Shown: positions 1 to 38,764 of the stretch, one piece after another
How the letters are laid out: the number at the start of each line of letters is the position of its first letter
Numbering within the stretch: position 1 is the first letter of the stretch
NCBI GenBank assembly: GCA_938034705.1
Contig: CALHMG010000168.1
Span: forward strand, 1-38,764
Source: an uncultured Gammaproteobacteria bacterium
GTDB taxonomy: Bacteria > Pseudomonadota > Gammaproteobacteria > Arenicellales > CALHMG01
Length of the DNA stretch: 38,764 bases
Direction of reading: 5' to 3'
Made by a program: the position numbers and the translations under genes
The notes under the pieces: model-generated
Told to the model about the DNA's origin: nothing
The model's input: the letters and a program-made list of their open reading frames with translations, nothing else
Databases searched by the model: none

Positions 1-2
1 AA

Positions 3-770
3 TTTGGCGTGGTCAGCTACCTCTCGTCCGTTGCACAGCCTGGCATTGAAAAAATCGTCGAAGCGACCTCACACCCGAAGATCTTTCAGCTTTATGTTCG
101 CGGAGACGATGACTGGGTCATCGATCGGGCGCGAACGGCGAAGCAGGCCGGCTTCATCGCGCTTTGTATCACCGTCGACCTGGCGGTGTACTCGCGGCGT
201 GAGCGTGACAAGGTAAAAGGCTTTTTGCCCTCGGCCCGGGCGCGCGGCACACCGGGGCAGGAATTCCAGAGCCACGTTACCTGGGACCTGATCGACAAGC
301 TGAAGGATCTTTTTGACTGGCCGATATTCATCAAGGGCATCGGTACCGCTGAAGATGCGGCACTCGCGTGTGAACACGGCTGTGAGGCCATATATATGTC
401 GAATCATGGCGGGCGGGCGCTGGACCACGGGCTCGGGATGATGGAGATACTCCCCGAAGCCGTCGAGGCGGTCGCCGGGCGCGCGGAGATTGTCGTGGAC
501 GGCGGGATCATGCGAGGCACTGACGTCATAAAGGCGCTGGCGCTCGGCGCCGATTCGGTCGCGATTGGACGTCTGCACGGCTTTGGCCTCGCCGCCGGTG
601 GTCACGGTGCGATCATGCGGGTGCTGGAACTGCTCGAAGAAGAGTTCAGAACCAGCATGGCGCTATTGGGAGTAAGCAGCGTGAGCGAACTCGGCCCCGA
701 GTGTCTTGCGCAGGCTGACGCCGTCGTCACGCCGACAACGTTATCGGCGTTTCCGTTTTATCAGCCCTGA
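3..770 (+). CDS. FMN-dependent alpha-hydroxyacid dehydrogenase (lactate dehydrogenase/glycolate oxidase family), 5' partial
   Basis: The reading frame is open to the window edge, so the N-terminal part is missing; the frame runs from base 3 and the internal GTG at 9 is unlikely to be the start. About 255 residues of the C-terminal TIM barrel remain. Visible family motifs are PIFIKGIGTAEDA, with the Lys that contacts flavin, the SNHGGRALDHG active-site segment carrying the catalytic His and the substrate-carboxylate Arg, and EIVVDGGIMRGTDVIKAL followed by GADSVAIGR, the FMN-phosphate region. Members oxidise an L-2-hydroxyacid to a 2-oxoacid and pass electrons to the respiratory chain or oxygen. 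The substrate cannot be told from this fragment. It converges on the SDR-like gene 22 bases downstream. Confidence 0.9.
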   Translation, partial: FGVVSYLSSVAQPGIEKIVEATSHPKIFQLYVRGDDDWVIDRARTAKQAGFIALCITVDLAVYSRRERDKVKGFLPSARARGTPGQEFQSHVTWDLIDKLKDLFDWPIFIKGIGTAEDAALACEHGCEAIYMSNHGGRALDHGLGMMEILPEAVEAVAGRAEIVVDGGIMRGTDVIKALALGADSVAIGRLHGFGLAAGGHGAIMRVLELLEEEFRTSMALLGVSSVSELGPECLAQADAVVTPTTLSAFPFYQP

Positions 771-791
771 AAAATCAAGGACCGTCACCGG

Positions 792-1544
792 TCAGGTTTG
801 AGTACCGCCGTTGCACGCGATCATCTGGGCGTTGACGAAAGCACCGCCGTCGGAACAGAGAAACCCTGCGAGCGCGGCAATTTCCTGCGGTTTGCCAAGC
901 CGGCCGACGGGTATCCGGGTGACCTGCTCTTCGATGTGAGCCTGCATGTCGGGGTCGTCGGGGTGGTCGGTTCCGATTGGACCCGGCGAAATTGCGTTTA
1001 CCGTGATGCCCCTTGGGCCAAACTCTTTGGCGAGTGCCTTGGTCATTCCCCAGGCGCCGTGTTTTGACACCGAGACATGCGCGCGACCGGCGTAACCGTG
1101 TATGGCGTTCATGCCGGTTATGTTGACGATTCTGCCCCAGCCCTGTTCTACCATCGCGGGCAGAAAGGCGCGCGAGGTGTAGTAGTGGGCGTGCAGGTTG
1201 ACGCCGAGAACATGGGCCCATTCGTCCTCGTCGAGTTCAAGGAACGGAGTTGCGGGTCGAATCGCAGCGTTGTTCACCACGATATCGACTTTTCCAAAGT
1301 GGTCGAGTGCGCGTGCGGCAATGTCCTTGACCACGTTCGGTTCACCGACGGAACCCGCGAGGTACATGGCATCGACGCCAAGCGCCCGGCATTCCTCCGC
1401 CACACTTTCGCCGGCCGCGTGGTTGCTGCTTCCGTTGGTGATCACGGCGCAGCCCGCCCCCGCGAGCTCCAGGGCAATGGCGCGGCCGATATTACGGCCG
1501 GAACCGGAGACGAATGCAACGTGGTTTGAAAGCTGATGGGTCAT
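792..1544 (-). CDS. SDR-family protein with atypical active site
   Basis: The 250-residue protein has the classical short-chain dehydrogenase layout: a nucleotide-binding glycine motif SGSGRNIG (residues 13-20), NNAA (91-94), the helix-4 Asn in GVNLHA, and ISPGPIGT after strand 6. The catalytic positions are altered. The YxxxK motif reads VSVSK (V157, K161), so the Tyr is Val, and the residue 13 positions earlier that is normally Ser is Gly144 (NITGMNA). The fold and NAD(P) binding look intact, but standard carbonyl/alcohol chemistry is doubtful. The gene is divergent from the thioredoxin-fusion/selenoprotein unit, with about 180 bases between the starts. The family call is firm; the function is unknown. 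Confidence 0.85.
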   Translation of the reverse strand: MTHQLSNHVAFVSGSGRNIGRAIALELAGAGCAVITNGSSNHAAGESVAEECRALGVDAMYLAGSVGEPNVVKDIAARALDHFGKVDIVVNNAAIRPATPFLELDEDEWAHVLGVNLHAHYYTSRAFLPAMVEQGWGRIVNITGMNAIHGYAGRAHVSVSKHGAWGMTKALAKEFGPRGITVNAISPGPIGTDHPDDPDMQAHIEEQVTRIPVGRLGKPQEIAALAGFLCSDGGAFVNAQMIACNGGTQT

Positions 1545-1728
1545 GTGACGAATTCTCGGCAGCGAATATGGTATTCAAGTCGCAACGTTTGTATCACGGC
1601 TGGAATTTTCGATCCGGATGTCTCGCCGATTGAAACGAAACCCTCAAGCGGCAAGGCATTTTTGACGACCGCGGCTGGCGAAGCCAACAATGACTCAACT
1701 GCCTTTGGAACCGAGTGCCGGAGTTTTC

Positions 1729-3183
1729 ATGCAAACCAGCCTGCCAGACAGTGGCTATGCCTTGATCGTCAAACGTGACTGCCCGACATGCGAATTAATC
1801 GTGCCCGTCGCCGCAGAGCTCGTGACGTCAGGGTTGCCGCTTCACGTTTACAGTCAGGACGATCCCGGTTTTCCGGAAAGCGTCAGTGACGTCGTGGATG
1901 ACCGCGAACTCTTCGCGTCCTGGAAGTTCCAGGTCGAAACGGTCCCGTCTCTGATCCGGATCGAAAACGGTGCTGAATCGGCGCGCGCTGAAGGATGGCA
2001 TCGCGGTGAGTGGCGCGCGCTCACGGGTGTCGAGTCTATCGGTACCGACCTTCCCGAGCAGCAGCCCGGTTGTGGATCGATGTCGGTAGACCCGGGCATG
2101 GTCGAAGAGCTTATGGTTCGCTACGGCGACTCAAGCGCCGAGGCACGTCCGGTGACCGTCACCTATCCGATGGATCCGGTTGAGGCCTGTTTTGATCGTG
2201 GCTGGAGTGATGGCCTGCCGGTTGTTCCTCCAACCGAGGTACGACTGCTGCGAATGCTTGAAGGCACGTCGCGCAAACCAAACGAGGTCATCGGTGATAT
2301 TCCACCGAGCATGGCGCCGTGTACGGTTGAGAAGGCCGCGTTGAACGCGGTGATGGCTGGATGCAAACCTGAATACTTTCCGATTGTACTGGCCGCAATC
2401 GAAGCCGTGCTTGAACCCGAATTTTCCATGCACGGAGTTTTGTGTACCACCGACTTCGTCGGACCCTGGGTCATTGTGAACGGGCCCATGGCCAAGCGAG
2501 CGGGGATGAACTCTGGCGTCAATGCGCTGGGACAGGGCAATCGTGCAAACGCGACCATCGGGCGCGCGCTGCAGCTTGTGATTCGCAACGTGGGCGGCGG
2601 TCGGCCGGGTGAAATAGATCGCTCGACGCTTGGACAGCCGGGCAAGTACACGGCCTGTTTTGCGGAGGCGGAAGACGCTGAAAACTGGACGCCGCTGGCG
2701 ACCCGACGCGGTGTTCCGCAAGGCAAGTCTGCGGTTACGGTATTTGCGGGCGCAGGCGTGCAGCCGATCTGGGACGAGCGATCGCGTGTTCCCGAGTCAC
2801 TGGCGATGTCGTTTGCTCAGGCGCTTTGTGCCATCGGGCACCCGAAGCGTTTTGGTTTCCATGACGCGATGCTGGTGATTTCGCCAGACCATCAGAGAAT
2901 ATTTTCTGAACACGGCTGGGATCCCGACAGGATTCGTGAAGCCGTCATCGGTTACACCGCCAGGCCCGCAGCGGAACTGGCACGGGGCGCTGGCGGCAAC
3001 GCGGAAGGTCTGCTGCCTGCCCAGATCGGTGATGCCGAAGTCATTAATAAGTTTTCACCCACCAACCAGTTGCTGATTGTTCGGGCCGGTGGTCCGGCCG
3101 GATTGATATCCGCCATTATCAGCGGCTGGGCTGCATCAGGAGAGCGCGGTAGCTCGCCTGTCACAAAGGAGATCTCAGTTTGA
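1729..3183 (+). CDS. Thioredoxin-like domain fused to a large uncharacterised domain; partner of the UGSC selenoprotein
   Basis: The first about 110 residues are thioredoxin-like: a beta strand (YALIVKRD), a CPTC redox motif (C18-C21), and ETVPSL with the expected cis-Pro (P73). The rest (about 142-484) is a conserved-looking domain I cannot name. It contains GWSDGLPVVPPTE, an IPPSMAPCTVEKAALNAVMAGCKPEY stretch with two cysteines and a Gly/Asn-rich GVNALGQGNRANATIG. No signal peptide or membrane helix is seen, so it is likely cytoplasmic. The ATG at 1729 is preferred because GGAG lies 5 bases upstream; an in-frame ATG at 1690 would add 13 residues but has no clear ribosome site. The stop overlaps the TTG start of the selenoprotein gene, implying coupled translation. 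An inferred role is reduction of, or shared substrate chemistry with, that selenoprotein. Confidence 0.8.
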   Translation: MQTSLPDSGYALIVKRDCPTCELIVPVAAELVTSGLPLHVYSQDDPGFPESVSDVVDDRELFASWKFQVETVPSLIRIENGAESARAEGWHRGEWRALTGVESIGTDLPEQQPGCGSMSVDPGMVEELMVRYGDSSAEARPVTVTYPMDPVEACFDRGWSDGLPVVPPTEVRLLRMLEGTSRKPNEVIGDIPPSMAPCTVEKAALNAVMAGCKPEYFPIVLAAIEAVLEPEFSMHGVLCTTDFVGPWVIVNGPMAKRAGMNSGVNALGQGNRANATIGRALQLVIRNVGGGRPGEIDRSTLGQPGKYTACFAEAEDAENWTPLATRRGVPQGKSAVTVFAGAGVQPIWDERSRVPESLAMSFAQALCAIGHPKRFGFHDAMLVISPDHQRIFSEHGWDPDRIREAVIGYTARPAAELARGAGGNAEGLLPAQIGDAEVINKFSPTNQLLIVRAGGPAGLISAIISGWAASGERGSSPVTKEISV

Positions 3184-3704
3184 AAGCTCAAACAATATTG
3201 CTTGATCCAACGGATGAACGTGGCGCGGATATGCGCCCGCGTCGCGATCCGCTACCGTCTCTTGAGGGCAAGACGGTCGCTTTGCTTGATATAGCCAAGG
3301 CGCGTGGCGATGTTTTTCTTGATCGTCTGGAAGAGCGTCTGAGCGAGCAGGGCGTCGGTGTAAAGCGGTTCATGAAGCCGACCAATACCCGTAACTCACC
3401 TGCCGAGCTCAATCAGGACCTCGCCGCCGGCGCCGACGCCGTTGTCGAAGCGCTGTCTGACTGAGGTTCGTGCACGTCGTGCAGTTTGCATGACATGTTC
3501 GACCTTGATAAGCGAGGCCTGCCCGGTGTGATGATTGCGACAGAAGCATTCAGGGACGCCGCGAAAGCGCAGGTTAAACAGCTCGGTTTTGAACCGGCAA
3601 TAGTCTGGATCCCCCATCCGGTCCAGAACCGAACTGACGATGAACTAAGACAGCTGGTGGACTCGGTCTATGACGACATTGTCGGCGCGATTTCGGTTAA
3701 CTGA
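3180..3704 (+). CDS. UGSC-family selenoprotein (in-frame UGA read as selenocysteine)
   Basis: The frame starts at TTG (3180), overlapping the upstream TGA as TTGA. It runs 94 codons, meets TGA at 3462-3464, then stays open in the same frame to TGA at 3702-3704. Reading the internal TGA as Sec gives a 174-residue protein with EALSD-U-GSCTSCSLHD, that is U95, C98 and C101. This is the signature of the UGSC (seleno)protein family first noted in marine metagenomes. Homology-like sequence continues on both sides of the UGA: TVALLDIAKARGDVFLDRL before it, and LDKRGLPGVMIATEAF and WIPHP after it. A SECIS-like hairpin follows the UGA at the right distance. The protein is small and cytoplasmic, and its reaction is unknown; a thiol/selenol redox or detoxification role is plausible. 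Automatic callers would report two fragments. The Sec machinery genes (selA, selB, selC) are not in this window. Confidence 0.85.
3465..3500 (+). promoter_or_regulatory. Bacterial SECIS element (selenocysteine insertion hairpin)
   Basis: Directly after the UGA, GTCGTGCA (3476-3483) pairs with TGCATGAC (3487-3494) as an 8-bp stem (one G-U) closed by the 3-base loop GTT. A C/A mismatch and three more pairs (3472-3474 with 3496-3498) extend it. The loop begins 20 bases after the UGA and its first base is G. These features match the known bacterial SECIS rules (loop about 16-37 bases from UGA, a G among the first two loop bases) for SelB binding. The element lies inside coding sequence. Confidence 0.7.
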
Positions 3705-3719
3705 CAGCTTTTCCCTCGC

Positions 3720-3737
3720 ACCCGGCGCCAGCCGGGT
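3720..3737 (+). terminator. GC-rich hairpin after the selenoprotein gene (weak terminator candidate)
   Basis: ACCCGGC (3720-3726) and GCCGGGT (3731-3737) form a perfect 7-bp stem with a GCCA loop, 15 bases after the selenoprotein stop and 18 bases before the MoxR start. No T-run follows on either strand, so intrinsic termination is unlikely. It may stabilise the 3' end of the selenoprotein mRNA. Confidence 0.3.
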
Positions 3738-3755
3738 CTCGGGTACACTGGCGGG

Positions 3756-4760
3756 ATGTCGATGACTTTATCTGATGACAGTGTTGGTTCCGTTGAACAC
3801 ACCGCCTTTGCGGAGGTTCGTCAGCGTTTAATTTCGCGCGTGCTGGGTCAGGAGGTTCTGATCGAGCGGATGCTGGTTGCGCTGCTGGCCGACGGTCACG
3901 TTCTGGTAGAGGGTGCTCCCGGTCTTGCCAAGACGAGCGCAATCAAGTCCCTGGCGCAATGCGTTGACGGTTCGTTTCACCGTATTCAGTTTACGCCTGA
4001 CCTGCTGCCGTCGGATCTGACCGGTACCGACGTCTACAGACCTGCCGACGGCAGTTTTCAGTTTCAGGCAGGACCGTTGTTCAACAATCTGCTGCTGGCG
4101 GACGAGATTAACCGCGCGCCGGCCAAGGTGCAGTCAGCGTTGCTTGAGGCGATGGAAGAGCGCCAGGTTACGGTGGGTAAAACCAGCCGGCCTCTGGCCG
4201 AACCCTTTCTCGTGATGGCGACGCAGAATCCGATTGAGCAGGAGGGCACCTATCCTCTGCCCGAAGCCCAGCTGGACCGGTTTATGATGCATGTGGAGGT
4301 CGGGCACCCTCCAGCTGAAATCGAACACGAGATTCTCAAGCTCAATCGGGCGATCGCTTCGGATACCCTGTTGAACACGTCTTCGACGCCGCCTACCGTT
4401 CTTGATTCTGACACTATTCGAGCTGCACGATCCCAGGTGCTGGACGTCCATATGTCCGAGGCGCTTGAAAAATATCTCGTCAGTTTGATTATCGCGACCC
4501 GTGAGCCGGCGAAGGTCGTACCCGATCTCGACGGCATGCTGCGTCTGGGCGCCAGCCCGCGAGCCACGCTGTCGCTGGATCGAGGTTCACGCGCGCTAGC
4601 CTGGCTTGAGGGACGCAATTTCGTGCAGCCGCCAGACATCCACGCTATTGCTGCCGACGTCCTGCGACATCGCCTGTTGCTGACTTTTGAAGCCCAGGCC
4701 GCAGGCGTGACTACCGGCGATGTGGTCACCGCGATTCTGGAAGCCGTACCGGTTCCCTGA
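3756..4760 (+). CDS. MoxR-family AAA+ ATPase
   Basis: This 334-residue AAA+ protein has Walker A GAPGLAKT (53-60), Walker B LLLADE (112-117) followed by INRAPAKVQSALLEAMEE, sensor-1 ATQNP (155-159) and the MoxR-specific EQEGTYPLPEAQLDRF segment. MoxR ATPases act as chaperone-like assembly factors for partner VWA-domain proteins and cofactor-loaded enzymes. It is the first gene of a five-gene block, 8 bases ahead of the DUF58 gene, which is the classical MoxR/Bat arrangement. A TACACT hexamer at 3744-3749 lies 7 bases ahead of the ATG, so a near-leaderless transcript is possible, but no -35 box is evident. A second in-frame ATG at 3762 is an alternative start. Confidence 0.95.
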   Translation: MSMTLSDDSVGSVEHTAFAEVRQRLISRVLGQEVLIERMLVALLADGHVLVEGAPGLAKTSAIKSLAQCVDGSFHRIQFTPDLLPSDLTGTDVYRPADGSFQFQAGPLFNNLLLADEINRAPAKVQSALLEAMEERQVTVGKTSRPLAEPFLVMATQNPIEQEGTYPLPEAQLDRFMMHVEVGHPPAEIEHEILKLNRAIASDTLLNTSSTPPTVLDSDTIRAARSQVLDVHMSEALEKYLVSLIIATREPAKVVPDLDGMLRLGASPRATLSLDRGSRALAWLEGRNFVQPPDIHAIAADVLRHRLLLTFEAQAAGVTTGDVVTAILEAVPVP

Positions 4761-4768
4761 GGCCTGCG

Positions 4769-5761
4769 ATGGCAGAGAGTGCGCTATCGAAGATCAGGAA
4801 TGCGCAGGTCCGCACCAGCGCTGCGGGAAAGATCGATATCTCTCTGGACGAGCTGGTTGACCTTGCCAGGGATTCCCGGCGTTTGATTACGCACCCTGAA
4901 CGGGTCCGCGCGTCGTTGAGTTTTGGCATTAACGATTCCGCCCGTCACGGTCACGGCATGGAATATGCTGAAAGCCGTCCGTGGGTTGCCGGTGATGACA
5001 TACGCAACATGGACTGGCGCGTTACCGCGAGAACCGGTCGACCTCATACAAAGCTTTTTGAAGAAGAGCGAGATCAGCCCTGGATGATCGTTGTTGATTT
5101 GAGAAGCGCCATGGCGTTTGGGTCAAAGACGCGATTCAAGTCGGTGCAGGCGGCAAGAATTGCAGCGTTGCTCGGCTGGGCCGGCATTTCTCTCGGAAAT
5201 CGTTTGAGTGGTGTTCTGCTGACAGACTCAGGTGTGCAGATGCTGGGCACCGCGCGAGGTCGAGCCGGGGTCATTCAGTTTCTGCAGGCGATGGCATCTA
5301 TCGTTATCAAGCCCGAGCGCCGCGCGTTCGTTGAATCGTTGTCACCCGGTGTCTTCGATCAGGTTGTCGCCAAGGCACCGCCGAGTGCGGCGGTTTTCTT
5401 TATCAGTGACTTTTCGGGTTTTACCGCAACGTCGTATCAGGAACTGTCCCGTCTTGGGAGTACCCGGTCGTTGATAGCCGTACGCATCAGTGATGCGCTG
5501 GAAACCGAGGCACCCCAACACGGTCGTTACCCCGTCACAAATGGCGAGGAGCGTCATATGGTTGGTATTCGGGATGAGGACGACGAGAACAGCTGGGTTC
5601 AGGCGCTGGAAAAAATAACCTCGGAAATTCGCCACAATGTTGTCGCCGCGGGCGCAAGGTTTGCCGTTATCGCAGCGCACGCGGATCCGGTAGCGACGCT
5701 GAAACGAATCCTCAACAATGAAGTTGAGGTGGACGATTCAGGAGCGACTGATGAATCCTGA
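4769..5761 (+). CDS. DUF58 domain-containing protein
   Basis: The 330-residue protein carries the DUF58 core at about 61-102: GHGMEYAESRPWVAGDDIR, MDWRVTARTG and KLFEEERD. It continues into a VWA-like fold (MIVVDLRSAMAFG, about 107-117) in which the metal site is degenerate (D-L-R-S). No transmembrane helix is evident, so this is a soluble or peripheral member. DUF58 proteins are standard partners between MoxR and the VWA proteins in Bat-type operons; their biochemical role is not settled. The last 11 bases overlap the start of the next gene, indicating co-translation. Confidence 0.93.
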   Translation: MAESALSKIRNAQVRTSAAGKIDISLDELVDLARDSRRLITHPERVRASLSFGINDSARHGHGMEYAESRPWVAGDDIRNMDWRVTARTGRPHTKLFEEERDQPWMIVVDLRSAMAFGSKTRFKSVQAARIAALLGWAGISLGNRLSGVLLTDSGVQMLGTARGRAGVIQFLQAMASIVIKPERRAFVESLSPGVFDQVVAKAPPSAAVFFISDFSGFTATSYQELSRLGSTRSLIAVRISDALETEAPQHGRYPVTNGEERHMVGIRDEDDENSWVQALEKITSEIRHNVVAAGARFAVIAAHADPVATLKRILNNEVEVDDSGATDES

Positions 5762-6215
5762 GGGTCTTGAGCTGTTGCGCGACATTCATGCTCCGGCGGA
5801 TCCGTCGATCTGGCCTCCCGCAATCGGCTGGTGGTTTGTCGTGATAATGGTGGTGCTGTTCCTGATTTATCGCCCGCAACTCACCCGCTATGCCCGCGCC
5901 AGATCGCGACGACGCGAGGCCTTGAGGGATCTTGACGCGTTGCGCAAACGTGCCGGCAGTGATTCAGACGCAGCGGTGGCGGCGGACCTGTCCGAGCTGA
6001 TGCGCCGCGTTGCCTTGCGCAAGTTTCCGGAAGAAAACTGTGCCGGCGTTGCGGGTCAGGCATGGCTTGAGTTTCTGCGTCGTACCGACAAAAGTGATGC
6101 GATGCATTCGCCGCTTGCTCTTCGACTGCTTGATGCGCCCTATCGACGGCGACCCCAGATCGAGACGGCAGAACTGGTAGACCTCGGCGCCAGCTGGATT
6201 GAGCAACATGCGTGA
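5751..6215 (+). CDS. DUF4381 domain-containing membrane protein
   Basis: This 154-residue protein begins MNPEGLELLRDIHAPADPS, then IWPPAIGWWFVVIMVVLFLIY, a single transmembrane helix typical of DUF4381. A basic cytosolic region and a helical segment ending in WLEFLRR and AELVDLGASWIEQHA follow. The ATG at 5751 was chosen over a longer TTG/ATG-type extension because AGGAG sits 7-8 bases upstream and the family starts just before the Pro-rich PPAIGWW segment. It overlaps DUF58 by 11 bases and the next VWA gene by 4. Members are found almost only in MoxR/VWA operons and probably scaffold the membrane complex (inference). Confidence 0.88.
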   Translation: MNPEGLELLRDIHAPADPSIWPPAIGWWFVVIMVVLFLIYRPQLTRYARARSRRREALRDLDALRKRAGSDSDAAVAADLSELMRRVALRKFPEENCAGVAGQAWLEFLRRTDKSDAMHSPLALRLLDAPYRRRPQIETAELVDLGASWIEQHA

Positions 6216-7213
6216 GTTTGCCGTCCATGGTTGAGTTTCAGAATCCCTGGCTTTTTGCCGCGCTGCTGTTACCTGTGCTGGTAGCCATTTTTGTTCCGGC
6301 ATCCAGGGCATCATCGACGTCATTGCGAGTTCCGTTTCATCATGCTGTGTCGGCGCTGCGAACGGCTGGGCCCGCAACGAATCGCGGTTGGCGAACCTGG
6401 CTTGCCGCGCTTGCGTACATCGCGCTGGTAGTAGCGGCGGCGCGGCCGGTTAAAATCAGCGAAGACGTTTCGGTGCCGCTGACGGGACGCGACATCATGA
6501 TCGCAATTGATATTTCGGCCAGCATGGCCGAAATGGACTGGCGATCTGAAGTTACACGCGTCACCAGAATGAGTGTGGTGAAAAAGATCATTGGCGACTT
6601 CATTGCGCGCCGGCAGGGTGACCGGGTTGGCGTCGTCGTTTTCGGCTCAAACGCTTACCTGCAGACACCGCTGACCTTCGATCTGAAAAGTGCGGTCGAC
6701 ATGCTCAACGACACCGTTGTGGGTCTCGCCGGCCCGGCCACGGCAATGGGTGATGCGATCGGGCTGACGATAAAGCGTTTGCGAGAAGCCGAAGCCAATC
6801 ACCGGGTCGTCATTCTTGTCTCGGATGGCGCCGCCAATGCGGGCTGGACTAAACCTGATGATGCGATTCGGGTCGCGGCGACCGAAGGATTGAGAATTTA
6901 CACAATCGGGGTAGGGTCTAAGTCCGTCGAGAAAAAGTCGGGTGGACCTTCGACCGCGCTGGACGAACCCACACTGAAAAAACTCGCTTCAAAGACGGGT
7001 GGAAAGTATTTTCTCGCCAAAGGTGGCAACGAGCTGGAGGAAGTTTACACCGAGCTGGACAAGCTTGAGCCTGCGGTCGTCGATGATGAAATCGCACGCA
7101 CGACGACCGAGCTCTACCCCTGGCCGCTTGGGTTCGCGCTGGCGATTGCGGTGTTGTTGATCATGACGGGTATTCGATCCAAAGGTTATGAAGCGCGGGC
7201 GGTGTCAGAGTGA
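6212..7213 (+). CDS. VWA-domain membrane protein (BatA-like)
   Basis: The 333-residue protein has an N-terminal hairpin of two membrane helices (about 10-30 and 62-78), a cytoplasmic or periplasmic VWA domain with an intact MIDAS motif DISAS (D100-S104), RQGDRVGVVVFGSNAYLQTPLT, and VILVSDGAANAGW. A C-terminal membrane helix (YPWPLGFALAIAVLLIMTG, about 304-322) follows. This is the BatA architecture from Bacteroides aerotolerance-type operons. The GTG start forms a GTGA overlap with the upstream stop; the in-frame ATG at 6227 gives a protein whose N-terminus (MVEFQNPWLFAALLLP) looks like a more usual BatA start. The intact MIDAS suggests metal-dependent protein binding, probably regulated by the adjacent MoxR. 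Confidence 0.92.
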   Translation: MSLPSMVEFQNPWLFAALLLPVLVAIFVPASRASSTSLRVPFHHAVSALRTAGPATNRGWRTWLAALAYIALVVAAARPVKISEDVSVPLTGRDIMIAIDISASMAEMDWRSEVTRVTRMSVVKKIIGDFIARRQGDRVGVVVFGSNAYLQTPLTFDLKSAVDMLNDTVVGLAGPATAMGDAIGLTIKRLREAEANHRVVILVSDGAANAGWTKPDDAIRVAATEGLRIYTIGVGSKSVEKKSGGPSTALDEPTLKKLASKTGGKYFLAKGGNELEEVYTELDKLEPAVVDDEIARTTTELYPWPLGFALAIAVLLIMTGIRSKGYEARAVSE

Positions 7214-8946
7214 TCGAGGAGTTCCATTTTTTAAGACCCCTCTGGTTGCTGGCTCTGCCCGTGATCCTTGTACTGGTTTTCTACCTGCACCGCGTTCAGG
7301 GGAGGGGTTCGGACTGGAGTCAGGTTATTGAGCCTGAGCTGCTCGAGGCCTTGACCTATACGAACAGCTCGTCAAGGCGCTGGTGGATAGATCTGCTCAT
7401 CGCGGCGATGGTTTTCGCGGTCATTGCTCTCGCAGGTCCCAGCCTCAAGAAAGACACGCGGCCCGTGTTCAGGAAAGCGGATGCCCGAATTATTCTGTTT
7501 GATATTTCCAGATCGATGAACGCCGCTGATATTGCGCCAACGCGTCTCGTGCGAGCGCGTTCGGCGGTTGCCAGAATTCTGGAGGAGTCACAGGGTCATC
7601 GTACCGGGCTGATCGCCTACGCTGGCGACGCGTGGCTCATGGCGCCGTTGACGCGTGACGGACGTACGTTGAAGACGATGCTGAACGTGCTCGAAACCAA
7701 CGTTGCGCCAGTCCAGGGGAGTCGTCCGGACAGGGCGTTGCTGCTGGCTGAAAAGATCATCACGCGTTCGAGCGCCAAGAATGTCGAAATCATTGTGTTG
7801 ACAGACGGGTTCAAGGGATCACGTCCGGCCGAGCTGGCAACGTCGTTACGCGCACGAGGGCACCGGATCTCGGTTTTGGCGGCGGGCACGACGCAGGGTG
7901 CAACGATTCCGGCGTCCGGAGGCAAGGTCGTCCGCGACTTCAACAAGGAGGTTGTCGTTGCCCGTACCGACATGACACTGCTGGGAGAGCTTGCGGCGGC
8001 TGGTGGCGGAACCCTGCGAAGTCTTGAGGAGCCGATTGATTCGTTAACGTCCTGGCTTGAGTCGATGAAGCTTGCGGTGCAGGCCGACGACGACATCAAC
8101 GCTGCCGAAAGAGACGAGGTCATTACCTGGCGCGATGACGGACCCTGGCTGATCTTGCCGCTGCTTTTGCTTGCGTCCCTGGCTTTCAGGCGCGGCTGGC
8201 TAATGCTGCTGCCTCTGGTGATGGTTTGCAACTTTCTGTTGCCCGCACCCGTTGCGTACGCAGGCTTTCTCGATCTGTTTATTCGCAAGGACCAGAGGAC
8301 GGCAGCTGCGATTGAGCGGGGAGACTTTGAATCCGCTCTCGAAAGCGCACCCGATTCTGCATGGTCCGGAACCGTGAGCTACAGACGCGGAGACTTTGCC
8401 AGCGCCGCGTTGTTTTACTCTGACGATAACTCCGCCGACGGTCACTACAATCGTGGCAATGCGCTGGCGATGTTGGGCAAATACGAAGAGGCGCTCGATG
8501 CCTATAAGGCCGCGCTGGATCGCTACCCTGATCACGAGGACGCTACCTTCAATTTTGGGATCGTGCGCAAATTGCTGGAAGAGCAAGAACAGGAGCGCAA
8601 CAAAAACAACGCCGAAGTCATGTTCGATGACGCGGACGGATCCGGCTCAGAGGCAGAGGGCGTCAGCCCGGGCGCCACGGTAGAAAACGAGTCCGAGCCG
8701 GATGAGAGCGAGTCTGATGTATTGCCCGGCGATGCCAGGGTTGAGGCACTGGGCGACAACGAGATATCCGAAGAAGGCACGCCGGTGGCCCCGCAGTACA
8801 CCGAGGAAGAACTGCTGTCGCCTCAGGAAGTGATCATCTGGCTTGATCGTGTACCCGATGACCCGTCGGGTCTGATTCGTCGCAAGTTTGCGATCGAACA
8901 AAGTCAACGCCGCCGCCAGACATCGGATCGCGGTCAGTCCTGGTAG
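7210..8946 (+). CDS. VWA-TPR membrane protein (BatB/BatC fusion type)
   Basis: The 578-residue protein begins with two membrane helices (about 9-27 and 58-76), followed by a VWA domain with MIDAS DISRS (D98-S102). A third hydrophobic region (about 311-350) comes before a TPR segment (HYNRGNALAMLGKYEEALDA) and a Glu/Asp/Ser-rich tail of about 80 residues ending in a basic QSQRRRQ stretch. In many genomes the VWA part (BatB) and the TPR part (BatC) are separate genes. The GTG start overlaps the preceding stop as GTGA. The last 13 bases overlap the convergent mnmC gene. A BatD-type gene, usual at the end of such operons, is absent here. Confidence 0.92.
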   Translation: MIEEFHFLRPLWLLALPVILVLVFYLHRVQGRGSDWSQVIEPELLEALTYTNSSSRRWWIDLLIAAMVFAVIALAGPSLKKDTRPVFRKADARIILFDISRSMNAADIAPTRLVRARSAVARILEESQGHRTGLIAYAGDAWLMAPLTRDGRTLKTMLNVLETNVAPVQGSRPDRALLLAEKIITRSSAKNVEIIVLTDGFKGSRPAELATSLRARGHRISVLAAGTTQGATIPASGGKVVRDFNKEVVVARTDMTLLGELAAAGGGTLRSLEEPIDSLTSWLESMKLAVQADDDINAAERDEVITWRDDGPWLILPLLLLASLAFRRGWLMLLPLVMVCNFLLPAPVAYAGFLDLFIRKDQRTAAAIERGDFESALESAPDSAWSGTVSYRRGDFASAALFYSDDNSADGHYNRGNALAMLGKYEEALDAYKAALDRYPDHEDATFNFGIVRKLLEEQEQERNKNNAEVMFDDADGSGSEAEGVSPGATVENESEPDESESDVLPGDARVEALGDNEISEEGTPVAPQYTEEELLSPQEVIIWLDRVPDDPSGLIRRKFAIEQSQRRRQTSDRGQSW

Positions 8947-10916
8947 GCGGGCCCCCTTTTGAGGTCACGGATGACAAATCGTGCGGGGTGCAGAGCATGG
9001 ACCAGCCTGGCGGGAACCGGCAGCGGGTTACCTGCGAGCATGGCGGCAATGATCTCGCCACTGATAACTGCGGTAGACGTTCCGCGGGCGCCATGCCCCA
9101 GACTCACATATAACCCGTCCCGGTAGACAGGTGTCGGCGCGGGGCCAGGGGCGCCACCGCGAGTCCAGGGTCTGTAGGTGTCCGCATACCAGTCGAGGTT
9201 CGGAACGCTGCCCACCACGGGCAGTCGATCGTGACTTGCGCGACGCCAACCGACCCAGCCGGTCGGGGGCGCCTGGTCGAGTTCGGCGCCGATCTGCGGA
9301 AGCAGGTTGCGCAGTCGATCACGATTGATGGAGTGGGCCGCTTGGGTAGTGGCGGCGTCTTCGTTGTCGTCATCGAAGGTTGCACCGGTGACGTGATACC
9401 CGTCCACGCCAGCTCGTGTCAGATAACCCTTGAAGCAGATCAGTCGCTGTTGATTGTCCAGCGCCGCACAGTGAGGAATGACGTCGACCTGCCCGCGAAC
9501 GCGATTGATTCTGAAATCACCAAAGCCCTGGGACAGAGAATCAGCGCCGCCGGTGCAAAGAACAACGGCGTCATAGCGTTCGCCGTTGACGCTCCAGCCA
9601 CCCGCTGGCGACGGTTCCAGCGTCTGCACCGATGTGTTGTATCGGGTGTCAATGTCTCCCAGCAGGTTTTCGCAAAGGAGCCTTGGGCTGATGCATCCGC
9701 CAAGATCGCTGACAAGCCCCGGGCTCTGAACGGCTACGCCAGTTGCGGCTTTTGCCGCATCAACATCAACGAAGCGGACATCAAGGCCCGCGTGATCGAG
9801 GCGCTGGGCAATTGAAGACAGGCGCTCGACGCGGTCTTCGCGATCGGCAGCAAAGTAAAATCCACACTCGTCTACCCAGTTGCTTTCGCGCAGGCCGTGA
9901 CGGTCGAGCGCGTTGAGCGTAGCGAGGTGGCCGTGCAGCATCAGCTGAGAGCGCAAATTGAAGTCGACGGTAAAATGGGGGTGCCAGCCTGCGTGAGGTA
10001 CGGCTGACGTTTGCCCGGCAGCGTCGGTGCCGGCTTCATAGACCACCACCTCGATATTCTGGTCGCTTGCCGCGCGAGCGACCGCGGCGCCGGCAAGGCC
10101 GGCTCCAACCACCGCGATTTTCTGTGGCTTTGGTGATGCGGGTTGGGCAAACCACGGTTCGCGCATTCTTGGTTCCGAGCCCGGTTCGGTGCTGCGCCGT
10201 GCGATGGTCATGTCGCGTTTTGAACCAAATCCCGGCACCCGATTGACCGTGAAGCCGGCTTTTTCGAGGCCACGCCGAACGACACCCGCGGCGGTGAATG
10301 TTGCCGCGGTCGCCCCGGGCTTGAGCAGTCGGGCCAGACTTTCAAAAACCGAATAGCTCCACATGTCGGGATTACGCGCGGGTGCGAAACCATCGAGATA
10401 AAGAACATCGAAACTCTGTTCGGGGACAACAAGCTGTTCGAGAGACGTTTTGATGTCGTCAAACAAAAGCGTCAGCTCGACGTCGCCAAAATCGATTCGG
10501 TAGTGACCGGCAAGTCGCGGTGGAAAATTTGCGACGAGATGATCGATCCCGGCAAGCTGATCCCGCCAGGGTGCTAACGCGCGATCGATGTCGCCTTTGT
10601 TCAGCGGTCTGGATTCGACTGACATGAAGCGCAGGCGTTCCGGTCGATTTTCTCCGGGTGTCTGTCGCCAGAGTTCAAGGGTGGCAAGAAAATTCAGACC
10701 GGTGCCAAAGCCCGTTTCAAAGATGCAAAAGGTGTTGGCTTGCGATTGCCTGGCCATTTCTTCGGCGAGTTGGGTGCCGTTGATAAAAACGTGACGGGTT
10801 TCTTCGAGCCCGTCGTCTTTGGAGTAGTACGGGTCATCAAATTCGCCGGACACGGGGAGACTGTCGCGCCACTGAAGGTCCGGCGCATCCAGAAACGGAT
10901 GTGCAGTTTGATTCAA
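8934..10916 (-). CDS. mnmC: Bifunctional tRNA mnm5s2U34 biosynthesis protein MnmC
   Basis: The 660-residue protein matches the fused gammaproteobacterial MnmC. An N-terminal methyltransferase (MnmD part, about 1-235) has [18 protein letters not shown] as SAM motif I and [19 protein letters not shown]-terminal FAD oxidoreductase starts at about 265 with [17 protein letters not shown] and ends with [16 protein letters not shown]. It removes the carboxymethyl group from cmnm5(s2)U34 and then methylates nm5(s2)U34 in the tRNA wobble base. The TTG start overlaps the glpK stop as TTGA, so the two are probably co-translated. The C-terminal residues overlap the end of the opposite-strand VWA-TPR gene. 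Confidence 0.95.
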
Positions 10917-12397
10917 CTTGATGACGACGCGCTAAACGCCCGGGTACTTGCGACCGCCCGATTCCAGCCGTCGATCATTTGCGCGCGGGTCCGGGAGTCG
11001 AGGGTGGGCTTCGCCACCCGGTCGCTTTGCCACCCGCTCGCGAGTTCGTCGATCGACGCGAAGACGCCGCTACCAAGGCCTGCCAGGCAGGCGGCACCAA
11101 GCGCCGTGGTCTCGATGACTCGAGGTCGCTCCACGCTGCAGTCGCAGATATCGGCGAGACGATTCAGAACCCAGTCATTCGCAACCATCCCACCGTCCAC
11201 GCGTAACGTTCTGGGCTTGATGCCGTCCTTGTCCATGGCGCCGAGCAAATCGTTGGTTTGATAGCAAACTGAATCCAGCGCGGCTCGTGCAAAAGTGGCG
11301 GGGCCGGAATCTCGTGTCAGCCCAAAGAGCGCGCCGCGCGCATGGGGGTCCCAGTGCGGGGCACCCAGGCCGGTGAATGCCGGCACCAGATAGACACCGT
11401 CCTCACCGTCCAGAGAATCTGCCATCGCTTCTGTATCGGCAGCATTTTCTATAATCCCAAGACCGTCACGAAGCCACTGAACCGCGGCGCCGGCGATAAA
11501 GATCGAGCCCTCAAGGGCGTAGGTTGTTACGCCGCCGAGACGGTAACCTACCGTGGACAACAGCCTATGGCTTGATCGCTTGAGCTCAGTGCCGGTGTTG
11601 ATGATCGCAAAACAACCGGTTCCATAGGTGCTCTTCATCATGCCGGGTTCAAAACACAGTTGTCCGACCAAAGCGGCCTGTTGATCACCGGCGATACCGG
11701 TTACAGGGATCTGTGCGCCAATCGCTTCGGTTGTTGTGGTGCCGTAGTTCGCCACACAGTCTCGAACCTCGGGCAGTAGTGACTGCGGGATGTTGAGCAT
11801 CCCGAGCAATTCATCGTCCCACTGCTGCGTTTCAATATTAAAAAGCATGGTTCGCGAGGCGTTTGTCGCGTCCGTTGCGTGCTGCTGGCCACCGGTGAGA
11901 TGCCACAACACAAAGCTGTCGACGGTGCCGAACGCAAGCTCGCCACGTTCTGCCCGGGCGCGGACGCCTGATACGTTGTCGAGAATCCACGCGAGCTTGG
12001 TGCCCGAGAAATAGGGGTCAAGCAGCAGACCGGTCTTGTGGGTAACCGTCGCTTCATGGCCCGCGTCTTTGAGGGCAGCGCAGGCCGCAGCCGTGCGTCG
12101 ATCCTGCCAGACAATGGCGTTGTAGACAGGTTCACCGGTTTTTCGATCCCAGACCAGGGTTGTCTCTCGCTGGTTTGTGATGCCGATGGCTACGGGTTGT
12201 TCTGACGCCTGGCCCAGCACTTCGCGACACACGGCTGAAGTCGTTTTCCAGATCGATGAAGGATCATGTTCGACCCAGCCGTCATCAGGATAAATCTGTT
12301 CGAACTCCGATTGAGCAACATGCAGAATATCGCCGCTATCTGAAAAGATGATGGCACGAGAGCTGGTGGTGCCCTGATCAATCGCGAGTAAGGTCAT
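10913..12397 (-). CDS. glpK: Glycerol kinase
   Basis: This FGGY-family kinase has 494 residues from the ATG at 12397. The start was chosen because [16 protein letters not shown] is the canonical N-terminus; a longer frame up to 12526 adds unrelated residues. Recognisable glycerol-kinase segments are DQGTTSSR (phosphate loop), WVEHDP, NQRETT and WQDRRT near the substrate site, [31 protein letters not shown] and the ATP-site [10 protein letters not shown]. It phosphorylates glycerol to sn-glycerol-3-phosphate. No glpF or glpD is adjacent; instead it precedes mnmC with a 4-base overlap. The 252-base gap to the divergent hydrolase gene must hold both promoters, but I could not place a convincing -35/-10 pair in it. 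Confidence 0.95.
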
Positions 12398-12649
12398 GAC
12401 ATGGTCGATATGGCCTGAGGATGACAGATAGTAACAAACCGGCAGGTTCAACTTGTGCTGAGAAGATTTTTCACCGGCGCGTCGATGGCGGAATAACGGG
12501 ATACTCCGGTCGACTATTGACGACAAACAGCGCCGAAAGCACGGTAGCTGTCGATCAATCGACGCATCGCGCGCGGTGATCGGCTAAAGTGACGGTATAG
12601 AGGCGCCATGGAAGGCATGGGTCGCCGAATGAGATATTAAGGCTCCTCA

Positions 12650-13531
12650 ATGATTCCTCCTGTTGCAGCCCTGGACGATTGGCTTGCGGAAAACGAACAG
12701 CGTCTTGGCGTTCGAGATGGCGTCGACAAAATCGTCAGGTGGCGCAGAAAAGAACAGCCCGACGTGGCGCGTTTGTCGGTGGTCTATATCCATGGCTATA
12801 CCGCATCTCGTCAGGAAACCGCGCCTCTGAGCGACAATATCGCCAGGGTTCTCGACGCGAACCTGCACTACACGCGGCTCAAGGGCCACGGTCTTGCCGG
12901 GCTCGATCTTCTTGATGCGACGCTGGCTGACTGGATGTCCGATGTTCGCCAGGCACTGGACGTCGGCAAGCGCATCGGAGAACGGCAGATCATTGTCGCT
13001 TCTTCAACGGGCGCAACGCTGGCGGCTCTTGCCGCTGCAAGAAACGTGCTGCCAGATTCTCTGATGGCGATGATTTTTCTGTCACCGAACTATGGACCTG
13101 CAGACAGGCGAGCAGAATTTATTACGCTGCCAGCGGGGCGGGCACTGGGGCGAATGCTCGTTGGCGAGTGGCGCGGTGAAGAGCCAGAAAACCCCCTGCA
13201 GAAAAAATACTGGACTGTGCCATCGCCCACCGATGCGCTGATTCCCATGATGGAGGGCGTGAAGGAGCTACGAGCCCTTCTCGAAACCGTGAGTATCCGA
13301 ATTCCAACGCTGACTTTTTATTCCCCACAAGATCAGGTGGTGCTGTCGGAGTTTGTAGAATCCACACAGGAACGATTTACTCACGAACTCAGTCGACTTG
13401 AGGTGGTTGAAAATCCGGGCGACGCATCGAACCACATACTGGCAGGCGACATCATGTCACCGAACACGACTGATAGTGTCTGCGACGAGGCGGTAAAATT
13501 TGTAAATCAGGTACTCGATCAAACGCGGTAA
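12650..13531 (+). CDS. Alpha/beta hydrolase
   Basis: The 293-residue protein has an alpha/beta-hydrolase core: VVYIHGYTASRQE (oxyanion region, 45-57), nucleophile elbow VASSTGAT with Ser119 (a variant of GxSxG with Ala first), a catalytic acid near FYSPQDQVV and His in DASNHIL. There is no signal peptide, so it is cytoplasmic. The N-terminal part (WLAENEQRLG, KIVRW) precedes the first strand. The substrate cannot be inferred; carboxylester or lipid hydrolysis is typical of the fold. The ATG follows a TAAGG motif about 9 bases upstream. It is divergent from glpK and 52 bases upstream of the dehydrogenase gene, with which it may be co-transcribed. Confidence 0.88.
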   Translation: MIPPVAALDDWLAENEQRLGVRDGVDKIVRWRRKEQPDVARLSVVYIHGYTASRQETAPLSDNIARVLDANLHYTRLKGHGLAGLDLLDATLADWMSDVRQALDVGKRIGERQIIVASSTGATLAALAAARNVLPDSLMAMIFLSPNYGPADRRAEFITLPAGRALGRMLVGEWRGEEPENPLQKKYWTVPSPTDALIPMMEGVKELRALLETVSIRIPTLTFYSPQDQVVLSEFVESTQERFTHELSRLEVVENPGDASNHILAGDIMSPNTTDSVCDEAVKFVNQVLDQTR

Positions 13532-13583
13532 GTTCCGGGACGACGACAGGGCGATTTCGGGACCAGCATCAGACAGGACACCC

Positions 13584-14552
13584 ATGAGACACATTATTGT
13601 TGTTCAAGGGGCAAAGGGCCCTGAAGAAGTGCCGGGGATCTCGGCCATTGCCGATCAGGCAGAACTGCGCTTCGCACCGGACGAGGCGGCGCTGCGAACG
13701 GCTCTGCCGGGCGCCGACGTTCTGCTTGGCTGGAACTTCAAGGCGGGTGGCCTGAAGAATGTCTGGGATCAGGCGCAACATCTCAAGTGGATCCACTGGT
13801 CTGGCGCTGGCGTCGACGCGGTGCTGTTCGACGAACTTCGAGACAGCGATATCACCCTCACCAACGTTCGCGGTGCTTTTGATCGACCGATGGCCGAATG
13901 GACGCTTGGACACGTGATCGGTTTCGCAAAAGGCACCTACGATACGTTTCGTCGACAGGGCGAACGAAGGTGGGAGCATCGAGAAACCGAAATGATTCAG
14001 GGCAAATCGGTGCTGATTGTTGGCGTCGGCTCGATTGGACGCGAATGCGCGCGGGTACTCGGTGCGATGGATATGATCATCAGCGGGGTTGGGCGAACCG
14101 CGAGAAAAGGCGATCCGGATTTTGGCGAAATCCATGCCGTGACAACGCTTTCAGCGCACTTGCCGGAAGCGGACTATGTGATTCTGATAACGCCACTCAC
14201 TGAAGACACGCGCGGATTGTTTGGAGCGGATGAATTTGCCGCGATGAAGAAAACCGCCCGGTTCATCAATATTGGCCGGGGTCCGCTGGTTGATGAGGCA
14301 GCACTGGTTGCGGCTCTTGAAAATGGCGAAATTGCGGGCGCCGCGCTGGACGTCTTCGTCACCGAGCCGCTGCCCGAAGACAGTCCGTTCTGGGACGCGC
14401 CCAACTGTATTGTGTCACCGCATATGTCCGGAGACTTTGTCGGTTTCGAGTCAACCATGACCGACATGTTCATTCGAAATCTGGCCCGGTATGAGCGTGG
14501 AGAAGAGCTGGTCAATGTCGTCGACAAGGCCGCCGGCTTTGTTGCGTCCTGA
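13584..14552 (+). CDS. D-2-hydroxyacid dehydrogenase (NAD(P)-dependent)
   Basis: The 322-residue protein belongs to the D-isomer-specific 2-hydroxyacid dehydrogenase family. The nucleotide-binding glycine motif is VGVGSIG (146-152), and the active-site residues are all present: R232 in NIGRGPLVDE, E261 in FVTEPLPED and H280 in VSPHMSG. The N-terminal substrate part carries HWSGAGVDAVLF. The family reduces 2-oxoacids such as glyoxylate, hydroxypyruvate or pyruvate derivatives to D-2-hydroxyacids, or runs in reverse; the substrate here is not evident. It converges on a second alpha/beta-hydrolase-fold gene with only 24 bases between stops. Confidence 0.92.
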   Translation: MRHIIVVQGAKGPEEVPGISAIADQAELRFAPDEAALRTALPGADVLLGWNFKAGGLKNVWDQAQHLKWIHWSGAGVDAVLFDELRDSDITLTNVRGAFDRPMAEWTLGHVIGFAKGTYDTFRRQGERRWEHRETEMIQGKSVLIVGVGSIGRECARVLGAMDMIISGVGRTARKGDPDFGEIHAVTTLSAHLPEADYVILITPLTEDTRGLFGADEFAAMKKTARFINIGRGPLVDEAALVAALENGEIAGAALDVFVTEPLPEDSPFWDAPNCIVSPHMSGDFVGFESTMTDMFIRNLARYERGEELVNVVDKAAGFVAS

Positions 14553-14576
14553 GTGGTGTCGAGGTTCGTACTCGGC

Positions 14577-15389
14577 TCAGGCGACTGCCTGAAGAAAGTC
14601 GAGCACAGTAGAATCGAAAAATGCCTTTTGTTCGCGCCCGGTGGGCACGTGACTGGCGTCTTCCATCATCACACTTTTTGCCCCGGGGATGTGTTCGACG
14701 ATTGGCAGGGTTAATCGCGGAGCCGTTATCTGGTCACGTCCCATGTGAATCACCAGCGTCGGCGCCTTGATTAAGTGGAGTCGGTCGATGCTGTGATGGG
14801 ACAGGCACGCATCAGTGATTCGATCATGTGCCTCAAAGCGATTCCTGATTTCGCGCCAGCCGCCGTTTGGGCCCAGCAGCTTGTCTTTTTTCTCGGCATA
14901 GAACCCGGCGCTGAAAGCCGTGAGCGTAACCAGTTGCTGAAACGCGGCAAACCCCATCTGCTCGTGGACGTCACGCCAGAGATTGAGCTGACTGGTGAGG
15001 TAGTCGTCGACAAAGCACCAGGCACCTGAGTTGACCAGACTGCGGGCGAGATCCGGTCTTTGAATCGCAACCTCCTGACAGATGCATGCGCCCATGCCGG
15101 CGATACCCACGAGGTGAACGTTGTTGAACTCCAGATGGTCGAGCAACCCGATCACGTCCGCGGCACGCAGCGCCATGGTCGATTTCTGTTCGAGGTTGTC
15201 GCCTGATGATGCAAGGCCTCGATGGTCGTAGATCAGCACACGGAAATTTTCAACGAGCCCGCGAGGGAGGTGGTGAACGTCGCCGTGGCAAAACGTGCCC
15301 CAGCCCGTCGTACAAAGGACTACAGGAGCGGCGTCATCACCATGTATTTCGTAGTACATGGAGTGACCATTGATTTGGGCACTTGGCAT
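14577..15389 (-). CDS. Alpha/beta-hydrolase-fold protein lacking the usual nucleophile
   Basis: The 270-residue protein follows the small hydrolase/lactonase pattern: CTTGWGTFCHG, YDHRGLASSGD, then strand 5 and the elbow VHLVGIAGMGACICQEVA. Related enzymes have VGxSMGG here; in this protein the Ser is absent and the segment carries an extra residue (G95-I-A-G-M-G100). The other triad partners remain: Asp in HMGRDQITAPR and His in DASHVP. It may be a non-hydrolytic fold member, or use another residue such as C102. The ATG at 15389 begins MPSAQINGHSMYYEIHG, a normal start for the fold. It is divergent from the SGNH hydrolase gene with 54 bases between the starts. Confidence 0.85.
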   Translation of the reverse strand: MPSAQINGHSMYYEIHGDDAAPVVLCTTGWGTFCHGDVHHLPRGLVENFRVLIYDHRGLASSGDNLEQKSTMALRAADVIGLLDHLEFNNVHLVGIAGMGACICQEVAIQRPDLARSLVNSGAWCFVDDYLTSQLNLWRDVHEQMGFAAFQQLVTLTAFSAGFYAEKKDKLLGPNGGWREIRNRFEAHDRITDACLSHHSIDRLHLIKAPTLVIHMGRDQITAPRLTLPIVEHIPGAKSVMMEDASHVPTGREQKAFFDSTVLDFLQAVA

Positions 15390-15443
15390 TACACAAGATT
15401 ACCTCGATTGAAATAACACGGACACCCGGTATGCTTCGGCCCG

Positions 15444-16376
15444 ATGAACAGTGTTCCAACACTTGAACAATTGCTCGATGGCTACGCCCGTGGCGAACTC
15501 GCCGACGCCGATCTGGCGAACTGGCTTGAGATTGACAGCCAGCGATCCGGCAGCTTCTCGCCCGAGTTCCGCGCAAAAGCCGAACTGGAGACGACGCGCA
15601 GCGGACGGGGCTTTAGCGACAGTCTGGTCACTTTACTGAATTCCGCGTCGCGACGACGTCGTCGAACGCTCTATGACCAGCGTACGCGAGACGGGTTCAG
15701 CGGGATTCGCGTCGTCAGCGAAGGGGATTCGTGGTTTCAGTTCCCGGTGCTTGTCAAAGACACTATCGATCATCTGATCGAAGATCAGGCGTTTGCTGTC
15801 CTGAGTCTCGGGGCCGCGGGTGACAAAATTGAATCGATGGTGCAGCGAGGGGAGCTTGTGCGCGAAGCCGCGCGCCGTAAGCCCGACGTGGTATTGATCT
15901 CGGCGGGAGGCAACGACGTTCTCGCCGATGGTGGTCTGGAACTGCGGCTGGTTTCCGGTGGCGCGTCCAGGGATCCGGATGACTGGATCAGCGTATTTTT
16001 CTACGAGACGCTGGACAGGGTTCTTGTTACGTACAGCAATCTGATTGATCGCGTGTTACGCGCCTGCGAGTCCACCCATATCATCGTTCATGGATACGAC
16101 TACGCTCGACCGCAGCCGGGAGGCACCTGGCTTGGATCCGGATTTCGTAACCTTGGCATTACCAATCGCGGACTGCAGGGCCAGATTGTCAAAACGATGC
16201 TGGACACCTTCAATCACGAGTTGCAGATGCTGGCATCGGTTTATCCACAGGTCTCGTACGTCGACGTGCGCAACACGGTCCGGGTCGGTCAGTGGTTTGA
16301 CGAGCTCCACCCTGACAGTCGCGGGTTTGAACGGGTCGCCGAAAAAATAAAGGCTGTCGCCATGGCGCAGACCTGA
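15444..16376 (+). CDS. SGNH/GDSL-type hydrolase
   Basis: The 310-residue protein has block I SEGDSWFQFP (catalytic Ser96), a GAAGDKI segment where the oxyanion Gly lies, block III ISAGGNDVL (Asn157) and block V FDELHPDSRGF with the Asp-x-x-His pair. The N-terminal about 85 residues form an extra region with a run of five arginines (about 70-74) and no signal peptide, so it is probably cytoplasmic, unlike many secreted GDSL esterases. Expected chemistry is ester or acetyl hydrolysis; the substrate is unknown. Its stop lies 6 bases from the stop of the convergent transporter gene. Confidence 0.88.
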   Translation: MNSVPTLEQLLDGYARGELADADLANWLEIDSQRSGSFSPEFRAKAELETTRSGRGFSDSLVTLLNSASRRRRRTLYDQRTRDGFSGIRVVSEGDSWFQFPVLVKDTIDHLIEDQAFAVLSLGAAGDKIESMVQRGELVREAARRKPDVVLISAGGNDVLADGGLELRLVSGGASRDPDDWISVFFYETLDRVLVTYSNLIDRVLRACESTHIIVHGYDYARPQPGGTWLGSGFRNLGITNRGLQGQIVKTMLDTFNHELQMLASVYPQVSYVDVRNTVRVGQWFDELHPDSRGFERVAEKIKAVAMAQT

Positions 16377-16382
16377 TGTCTG

Positions 16383-17225
16383 CTACGCCAGGCCAAAGAT
16401 CGCGACAGCCGTGACTGCGGCTCCCAGACCGACGATTTTTCGCCCGCCCGGTCTTTCCCCGAGAAACAAAATAGCGAGAGCCGCGGTTAAGACAAAACTC
16501 AGTTGCGCGATGGGTGCGACAACCACGGCATCGCCAAAGGTAAAGGCAGTCGCCAGCGCGACATAGCTGATGGATGTAAGAATTCCACACAGCACCGGAA
16601 TCCAGAAACGTCCACCGCGAAAGGTGAACGCCTCTTTGCGATAAAGCGCAAACGGGGCGGCCATGATGAATACACCCAGTGACTGGGCAAAAACCATGGC
16701 GCCCGGAGTTGCGCCGGCCGCGAGGGCGAGCTTGTACAGCAGACCGATGAGACCAAACAGCAGCATTGCACCAATCGCGTAACCAAGCGGGCGCACGGAG
16801 CCGATTGCCGCGCGAAGTCCGGGACCCATCAGGATAATCGCAACGGTTACCAGCACCACGGCGACAACGCGTGCGGTGGTCAGCGGTTCTCCCAGAAACA
16901 CGACCGTCAGCAGACCCGTGACGGCGAAATTCAGGCGAATCACGGGCACCAGCGCCGTCGCCTCGCCAGATTTCAGCGCGAGCAGTATGAAGAGAAAAGC
17001 GGTAAACGCCATGACGCCGTTCGCGAGTCCGTAAAGCAGTGCCGGCGAATATTCCAGTTCGCCAAGGGAGGCGCCGATGAGAAAAGCCGTTGCGATATAG
17101 GCAAGGTTCTGGATCAGCATGAACGGGCCGGGGGCGAGTCCATAACGCTGGCCAAACCGATACAGAAAATCACTGGTGCCGAGACAGGCGAGACAGATCA
17201 AAGCCAGGAGAATTTCAGGTGCCAT
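16383..17225 (-). CDS. EamA/DMT-family transporter
   Basis: The 280-residue protein consists almost entirely of about ten hydrophobic helices in two similar halves, the EamA drug/metabolite transporter layout. Features include an N-terminal helix beginning MAPEILLALICLACLG, a FLGEPLTTARVVAVVLV segment in half one and the matching ILFLGERPGGRKIVGLGA near the end. Such repeated (F)LGE motifs are characteristic. The substrate is unknown; family members export small metabolites or amino acids. It lies 26 bases downstream of the M20-like gene on the same strand and is likely co-transcribed with it. Confidence 0.9.
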   Translation of the reverse strand: MAPEILLALICLACLGTSDFLYRFGQRYGLAPGPFMLIQNLAYIATAFLIGASLGELEYSPALLYGLANGVMAFTAFLFILLALKSGEATALVPVIRLNFAVTGLLTVVFLGEPLTTARVVAVVLVTVAIILMGPGLRAAIGSVRPLGYAIGAMLLFGLIGLLYKLALAAGATPGAMVFAQSLGVFIMAAPFALYRKEAFTFRGGRFWIPVLCGILTSISYVALATAFTFGDAVVVAPIAQLSFVLTAALAILFLGERPGGRKIVGLGAAVTAVAIFGLA

Positions 17226-17251
17226 ACCTGAAGTGTCGCACAGTTCAGGGT

Positions 17252-18436
17252 TCAGGCTGTCTCGAGACTCTCGTTGGCATCGACAAGTTCCAGTTCGATT
17301 TTTTCCATGAGTCTGAAGAGCAGTGATTCAAAGCGACTGATCTCGGCAGTTTCAATGGACTCTCGTGGTGTTCCCGCGTAGGTGATGTCACCTGGTCCGC
17401 AGACGGCAACTGAAAAACCCGCGCTCTGAAGAATTGGCGCGCAGGTTACGAGGGAGGCTGCGGGCAGTGGCGGTAAGTCGGTCGATTCGGCGACGATGCG
17501 CGACGCCAGTGAATTTACATCTACTCTGAACGCGGGCTGCTTTCGCAGTTCCCGCGTGTCCACGGCGACACGAGGTGCAATGTCCTGCAGTTCCTTGACC
17601 ATCGCCTGTGAGTATCGATTGAACTGGTTGACGATTTCACGAGACTTCATCTCGGGGATCGTTCGAATCTCCCACTCGAATGAAGCGAAACCTGCCATTG
17701 TGTCAGCGCCGGATCCTCCGCTGAGACTGCCGACGTTGATAGAGGTCCATGGAGGCTCAAGTTCTTCGACATCGGAACGAAAATTTTTCGACTCGCCGTG
17801 AATTTTCTCCAGGTAGTCGATTAGATGTGCGCTCAGCCAGACGGCGTTGACGCCCAGGTTGTTTCGAGCAACGTTGACAGCCGCGCCGCGAACCGAGGTA
17901 GACATCAGATGGTGTCCCTTATGGGACTTTGCGACACGCAGGCCGGTCGGGTGCCCAAGCACGATCGCCCGCGGTCGCATCGTCGCGGACGAAAACTCCC
18001 GGACCAGACTGGAGACGGAACAATTGACGGTTTCGTGACTGTCAGTGAACACAAGGTGGATCGGGCAGGGGAGTCTGCGCTGCTTGAAGTCGGGCGCATG
18101 AGCGAGAATCGCCGCGGCAAATGTCTTCATTTGCGCAACCCCAAGGCCGCTGACGATGCCCTCATGCTCGTACACCCTGAACGGATCCAGCGCCCATGTG
18201 CTGTGTTCGGCCTTCTGTACGTCGATCTGGCCGACCAGCGCGAGGCCACCGGGCTTTGAGCGATCCCCGATTGTCGCGATCAGGCTTTCGCTGATGCCGT
18301 CTATGGATGAAAAACGCAGAGACGCGATGTCATGGCCGGCGAGATAACTCTCAATAAAATCCAGAGCCTCACGACGCCCCGACGCATCCGAGGTGTCAAA
18401 GCCGACCAGACGATGGAGTATCTCCATCGTCGACAT
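17252..18436 (-). CDS. M20/ArgE-fold protein with degenerate metal site (probable pseudoenzyme)
   Basis: The sequence follows ArgE-type M20 deacylases along its length: ALVGQIDVQKA, WALDPFRVYEHEGIVSGLG, HPTGLRVAKSHKGH and GPGDITYAGTPRES. The residues that bind the two metals are mostly replaced. HxD reads QxD (Q70), the bridging Asp of ADMKG is Gln (Q102), the DEE base/ligand pair reads SHE, the Glu of GEPT is His (H162) and the C-terminal His is Gly. The dimer-interface GHSS is also lost. It is unlikely to be a normal metallopeptidase and may bind a ligand or have adapted to another role. The ATG at 18436 (MSTMEILHRLVGFDT) was chosen; a TTG at 18490 would add 18 residues. The EamA transporter follows 26 bases later. 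Confidence 0.85.
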   Translation of the reverse strand: MSTMEILHRLVGFDTSDASGRREALDFIESYLAGHDIASLRFSSIDGISESLIATIGDRSKPGGLALVGQIDVQKAEHSTWALDPFRVYEHEGIVSGLGVAQMKTFAAAILAHAPDFKQRRLPCPIHLVFTDSHETVNCSVSSLVREFSSATMRPRAIVLGHPTGLRVAKSHKGHHLMSTSVRGAAVNVARNNLGVNAVWLSAHLIDYLEKIHGESKNFRSDVEELEPPWTSINVGSLSGGSGADTMAGFASFEWEIRTIPEMKSREIVNQFNRYSQAMVKELQDIAPRVAVDTRELRKQPAFRVDVNSLASRIVAESTDLPPLPAASLVTCAPILQSAGFSVAVCGPGDITYAGTPRESIETAEISRFESLLFRLMEKIELELVDANESLETA

Positions 18437-18615
18437 GTCCTGGTTTCTGAATGAATCCACTGAATATTGCGCTGCAATCGAATGTTGCAATCAGTGTGGT
18501 TCATTTGCGTCCAAATACCAGCCAGATGGTCGGCGAAACCGCAAGCGATAGCCGCTGCCGCGGCATTTGCGCCTGCGCTGACGGGCGGGTCAGTCGAGGG
18601 AGCCGTCGGTAAGGA

Positions 18616-19380
18616 TCAACCGCTGGCGAGCAGCTGGTCGATAAACGCATTGGCTTCGGCGATCGACGATTCCATCTCTTTGATCAGTGAATCCACGTTG
18701 CTCTCAATATTCGCCGTTTCTTCGTCGAGCGAGGCGATCGCCTGCATGTTCAGATTGTGCTTTATGTACAGCACCTGATCGCGAAAGGCTGACAGAACCG
18801 GCTCCGTGCGTTTTTGCGCGTTACGCATCGCAGCTATGAGCTGATCGGCACGCCTGCGAGTGTCGTCAAACTGCTTTTCGGCCCGGGCGCGCAAGCTGGC
18901 GTCGTGATAGTCATTGAGTTCATCTTTCCACTCAGACAGCAGCTTGTTTGCTGCGCTGACAACTTTATCAACGCGATTCTCAATATTCTTCGCGGCGGCT
19001 TCGCTGCCCTCGAATGCTGAATTGAGTTTGTTGTATTTCTTTTCCAGATCGCCGCCATCAAAGTTGGTGACGGCTTTGAACTGCTCCAGCGCCGTCTTGA
19101 ATTCCTCAACGGTCTCGGTCTGGGCATCGCGGGCGTCCTCGACGCGATCAACCAGAATGTCCCTCGGTTCTTTCCAGAGCGAAGAGATGCTGAGATCGGG
19201 CATGCCGATATTGAGACCGCCGGTGCTGTTTGCGCCACCGCCAAATCCTGGAATCATATTGCCCAGCGCACCGAGATTGCCGCCGGACAGGAGGTAACCG
19301 CCACCGGCCAATGCGATGAGTAGCCACGATCGCTTTTTGCGAAGCAGCAGTGGAGCGATAGCAAGTAGGGCCCGTAACAC
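18616..19380 (-). CDS. DUF2959 family protein, membrane-anchored form
   Basis: The GTG at 19380 is preceded by AGAGG 8 bases upstream, so the protein is 254 residues; a longer open frame to 19506 has no support. The N-terminus is hydrophobic and basic (VLRALLAIAPLLLRKKRSW then LLIALAGGGYLL), suggesting a membrane anchor, followed by a Gly-rich linker. The DUF2959 domain then starts at RDILVDRVEDARDAQ. The rest is long amphipathic helix, with a strongly conserved end, VLYIKHNLNMQAIASLDEE and AEANAFIDQLL. No function is established. A paralogue lies divergently on the other strand. Confidence 0.87.
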   Translation of the reverse strand: MLRALLAIAPLLLRKKRSWLLIALAGGGYLLSGGNLGALGNMIPGFGGGANSTGGLNIGMPDLSISSLWKEPRDILVDRVEDARDAQTETVEEFKTALEQFKAVTNFDGGDLEKKYNKLNSAFEGSEAAAKNIENRVDKVVSAANKLLSEWKDELNDYHDASLRARAEKQFDDTRRRADQLIAAMRNAQKRTEPVLSAFRDQVLYIKHNLNMQAIASLDEETANIESNVDSLIKEMESSIAEANAFIDQLLASG

Positions 19381-19627
19381 AGCGAATTCCTCTATATGTC
19401 CAAGTGCAGACGTGATCGAGCAAGCGATCGTTAAATTGGCGAAAGGCCCGACAGTCTGAACTGCGGCCGCAGGCGCGTCTGCATTATAATCCCTCGGCGG
19501 GGGCACGTGGAGTTACGCTTTGCGTCTTTGTTCGGCCCGCCAGACAACAACGACGGTATAGTGCGACAGAACCCAGCACGAGTGTCTTTTTGGACACACT
19601 CGAAGATCAAAGGCCCTGGAATTGAAG
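19381..19627. other. Divergent regulatory region between DUF2959 paralogues
   Basis: This 247-base non-coding interval must contain the promoters of both DUF2959 genes. An ATTATAAT palindrome (19483-19490) supplies a perfect TATAAT hexamer on both strands, but neither side has a recognisable -35 at 16-18 bases. TATAGT at 19557-19562 is another -10 candidate for the plus-strand gene. Nothing else coding was seen. Confidence 0.4.
19579..19602 (+). promoter_or_regulatory. Hairpin in the leader of the DUF2959 lipoprotein gene
   Basis: CGAGTGT (19579-19585) pairs with ACACTCG (19596-19602) around a T-rich 10-base loop, 25 bases before the ATG at 19628. It has no following T-run, so it is a leader structure rather than a terminator. 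Its role is unknown. Confidence 0.35.
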
Positions 19628-20350
19628 ATGAATAAGATTTTGACATGTCATGTCGGTTTCGCCGGTTACACGAATTTCCGCGGCAGGGGTCGTTGCGGAC
19701 TTCGCCGGGTGATTCTGATGCTGGCGGTGTTGTTCGCGGGTCCAGCTCTCACGGGTTGCGCGACGGTGCAGTACGCGGCGTATGAAAAAGTTGGCGTGCA
19801 CAAGAGAGACCTCCTTGTCGATCGTGTTGAAGACGCTCGCGATGCGCAGGACGAGGCTAAAGAAGAATTCGTCAGTGCGTACGAAAGATTTGTCGCTCTC
19901 GTCGGTGCTCCACAGGGAGACTTGCCAAAAACATACAAAAAGCTCAGCAGCGATCTTGAGCGTGCTGAGGGCTCGGCGACGGAGATCGACGAGCGAATTA
20001 AAGCTGTCGATCGAGTTGCCAACGATCTGTTTCGAGAGTGGCAACAGGAGCTGCTGCAGTACACGAACCCGCAGTATCGCGCGTCAAGCGAACGCAAGCT
20101 CGGCATCACCCGGCAGCGCTATAGCCGACTGAAGTCCAGCATGGATCAGGCTCGCTCAAAGATTGATCCGGTGCTGCGTGTTCTTCAGGACCACGTGCTG
20201 TTCCTGAAGCACAACCTCAACGCGCAGGCGCTTTCCAGTCTCCAGGGCGAAGTCGTTGCAATCGAAGGACGGGTTGGCGAACTGGTGCGGCAAATGGAAG
20301 CGGCGATCTCCGAAGCGAACAGTTTTATCAGCGAAGTAGGTGGTGCCTGA
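19628..20350 (+). CDS. DUF2959 family lipoprotein
   Basis: The 240-residue protein has an N-terminal export signal ending in AVLFAGPALTGC, a good lipobox with Cys44 as the acylated residue. The segment before the hydrophobic core is unusually long and Arg-rich, so the true start could be further in, for example at the GTG encoding the first residue of VILMLAVLF. The mature part starts VQYAAYEKVGVHKRDLLVDRVEDARDAQ and continues as a helical DUF2959 domain to FLKHNLNAQALSSLQGEV and EANSFISEV. It shares RDxLVDRVEDARDAQ and KHNLNxQAxxSL with the divergent paralogue. Its role is unknown; envelope localisation is inferred from the lipobox. Confidence 0.88.
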   Translation: MNKILTCHVGFAGYTNFRGRGRCGLRRVILMLAVLFAGPALTGCATVQYAAYEKVGVHKRDLLVDRVEDARDAQDEAKEEFVSAYERFVALVGAPQGDLPKTYKKLSSDLERAEGSATEIDERIKAVDRVANDLFREWQQELLQYTNPQYRASSERKLGITRQRYSRLKSSMDQARSKIDPVLRVLQDHVLFLKHNLNAQALSSLQGEVVAIEGRVGELVRQMEAAISEANSFISEVGGA

Positions 20351-20425
20351 TTAAGATCATCCCGATGCTGAACCCGGGGAAACCTTCAGCTGTGGCGGTA
20401 TGAATAAAGCGCCTCCCCGTGAGTC

Positions 20426-21619
20426 TTGACTGACACGGCGCCGACGCCTCTCAAGGCGCTGGTACTGTCGCTGATCTGGCCGATCTATGTTCCGTCGTTT
20501 TTCGCGTCGACGGCTCTCAACGCACTGACCATCATGCTGCCCCTTTACGTGCTCAGCGTAACGGGGTCAGCGGCGTTCGCGGCAACGGTTGTTGGCGTCT
20601 TCGGACTCGGGCAGATGCTTGTCGGTGTTCCGGCAGGTGTTGCGGTCGCCCGCTTTGGTGACAACCGGGTTGCTCTGTGCGCGCTGACGAGTCTGGTTCT
20701 GGTTGTTCTCGGATTTGCATTCCTCGAATCGAGGTTCGCGTTCATCGTGCTCGCGTTTGCGCTGGGGGCGATGACGGGAGCCTGGCAGATGGCTCGCCTC
20801 AACTACATGACCGAGGCCACGGCAGTTGAAAATCGGGGCCGTGCGTTTTCGATTTCAGCCGGCCTGCAGCGCACCGGCTGGCTGATCGGGCCGGTCGCCG
20901 GCGGACTCATCGCTGACTTAGCCGGATTCAGGATGATGTTTCTGGTGATAGCTGCGGCGTATCTGACCGCCATCATTTTTGTGTTGCGTTTTTCTCGCCA
21001 CGATCCGGGTCGGCGGGATCCCGGATCTGCGTCGATGCGTGTCTGGGCAGTAGCAAAGGACAACAGACACACGCTGCTCACGGCAGGGCCCGCGATTGCA
21101 GGGCTAAAGGTTCTGCGTGCTTCGCGTACCCTGATACTCCCGCTGTGGGGTGCTCACATTGGGCTATCGCCTTCGGAGATCGGTCTGGTGTTCGGCATCA
21201 CGTCGATCATCGATATGCTGATGTTCTATCCGGCCGGGATGATGGTTGATCATTTTGGTCGGCGCAGTGTTCTGGTTCCGGCAATTGTGTTGATGGGATC
21301 GGCGGTTGGTTTGCTGGGCTTTACCCATGACCTGACTGGATTCGCCTTACTCAGCCTGCTTGGCGCACTCGGCAACGGTTTCAGCACAGGCATCAACATG
21401 ACACTCGGTGGGGACTTTGCGCCCCCGGACCGGCGCGGTGAATTTCTCGGACTGTGGCGACTGATCGGGGAGCTGGGCACCGGCGCCGGACCGTTTGTGA
21501 TCAGCGCGCTGGTCGGGACCTCCGGTATCGCTTTCGCCGGCGTGGCGGTGGCGGGAATCGGCGCGACGGCACTTGGGTTTGTCATTTTTCTGCTGCCGGA
21601 ACCTCTCGTCAGAAAATAG
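20426..21619 (+). CDS. MFS transporter
   Basis: The 397-residue protein has about twelve membrane helices in the major-facilitator pattern, with GVAVARFGDNRVAL as the cytoplasmic loop 2-3 signature variant and DHFGRRSVLVPA as its counterpart in the second half. ENRGRAFSISAGLQRTGWLIGP in helix 5 resembles the antiporter motif region of drug/metabolite exporters. The start is a TTG (MTDTAPTPLKALV), as no in-frame ATG is nearby; the ribosome site is weak. The substrate is unknown. It is preceded by the DUF2959 lipoprotein gene (75 bases) and followed by the reductase-like gene. Confidence 0.88.
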   Translation: MTDTAPTPLKALVLSLIWPIYVPSFFASTALNALTIMLPLYVLSVTGSAAFAATVVGVFGLGQMLVGVPAGVAVARFGDNRVALCALTSLVLVVLGFAFLESRFAFIVLAFALGAMTGAWQMARLNYMTEATAVENRGRAFSISAGLQRTGWLIGPVAGGLIADLAGFRMMFLVIAAAYLTAIIFVLRFSRHDPGRRDPGSASMRVWAVAKDNRHTLLTAGPAIAGLKVLRASRTLILPLWGAHIGLSPSEIGLVFGITSIIDMLMFYPAGMMVDHFGRRSVLVPAIVLMGSAVGLLGFTHDLTGFALLSLLGALGNGFSTGINMTLGGDFAPPDRRGEFLGLWRLIGELGTGAGPFVISALVGTSGIAFAGVAVAGIGATALGFVIFLLPEPLVRK

Positions 21620-21689
21620 GCGGCGAATTTTGCGATGTGAACAGCGCACGACTTTTGGACGTGGTGTTGCGCGATGTAATACGCATCGT

Positions 21690-21750
21690 GACTGCAGCGC
21701 AAAACCGATAACGAGTCCGTTCCGTAGCAGTAATAGACTGTGCTGCAGTC
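21690..21750. repeat. Inverted repeat in the leader of the reductase-like gene
   Basis: GACTGCAGC (21690-21698) and GCTGCAGTC (21742-21750) are perfect 9-base inverted copies separated by 43 bases, ending 27 bases before the ATG at 21778. It could be a regulator site or a long-range leader stem. I see no terminator-like T-run. Confidence 0.35.
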
Positions 21751-21777
21751 GTTACGCTCACGCTAAAAGGAACTGAA

Positions 21778-22845
21778 ATGGCCAAGTCGTACAACATTAT
21801 GATCATGGGGGCCTCCTATGGCTCGTTGCTGGGTACCAAACTCGCCATGGCAGGTCACAACTGCACGCTGGTCTGTTTGCCAGAAGAGGCTGATCTGATT
21901 AACAAGAACGGTCAGACCGTTCGAATGCCGATTCGCGGGCGAGACGGGCTGGTTGAGATTCATTCCAAACAGCTTCCCGGAAAACTCTCCGGTGCCACCA
22001 CCAAGCAGGTAAATCCTGCCGATTTTGATCTCATCGGTCTTGCGATGCAGGAGCCCCAGTACGGTTCCCCCGGAGTGCGCGAGTTGCTCGACGCCGTCGG
22101 GAAATCAGGCAAGCCCTGCATGTCGATCATGAACATGCCGCCGTTGCCCTATCTCGCCCGTATTCCGGGGCTCGACATGAACGCGCTCAGAGACGCCTAT
22201 ACGGCGCCGGAAGTCTGGGACAACGTGCTGCCCGACAACATCACTCTGGCAAGCCCGGACCCCCAGGCCTTCAGACCACCCGAGGAGCCGACGAATATTC
22301 TGCAGGTGAGTCTGCCGACCAACTTCAAAGTTGCGCGGTTCAAATCTGACGCGGCGACCGCGATGCTGAGGCAACTGCAGAAAGACATCGAAGACATTCG
22401 ATTCGATCCGGGCGACGGCAAGAAAATCGAACTCCCGGTGAAACTCAAGGTGCACGATTCTGTGTTTGTGCCGCTTGCGAAGTGGGCCATGCTGATCACG
22501 GGCAACTACCGCTGTATTCAAAAAGACGATATGCGTCCGATTAAGGAAGCCGTCCACTCCAGCCCTCAGGTTTCCGAGTACGTGTACAACTGGGTTAAGG
22601 ACATCTGCGTTTCCGTGGGTGCAAAACCCCAGGATATGGTGCCGTTCGAGAAATACGCGGCGGCGTCGGAAGGCCTTGCCAAACCGTCGTCTGCGGCCCG
22701 CGCACTGTTCGGAGGCGCGAAGAACATCGAACGCGTCGACAAAGTCGTGTACACCGTTGCGCGTGCCCAGGGCAAAGGCCTGAGCGTGCTCGACGAGACC
22801 GTTGCCATGGTCGATGCGCGTCTGGCAAAGAATCGCAAGGCGTAG
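21778..22845 (+). CDS. Ketopantoate reductase-like (PanE/ApbA family) oxidoreductase
   Basis: The 355-residue protein starts at an ATG with AAGGA 6 bases upstream. The N-terminus is a Rossmann fold, YNIMIMGASYGSLLGTKLAMAG, followed by HNCTLVCLPEEA, as in ketopantoate reductases, but the usual GxGxxG is replaced by a GxSYGS form. The C-terminal helical part (about 210-355) includes KLKVHDSVFVPLAKWAMLITGNYRCI, in the place where the substrate-binding domain lies. It is longer than PanE (about 300 residues), and the catalytic Lys/Asn pair could not be assigned with confidence. It probably reduces a branched oxoacid or a related substrate; a true panE role is not supported. Confidence 0.7.
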   Translation: MAKSYNIMIMGASYGSLLGTKLAMAGHNCTLVCLPEEADLINKNGQTVRMPIRGRDGLVEIHSKQLPGKLSGATTKQVNPADFDLIGLAMQEPQYGSPGVRELLDAVGKSGKPCMSIMNMPPLPYLARIPGLDMNALRDAYTAPEVWDNVLPDNITLASPDPQAFRPPEEPTNILQVSLPTNFKVARFKSDAATAMLRQLQKDIEDIRFDPGDGKKIELPVKLKVHDSVFVPLAKWAMLITGNYRCIQKDDMRPIKEAVHSSPQVSEYVYNWVKDICVSVGAKPQDMVPFEKYAAASEGLAKPSSAARALFGGAKNIERVDKVVYTVARAQGKGLSVLDETVAMVDARLAKNRKA

Positions 22846-22933
22846 GCTTTCGGCCAGGAATCACGAGGCTTGCGCGCGTCTTCGCTGAAAGACGAATCGC
22901 GTGCAGGCCTGCACAAAAACGGTACTGACTGAT

Positions 22934-23416
22934 CTAGGTTTCAGTCACCGCTTCCAGCACCGGGACAACCTCGTGCGCGAGGTTGTCCCGCGCGAGATCC
23001 AGTGCGGTTTTGCCGTCTACCTTTGCATTAACTTGTGCGCCCGCGTTCAGCAGCAGTTTGACGATGCCCACGTGCTCATAGCTGGCGGCGTACATGAGTG
23101 GTGTCTTGAGTTCCGCGTCGTCTTCGTTAACTGACGCGCCTGCGTCGAGCAGAATCTCAACGAGCGGTGTAAACCCCTTGAAGCATGCGCCTGCGAGTGC
23201 GCGTTGTCCGTTATGGTTTCGGGCATCGACCTCTGCGCCCTGGCGAATCAACTCCTTAACCAGCTCAACTCTTCCGTAATACACGGCGAGCAGTACCAGC
23301 GTGTCGCCGCGCTCGTTGCGCGCGTTGACGTCGCCGCCCTGGTCCAGCCACTGACAGATTTCGGGTGTGCGACCCGCGCGCGCGTCGTCAAATATGTCTT
23401 GTGCCAAGTGAGTCAT
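22934..23416 (-). CDS. Ankyrin-repeat protein
   Basis: The 160-residue protein is built almost wholly of four to five ankyrin repeats: GDTLVLLAVYYGRVELVKEL, GQRALAGACFKGFTPLVEIL, KTPLMYAASYEHVGIVKLL and KTALDLARDNL, each preceded by a variant of GAxVxAxN. There is no signal peptide, so it is cytoplasmic. Ankyrin repeats mediate protein-protein contact, and no partner is suggested by the neighbours. It converges on the reductase-like gene and is divergent from the Rieske oxygenase gene. Its 3' end contains a perfect 13-bp inverted repeat within coding sequence (22961-22990). Confidence 0.9.
   Translation of the reverse strand: MTHLAQDIFDDARAGRTPEICQWLDQGGDVNARNERGDTLVLLAVYYGRVELVKELIRQGAEVDARNHNGQRALAGACFKGFTPLVEILLDAGASVNEDDAELKTPLMYAASYEHVGIVKLLLNAGAQVNAKVDGKTALDLARDNLAHEVVPVLEAVTET
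22961..22990. repeat. Perfect 13-bp inverted repeat inside the ankyrin gene
   Basis: CGGGACAACCTCG (22961-22973), a TGCG loop, and its exact complement (22978-22990) form a hairpin encoding the last part of the protein (RDNLAHEVVPV, codons of the final 20 residues). There is no T-run on either strand, so it is not an intrinsic terminator. Confidence 0.85.
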
Positions 23417-23478
23417 GTCGCAGTGATACCGTCGTTTTAGAGGTCGTCGACAGGCTTCCTGAAGTCGTATTCAGGGCC

Positions 23479-23507
23479 TTTCGAGGCTGTTCGGGCGTGC
23501 CTATACT
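23479..23507 (+). promoter_or_regulatory. Candidate sigma-70 promoter of the Rieske/enolase operon
   Basis: TATACT (23502-23507) is a good -10 hexamer. TTTCGA at 23479-23484, 17 bases upstream, is a weak -35 (3 of 6). Transcription would begin near 23514, leaving a short leader with AGAGGAG (23532-23538) before the ATG at 23544. Confidence 0.35.
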
Positions 23508-23543
23508 ATCGATTCGGCCGTCGACATTTCCAGAGGAGTTGTG

Positions 23544-24731
23544 ATGAATGATCTCAGCGCAGGTCAGCGTGTGGTGCCACATTTGAGTGCCGAAATGCTG
23601 GATCAGGTGAAACAGCCCATCGAATCTGCGCGTGGACTCCCGAACGCGGTTTACACCGACCCCGCGGTGTTCGATCTCGAGCGAAAAGAGATTTTCAGCA
23701 AAAGCTGGACGGCAATAGGATTTGCGTCGGATGTGCCCGATCGCGGCAGCGCCATGCCGGTGTCACTTGCGGGTATTCCGTTGCTGATGCTGCGTGGCCG
23801 TGATCGACAGCTTCGCGTGTTTCACAACGTCTGCCGGCATCGCGGTCATCCACTGGTGGGTGAAAAATGCAGTCTCAAGGGTTCGATTGTCTGTCCATAT
23901 CATTCATGGACATACAACCTGGAAGGGGAACTCAAGGGGACACCCAACATCGGCGGTGCGGGCGTCAACGACCATGAAGGGTTCGACAAAGCCGATTTCG
24001 GTCTAAACGAAGTTCGCAGTCATGTCTGGATGGATGTGGTGTTCGTCGACCTGTCTGGCGAAGTTCCTGCATTTGAGGATCACTTCAGCTCGCTTATTGA
24101 TCGCTGGGAGGGTTTCTGGGGCAAGGATGGCGAGCAGAAGTTTCACTATCCGCAGTCCCATGCCGACATTGAATTTTCGTTAAAGACCAACTGGAAGTTT
24201 CCGGTCGAGAACTACGTCGAGAGTTATCACCTCCCATGCCTGCACCCTGAACTGAACAGCTATTCGCGTATCGAAGATCACTACCACATTATGGAGGGCG
24301 ATCTTTTCGGGGGGCAGGGGTCGCTGGTTTACGATTTCGAAAGTCAGGCCAAGATCAGCATGCCCAAGCTGGATGCATGGCCCAAAGACCAGGAGAAGGT
24401 AGCCGAGTACATCGCTGTCTATCCCAATCTCCTGCTGGGTATTCAGGTTGATCATCTTTTTGCCGTCATCGTGAACCCGGTAACGTTTGAGCAGACAGAT
24501 GAACGGATGCGGATCTATGTGCTGGATGCAGCCACCGGTGCAGACCACGAGGCTCAGCGCAAAATAATGCACGACGGTTGGAAGCTGGTCTTTTCCCAGG
24601 ACGTCGATGCGGTTGAGGGTATGCAGACCGGCCGCCACTCTCCGGCATATGATGGCGGCGTGTTCTCGCCGGTGCTGGATAATCCAACGCATCACTTCCA
24701 CAACTGGGTCGCCCGTCGACTGACTGGATGA
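23544..24731 (+). CDS. Rieske-type ring-hydroxylating/demethylating oxygenase, alpha subunit
   Basis: The 395-residue protein begins at the ATG at 23544 with a strong AGAGGAG site; a GTG one codon earlier is less likely. The Rieske [2Fe-2S] ligands are C97-x-H99 (NVCRHRGHP) and C117-x-x-H120 (CPYHSW). The mononuclear iron site shows H229 and H234 in ENYVESYHLPCLHPE, with Asp probably in SQDVDAVEGMQ. It inserts or uses oxygen on an aromatic, quaternary-amine or similar substrate with electrons from a reductase. No reductase or ferredoxin gene is present here. The stop overlaps the next ATG as ATGA, so the enolase-superfamily enzyme probably acts in the same pathway. Confidence 0.94.
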   Translation: MNDLSAGQRVVPHLSAEMLDQVKQPIESARGLPNAVYTDPAVFDLERKEIFSKSWTAIGFASDVPDRGSAMPVSLAGIPLLMLRGRDRQLRVFHNVCRHRGHPLVGEKCSLKGSIVCPYHSWTYNLEGELKGTPNIGGAGVNDHEGFDKADFGLNEVRSHVWMDVVFVDLSGEVPAFEDHFSSLIDRWEGFWGKDGEQKFHYPQSHADIEFSLKTNWKFPVENYVESYHLPCLHPELNSYSRIEDHYHIMEGDLFGGQGSLVYDFESQAKISMPKLDAWPKDQEKVAEYIAVYPNLLLGIQVDHLFAVIVNPVTFEQTDERMRIYVLDAATGADHEAQRKIMHDGWKLVFSQDVDAVEGMQTGRHSPAYDGGVFSPVLDNPTHHFHNWVARRLTG

Positions 24732-25873
24732 AAATTACCCGAGTAGAAACGATCGTTCTGGCGGCCTCACTCGACGACCAGGCGTTTGGGTTTTCGTTCA
24801 ACACATCCGCGGCACGCCAGTCCTGTGTCGTTGTCGTTCACACCGACGAAGGTGTAACCGGAATTGGCGAAGCGTTTTTTGTATCCGGGCCGGCGAAAAT
24901 TGTCGCGACCTATATCGACGAGGGCCTGACGCCACATTTGCTTGGATGCGATCCTCGCGAAACTGCGGTGCTGTGGCACCACCTTTACAGCATGACGCGC
25001 GATCAGGGGATGAAGGGTCTCGCGATCTCGGCAATCAGTGCGATCGACCTCGCACTTCACGACATCAAGGGCAAGGCTCTGGGTATCAGCGTGTCGAACC
25101 TGCTGGGCGGTCGTTTTCGAGAATCCGCAAAAGTCTATGCGACCGGGCTTTACGAACCCCTGCACATAGACGATGTCGAAAGCGCTCTGGTTGAAGAAGG
25201 CAAAGGATACGTCGCGCGTGGCTTTTGCGGCATGAAGCTCAAAATTGGGTATGGCATCGAAACGGACACTCGTTACGTCGAGGCGTTGCGAAGTGCGATT
25301 GGTAACGACGTCAAGCTCATGGTTGATGCCAACCATGCCTACACGGCGGCCGAGGCCGCTCAGCTCTTGCCGATGCTTGAAGAAAACGATGTGTTCTGGT
25401 TTGAGGAGCCGGTAATTCCCGAAGACCTGGATGGCTATGTCGAGTTGCGTGGTCGAAGCAGGGTACTCATTGCCGGCGGGGAGTGTGAATACACGCGCTT
25501 TGGTTTTCGTGAAGTGATCAATCGCCGCGCGGTCGATATTCTCCAGCCTGATCTTTGCGCCGTTGGCGGATTTACCGAAATGATGGCGATCGCGGCGATG
25601 GCAAATGCTGCAAATCTGACGCTGTATCCCCACGTGTGGGGAACGAACATTGGACTCGCCGCGTCCCTGCAGGCCTATGCCGCGCTTGCGCACACGCCCC
25701 AGCGTCGCTACCCCCACGAGCCCCTGTTTGAACTCGATCAGTCACCGCACCCGTTTCGCGATGCCGTATCAGAAGAAACTTTTGATATGGAGCAGGGCTA
25801 CGTCAGCGTGCCCGACAGACCCGGTCTGGGGATCACCTTTGATCGAGATGCCGTCGACAAATTTCGAGTTTAA
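24728..25873 (+). CDS. Mandelate racemase/muconate lactonizing enzyme family protein
   Basis: This 381-residue enolase-superfamily enzyme has the N-terminal capping domain and a modified barrel. The catalytic and metal residues are complete: the KxK pair K170/K172 (GMKLKIG), metal ligands D200 (MVDANHAY), E226 (FEEP) and E252 (AGGECEY), and the D275/H302 dyad (QPDLC and YPHVWG). This residue set is that of the mandelate-racemase subgroup, which abstracts a proton alpha to a carboxylate to racemise, epimerise or dehydrate an acid sugar or hydroxyacid. The specific substrate is unknown. The ATG overlaps the Rieske oxygenase stop by four bases. Confidence 0.93.
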   Translation: MKITRVETIVLAASLDDQAFGFSFNTSAARQSCVVVVHTDEGVTGIGEAFFVSGPAKIVATYIDEGLTPHLLGCDPRETAVLWHHLYSMTRDQGMKGLAISAISAIDLALHDIKGKALGISVSNLLGGRFRESAKVYATGLYEPLHIDDVESALVEEGKGYVARGFCGMKLKIGYGIETDTRYVEALRSAIGNDVKLMVDANHAYTAAEAAQLLPMLEENDVFWFEEPVIPEDLDGYVELRGRSRVLIAGGECEYTRFGFREVINRRAVDILQPDLCAVGGFTEMMAIAAMANAANLTLYPHVWGTNIGLAASLQAYAALAHTPQRRYPHEPLFELDQSPHPFRDAVSEETFDMEQGYVSVPDRPGLGITFDRDAVDKFRV

Positions 25874-25897
25874 GAGTCAGCGTCTGGCGCCAAGTCA

Positions 25898-27268
25898 CTA
25901 TCCGTCAACGTTTCTCAGTTCAGCTCTCACCGTGGTGCCCTTGCCTTTTTCACTCGTAATCTCGAGCGAGCCGTTATGGGCTTCGCAGATCAGCCGGGAC
26001 AGATACAGACCAAGGCCAAAGCCGCCAGTGGCTCGAGTTCGTGACGGGTCGACCCGGTAGAACGGGTCAGTCAGGTGTTCCAGATGCTCCGGGTCAATAC
26101 CGGGCCCATGATCGGTTACTTCGACGATCAGCCTGTCGCCTTCGAGACGCGAAGTTACCGCCGGCTTGATGTTCGCATCAGCGCCGTGGCGGACCGCGTT
26201 GCCAATGAGGTTCCGCAACAGCAGACGAAGACGAGTTTCATCAAGGTTCAGCGTGACACCCGTCTGCACATCGACCGTAACCTGCCCGGCAAAGGTGTCC
26301 GTTGCGACACTCTGTATCAGGTCGCCCGCGTCTACCGCTGACAGGTTCAGAACGCTGTGGGGTGAATTCAGGCGCTCGGTTTCCAGCAGTTCGGTAACAA
26401 GGGACTCCATTTCGTTGAGATCTTCGGCGATACGGTCACGGGTTGCACCGGGCTCCAGGAGTTCGGTGGAAATTTTTGCCCGTGTAATTGGCGATCGAAG
26501 TTCGTGACTGATGCCGAGAAGTAGCTGTCTTTTGGCATCGAGCATCTGTTCGATGTCACTTGCCATCGTATTGATGCTGCCGGCCAGTTCGCCAAGATCG
26601 TCGTCGCTGCGAATTAGGATTCTCTGATCAAGTTCGCCTTTACCCATCTTTCTCACTCCCGCCTGGATGTCGCGAACGGGCCTCAGCAGGCGACGGATCA
26701 AGCCGTAACAGCCCGCAAGGGTAGCCAGCAGGAGCGCGCAGACGATCAGAGGAAAGTGTTTTTTGTCTCGATGCTTTCGATTGCCTGCGCGTTTTCGGTG
26801 ATGCGAAGGACCCCTGAAATTGTTGTGTCGGACTTCGTAATACACCGTGTGCTCTGCCACACGCGTCCGAATGACCGTTCGGTCGTCAAGGTCGCCAACC
26901 GCGAAGATCTGGCCGTTTGCGGAAGTTATGTTTGATCTCCAGTCATCCGCGTCCTCAAAATCGACATCGGACAGATCCAGTGGTTCGTTTAATGAAGAAA
27001 ATCTGCGGCCGTCACTGATAATATGAATGTTGACCGGAACTTCTCGACTGATCTCGCGGGCTCGTTCTTCACTTGGCGGCGAGCCAAGGTCCCGGGTGAC
27101 GTAGTCAACGTACTGAACGATATGCGGGGCAATCTTGTTGGTGAAATGATGACGCATCCCGATACCCCATGCGACGGTCAGCAGAGTCAGCAAGATCACG
27201 GTGGTCATCAGGAAAATGATCAGCAGCTTTGCCGGCACTGATCTTCGAACGGCTCGGACGATTTTCAT
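25898..27268 (-). CDS. Sensor histidine kinase (CpxA-like)
   Basis: The 456-residue kinase has TM1 (about 13-36), a periplasmic region, TM2 (172-191), a HAMP segment (RRLLRPVRDIQAGVRKMG), HisKA with phospho-accepting His255 (LGISHELRSP) and a HATPase domain with N-box N357, G1 DHGPGID (386-392) and G2 GGFGLGL (415-421). The extracytoplasmic side next to TM2 has an extreme basic, His-rich stretch, HHRKRAGNRKHRDKKH (156-171), unusual for a periplasmic juxtamembrane segment. The start overlaps the response-regulator stop as ATGA. With the upstream Spy/CpxP-like genes the arrangement resembles the Cpx envelope-stress system, possibly tuned to metal or polyanion signals (inference). Confidence 0.93.
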   Translation of the reverse strand: MKIVRAVRRSVPAKLLIIFLMTTVILLTLLTVAWGIGMRHHFTNKIAPHIVQYVDYVTRDLGSPPSEERAREISREVPVNIHIISDGRRFSSLNEPLDLSDVDFEDADDWRSNITSANGQIFAVGDLDDRTVIRTRVAEHTVYYEVRHNNFRGPSHHRKRAGNRKHRDKKHFPLIVCALLLATLAGCYGLIRRLLRPVRDIQAGVRKMGKGELDQRILIRSDDDLGELAGSINTMASDIEQMLDAKRQLLLGISHELRSPITRAKISTELLEPGATRDRIAEDLNEMESLVTELLETERLNSPHSVLNLSAVDAGDLIQSVATDTFAGQVTVDVQTGVTLNLDETRLRLLLRNLIGNAVRHGADANIKPAVTSRLEGDRLIVEVTDHGPGIDPEHLEHLTDPFYRVDPSRTRATGGFGLGLYLSRLICEAHNGSLEITSEKGKGTTVRAELRNVDG

Positions 27269-27966
27269 GATTTCATGCGACCGATAAACGCATAGCCGGA
27301 TCCGTAGACCGTTTTAATGGGCTCGGCGGGTTTGAGTTTTTGTCTCAGACGACTTACCAGAATATCAACCGACCGTGAGAACAGGTCGTTTTCGGTTCCT
27401 TTGAGTTCTCCGAGTATGTCGTCGCGACTGAAGTCCTTCCCGGGGGATCTGGCCAGCAGCGTCAGCAGTTGATACTCCATCGTCGTCAAATCAACTATCC
27501 GGTCGTTGACGGTTACCTCGCGCTTATGCAGATCGATTGTCAGATCTTCAAAGGCAAGACTGTTGGATTCTGATTCCTGACTTTCCGGACCGTCCGACCG
27601 GGAACCGTCGGTGCGGCGAAGTACGTTCTGAATTCTTGCGACGAGCTCTCGTGGCTCAAAAGGTTTAGGCAAATAGTCATCGGCGCCAAGCTCCAATCCG
27701 ACTACGCGATCCGTGACCTCTCCTCGCGCGGTCAGCATAACGATAGGTATGTTGCTCGACTTGCGAATTTCACGGCAGACTTCAAAGCCGTCCTGATCAG
27801 GCAGCATCACGTCAAGAATCACGAGATCGAAGTTTTCATCCCCAAGCCTCTTCAGTCCCCGGGTCGGGTGGTGTTCGGCAACAAGAGACAGATCGAACCG
27901 CTCGAAATACTCAGCAAGCGGTGCTTCGAGTTTTTCATCATCGTCAATGAGGAGAATTCTTGTCAT
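27265..27966 (-). CDS. OmpR/PhoB-family response regulator (CpxR-like)
   Basis: The protein has 233 residues from the ATG at 27966 (MTRILLIDDDEKL), which is the normal receiver start; the longer open frame to 28041 would read through a terminator hairpin. Receiver residues are D9/D10, phospho-acceptor D52 (VILDVMLPD), T79 and K101 (YLPKPFEPRE). The C-terminal winged-helix DNA-binding domain (about 132-228) contains LTTMEYQLLTLLARSPG, RSVDILVSRLRQKL and KTVYGSGYAF. It is transcribed ahead of its kinase with a 4-base overlap. An intrinsic-terminator-like hairpin sits 25 bases before the start. Confidence 0.94.
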   Translation of the reverse strand: MTRILLIDDDEKLEAPLAEYFERFDLSLVAEHHPTRGLKRLGDENFDLVILDVMLPDQDGFEVCREIRKSSNIPIVMLTARGEVTDRVVGLELGADDYLPKPFEPRELVARIQNVLRRTDGSRSDGPESQESESNSLAFEDLTIDLHKREVTVNDRIVDLTTMEYQLLTLLARSPGKDFSRDDILGELKGTENDLFSRSVDILVSRLRQKLKPAEPIKTVYGSGYAFIGRMKS

Positions 27967-27990
27967 GGCGTCTGGGTGGAGAGTGATCAG

Positions 27991-28045
27991 TAAAAAAACA
28001 GGGGATGCCGGCACTCGCCAGTATACGTCGAGTTTGGGCATCCCC
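27991..28045 (-). terminator. Intrinsic terminator/attenuator ahead of the response regulator
   Basis: Read on the minus strand, GGGGATGCC (28045-28037) pairs perfectly with GGCATCCCC (28009-28001). A second short stem CTCG/CGAG lies inside the loop, and TGTTTTTTTA (28000-27991) follows. This is a full intrinsic-terminator pattern 25 bases before the regulator ATG. It may end transcripts from the Spy-like genes or attenuate the two-component genes. The loop carries TATACT (28025-28020), a possible -10 for a regulator promoter that would yield RNA without the 5' arm. Confidence 0.65.
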
Positions 28046-28139
28046 TTAAGGTACCTGGCTGTTCGACACGGGTTGCGGCTGCTAAAAGGGGAGGGCAGGC
28101 CGACGTCGAATCCCAGGCTTACGGGGAGGAAATCCGGAT

Positions 28140-28466
28140 TTATGGCGTTGCGTGCCAGCGGCGACCTGCGGCAAAAGCGCGAAGTTCATGACGCTGCGTT
28201 TCATTCAGGGTGTCGTAAAGCTTTCCAAAGTTGGCGACGGCCTCGGCAATTTTTGACTCATAGCTGGCGGTGACGTCAGCCACGACCGCTCTCGCCGTGT
28301 CGTGATCAAATTGCGGATCAATGATGAGATCGGCTGCCTTTTCCAGGGCCTCCGTGGTTTTGTACCCCGATCCTGCCGTGATTTGATTAATGCTGGTCAG
28401 CAGCGAGTCCAGCTCGTCACTCTGGGATTCATCAAGATCAAGCCTGGTCGCGATGCTGGATTTCAC
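28140..28466 (-). CDS. Spy/CpxP-like small protein without signal peptide
   Basis: I placed the start at GTG 28466 because AAGGAG lies 3 bases upstream. The open frame extends to 28577, with candidate starts TTG 28577 and ATG 28559, but neither has a ribosome site and both would place a terminator-like hairpin inside the gene. From here it is about 108 residues: KSSIATRLDLDESQSDELDS, a helical middle, then LYDTLNETQRHELRAF, an LTxxQ-like motif. The sequence aligns by eye with the neighbouring exported Spy-like protein (IIDPQFDHDTA against ITSEQFDQTRA), so the two are tandem paralogues. No export signal is visible in any version, so its location is uncertain. Confidence 0.65.
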   Translation of the reverse strand: MKSSIATRLDLDESQSDELDSLLTSINQITAGSGYKTTEALEKAADLIIDPQFDHDTARAVVADVTASYESKIAEAVANFGKLYDTLNETQRHELRAFAAGRRWHATP

Positions 28467-28512
28467 CTTCTCCTTTTTACGCCGGGCGTTGAGGTGGAAT
28501 ATTTTGGTCAGG

Positions 28513-28541
28513 TAAAAGTGGAGGCCGCCAGTGCGGCCTCC
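28513..28541 (-). terminator. Intrinsic terminator after the exported Spy-like gene
   Basis: On the minus strand a perfect 9-bp stem, GGAGGCCGC/GCGGCCTCC with an ACTG loop (28541-28520), is followed by ACTTTTA. It begins 46 bases after the stop of the exported Spy-like gene and lies upstream of the best start of the next gene. The T-run is only four bases, so termination may be partial. Confidence 0.55.
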
Positions 28542-28586
28542 TGAGTTGAGATTGTGCATGACTGTTTTGTGACTCAAGTCGACCAG

Positions 28587-29057
28587 TTATCTGTTGTCGT
28601 GGTTGCGATGCTTACCATGCTTGCGATGATGGCGTTTGCGCTCCTTCATGTGGTCAGCGATTTCGGCCTTCTGTTCCGCACTGAGTCCGTCGAGAAAATT
28701 GCCGAGCGCTGCGATTACACCAGGAGCGTTCTGCTTGATCGCGTCTGTCTTTGAATTCACCATATCCAGGGCGCGAGTCTGATCGAACTGCTCTGATGTG
28801 ATCATCGCCTCGAGTCCACTCATGTCTTCGCCGAATTCAGCGTGCATCTGTTGTTTGATGCTCATCATTTCGTCGACGAGAGTATTCAGCGAGGTCGTCT
28901 GGTCAGAGTTCAGTTCAAGTTCATCTGCCACATGGCTGATCATGTGTGCACGACGTTTCTCGGAATCGCCAAAGCGATGTTTGCCGACCGCTGCGGCGCC
29001 GCCGACCAGGCCGACCGTGAGTGCTGCGGCGATGACAATTTTGGTAGAACGTTTCAT
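28587..29057 (-). CDS. Spy/CpxP-family periplasmic protein
   Basis: The 156-residue protein has an N-terminal signal peptide, MKRSTKIVIAAALTVGLVGG with AAA, then a helical Spy-like domain with two LTxxQ-type motifs (LNSDQTTSL, about 49-57, and LSAEQKAEI) and a C-terminal tail rich in His, Lys and Arg (KERKRHHRKHGKHRNHDNR). Spy and CpxP are periplasmic ATP-independent chaperones or regulators of the Cpx system; here the gene is the first of a cluster containing the CpxAR-like pair. The His-rich tail may bind metal or polyanions. A GTAAC direct repeat about 95-109 bases upstream resembles a CpxR box. Confidence 0.85.
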   Translation of the reverse strand: MKRSTKIVIAAALTVGLVGGAAAVGKHRFGDSEKRRAHMISHVADELELNSDQTTSLNTLVDEMMSIKQQMHAEFGEDMSGLEAMITSEQFDQTRALDMVNSKTDAIKQNAPGVIAALGNFLDGLSAEQKAEIADHMKERKRHHRKHGKHRNHDNR

Positions 29058-29151
29058 ATTTCGGGTCTCCGTTTGTGAGGGGGTTATTCAACCAACGCAA
29101 ACCAGTCTGGACGTTTGTGACTGAAACAGCTTTGCGCTCCAGCAACAGGTT

Positions 29152-29166
29152 GTAACGGGGTGTAAC
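29152..29166 (+). promoter_or_regulatory. CpxR-like box upstream of the Spy-like gene
   Basis: GTAAC (29152-29156), five bases, then GTAAC (29162-29166) is a direct repeat with 10-base period, close to the known CpxR consensus GTAAA-N5-GTAAA. A GTAAA follows at 29177-29181. It sits about 95 bases upstream of the ATG at 29057, in the gap between the MFS gene and the Spy-like gene. Confidence 0.35.
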
Positions 29167-29204
29167 GGACGGGCCCGTAAAGTGCGGTCAGATCAAAAAT
29201 GCCG

Positions 29205-30440
29205 CTATTTCCGGTGTTTCTGGTCCGGACTTTGCTCGCGAAATACAAAATGGAGCAGCGCCACGCCCACCAGCACTATTGCGCCGGTCAGATACCAGCC
29301 GGCCTGATAACCCCCCAGATGGTCCAGGGCATAGCCGAACAGCGGTGGGCCCAGCACGCCGCCGAGGCACACCATCATCAGGTTGTAGCCAACCGCGGTT
29401 CCCGCGCGCGACGGTTCTACGGTCTCCGCACCGATTGTCAGTGTCAGCGCGGCGTAGGCGGCGATGGTGATGCCCAGAATCGCCGACAGCCCAATACCAA
29501 GAACAACCGCGGTCGTTGGGCTGATCAGCGTCATGGCAATGAGTCCAAGTCCGGCGACGAGAGTAATCAGGACCACAAGTTGAGCTCGTCTTCCCTGAAA
29601 AAACTGATCGCAGACAACGCCCCAACCCACGCGACCGATGGCACTGGTGACCTGGGCGACGCCAAGGCACGCGCTTGCGAGTGGCTGGCTCGCGGCGGCC
29701 ACATCACGCATGAACAGGGTCAGATAGGCGAAGAAGTTCGCCTGACCAATCTGGAGGAAAGTGTTGATGAATCCAAAAAGGGTGATATTTCGATCTTTCA
29801 GGACGGCGGCGACTTCTTTCAAAGGCAGCAGGGAGCGTCCCGAGGTTTTTGCTTTTGAAGGAATCTTGAGCAGCGGTAAACAGCAGATGATGTTGGCGAT
29901 GGTGATCCCGGCGACGATCAACAACACCATTCGCCAGTCAATGACCGTCGCCAGTATTCCGCATCCAGCCGCGAGCACGCCACCGACGGGTACGCCGGTT
30001 TGTTTCACACCCATGGCCGTCGCGCGGCGTTCGTAACGGAACCAGTTCAGAACTCCACGCGCTGACGCCGGGTTAACCAGCGCATAGCCCAGGCCCATGA
30101 TTGCCATGGAGGCCAGTGCCATTGTCAGCGTATGGGCGTAGCTCAGCGAAACGGCGCCGGCGCTGAGTATGAGCATCGACAGGACGAGGGAACGTCCGAC
30201 GCCGATACGATCAACGAAACCACCGGCGGGGAAGGCCGATATTGTCTGTGCGCCATAGTAGGCCGAAACGAACAGGCCAAACTGCGCGGACGTGAGCGAT
30301 AGCTCTTCACGTATAAAGGGCGCCATTGCCCAAACCGAAACACTGTGCATCGTGCCGACGATGTGGCAGAGCGTCAGAACGCTGATTCGCCAGAACCAGC
30401 CGATGGGTTCGTCATCGGTGTTCGCGGTTTTATCTGTCAT
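29205..30440 (-). CDS. MFS transporter
   Basis: The 411-residue protein has about twelve membrane helices. The loop 2-3 motif is GGFVDRIGVGRSLVL, and helix 4-5 contains GYALVNPASARGVLNWFRY. The cytoplasmic linker between halves is LLKIPSKAKTSGRSLLPL. The start MTDKTANTDDEPIGWFWRI gives a short cytoplasmic N-terminus. It is the last gene of a minus-strand run, 23 bases after the acyl-CoA synthetase stop, so it may import the acid degraded by those enzymes (inference). The substrate is unknown. Confidence 0.92.
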   Translation of the reverse strand: MTDKTANTDDEPIGWFWRISVLTLCHIVGTMHSVSVWAMAPFIREELSLTSAQFGLFVSAYYGAQTISAFPAGGFVDRIGVGRSLVLSMLILSAGAVSLSYAHTLTMALASMAIMGLGYALVNPASARGVLNWFRYERRATAMGVKQTGVPVGGVLAAGCGILATVIDWRMVLLIVAGITIANIICCLPLLKIPSKAKTSGRSLLPLKEVAAVLKDRNITLFGFINTFLQIGQANFFAYLTLFMRDVAAASQPLASACLGVAQVTSAIGRVGWGVVCDQFFQGRRAQLVVLITLVAGLGLIAMTLISPTTAVVLGIGLSAILGITIAAYAALTLTIGAETVEPSRAGTAVGYNLMMVCLGGVLGPPLFGYALDHLGGYQAGWYLTGAIVLVGVALLHFVFREQSPDQKHRK

Positions 30441-30463
30441 CGAGTGATGCTGTGAAACTGATG

Positions 30464-32536
30464 TCAGGGTTGCAGAGATATGAGGCCGTCGAGAGCGACA
30501 ACGCGATCTGATTTTACAAGTATCGGATTAATCTCTGCTTCAGCCACGACTGGATCGTCGATCAGCGCAAGTTCGGAGATGCGAACTATGACATCAGCCA
30601 GTGCGTCAAGATCGCCCCTGGGCATGCCGCGATAGCCACGCAACGGCGCAAACCCCTTTACCTCGTCGATCATCCGGTGCGCCGTGGTCGCATCAACGGG
30701 AGCACTTCGGTAGGCCGTGTCCCTGTAAATCTCGGCCAGGACACCCCCGGCACCCACGAGCACCATCGGGCCGATTTCGGGATCTCGCACAAACCCGACT
30801 ATGGCTTCACCGAGGCCTCGCTCCATCGACTGCACGAGAACGCCGTCTATTGTTGCGTCCGGCTGGTGCTGTGCGACGGCAGTTTTGATCTGGTGGATTG
30901 CGCGTTCCAGTTCGCCAGCGTTGTTGATATCAAGAACCACGCCACCGGCCTCGGTTTTGTGCGCAACGTCGACTGAGATGACTTTGGCCACCACCGGGTA
31001 TTCAAGATTGTCCGGGATCGACTGGCCGGTAATGATTGTCGATGACAGCTGCGGAATACCGAGGGTGGCGAACACCGCGGCCGCGTCCGTTTCCGTCAGG
31101 GTCGGAAGACTCGACTCACCGAGCTGTGCGCTTGCCTTGTCCAGATCCGTCAGGGGGCTGGACACGGTTGCGGCCGGCGATTGCCACTTAAGATAGGCCG
31201 TCAGAGCCTCAGCGCATGACTCGGGCGTTCTGAAACCGGGAACCCCTGCATCCTGCAGCAATTCCAGCGATCGTGTTGCGTGGGGCCCTATAAACGATAC
31301 AACCGGTACGTCGCCGCGGGCGGCTTCGGAAATGGGCTTGACCGCAATCTCCGGAACAAACTGTCCACTTGAGCCGACGACGGCAACAATCGCATCTGCA
31401 TTGGTACTGGTGATCAGTGCATCCAGCGCGTCGGCGTAAACCGTACCGCGCGAGCCGGCCATGGTCAGATCCATGATCGGTGCATCCGCAAGTTCAACGT
31501 TGTGCACCGCGAGGCGATTCCTGACGGCGTCATTGGGTCTGACAAGGTCCACGCCATTGAGCGCAAGTCGGTCCCCGACGAGCGCTGCCGCGGCGCCAGT
31601 GGTGCTGACAATGGCAACTCTGGGCTGGCGGTCGAGATTAAGCGGTTTTCGGTTACTTACCAGGGGAATGGTCTCAAAGAGGCTTTCAAAAAGACTCACT
31701 TCGACGATGCCGCAGTGTTCAAAGAAGGCTTGCGACGCAGCCGACGGGCCCGTCATCGCACCGGAATGCGACGCCGCAATTTCCCTACCCAGTTCCGAGC
31801 GTCCGAGTTTGAACGCGATGATGGGTTTTCCCGCCTCGGCCGCACGCCGAGCGGCGCGGGCGAGGTCTGCCGCGTTTCGCAGGCTTTCCACGAACAGCAG
31901 AATCGTACTGGTGGTCGGGTCATCGACCAGCATATCGACCATATTGCCGACCGAAAGATCGGCCTCGTTACCAATGGAAATCAGTTTTGAGAACTTGACG
32001 CCACGCGATGTCCCGCGCGAAAGAAGAGCGCCAATCATGGAACCACTCTGGGAAATGAGACTGACGTCGCCGGGCTCAAAAGCATCCATTTCGAGAATCA
32101 TGTTTGGCGACAGCATGCAGCCCGTATGGAAGTTGATGTAGCCCATGCTGTTGGGTCCGAGCAACCGGACACCTCCCGCCCTGGCACGCTCGCACAGCTG
32201 CTCCTGCCGGGCGCGGCCCTCTTCTCCTCGCTCGGCAAAGCCGTCGGTATAAATGGTTGCGGCGTGCACGCCTGATTCGGCGCATTGCTCGATGACATCC
32301 GGGACAAATTTCGACGGCACCATCACAAGCGCATGGTCTACCGGTTTGCCGATCGCCGAGATCGAAGGGTATGCACGCTGCCCCTGAATTTCGTCGGCGT
32401 TGGGGTTGACCGGAAAAATCTCACCCTGAAAACCGTGCTTCAGCAAATATTTCAACGGGCGCGCGGTATGCTTTGACGCGTCGGCAGAGCAGCCAACGAT
32501 CGCGACACTCTTTGGCGCGAGAAGACGTTCACTCAT
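30464..32536 (-). CDS. ADP-forming acyl-CoA synthetase (acetate-CoA ligase family, fused alpha/beta)
   Basis: The protein has 690 residues from the ATG at 32536 (MSERLLAPKSVAIVGCSADA), the usual start; the frame extends upstream but into the neighbouring gene's gap. It has a CoA-binding Rossmann domain (SVAIVGCSAD), succinyl-CoA-ligase-like domains with the phosphorylated His257 in AASHSGAMTG, and a C-terminal ATP-grasp domain (YPVVAKVISVDVAHKTEAGGV, GVLVQSMERGLGEAIVGF). The reaction is acyl-CoA plus ADP and phosphate to acid plus ATP, or the reverse. The acyl group is unknown. It lies 26 bases after the acyl-CoA dehydrogenase gene, in a catabolic run. Confidence 0.93.
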   Translation of the reverse strand: MSERLLAPKSVAIVGCSADASKHTARPLKYLLKHGFQGEIFPVNPNADEIQGQRAYPSISAIGKPVDHALVMVPSKFVPDVIEQCAESGVHAATIYTDGFAERGEEGRARQEQLCERARAGGVRLLGPNSMGYINFHTGCMLSPNMILEMDAFEPGDVSLISQSGSMIGALLSRGTSRGVKFSKLISIGNEADLSVGNMVDMLVDDPTTSTILLFVESLRNAADLARAARRAAEAGKPIIAFKLGRSELGREIAASHSGAMTGPSAASQAFFEHCGIVEVSLFESLFETIPLVSNRKPLNLDRQPRVAIVSTTGAAAALVGDRLALNGVDLVRPNDAVRNRLAVHNVELADAPIMDLTMAGSRGTVYADALDALITSTNADAIVAVVGSSGQFVPEIAVKPISEAARGDVPVVSFIGPHATRSLELLQDAGVPGFRTPESCAEALTAYLKWQSPAATVSSPLTDLDKASAQLGESSLPTLTETDAAAVFATLGIPQLSSTIITGQSIPDNLEYPVVAKVISVDVAHKTEAGGVVLDINNAGELERAIHQIKTAVAQHQPDATIDGVLVQSMERGLGEAIVGFVRDPEIGPMVLVGAGGVLAEIYRDTAYRSAPVDATTAHRMIDEVKGFAPLRGYRGMPRGDLDALADVIVRISELALIDDPVVAEAEINPILVKSDRVVALDGLISLQP

Positions 32537-32562
32537 GGTCTTTATTACACCTGTCCACGCGG

Positions 32563-33714
32563 TCAGCCCGGTCTTTGTGGAAAACGTCGGCCAAAAACAC
32601 CTTCGGCGATGCGATTTTTCAGAATTTCTATGGATCCACCGGCGATCATCCAGCCGCGGCATCGACGAAAGCAGTATTCGACGAGGGTTTCACGACTGTA
32701 GCCGAGCGCGCCCATCACCTGTATCGCTTCGTTAGCGGCTTCGAAGCCTGCCAGATTGCACCACGCTTTGGCGAGGGCCGTGTCGTGGGCGTGGGGGAGA
32801 CCCTGATCGTCCAGAGTTACCGCCGCCTTGTAGAGCATCAGCTGCGCGGCCTCGATCTTCATATGGGCGTCGGCAAACTTCCACTGAAGACCCTGAAACT
32901 CGGCAATCGGACGACCGAACTGTTTGCGCTCCAGCGCATAGTCTCGTGCGTAGTCGAACGCGTACCGTCCCAGCGCCAAAGCGCGCGAGCTGTTGCCCAG
33001 TCGTTCGACGTTGAATCCGGCAATCTGTTTTTTAAAGCCGCCTTCGCCGAGAAGAACATTCTGCGCCGGGACGAAAACATTGTCGAAATGAATTTCGGCC
33101 CAGATGTCGTCGTTCATGAAGTAGCTGGGCTTGCCGACGTTTACACCTTCCGTGCCTTTCTCGATCAAGACAGAACCAATCCCGCCAACGCCGTCGCCGA
33201 ATCGGACATAGACCAGCATGATGTCGGCATAGGGGCCGTGGGTTGCAAATACTTTGGATCCGTTGAGTCTGTAACCATCACCGTCGGGCGTTGCGGTGGT
33301 TACAAGATCGGTAACCGCCGAGCCGGCGTCGGGTTCACTCATGGAAACGCAGATCAGCTTTTCGCCGGCAAGCACGGGTCGCAGAAACCGTTCTTTGTGA
33401 TCGTCATTGCCAAATTCGGCAAGTACGCGAATTGCGCCAAAATTTCCGACCTGCATGACATCGGCGCTTCGAGGACAGACAGACGCAATCGCCTGGCACG
33501 CAATGATTGAATCGAGGATTGTTCCGCCCTGGCCGCCGTCGCGTTCCGGCATCGCAATGCCAAACAGACCCTGAGCCGATACCAGTTTCGCGATATCGTG
33601 GGGGTAAGCTTCGTCATGGGCTCGGGCCAGCGCATCTTTGGCAAGATGGCGCTGCGCAAAACCAACAACCGATTCCTGAAAGCGCAGTTGCTCTTCTGAT
33701 AGCGAAAAATCCAT
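32563..33714 (-). CDS. Acyl-CoA dehydrogenase
   Basis: The 383-residue flavoprotein starts MDFSLSEEQLRFQES, typical of the family. CVSMSEPDAGSAVTDLVTTA is the FAD/substrate signature and RKQFGRPIAEFQGLQWKFAD the second. The C-terminal position that carries the catalytic Glu in medium-chain enzymes reads AGGSIEIL. As in isovaleryl- and long-chain-type members, the base may instead be the Glu in FNVERL. Expected reaction: alpha,beta-dehydrogenation of an acyl-CoA with electron transfer to ETF. The region just before its ATG is a three-copy 9-bp tandem repeat. Confidence 0.94.
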   Translation of the reverse strand: MDFSLSEEQLRFQESVVGFAQRHLAKDALARAHDEAYPHDIAKLVSAQGLFGIAMPERDGGQGGTILDSIIACQAIASVCPRSADVMQVGNFGAIRVLAEFGNDDHKERFLRPVLAGEKLICVSMSEPDAGSAVTDLVTTATPDGDGYRLNGSKVFATHGPYADIMLVYVRFGDGVGGIGSVLIEKGTEGVNVGKPSYFMNDDIWAEIHFDNVFVPAQNVLLGEGGFKKQIAGFNVERLGNSSRALALGRYAFDYARDYALERKQFGRPIAEFQGLQWKFADAHMKIEAAQLMLYKAAVTLDDQGLPHAHDTALAKAWCNLAGFEAANEAIQVMGALGYSRETLVEYCFRRCRGWMIAGGSIEILKNRIAEGVFGRRFPQRPG

Positions 33715-33715
33715 A

Positions 33716-33742
33716 TCTATTGCTTCTATTGCCTCTATTGCT
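33716..33742. repeat. Three-copy 9-bp tandem repeat at the acyl-CoA dehydrogenase ribosome site
   Basis: On the minus strand the copies read AGCAATAGA, GGCAATAGA and AGCAATAGA, ending one base before the ATG at 33714. The weak AGAAG at the second junction is about 8 bases from the ATG, while the better AGAGG at the first junction is about 17 bases away. Loss of one unit would bring AGAGG to optimal spacing. Confidence 0.85.
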
Positions 33743-33759
33743 CAGTAGTTGTTTTGTCT

Positions 33760-34638
33760 TCAGTCACGTTCGGTGATGTGCTTGTAGACCTCGGTCAGGT
33801 CGCTACCCGGCCGGGCCTTGTCGACATCGTTCCAGGTTTCGCTGATCATTCGCCCGACCCGGGATTCGGTGCCGGCTTCGGTAACGCTCTCGACGTACAG
33901 CCGCAGATCCTTGTTCATCAATTCGCTTCTGAATCCAGCATCATAGGTTTCCGTCAGAATACGATTGGGATACTTGTCTGCGGTAGCGGTGTTCATGCCG
34001 GTTGAAACGTTCACGACGTCGAGGATCGTTTTCATGTCGACACCGCGCGAGACGCCAAACGCGACGGCTTCGGCGGTCGCGACCATGGCTGTTCCGGACA
34101 GAAAGTTATTCAGCAGCTTGACGGTCTGGCCCTGTCCGGCATTGTCGCCAACATGAAAAATATTGCCGGACGCCGCATCAAGTAACGACCGGTGTTCTTC
34201 AAGCAGCGCGACGGGTCCGGCCCAGATCATCGTGATGGTGCCCGCAGCCGCACCCGCTCGCCCGCCTGACACCGGGCAGTCGATGTAAGTTACTCCGGCC
34301 TCGGCGAGCATCGCGGCAGCCGCCTCTGAATCCTGAACGCCGGTCGTGGAGTGATCGATAACGGTTTTGGTAATGCGATCGGGCGCATCAATAATTTCCT
34401 GGGCAATGCTGCAGGAAATCTTGCCGTCAGGTACGCAGATGCAGATGGTCTCGCACGTTGCGGCGAGATCTGCGGTACTTTGTGCGGGCGTCGCGCCGTC
34501 GGCGGCACGTTCGGCAGTACCTGCCTTGTCAAAGACGCGCATGTCGAATCCGCCTTTGGTCATGTTGCGGGCGATCGGGCCGCCCATGTCACCGAGGCCG
34601 ATAAATCCTATCGGCTCTTTCATGCTGGATTGAGTCAT
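33760..34638 (-). CDS. 3-hydroxyisobutyrate dehydrogenase-family oxidoreductase
   Basis: The protein has 292 residues from the ATG at 34638, which has AGAGG 11 bases upstream; the frame continues to 34761 without a better start. The NAD(P)-binding motif is GFIGLGDMGGPIARNM (11-26). The substrate loop is CPVSGGRAGA (121-130) and the catalytic Lys is K174 in GQTVKLLNNFLSG. The family oxidises beta-hydroxyacids (3-hydroxyisobutyrate, tartronate semialdehyde, related acids). It heads the minus-strand run with the acyl-CoA dehydrogenase and the ADP-forming synthetase and is divergent from the hydantoinase operon. Confidence 0.92.
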   Translation of the reverse strand: MTQSSMKEPIGFIGLGDMGGPIARNMTKGGFDMRVFDKAGTAERAADGATPAQSTADLAATCETICICVPDGKISCSIAQEIIDAPDRITKTVIDHSTTGVQDSEAAAAMLAEAGVTYIDCPVSGGRAGAAAGTITMIWAGPVALLEEHRSLLDAASGNIFHVGDNAGQGQTVKLLNNFLSGTAMVATAEAVAFGVSRGVDMKTILDVVNVSTGMNTATADKYPNRILTETYDAGFRSELMNKDLRLYVESVTEAGTESRVGRMISETWNDVDKARPGSDLTEVYKHITERD

Positions 34639-34834
34639 TGGTACGAATTCCTCTGCGTGAACTTGTTCGGCCATTGTCAGGCTTTGGTCATTATCCGCAC
34701 AAGATGGGCGACCACCCTGTGCACGTTTCAGGCCATGAAGCCGGCGGCCTGTGCCGTGCATCTAAACGCGTAAGATGCCGGGGCGAGCACGCAACGTGTG
34801 ACCGAAAATTCAACTAACGCAAGGTAAGACATCA

Positions 34835-36307
34835 ATGGCTGATTTTGATCTGGTAGTTCGCGGCGGAACCGTGGCGACGGCTTCAGACACATTCACCGCG
34901 GACATCGGCATTAATGGCGAAACTATCGTGGCGATGGGGTCAGATCTTGAGGCCGGGAAGAATGAAATCGATGCCCGGGGCATGCTGGTCATGCCAGGCG
35001 GTGTCGACAGTCACTGCCACGTTGAGCAGAAGTCTTCGTCGGGTGTCATGTGCGCCGACGATTTTTATTCCGGCACGGTTTCAGCTGCGTTTGGCGGTAC
35101 CACGACGATCATACCTTTTGCCGCGCAGCACAAAGGGGATTCTCTGATCGACGTCGTTCGTGAGTATCACGAGGCCGCAGATCCCAAAGCCGTAATCGAC
35201 TACGCGTTTCACCTGATCCTGAGTGATCCACGCGAGGAGGTATTGCGTGACGAGCTGCCGGGTTTGATCGACATGGGCTACTCGTCATTCAAGGTTTACC
35301 TCACTTACGATCTCCTGAAGCTGGACGATGGAGAAATGCTCGACGTCCTGTCCCTGGCCCGCAAGGAAGGTGCGCTGGTCATGGTGCACGCTGAAAATCA
35401 TGAGGTCATCAAGTGGCTGACGGAGCGTCTTCTTGCGGGTGGCTATGGCGAACCGAAATACCATGCGATTTCGCACCCCCGGATCGCTGAAGGCGAAGCT
35501 ACCCACAGGGCGATTGCGCTGGCCGAGTTGCTCGACACGCCGTTGTTGATCGTTCACGTGTCGTCGCCGGATGCGATTCATGAAATACGTGAAGCCAAGA
35601 CACGGGGTCTGAAAATTTATGGCGAGACGTGTCCACAGTACCTGTTTCTGACAGCGAAAGACCTCGATCGCGATGGCATGGAGGGCGCGAAGTACTGCTG
35701 CAGCCCGCCGCCGCGCGACGAAGCATCCCAGGAGGCCGTGTGGCAGGGGCTTGTAAACGGTACGTTTGATGTCTTCAGTTCTGATCATGCGCCGTATCGT
35801 TTCGACGAAAGTGGCAAGCTTTCAGGCGGACCCAACGCGACCTTCAAACAGATTGCCAACGGCGTGCCGGGACTGGAACTGCGGCTGCCGCTGCTGTTTT
35901 CAGAAGGCGTGTTGAAGGGACGGCTCAATCTCAACCAGTTTGTCGAGCTCACGTCTACCCGCGCCGCGAAACTCTACGGTCTGCATCCTCGCAAAGGGAC
36001 AATAGCCATCGGCGCTGATGCGGACCTTGCCATCTGGGACCCGGATCTCACCGTCACGGTTACCGACGAAATGATGCATGACAACGTTGGGTATACCCCG
36101 TACGCGGGGCGTACGCTGACCGGCTGGCCCGTTACCGTGTTATCGCGGGGGCGGGTAGTCGTCCAGGACAGTGAACTCAAAGTTGAGCGCGGTAGCGGCA
36201 AATTTCTGGCGTGCGAAAGATCTGCTGCTGCGGCGCCGCTTGGACGACTGGTCCCTGAAATGGATCCGGCGACAAACTTCGGCGCCAATATCGAGCGCTG
36301 GTCCTGA
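34835..36307 (+). CDS. hydA: D-hydantoinase/dihydropyrimidinase
   Basis: The 490-residue cyclic amidase has the complete binuclear metal site: H60 and H62 (GVDSHCHVE), carbamylated K153 (SSFKVYLTYD), H185 (VMVHAENHE), H241 (LLIVHVSSP) and D317 (FSSDHAPY). ETCPQYLFL and CSPPPRDEA are further family signatures. It opens 5-substituted hydantoins or dihydropyrimidines to N-carbamoyl amino acids. The next gene is an N-carbamoyl-D-amino acid hydrolase, which favours D-hydantoinase over a purely pyrimidine-catabolic role. AAGG lies 10 bases ahead of the ATG. No hydantoin racemase is seen here. Confidence 0.93.
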   Translation: MADFDLVVRGGTVATASDTFTADIGINGETIVAMGSDLEAGKNEIDARGMLVMPGGVDSHCHVEQKSSSGVMCADDFYSGTVSAAFGGTTTIIPFAAQHKGDSLIDVVREYHEAADPKAVIDYAFHLILSDPREEVLRDELPGLIDMGYSSFKVYLTYDLLKLDDGEMLDVLSLARKEGALVMVHAENHEVIKWLTERLLAGGYGEPKYHAISHPRIAEGEATHRAIALAELLDTPLLIVHVSSPDAIHEIREAKTRGLKIYGETCPQYLFLTAKDLDRDGMEGAKYCCSPPPRDEASQEAVWQGLVNGTFDVFSSDHAPYRFDESGKLSGGPNATFKQIANGVPGLELRLPLLFSEGVLKGRLNLNQFVELTSTRAAKLYGLHPRKGTIAIGADADLAIWDPDLTVTVTDEMMHDNVGYTPYAGRTLTGWPVTVLSRGRVVVQDSELKVERGSGKFLACERSAAAAPLGRLVPEMDPATNFGANIERWS

Positions 36308-36340
36308 ACGAACGTTACTTTGTTTTAACCACAAGATACC

Positions 36341-36375
36341 GGAGGAGCGGGCCTGCGCCCGCGGCTTAAGCCATG
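36341..36375 (+). promoter_or_regulatory. Hairpin between Shine-Dalgarno and start codon of the carbamoylase gene
   Basis: GGAGGA (36341-36346) is the only strong ribosome site, but it is 26 bases from the ATG at 36373. The space holds a perfect hairpin, GCGGGC/GCCCGC with a CTGC loop (36347-36362), then the palindrome GGCTTAAGCC. An in-frame TAA at 36367-36369 rules out an earlier start. Folding would leave about 10 effective bases between the site and the ATG. Confidence 0.6.
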
Positions 36376-37314
36376 TCGAGAAAAACCCGCGTAGCGGCTG
36401 CCCAGATGGGCGCAATACATCGTGCTGACTCCCGCGAGTCCGTGGTCGCCCGACTGCTCGAGCTTCTTCGTGAAGCACACTCCAACGGCGTCGAGCTGGT
36501 GGTGTTTCCGGAACTCACGCTGACCACCTTCTTTCCGCGCTGGTGGATCGAAGATCAGGATGAGATAGACACCTGGTTTGAAACTGAAATGCCGGGACCG
36601 GCAACCCGACCGTTGTTTGAAGAAGCCAAAAAGCTCGGCATCGGATTTCATCTGGGTTACGCCGAACTGACCGTTGAAAACGGCGCCACGCGGCACTACA
36701 ACACCGCGATTATCGTTGGCAAAGACGGCAACCTCATCGGCAAGTACCGCAAGGTGCATCTCCCCGGTCACGCGGAGCATCGAGCCGACAAACCGTTCCA
36801 GCACCTTGAGAAGCGTTACTTTGATATTGGCAATCTTGGATGGCCCGTGTGGAAGGGGTTTAACGGTGTCGTCGGCATGTGTATCTGCAACGACAGGCGC
36901 TGGCCGGAGACCTGGCGTGTGATGGGGCTAAAAGGCGTCGAGCTGGTGGTGCTCGGTTACAACACGCCTGACAGCAATGTCTATCACTACGAGCCGGTTC
37001 ACCTGCGACAGTTTCACAATCACCTTGTCATGCAGTCGAGCGCCTATCAGAACGGTACCTGGGTCGTGGCGTCCGCCAAGGCGGGGCGCGAGGACGGATT
37101 CGGACTGATTGGAGGCTCATGCATTATTGCGCCCACCGGGGAGATGGTGGCGAAGGCCAACAGCGAAGATGACGAATTGATCACGGCTACAGTTGACTAC
37201 GCGTTGTGCGAGTACATCAAAGAGCACCAGTTCAATTTCGCGGCGCATCGGCAGATTGATCAATATGGCCTGATAACTTCTCGAACAGGTGCGGTAGTTG
37301 AAACTGAAAACTAG
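36373..37314 (+). CDS. N-carbamoyl-D-amino acid hydrolase (D-carbamoylase)
   Basis: This 313-residue nitrilase-superfamily enzyme matches Agrobacterium D-carbamoylase closely from memory: VFPELTLTTFFPRWW, GKYRKVHLPGH, FQHLEKRYF, CNDRRWPETWRVMGLKG, GYNTP and a C-terminal FNFAAHRQIDQYGLI. The catalytic triad is E47, K127 and C172, the same numbering as the Agrobacterium enzyme. It hydrolyses N-carbamoyl-D-amino acids to D-amino acid, CO2 and ammonia, completing the reaction begun by the upstream hydantoinase (65 bases between the genes). Its TAG stop shares the CTAG palindrome with the convergent methyltransferase stop. Confidence 0.94.
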   Translation: MSRKTRVAAAQMGAIHRADSRESVVARLLELLREAHSNGVELVVFPELTLTTFFPRWWIEDQDEIDTWFETEMPGPATRPLFEEAKKLGIGFHLGYAELTVENGATRHYNTAIIVGKDGNLIGKYRKVHLPGHAEHRADKPFQHLEKRYFDIGNLGWPVWKGFNGVVGMCICNDRRWPETWRVMGLKGVELVVLGYNTPDSNVYHYEPVHLRQFHNHLVMQSSAYQNGTWVVASAKAGREDGFGLIGGSCIIAPTGEMVAKANSEDDELITATVDYALCEYIKEHQFNFAAHRQIDQYGLITSRTGAVVETEN

Positions 37315-38117
37315 TTTTCGCGCGGCGCAAGCACGACGGTGAAAAAGCTTGCGAACAGTCGCGGCATTGACGCCGCGATAACGCGATCAAGTTTAAAGGC
37401 GGGTTTGTAGATCGCGGCGGGTATCGGCAGCTTTTTTGATATCCCGCCGGTCGCGAAATAGGACAGGCTGCTGAAACCGTCCACTCCCGACTCGGGTGAC
37501 ACCTCATACCACTGCTCCACCGTGGCTCGGAACGTCGGATTTCGGTGGAAAATCAGCCACGGCATCGCCTGATTGGAAGACGACAGCGGCCCGGCTGCCC
37601 CGGCCAGTCTGGGCTCGGTGATCGTCGTGTCGACGGGCTCATGGTGAATCCAGTTAAGGATTGGATACGACAGTGGCGAGAGGAACGGCTCGGTAATGAT
37701 GACCCGGCCTCGCGGGCCAAGTTTGCTCAGGGCGCCGTGTAAAAAGGCCATGGGATCCTGCAGGTGATGAAGCACGTTGGTCAGCGTTATCGCCTCGAGA
37801 CTGCGGTTGGCGATGAGATCGAACTCGGCGATCTCTTGGCAGTCGAGGACAAAGTCCAGATGCGGCAACGGCATCACGTCGCTGGTGGAGATCAACGGAT
37901 AAAAGGATTTCAGTGGCGATGTGCCACTGCCGATCTCAAGCGTCTTGCCCGCACGTTCAAATGATCCGCCCGCGAGCCGGTTCTGATACCGGTAAAGCTG
38001 CTCGTACCAGTGCCGCAAATTGTGATGTCCCTCAAGCAGCTGGCGTGACTCAAGAGAAGCGTTTATGTCCGATGCCAGAACGTCCTGGTCAAATCGACTG
38101 CCGGTCGTGGTGTTCAT
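37311..38117 (-). CDS. Class I SAM-dependent methyltransferase
   Basis: The protein has 268 residues from the ATG at 38117 (MNTTTGSRFDQD); the frame extends to 38225 but with an Arg-rich, unrelated-looking extension. Motif I is KTLEIGSGTSPLKSF (about 58-72) and the motif IV/post region is LEAITLTNVLHHLQDP, followed by GRVIITEPF. These are methyltransferase type 11 features. A helical C-terminal part follows, IYKPAFKLDRVIAASMPRLFASFF, which could be membrane-associated. The substrate is unknown; the family includes lipid and small-molecule methyltransferases. It is divergent from the DsbA-like gene. Confidence 0.87.
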   Translation of the reverse strand: MNTTTGSRFDQDVLASDINASLESRQLLEGHHNLRHWYEQLYRYQNRLAGGSFERAGKTLEIGSGTSPLKSFYPLISTSDVMPLPHLDFVLDCQEIAEFDLIANRSLEAITLTNVLHHLQDPMAFLHGALSKLGPRGRVIITEPFLSPLSYPILNWIHHEPVDTTITEPRLAGAAGPLSSSNQAMPWLIFHRNPTFRATVEQWYEVSPESGVDGFSSLSYFATGGISKKLPIPAAIYKPAFKLDRVIAASMPRLFASFFTVVLAPREN

Positions 38118-38307
38118 TGCTGATGCGCGCCGTTGGCTTCCATGCCTGAAACGAGCGAAATGTTCTGCAAACCGAACTGCTCGCCTTCGCTGATGTCCTA
38201 TAGTGACAGTGTTGGGGCCGATCAACCAGATGCCCCGGCCGGATGACGTACCCGGACCGCGTTTGAATAACGCGTTATATTATCGGTTCCCAGACTTGGA
38301 AATTTGC

Positions 38308-38764
38308 ATGAAGACGCTTAGTCACACGGCGAAAGCCATCAAGAAAACCCTGATCGGAGCGCTCGCCGCCTGTTTCCTTGTTGCTGGCGCGACTGCCGTT
38401 GCCGAGGAAACGGTGACGCTGAAAAAATCCGAGCTTGAGGCTTTGATTTCAGAAATTGTAAATACACGCCTGAAAGAGTTGAACCTCGACAGCCTGGACG
38501 GATTCAACGGTCGCGTTGCCGACGGCATCAAGGCCTACGTGGCCGATCAGCAGGAGCAGGCCAATGCGAAACAACACGCCAAGGCCAAATACGCGCGCAA
38601 AGTCTCTGCCTCAGACCATATCTACGGTGATCCCGATGCGCCCTACACCTTGATCGAGTATTCAGATTACGAATGTCCGTTCTGCAAGCGTTTTCACGCC
38701 ACACCCCGAGCCGTTGTCGACAAGTATCCGGGCAAGGTCAACTGGGTCTACCGACACTTTCCTT
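38308..38764 (+). CDS. DsbA/DsbG-family thiol oxidoreductase, 3' partial
   Basis: The gene runs off the window end, and 152 codons are visible. The N-terminus is a signal peptide (KKTLIGALAACFLVAGATAVA, cleaved near residue 32), then a coiled helical segment (about 35-95, LKKSELEALISEIVNTRLKE), then the thioredoxin fold with DHIYGDPDAPYTLIEYSDYE and the active-site CPFC (123-126). The fold and motif place it with exported disulfide oxidoreductases of the DsbA_2/thioredoxin_4 type. Its preceding helical segment is unlike plain DsbA. It probably folds or oxidises envelope proteins. The ATG at 38308 has no strong ribosome site. Confidence 0.88.
   Translation, partial: MKTLSHTAKAIKKTLIGALAACFLVAGATAVAEETVTLKKSELEALISEIVNTRLKELNLDSLDGFNGRVADGIKAYVADQQEQANAKQHAKAKYARKVSASDHIYGDPDAPYTLIEYSDYECPFCKRFHATPRAVVDKYPGKVNWVYRHFP

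What the first reader, a model, noticed from the sequence alone, without database searches (positions are those of the whole stretch)
3180..3704. Unannotatable-by-default UGSC selenoprotein
One frame runs 94 codons to UGA, then stays open in the same frame to 3704, with the exact UGSC motif U-G-S-C-T-S-C at the junction and a convincing SECIS hairpin after the UGA. Standard callers will give two fragments. UGSC proteins are a known but functionally undescribed selenoprotein family; its pairing here with a thioredoxin-fusion gene gives a handle on its chemistry.
Basis: partly seen in the sequence, partly recalled or inferred. Interest (0 to 1): 0.85.

Follow-up and report, generated by a model that had tools for sequence, protein, structure and literature searches.

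The report
Selenium enzyme subunit with constant partner
This bacterial gene has an internal TGA codon that is predicted to be read as selenocysteine, it belongs to a known selenium-protein family without a known function, and the gene just before it occurs with its relatives so regularly that the two likely form one enzyme, which would use selenium to cut a carbon–heteroatom bond reductively.

Summary
Window 3180-3704 (+) is one UGSC-family reading frame with an in-frame TGA at codon 95 (Pfam PF24696 E 9e-37; NCBIfam NF041046 above its cut-off). Of 80 named relatives, 59 have TGA there, 21 Cys codons, none anything else. All 59 keep GU in the loop of the hairpin behind the TGA; none of the 21 does. 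The same assembly holds selA, selB, selD and tRNA-Sec, and two more TGA-bearing UGSC paralogues.

New here: UGSC comes as a two-gene module. A large partner without a Pfam family (here 1729-3183, with an N-terminal thioredoxin domain) lies upstream in 78 of 80 loci (the other two begin at contig ends). Of 398 genomes of the phylum, the same 5 have both genes, 393 neither. UGSC is predicted Rossmann-like, and shows weak but specific similarity to the selenocysteine region of glycine/proline reductase subunits (GrdB/PrdB), though Pfam's GrdB model misses it. Most likely it is the selenol subunit of a thioredoxin-fed enzyme that cleaves C-N, C-S, C-O or C-halogen bonds reductively. The recoding is near certain, the two-subunit enzyme likely, the GrdB-like chemistry about even odds, the substrate unknown. 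The family is known; its function has been open since 2008.

The parts
1729..3183 (+). Upstream partner gene, 484 aa (ATG 1729; an in-frame ATG at 1690 would give 497 aa): thioredoxin domain fused to a large conserved domain without a Pfam family; proposed large subunit
   Evidence: No Pfam match at E 0.1 or NCBIfam match at E 1 for this protein; partner profile in the same 5 of 398 genomes as UGSC; upstream of UGSC on the same strand in 78 of 80 loci
1729..2031 (+). Thioredoxin domain of the partner (residues 1-101) with CPTC motif
2146..3180 (+). Conserved partner domain (about residues 140-484), the part present in each copy seen
   Evidence: Invariant D161-G162, P164, G211, N287, D297, E313 and others in 38 rows; thioredoxin-less copies match from about here on
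3165..3171 (+). AAAGGAG, likely ribosome-binding site of the UGSC gene
   Evidence: sequence, 8 nt before TTG 3180
3180..3704 (+). UGSC-family (seleno)protein gene, 174 aa with Sec at 95; TTG start overlaps the partner's stop by 4 nt
   Evidence: PF24696 E 8.9e-37, NF041046 136.3 bits over cut-off 125; a 4-nt overlap in 44 of 85 loci, window included
3462..3464 (+). In-frame TGA, predicted Sec95 of the U-G-S-C motif
   Evidence: 59 TGA, 21 TGC/TGT, 0 other in 80 relatives
3463..3506 (+). Predicted bacterial SECIS hairpin; conserved apical stem 3477-3493 with loop G3484-U3485
   Evidence: z -3.4; 64 TGA against 21 Cys loci, Mann-Whitney p 4.5e-4; GU in the loop in 59 of 59 TGA loci, 0 of 21 Cys loci
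3702..3704 (+). True stop (TGA) of the UGSC gene
   Evidence: relatives end near the same place

Best explanation
Window 3180-3704 encodes a UGSC-family protein whose in-frame TGA is predicted to be read as selenocysteine, and it likely forms, with the protein of the gene directly upstream, a two-subunit reductase that would use the selenol to cleave a carbon-heteroatom bond. Shown by the calls: family membership, TGA/Cys alternation, hairpin, Sec genes in the genome, and the regular pairing of the two genes. Inferred: (1) the large partner domain binds and positions the substrate R-X; (2) the Sec95 selenolate attacks the carbon and expels X (amine, thiol, halide or the like), giving R-Se; (3) Cys98 of UxxC attacks the selenium, releases R-H and leaves a Se-S bond; (4) the thioredoxin domain fused to the partner reduces that bond and is itself recharged by thioredoxin reductase and NADPH. 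Net: R-X + NADPH + H+ gives R-H + HX + NADP+. This is proline-reductase-like chemistry, without evidence here of the clostridial partners (GrdA, GrdE). Different paralogues would serve different substrates.
For: Recoding. selA above cut-off in 23 of 28 genomes with the TGA form but 5 of 21 with the Cys form, Fisher p 9e-5. Module: UGSC (E 1e-3) and partner (E 1e-20) in the same 5 of 398 genomes, next to each other each time; partner upstream on the same strand in 78 of 80 named loci, the other two begin at contig ends; where the distance could be read it is at most 152 nt in 79 of 81 loci, with a 4-nt overlap in 44. GrdB link: of 48 UGSC members, 43 hit TIGR01917 (GrdB) at E 1 or better, best 1.3e-5; 42 hit GrdF, 36 TIGR01918, 33 GrdH; for the window protein the match aligns its Sec region (76-151) with GrdB 327-398. 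Profile against nine PrdB-like proteins P 1.3e-4 or 1.3e-3 by direction (probability 54 or 18%), motif on motif; 16 other families reach at most 1.1%. Electron path: a CxTC motif at the expected distance in 73 of 85 loci; a thioredoxin-disulfide reductase gene within 5 kb in 4 of 80 loci, the two checked being above the TIGR01292 cut-off. Precedent: GrdB-like genes tied to reductive C-F cleavage of fluoroacetate in Cloacibacillus (PMC10838667, abstract and results read).
Against: The GrdB link is weak: Pfam's own GRDB model PF07355 matches 0 of 48 UGSC members at E 1, NCBIfam scores are far under the family cut-offs (18.5 against 602 bits), and the profile comparison rests on nine PrdB-like sequences. 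The partner shows no similarity to GrdE/PrdA (PF09338 not among the Pfam hits of 38 partners at E 0.1), so the substrate-binding half would have to be a different protein. No complex was modelled. Thioredoxin is missing from some modules (C103, L033, L034, L036). In two divergent loci (L034, L036) the order is reversed, UGSC first, and in L054 and L055 the genes lie 1255 and 730 nt apart. Thioredoxin reductase is near only 4 of 80 modules, all of the Cys form. Neighbouring genes differ so much that no single substrate is indicated.
Confidence: 0.5

Rival explanations
1. [quoted passage not shown] the partner is an adaptor and electron donor.
For: UxxC motif; thioredoxin domain in most partners; PMC2398784 passage.
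Against: The UGSC model (pLDDT 92.4) has the order b-a-b-a-b-a-b-a-b-a, Rossmann-like; the best VIA-align matches are Rossmann/receiver-like chains and no thioredoxin is among the 50 rows shown, which does not exclude one; profile against the thioredoxin domain P 0.056, 1% probability. A general defence protein would hardly need a 340-residue partner in each genome checked, nor three diverged copies.
Confidence: 0.25
2. Sec accepts an alkyl or methyl group from the substrate (betaine, sulfonium or similar) and passes it on, i.e. a transferase; thioredoxin only keeps the selenol reduced.
For: One paralogue (C128) lies divergent to a BCCT betaine/carnitine/choline-type transporter; a carboxymethyl-selenoether passed from protein B to other subunits is what PMC10838667 predicts for the fluoroacetate system.
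Against: No transferase or acceptor gene was seen to recur beside the module among the gene clusters looked at.
Confidence: 0.13
3. U-G-S-C-T-S-C binds a metal or cluster and serves a maturation or metal-handling step.
Confidence: 0.08
4. The TGA is a real stop: a 94-residue fragment and a decayed remainder.
For: Standard callers would give that.
Against: 59 TGA and 21 Cys codons in 80 relatives; purifying selection after the TGA; hairpin and Sec genes.
Confidence: 0.02

Closest known systems
UGSC-containing selenoprotein family (Pfam PF24696; NCBIfam NF041046; ocean sampling paper of 2008, PMC2398784)
   Same: Profile match over the whole length, U-G-S-C motif, UGA recoding context.
   Different: A new member. 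Not in the passages I read: the constant neighbouring partner, three paralogous modules in one genome, the GrdB/PrdB link. The 2008 paper reports a UGSC fusion to a domain 'Unknown_1' (figure not held), which may or may not be this partner.
Glycine/sarcosine/betaine reductase selenoprotein B (GrdB, GrdF, GrdH; PF07355, TIGR01917) and D-proline reductase PrdB
   Same: Sec followed by xxC; alignable Sec region; works with a further substrate-binding subunit and thioredoxin-type reduction (recalled biochemistry; partly in PMC13188914).
   Different: Far below family cut-offs and no PF07355 hit; shorter than GrdB; the partner is not GrdE/PrdA-like; no GrdA found in the genome (a search in which no control rang).
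farEB fluoroacetate reductase of Cloacibacillus porcorum (PMC10838667)
   Same: Two-gene selenoprotein module thought to attack a C-X bond with selenolate.
   Different: True GrdB/GrdE homologues in an anaerobe, thought to feed GrdA and GrdC; here a thioredoxin is fused to the partner.

Membership tests
UGSC family (PF24696 / NF041046) | Whole-length profile match above curated cut-offs | tested here: met
   127.3 bits against 25; 136.3 against 125
UGSC family (PF24696 / NF041046) | U-G-S-C (or C-G-S-C) active-site motif | tested here: met
   UGSCTSC at residues 95-101; D94, C/U95, G96, S97, C98 invariant in 48 rows
UGSC family (PF24696 / NF041046) | Sec encoded by TGA with a SECIS element and a Sec-decoding genome | tested here: met
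   By sequence only:
UGSC family (PF24696 / NF041046) | Sec actually inserted in the protein | not testable with these tools
   Needs 75Se labelling or mass spectrometry
GrdB/PrdB family (PF07355, TIGR01917) | Match above the family's curated cut-off | tested here: not met
   18.5 bits against 602.2 for TIGR01917; 0 of 48 members hit PF07355 at E 1
GrdB/PrdB family (PF07355, TIGR01917) | Homologous Sec-bearing region with UxxC | tested here: inconclusive
   43 of 48 members hit TIGR01917 at E 1 or better, best E 1.3e-5; hhalign P 1.3e-4 or 1.3e-3, 16 control families at most 1.1% probability
GrdB/PrdB family (PF07355, TIGR01917) | Paired with a GrdE/PrdA-type subunit (PF09338) | tested here: not met
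   The adjacent gene is another protein; PF09338 not among the Pfam hits of 38 partners at E 0.1; no PF09338 in 398 genomes, but no control rang either
Thioredoxin-fold proteins (for UGSC itself) | Thioredoxin topology | tested here: inconclusive
   Model has alternating b-a units; thioredoxins not among the 50 VIA-align rows shown; hhalign P 0.056
Thioredoxin fold (for the partner's N-terminus) | Thioredoxin topology and CxxC | tested here: met

The most novel reading that the evidence does not exclude
UGSC plus its partner is a new enzyme class: a compact, self-reducing, oxygen-tolerant counterpart of clostridial glycine/betaine/proline reductases, carried as several substrate-specific modules by (presumably aerobic) bacteria, in which the partner domain (in no Pfam family) is the substrate-binding half and a fused thioredoxin delivers NADPH electrons. 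Quaternary amines or sulfonium compounds (betaine, carnitine, DMSP type) are the first substrates to try: one paralogue of this genome stands divergent to a BCCT transporter, and five Bacteroidota modules are preceded by a beta-keto acid cleavage enzyme, with a 3-hydroxyacyl-type dehydrogenase and a permease gene close by on the other strand.
Probability: 0.3. Interest if true: 0.85.

Novelty: new member of a known kind. Interest (0 to 1): 0.55.

Why it matters
UGSC was the fifth most numerous selenoprotein family in the ocean sampling data of 2008 (255 Sec and 21 Cys sequences, Table 2), and a 2026 review still lists it as predicted, with functions of such families largely uncharacterised. 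The regular partner, three paralogues in one genome, and the distant GrdB/PrdB relation turn it from a lone redox motif into a concrete two-protein enzyme to express and assay. If right, reductive C-X cleavage by selenols, known from strict anaerobes, also runs in bacteria such as Methylobacterium and Reyranella (aerobes, recalled) and may matter for turnover of amines, sulfur compounds or halides. It also shows an annotation gap: gene callers cut these proteins at the TGA.

Tried and rejected
Stop at TGA: rejected. Covariation as proof of the hairpin: not obtained; on 36 of the 64 TGA rows pairing was 75.8% against 75.3% in shuffles (92 of 500 as high), because the stem is nearly invariant; on 20 of the 21 Cys rows it was 61.9% against 60.8% (12 of 500 as high), with a covariation score above nearly all shuffles (4 of 500), so some of the pairing follows from the coding sequence itself. 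I rely instead on TGA-against-Cys differences in the apical stem and loop. Several TGA alleles fold poorly (L033 z +0.10; many Reyranella-type loci near -0.4). Rfam on the window: no family.

Natural UGSC-partner fusion to model the interface: none among the best 120 of 7991 hits. Solved structures by sequence: none for UGSC at a meaningful E-value; for the partner none with the single protein and thioredoxins with the profile (best 60 of 63 shown).

Substrate from neighbours: not decided. BKACE, 3HCDH and amino-acid permease in 5 of 80 loci (all Bacteroidota, Cys form; families checked in L097 only); FCD-GntR regulator in 9 of 80 and DctA-type symporter in 3 of 80, all Cys form; a homoserine-acetyltransferase-like gene (name by eye) in 34 of 80, many from Reyranella. 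Many loci are shorter than 14 kb, so these counts are lower bounds (44 of 80 are at least 14 kb). Carnitine-dehydrogenase models match the 3HCDH-type protein only far below their cut-offs, and the BCCT protein is below the cut-offs of the NCBIfam BCCT models though above Pfam's. Outside the 80, L034 holds a 31% match to the thioredoxin reductase query, not followed up.

GrdA in the own genome: no match, but no control rang. Papers: passages of PMC2398784, PMC13188914, PMC9312934, PMC7539508, PMC5029168, PMC1088965, PMC12013277 (no UGSC in it) and PMC10418091; abstract and results of PMC10838667; other listed papers only as search listings. That I know of no description of the module rests in an open-access library only.

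Full report
1. What is there. Window 3180-3704 on the + strand is one reading frame: TTG, 94 codons, TGA at 3462-3464, 79 codons, stop at 3702-3704, with the motif U-G-S-C-T-S-C. Pfam PF24696 'UGSC family' covers it end to end, E 8.9e-37; either half alone also matches. NCBIfam NF041046 'UGSC family (seleno)protein' is above its cut-off. The TTG overlaps the stop of the gene before it by four bases and has AAAGGAG 8 nt upstream.

2. Is the TGA recoded? A scan of species genomes kept the best 80 of 92 relatives. The codon at the motif is TGA in 59, TGC in 17, TGT in 4, never anything else. One of the two search patterns contained the Cys letter, so the ratio is not a frequency. Codons after the TGA are under purifying selection. 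selA is above cut-off in 23 of 28 genomes of TGA alleles and 5 of 21 of Cys alleles (50 of the 80 loci given, one not held; L054 has only a partial selA below the cut-off and counts as no).

3. The hairpin. The 52 bases from 3459 fold at -22 kcal/mol, z -3.4. In 64 TGA loci the mean z of 52 bases from the TGA is -1.87; in 21 Cys loci -0.88 (17 TGC) and -0.43 (4 TGT); p 4.5e-4 (related sequences, so the p is generous). The clearest sign is in single letters: the codon that supplies the loop is AGT (54) or TGT (5) in all 59 TGA loci, and TCN (19) or AGC (2) in all 21 Cys loci. So GU is kept even where the amino acid changes from Ser to Cys. Bacterial SECIS elements have a small apical loop with a conserved G (PMC1088965, passages). 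Counts of paired changes gave no support.

4. Sec machinery. selA and selB lie side by side on contig C112; C73 holds tRNA-Sec and selD as the C-terminal part of a 732-aa frame. The assembly is 85% complete with 2.6% contamination and 380 contigs.

5. Three modules in one genome. The assembly has two more UGSC genes, each with one TGA: C128 (47% identical) and C103 (28%). Each follows a gene related to the window's 1729-3183. On C128 it has the thioredoxin domain, on C103 it lacks it. Surroundings differ: C128 has a BCCT-family transporter divergent from the module and an FAA-hydrolase-type gene; C103 has what look like UbiD/UbiX-type genes (by eye); the window has an SDR gene divergent.

6. 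The partner. It lies upstream on the same strand in 78 of 80 named loci; in the other two (L070, L089) the contig begins within 230 nt of the UGSC match. The distance is at most 152 nt in 79 of the 81 loci where it could be read, 730 and 1255 nt in two. In 398 genomes drawn evenly from the phylum, UGSC is found in 5 at E 1e-3 and the partner profile in the same 5 at E 1e-20, adjacent each time; Fisher p 1e-11. The window's partner has no Pfam or NCBIfam match; the 38 rows give thioredoxin-type hits and single chance hits. The model (pLDDT 92.2) shows thioredoxin at residues 1-101 and a large second domain whose only Foldseek matches are weak. The precise start is open: the predicted protein in the database starts at 1729 (484 aa), the first ATG is 1690.

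8. How it likely works. From the known chemistry of GrdB and PrdB (recalled, and in part in PMC13188914 and PMC10838667): selenolate displaces a leaving group from a carbon next to an activating group, the UxxC thiol frees the product, and a dithiol resets the selenium. Here the dithiol is fused to the partner in most modules; thioredoxin-disulfide reductase genes sit near 4 of 80 modules. The large partner domain would bind the substrate. I found no GrdA in the genome (no control rang), so a one-enzyme reduction as in proline reductase fits better than transfer of the organic group to a second selenoprotein. Steps on substrate, product and complex are inference.

9. Verdict. The family is known, so this is a new member of a known kind. 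The added value is a testable hypothesis for its function: a two-subunit, thioredoxin-fed, selenium-dependent C-X reductase.

Noticed in passing
own genome contig C73 (L025:3765-4889, L135) and C123 (L128): Two GrdB/PrdB-like reading frames (PF07355 hits) continue in frame through a TGA in the motif U-P-N-C-T; one lies on the same contig as selD and tRNA-Sec. Probably two more selenoproteins of this genome.
   Followed up: partly
L034:2619-5133 (G139): A module in which one UGSC gene (with Trp for the third Cys of the motif) is followed by two consecutive partner-domain genes without thioredoxin, suggesting that the large subunit can be a pair.
   Followed up: partly
L036:3678-5250 (G277): The UGSC match is split into two pieces just before a thioredoxin-less partner gene; possible frameshift or assembly error.
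   Followed up: no
third codon position of the SECIS loop in L054, L055, L060, L069, L117: Ser (AGT) is replaced by Cys (TGT), which keeps the loop GU: the RNA letters are more conserved than the amino acid.
   Followed up: yes
window 3756-8946: MoxR ATPase followed by what look like DUF58, membrane and von Willebrand-type (BatA/BatB-like) genes, right behind the UGSC gene (MoxR, the rest by eye); not part of the module.
   Followed up: no
window 18616-19506 (-) and 19622-20350 (+): Two divergent neighbouring genes encode proteins that look similar to each other (by eye).
   Followed up: no
window 38203-38763 (+): A DsbA-like thiol-disulfide protein (by eye, YECPFCKRFH) runs off the end of the window.
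   Followed up: no
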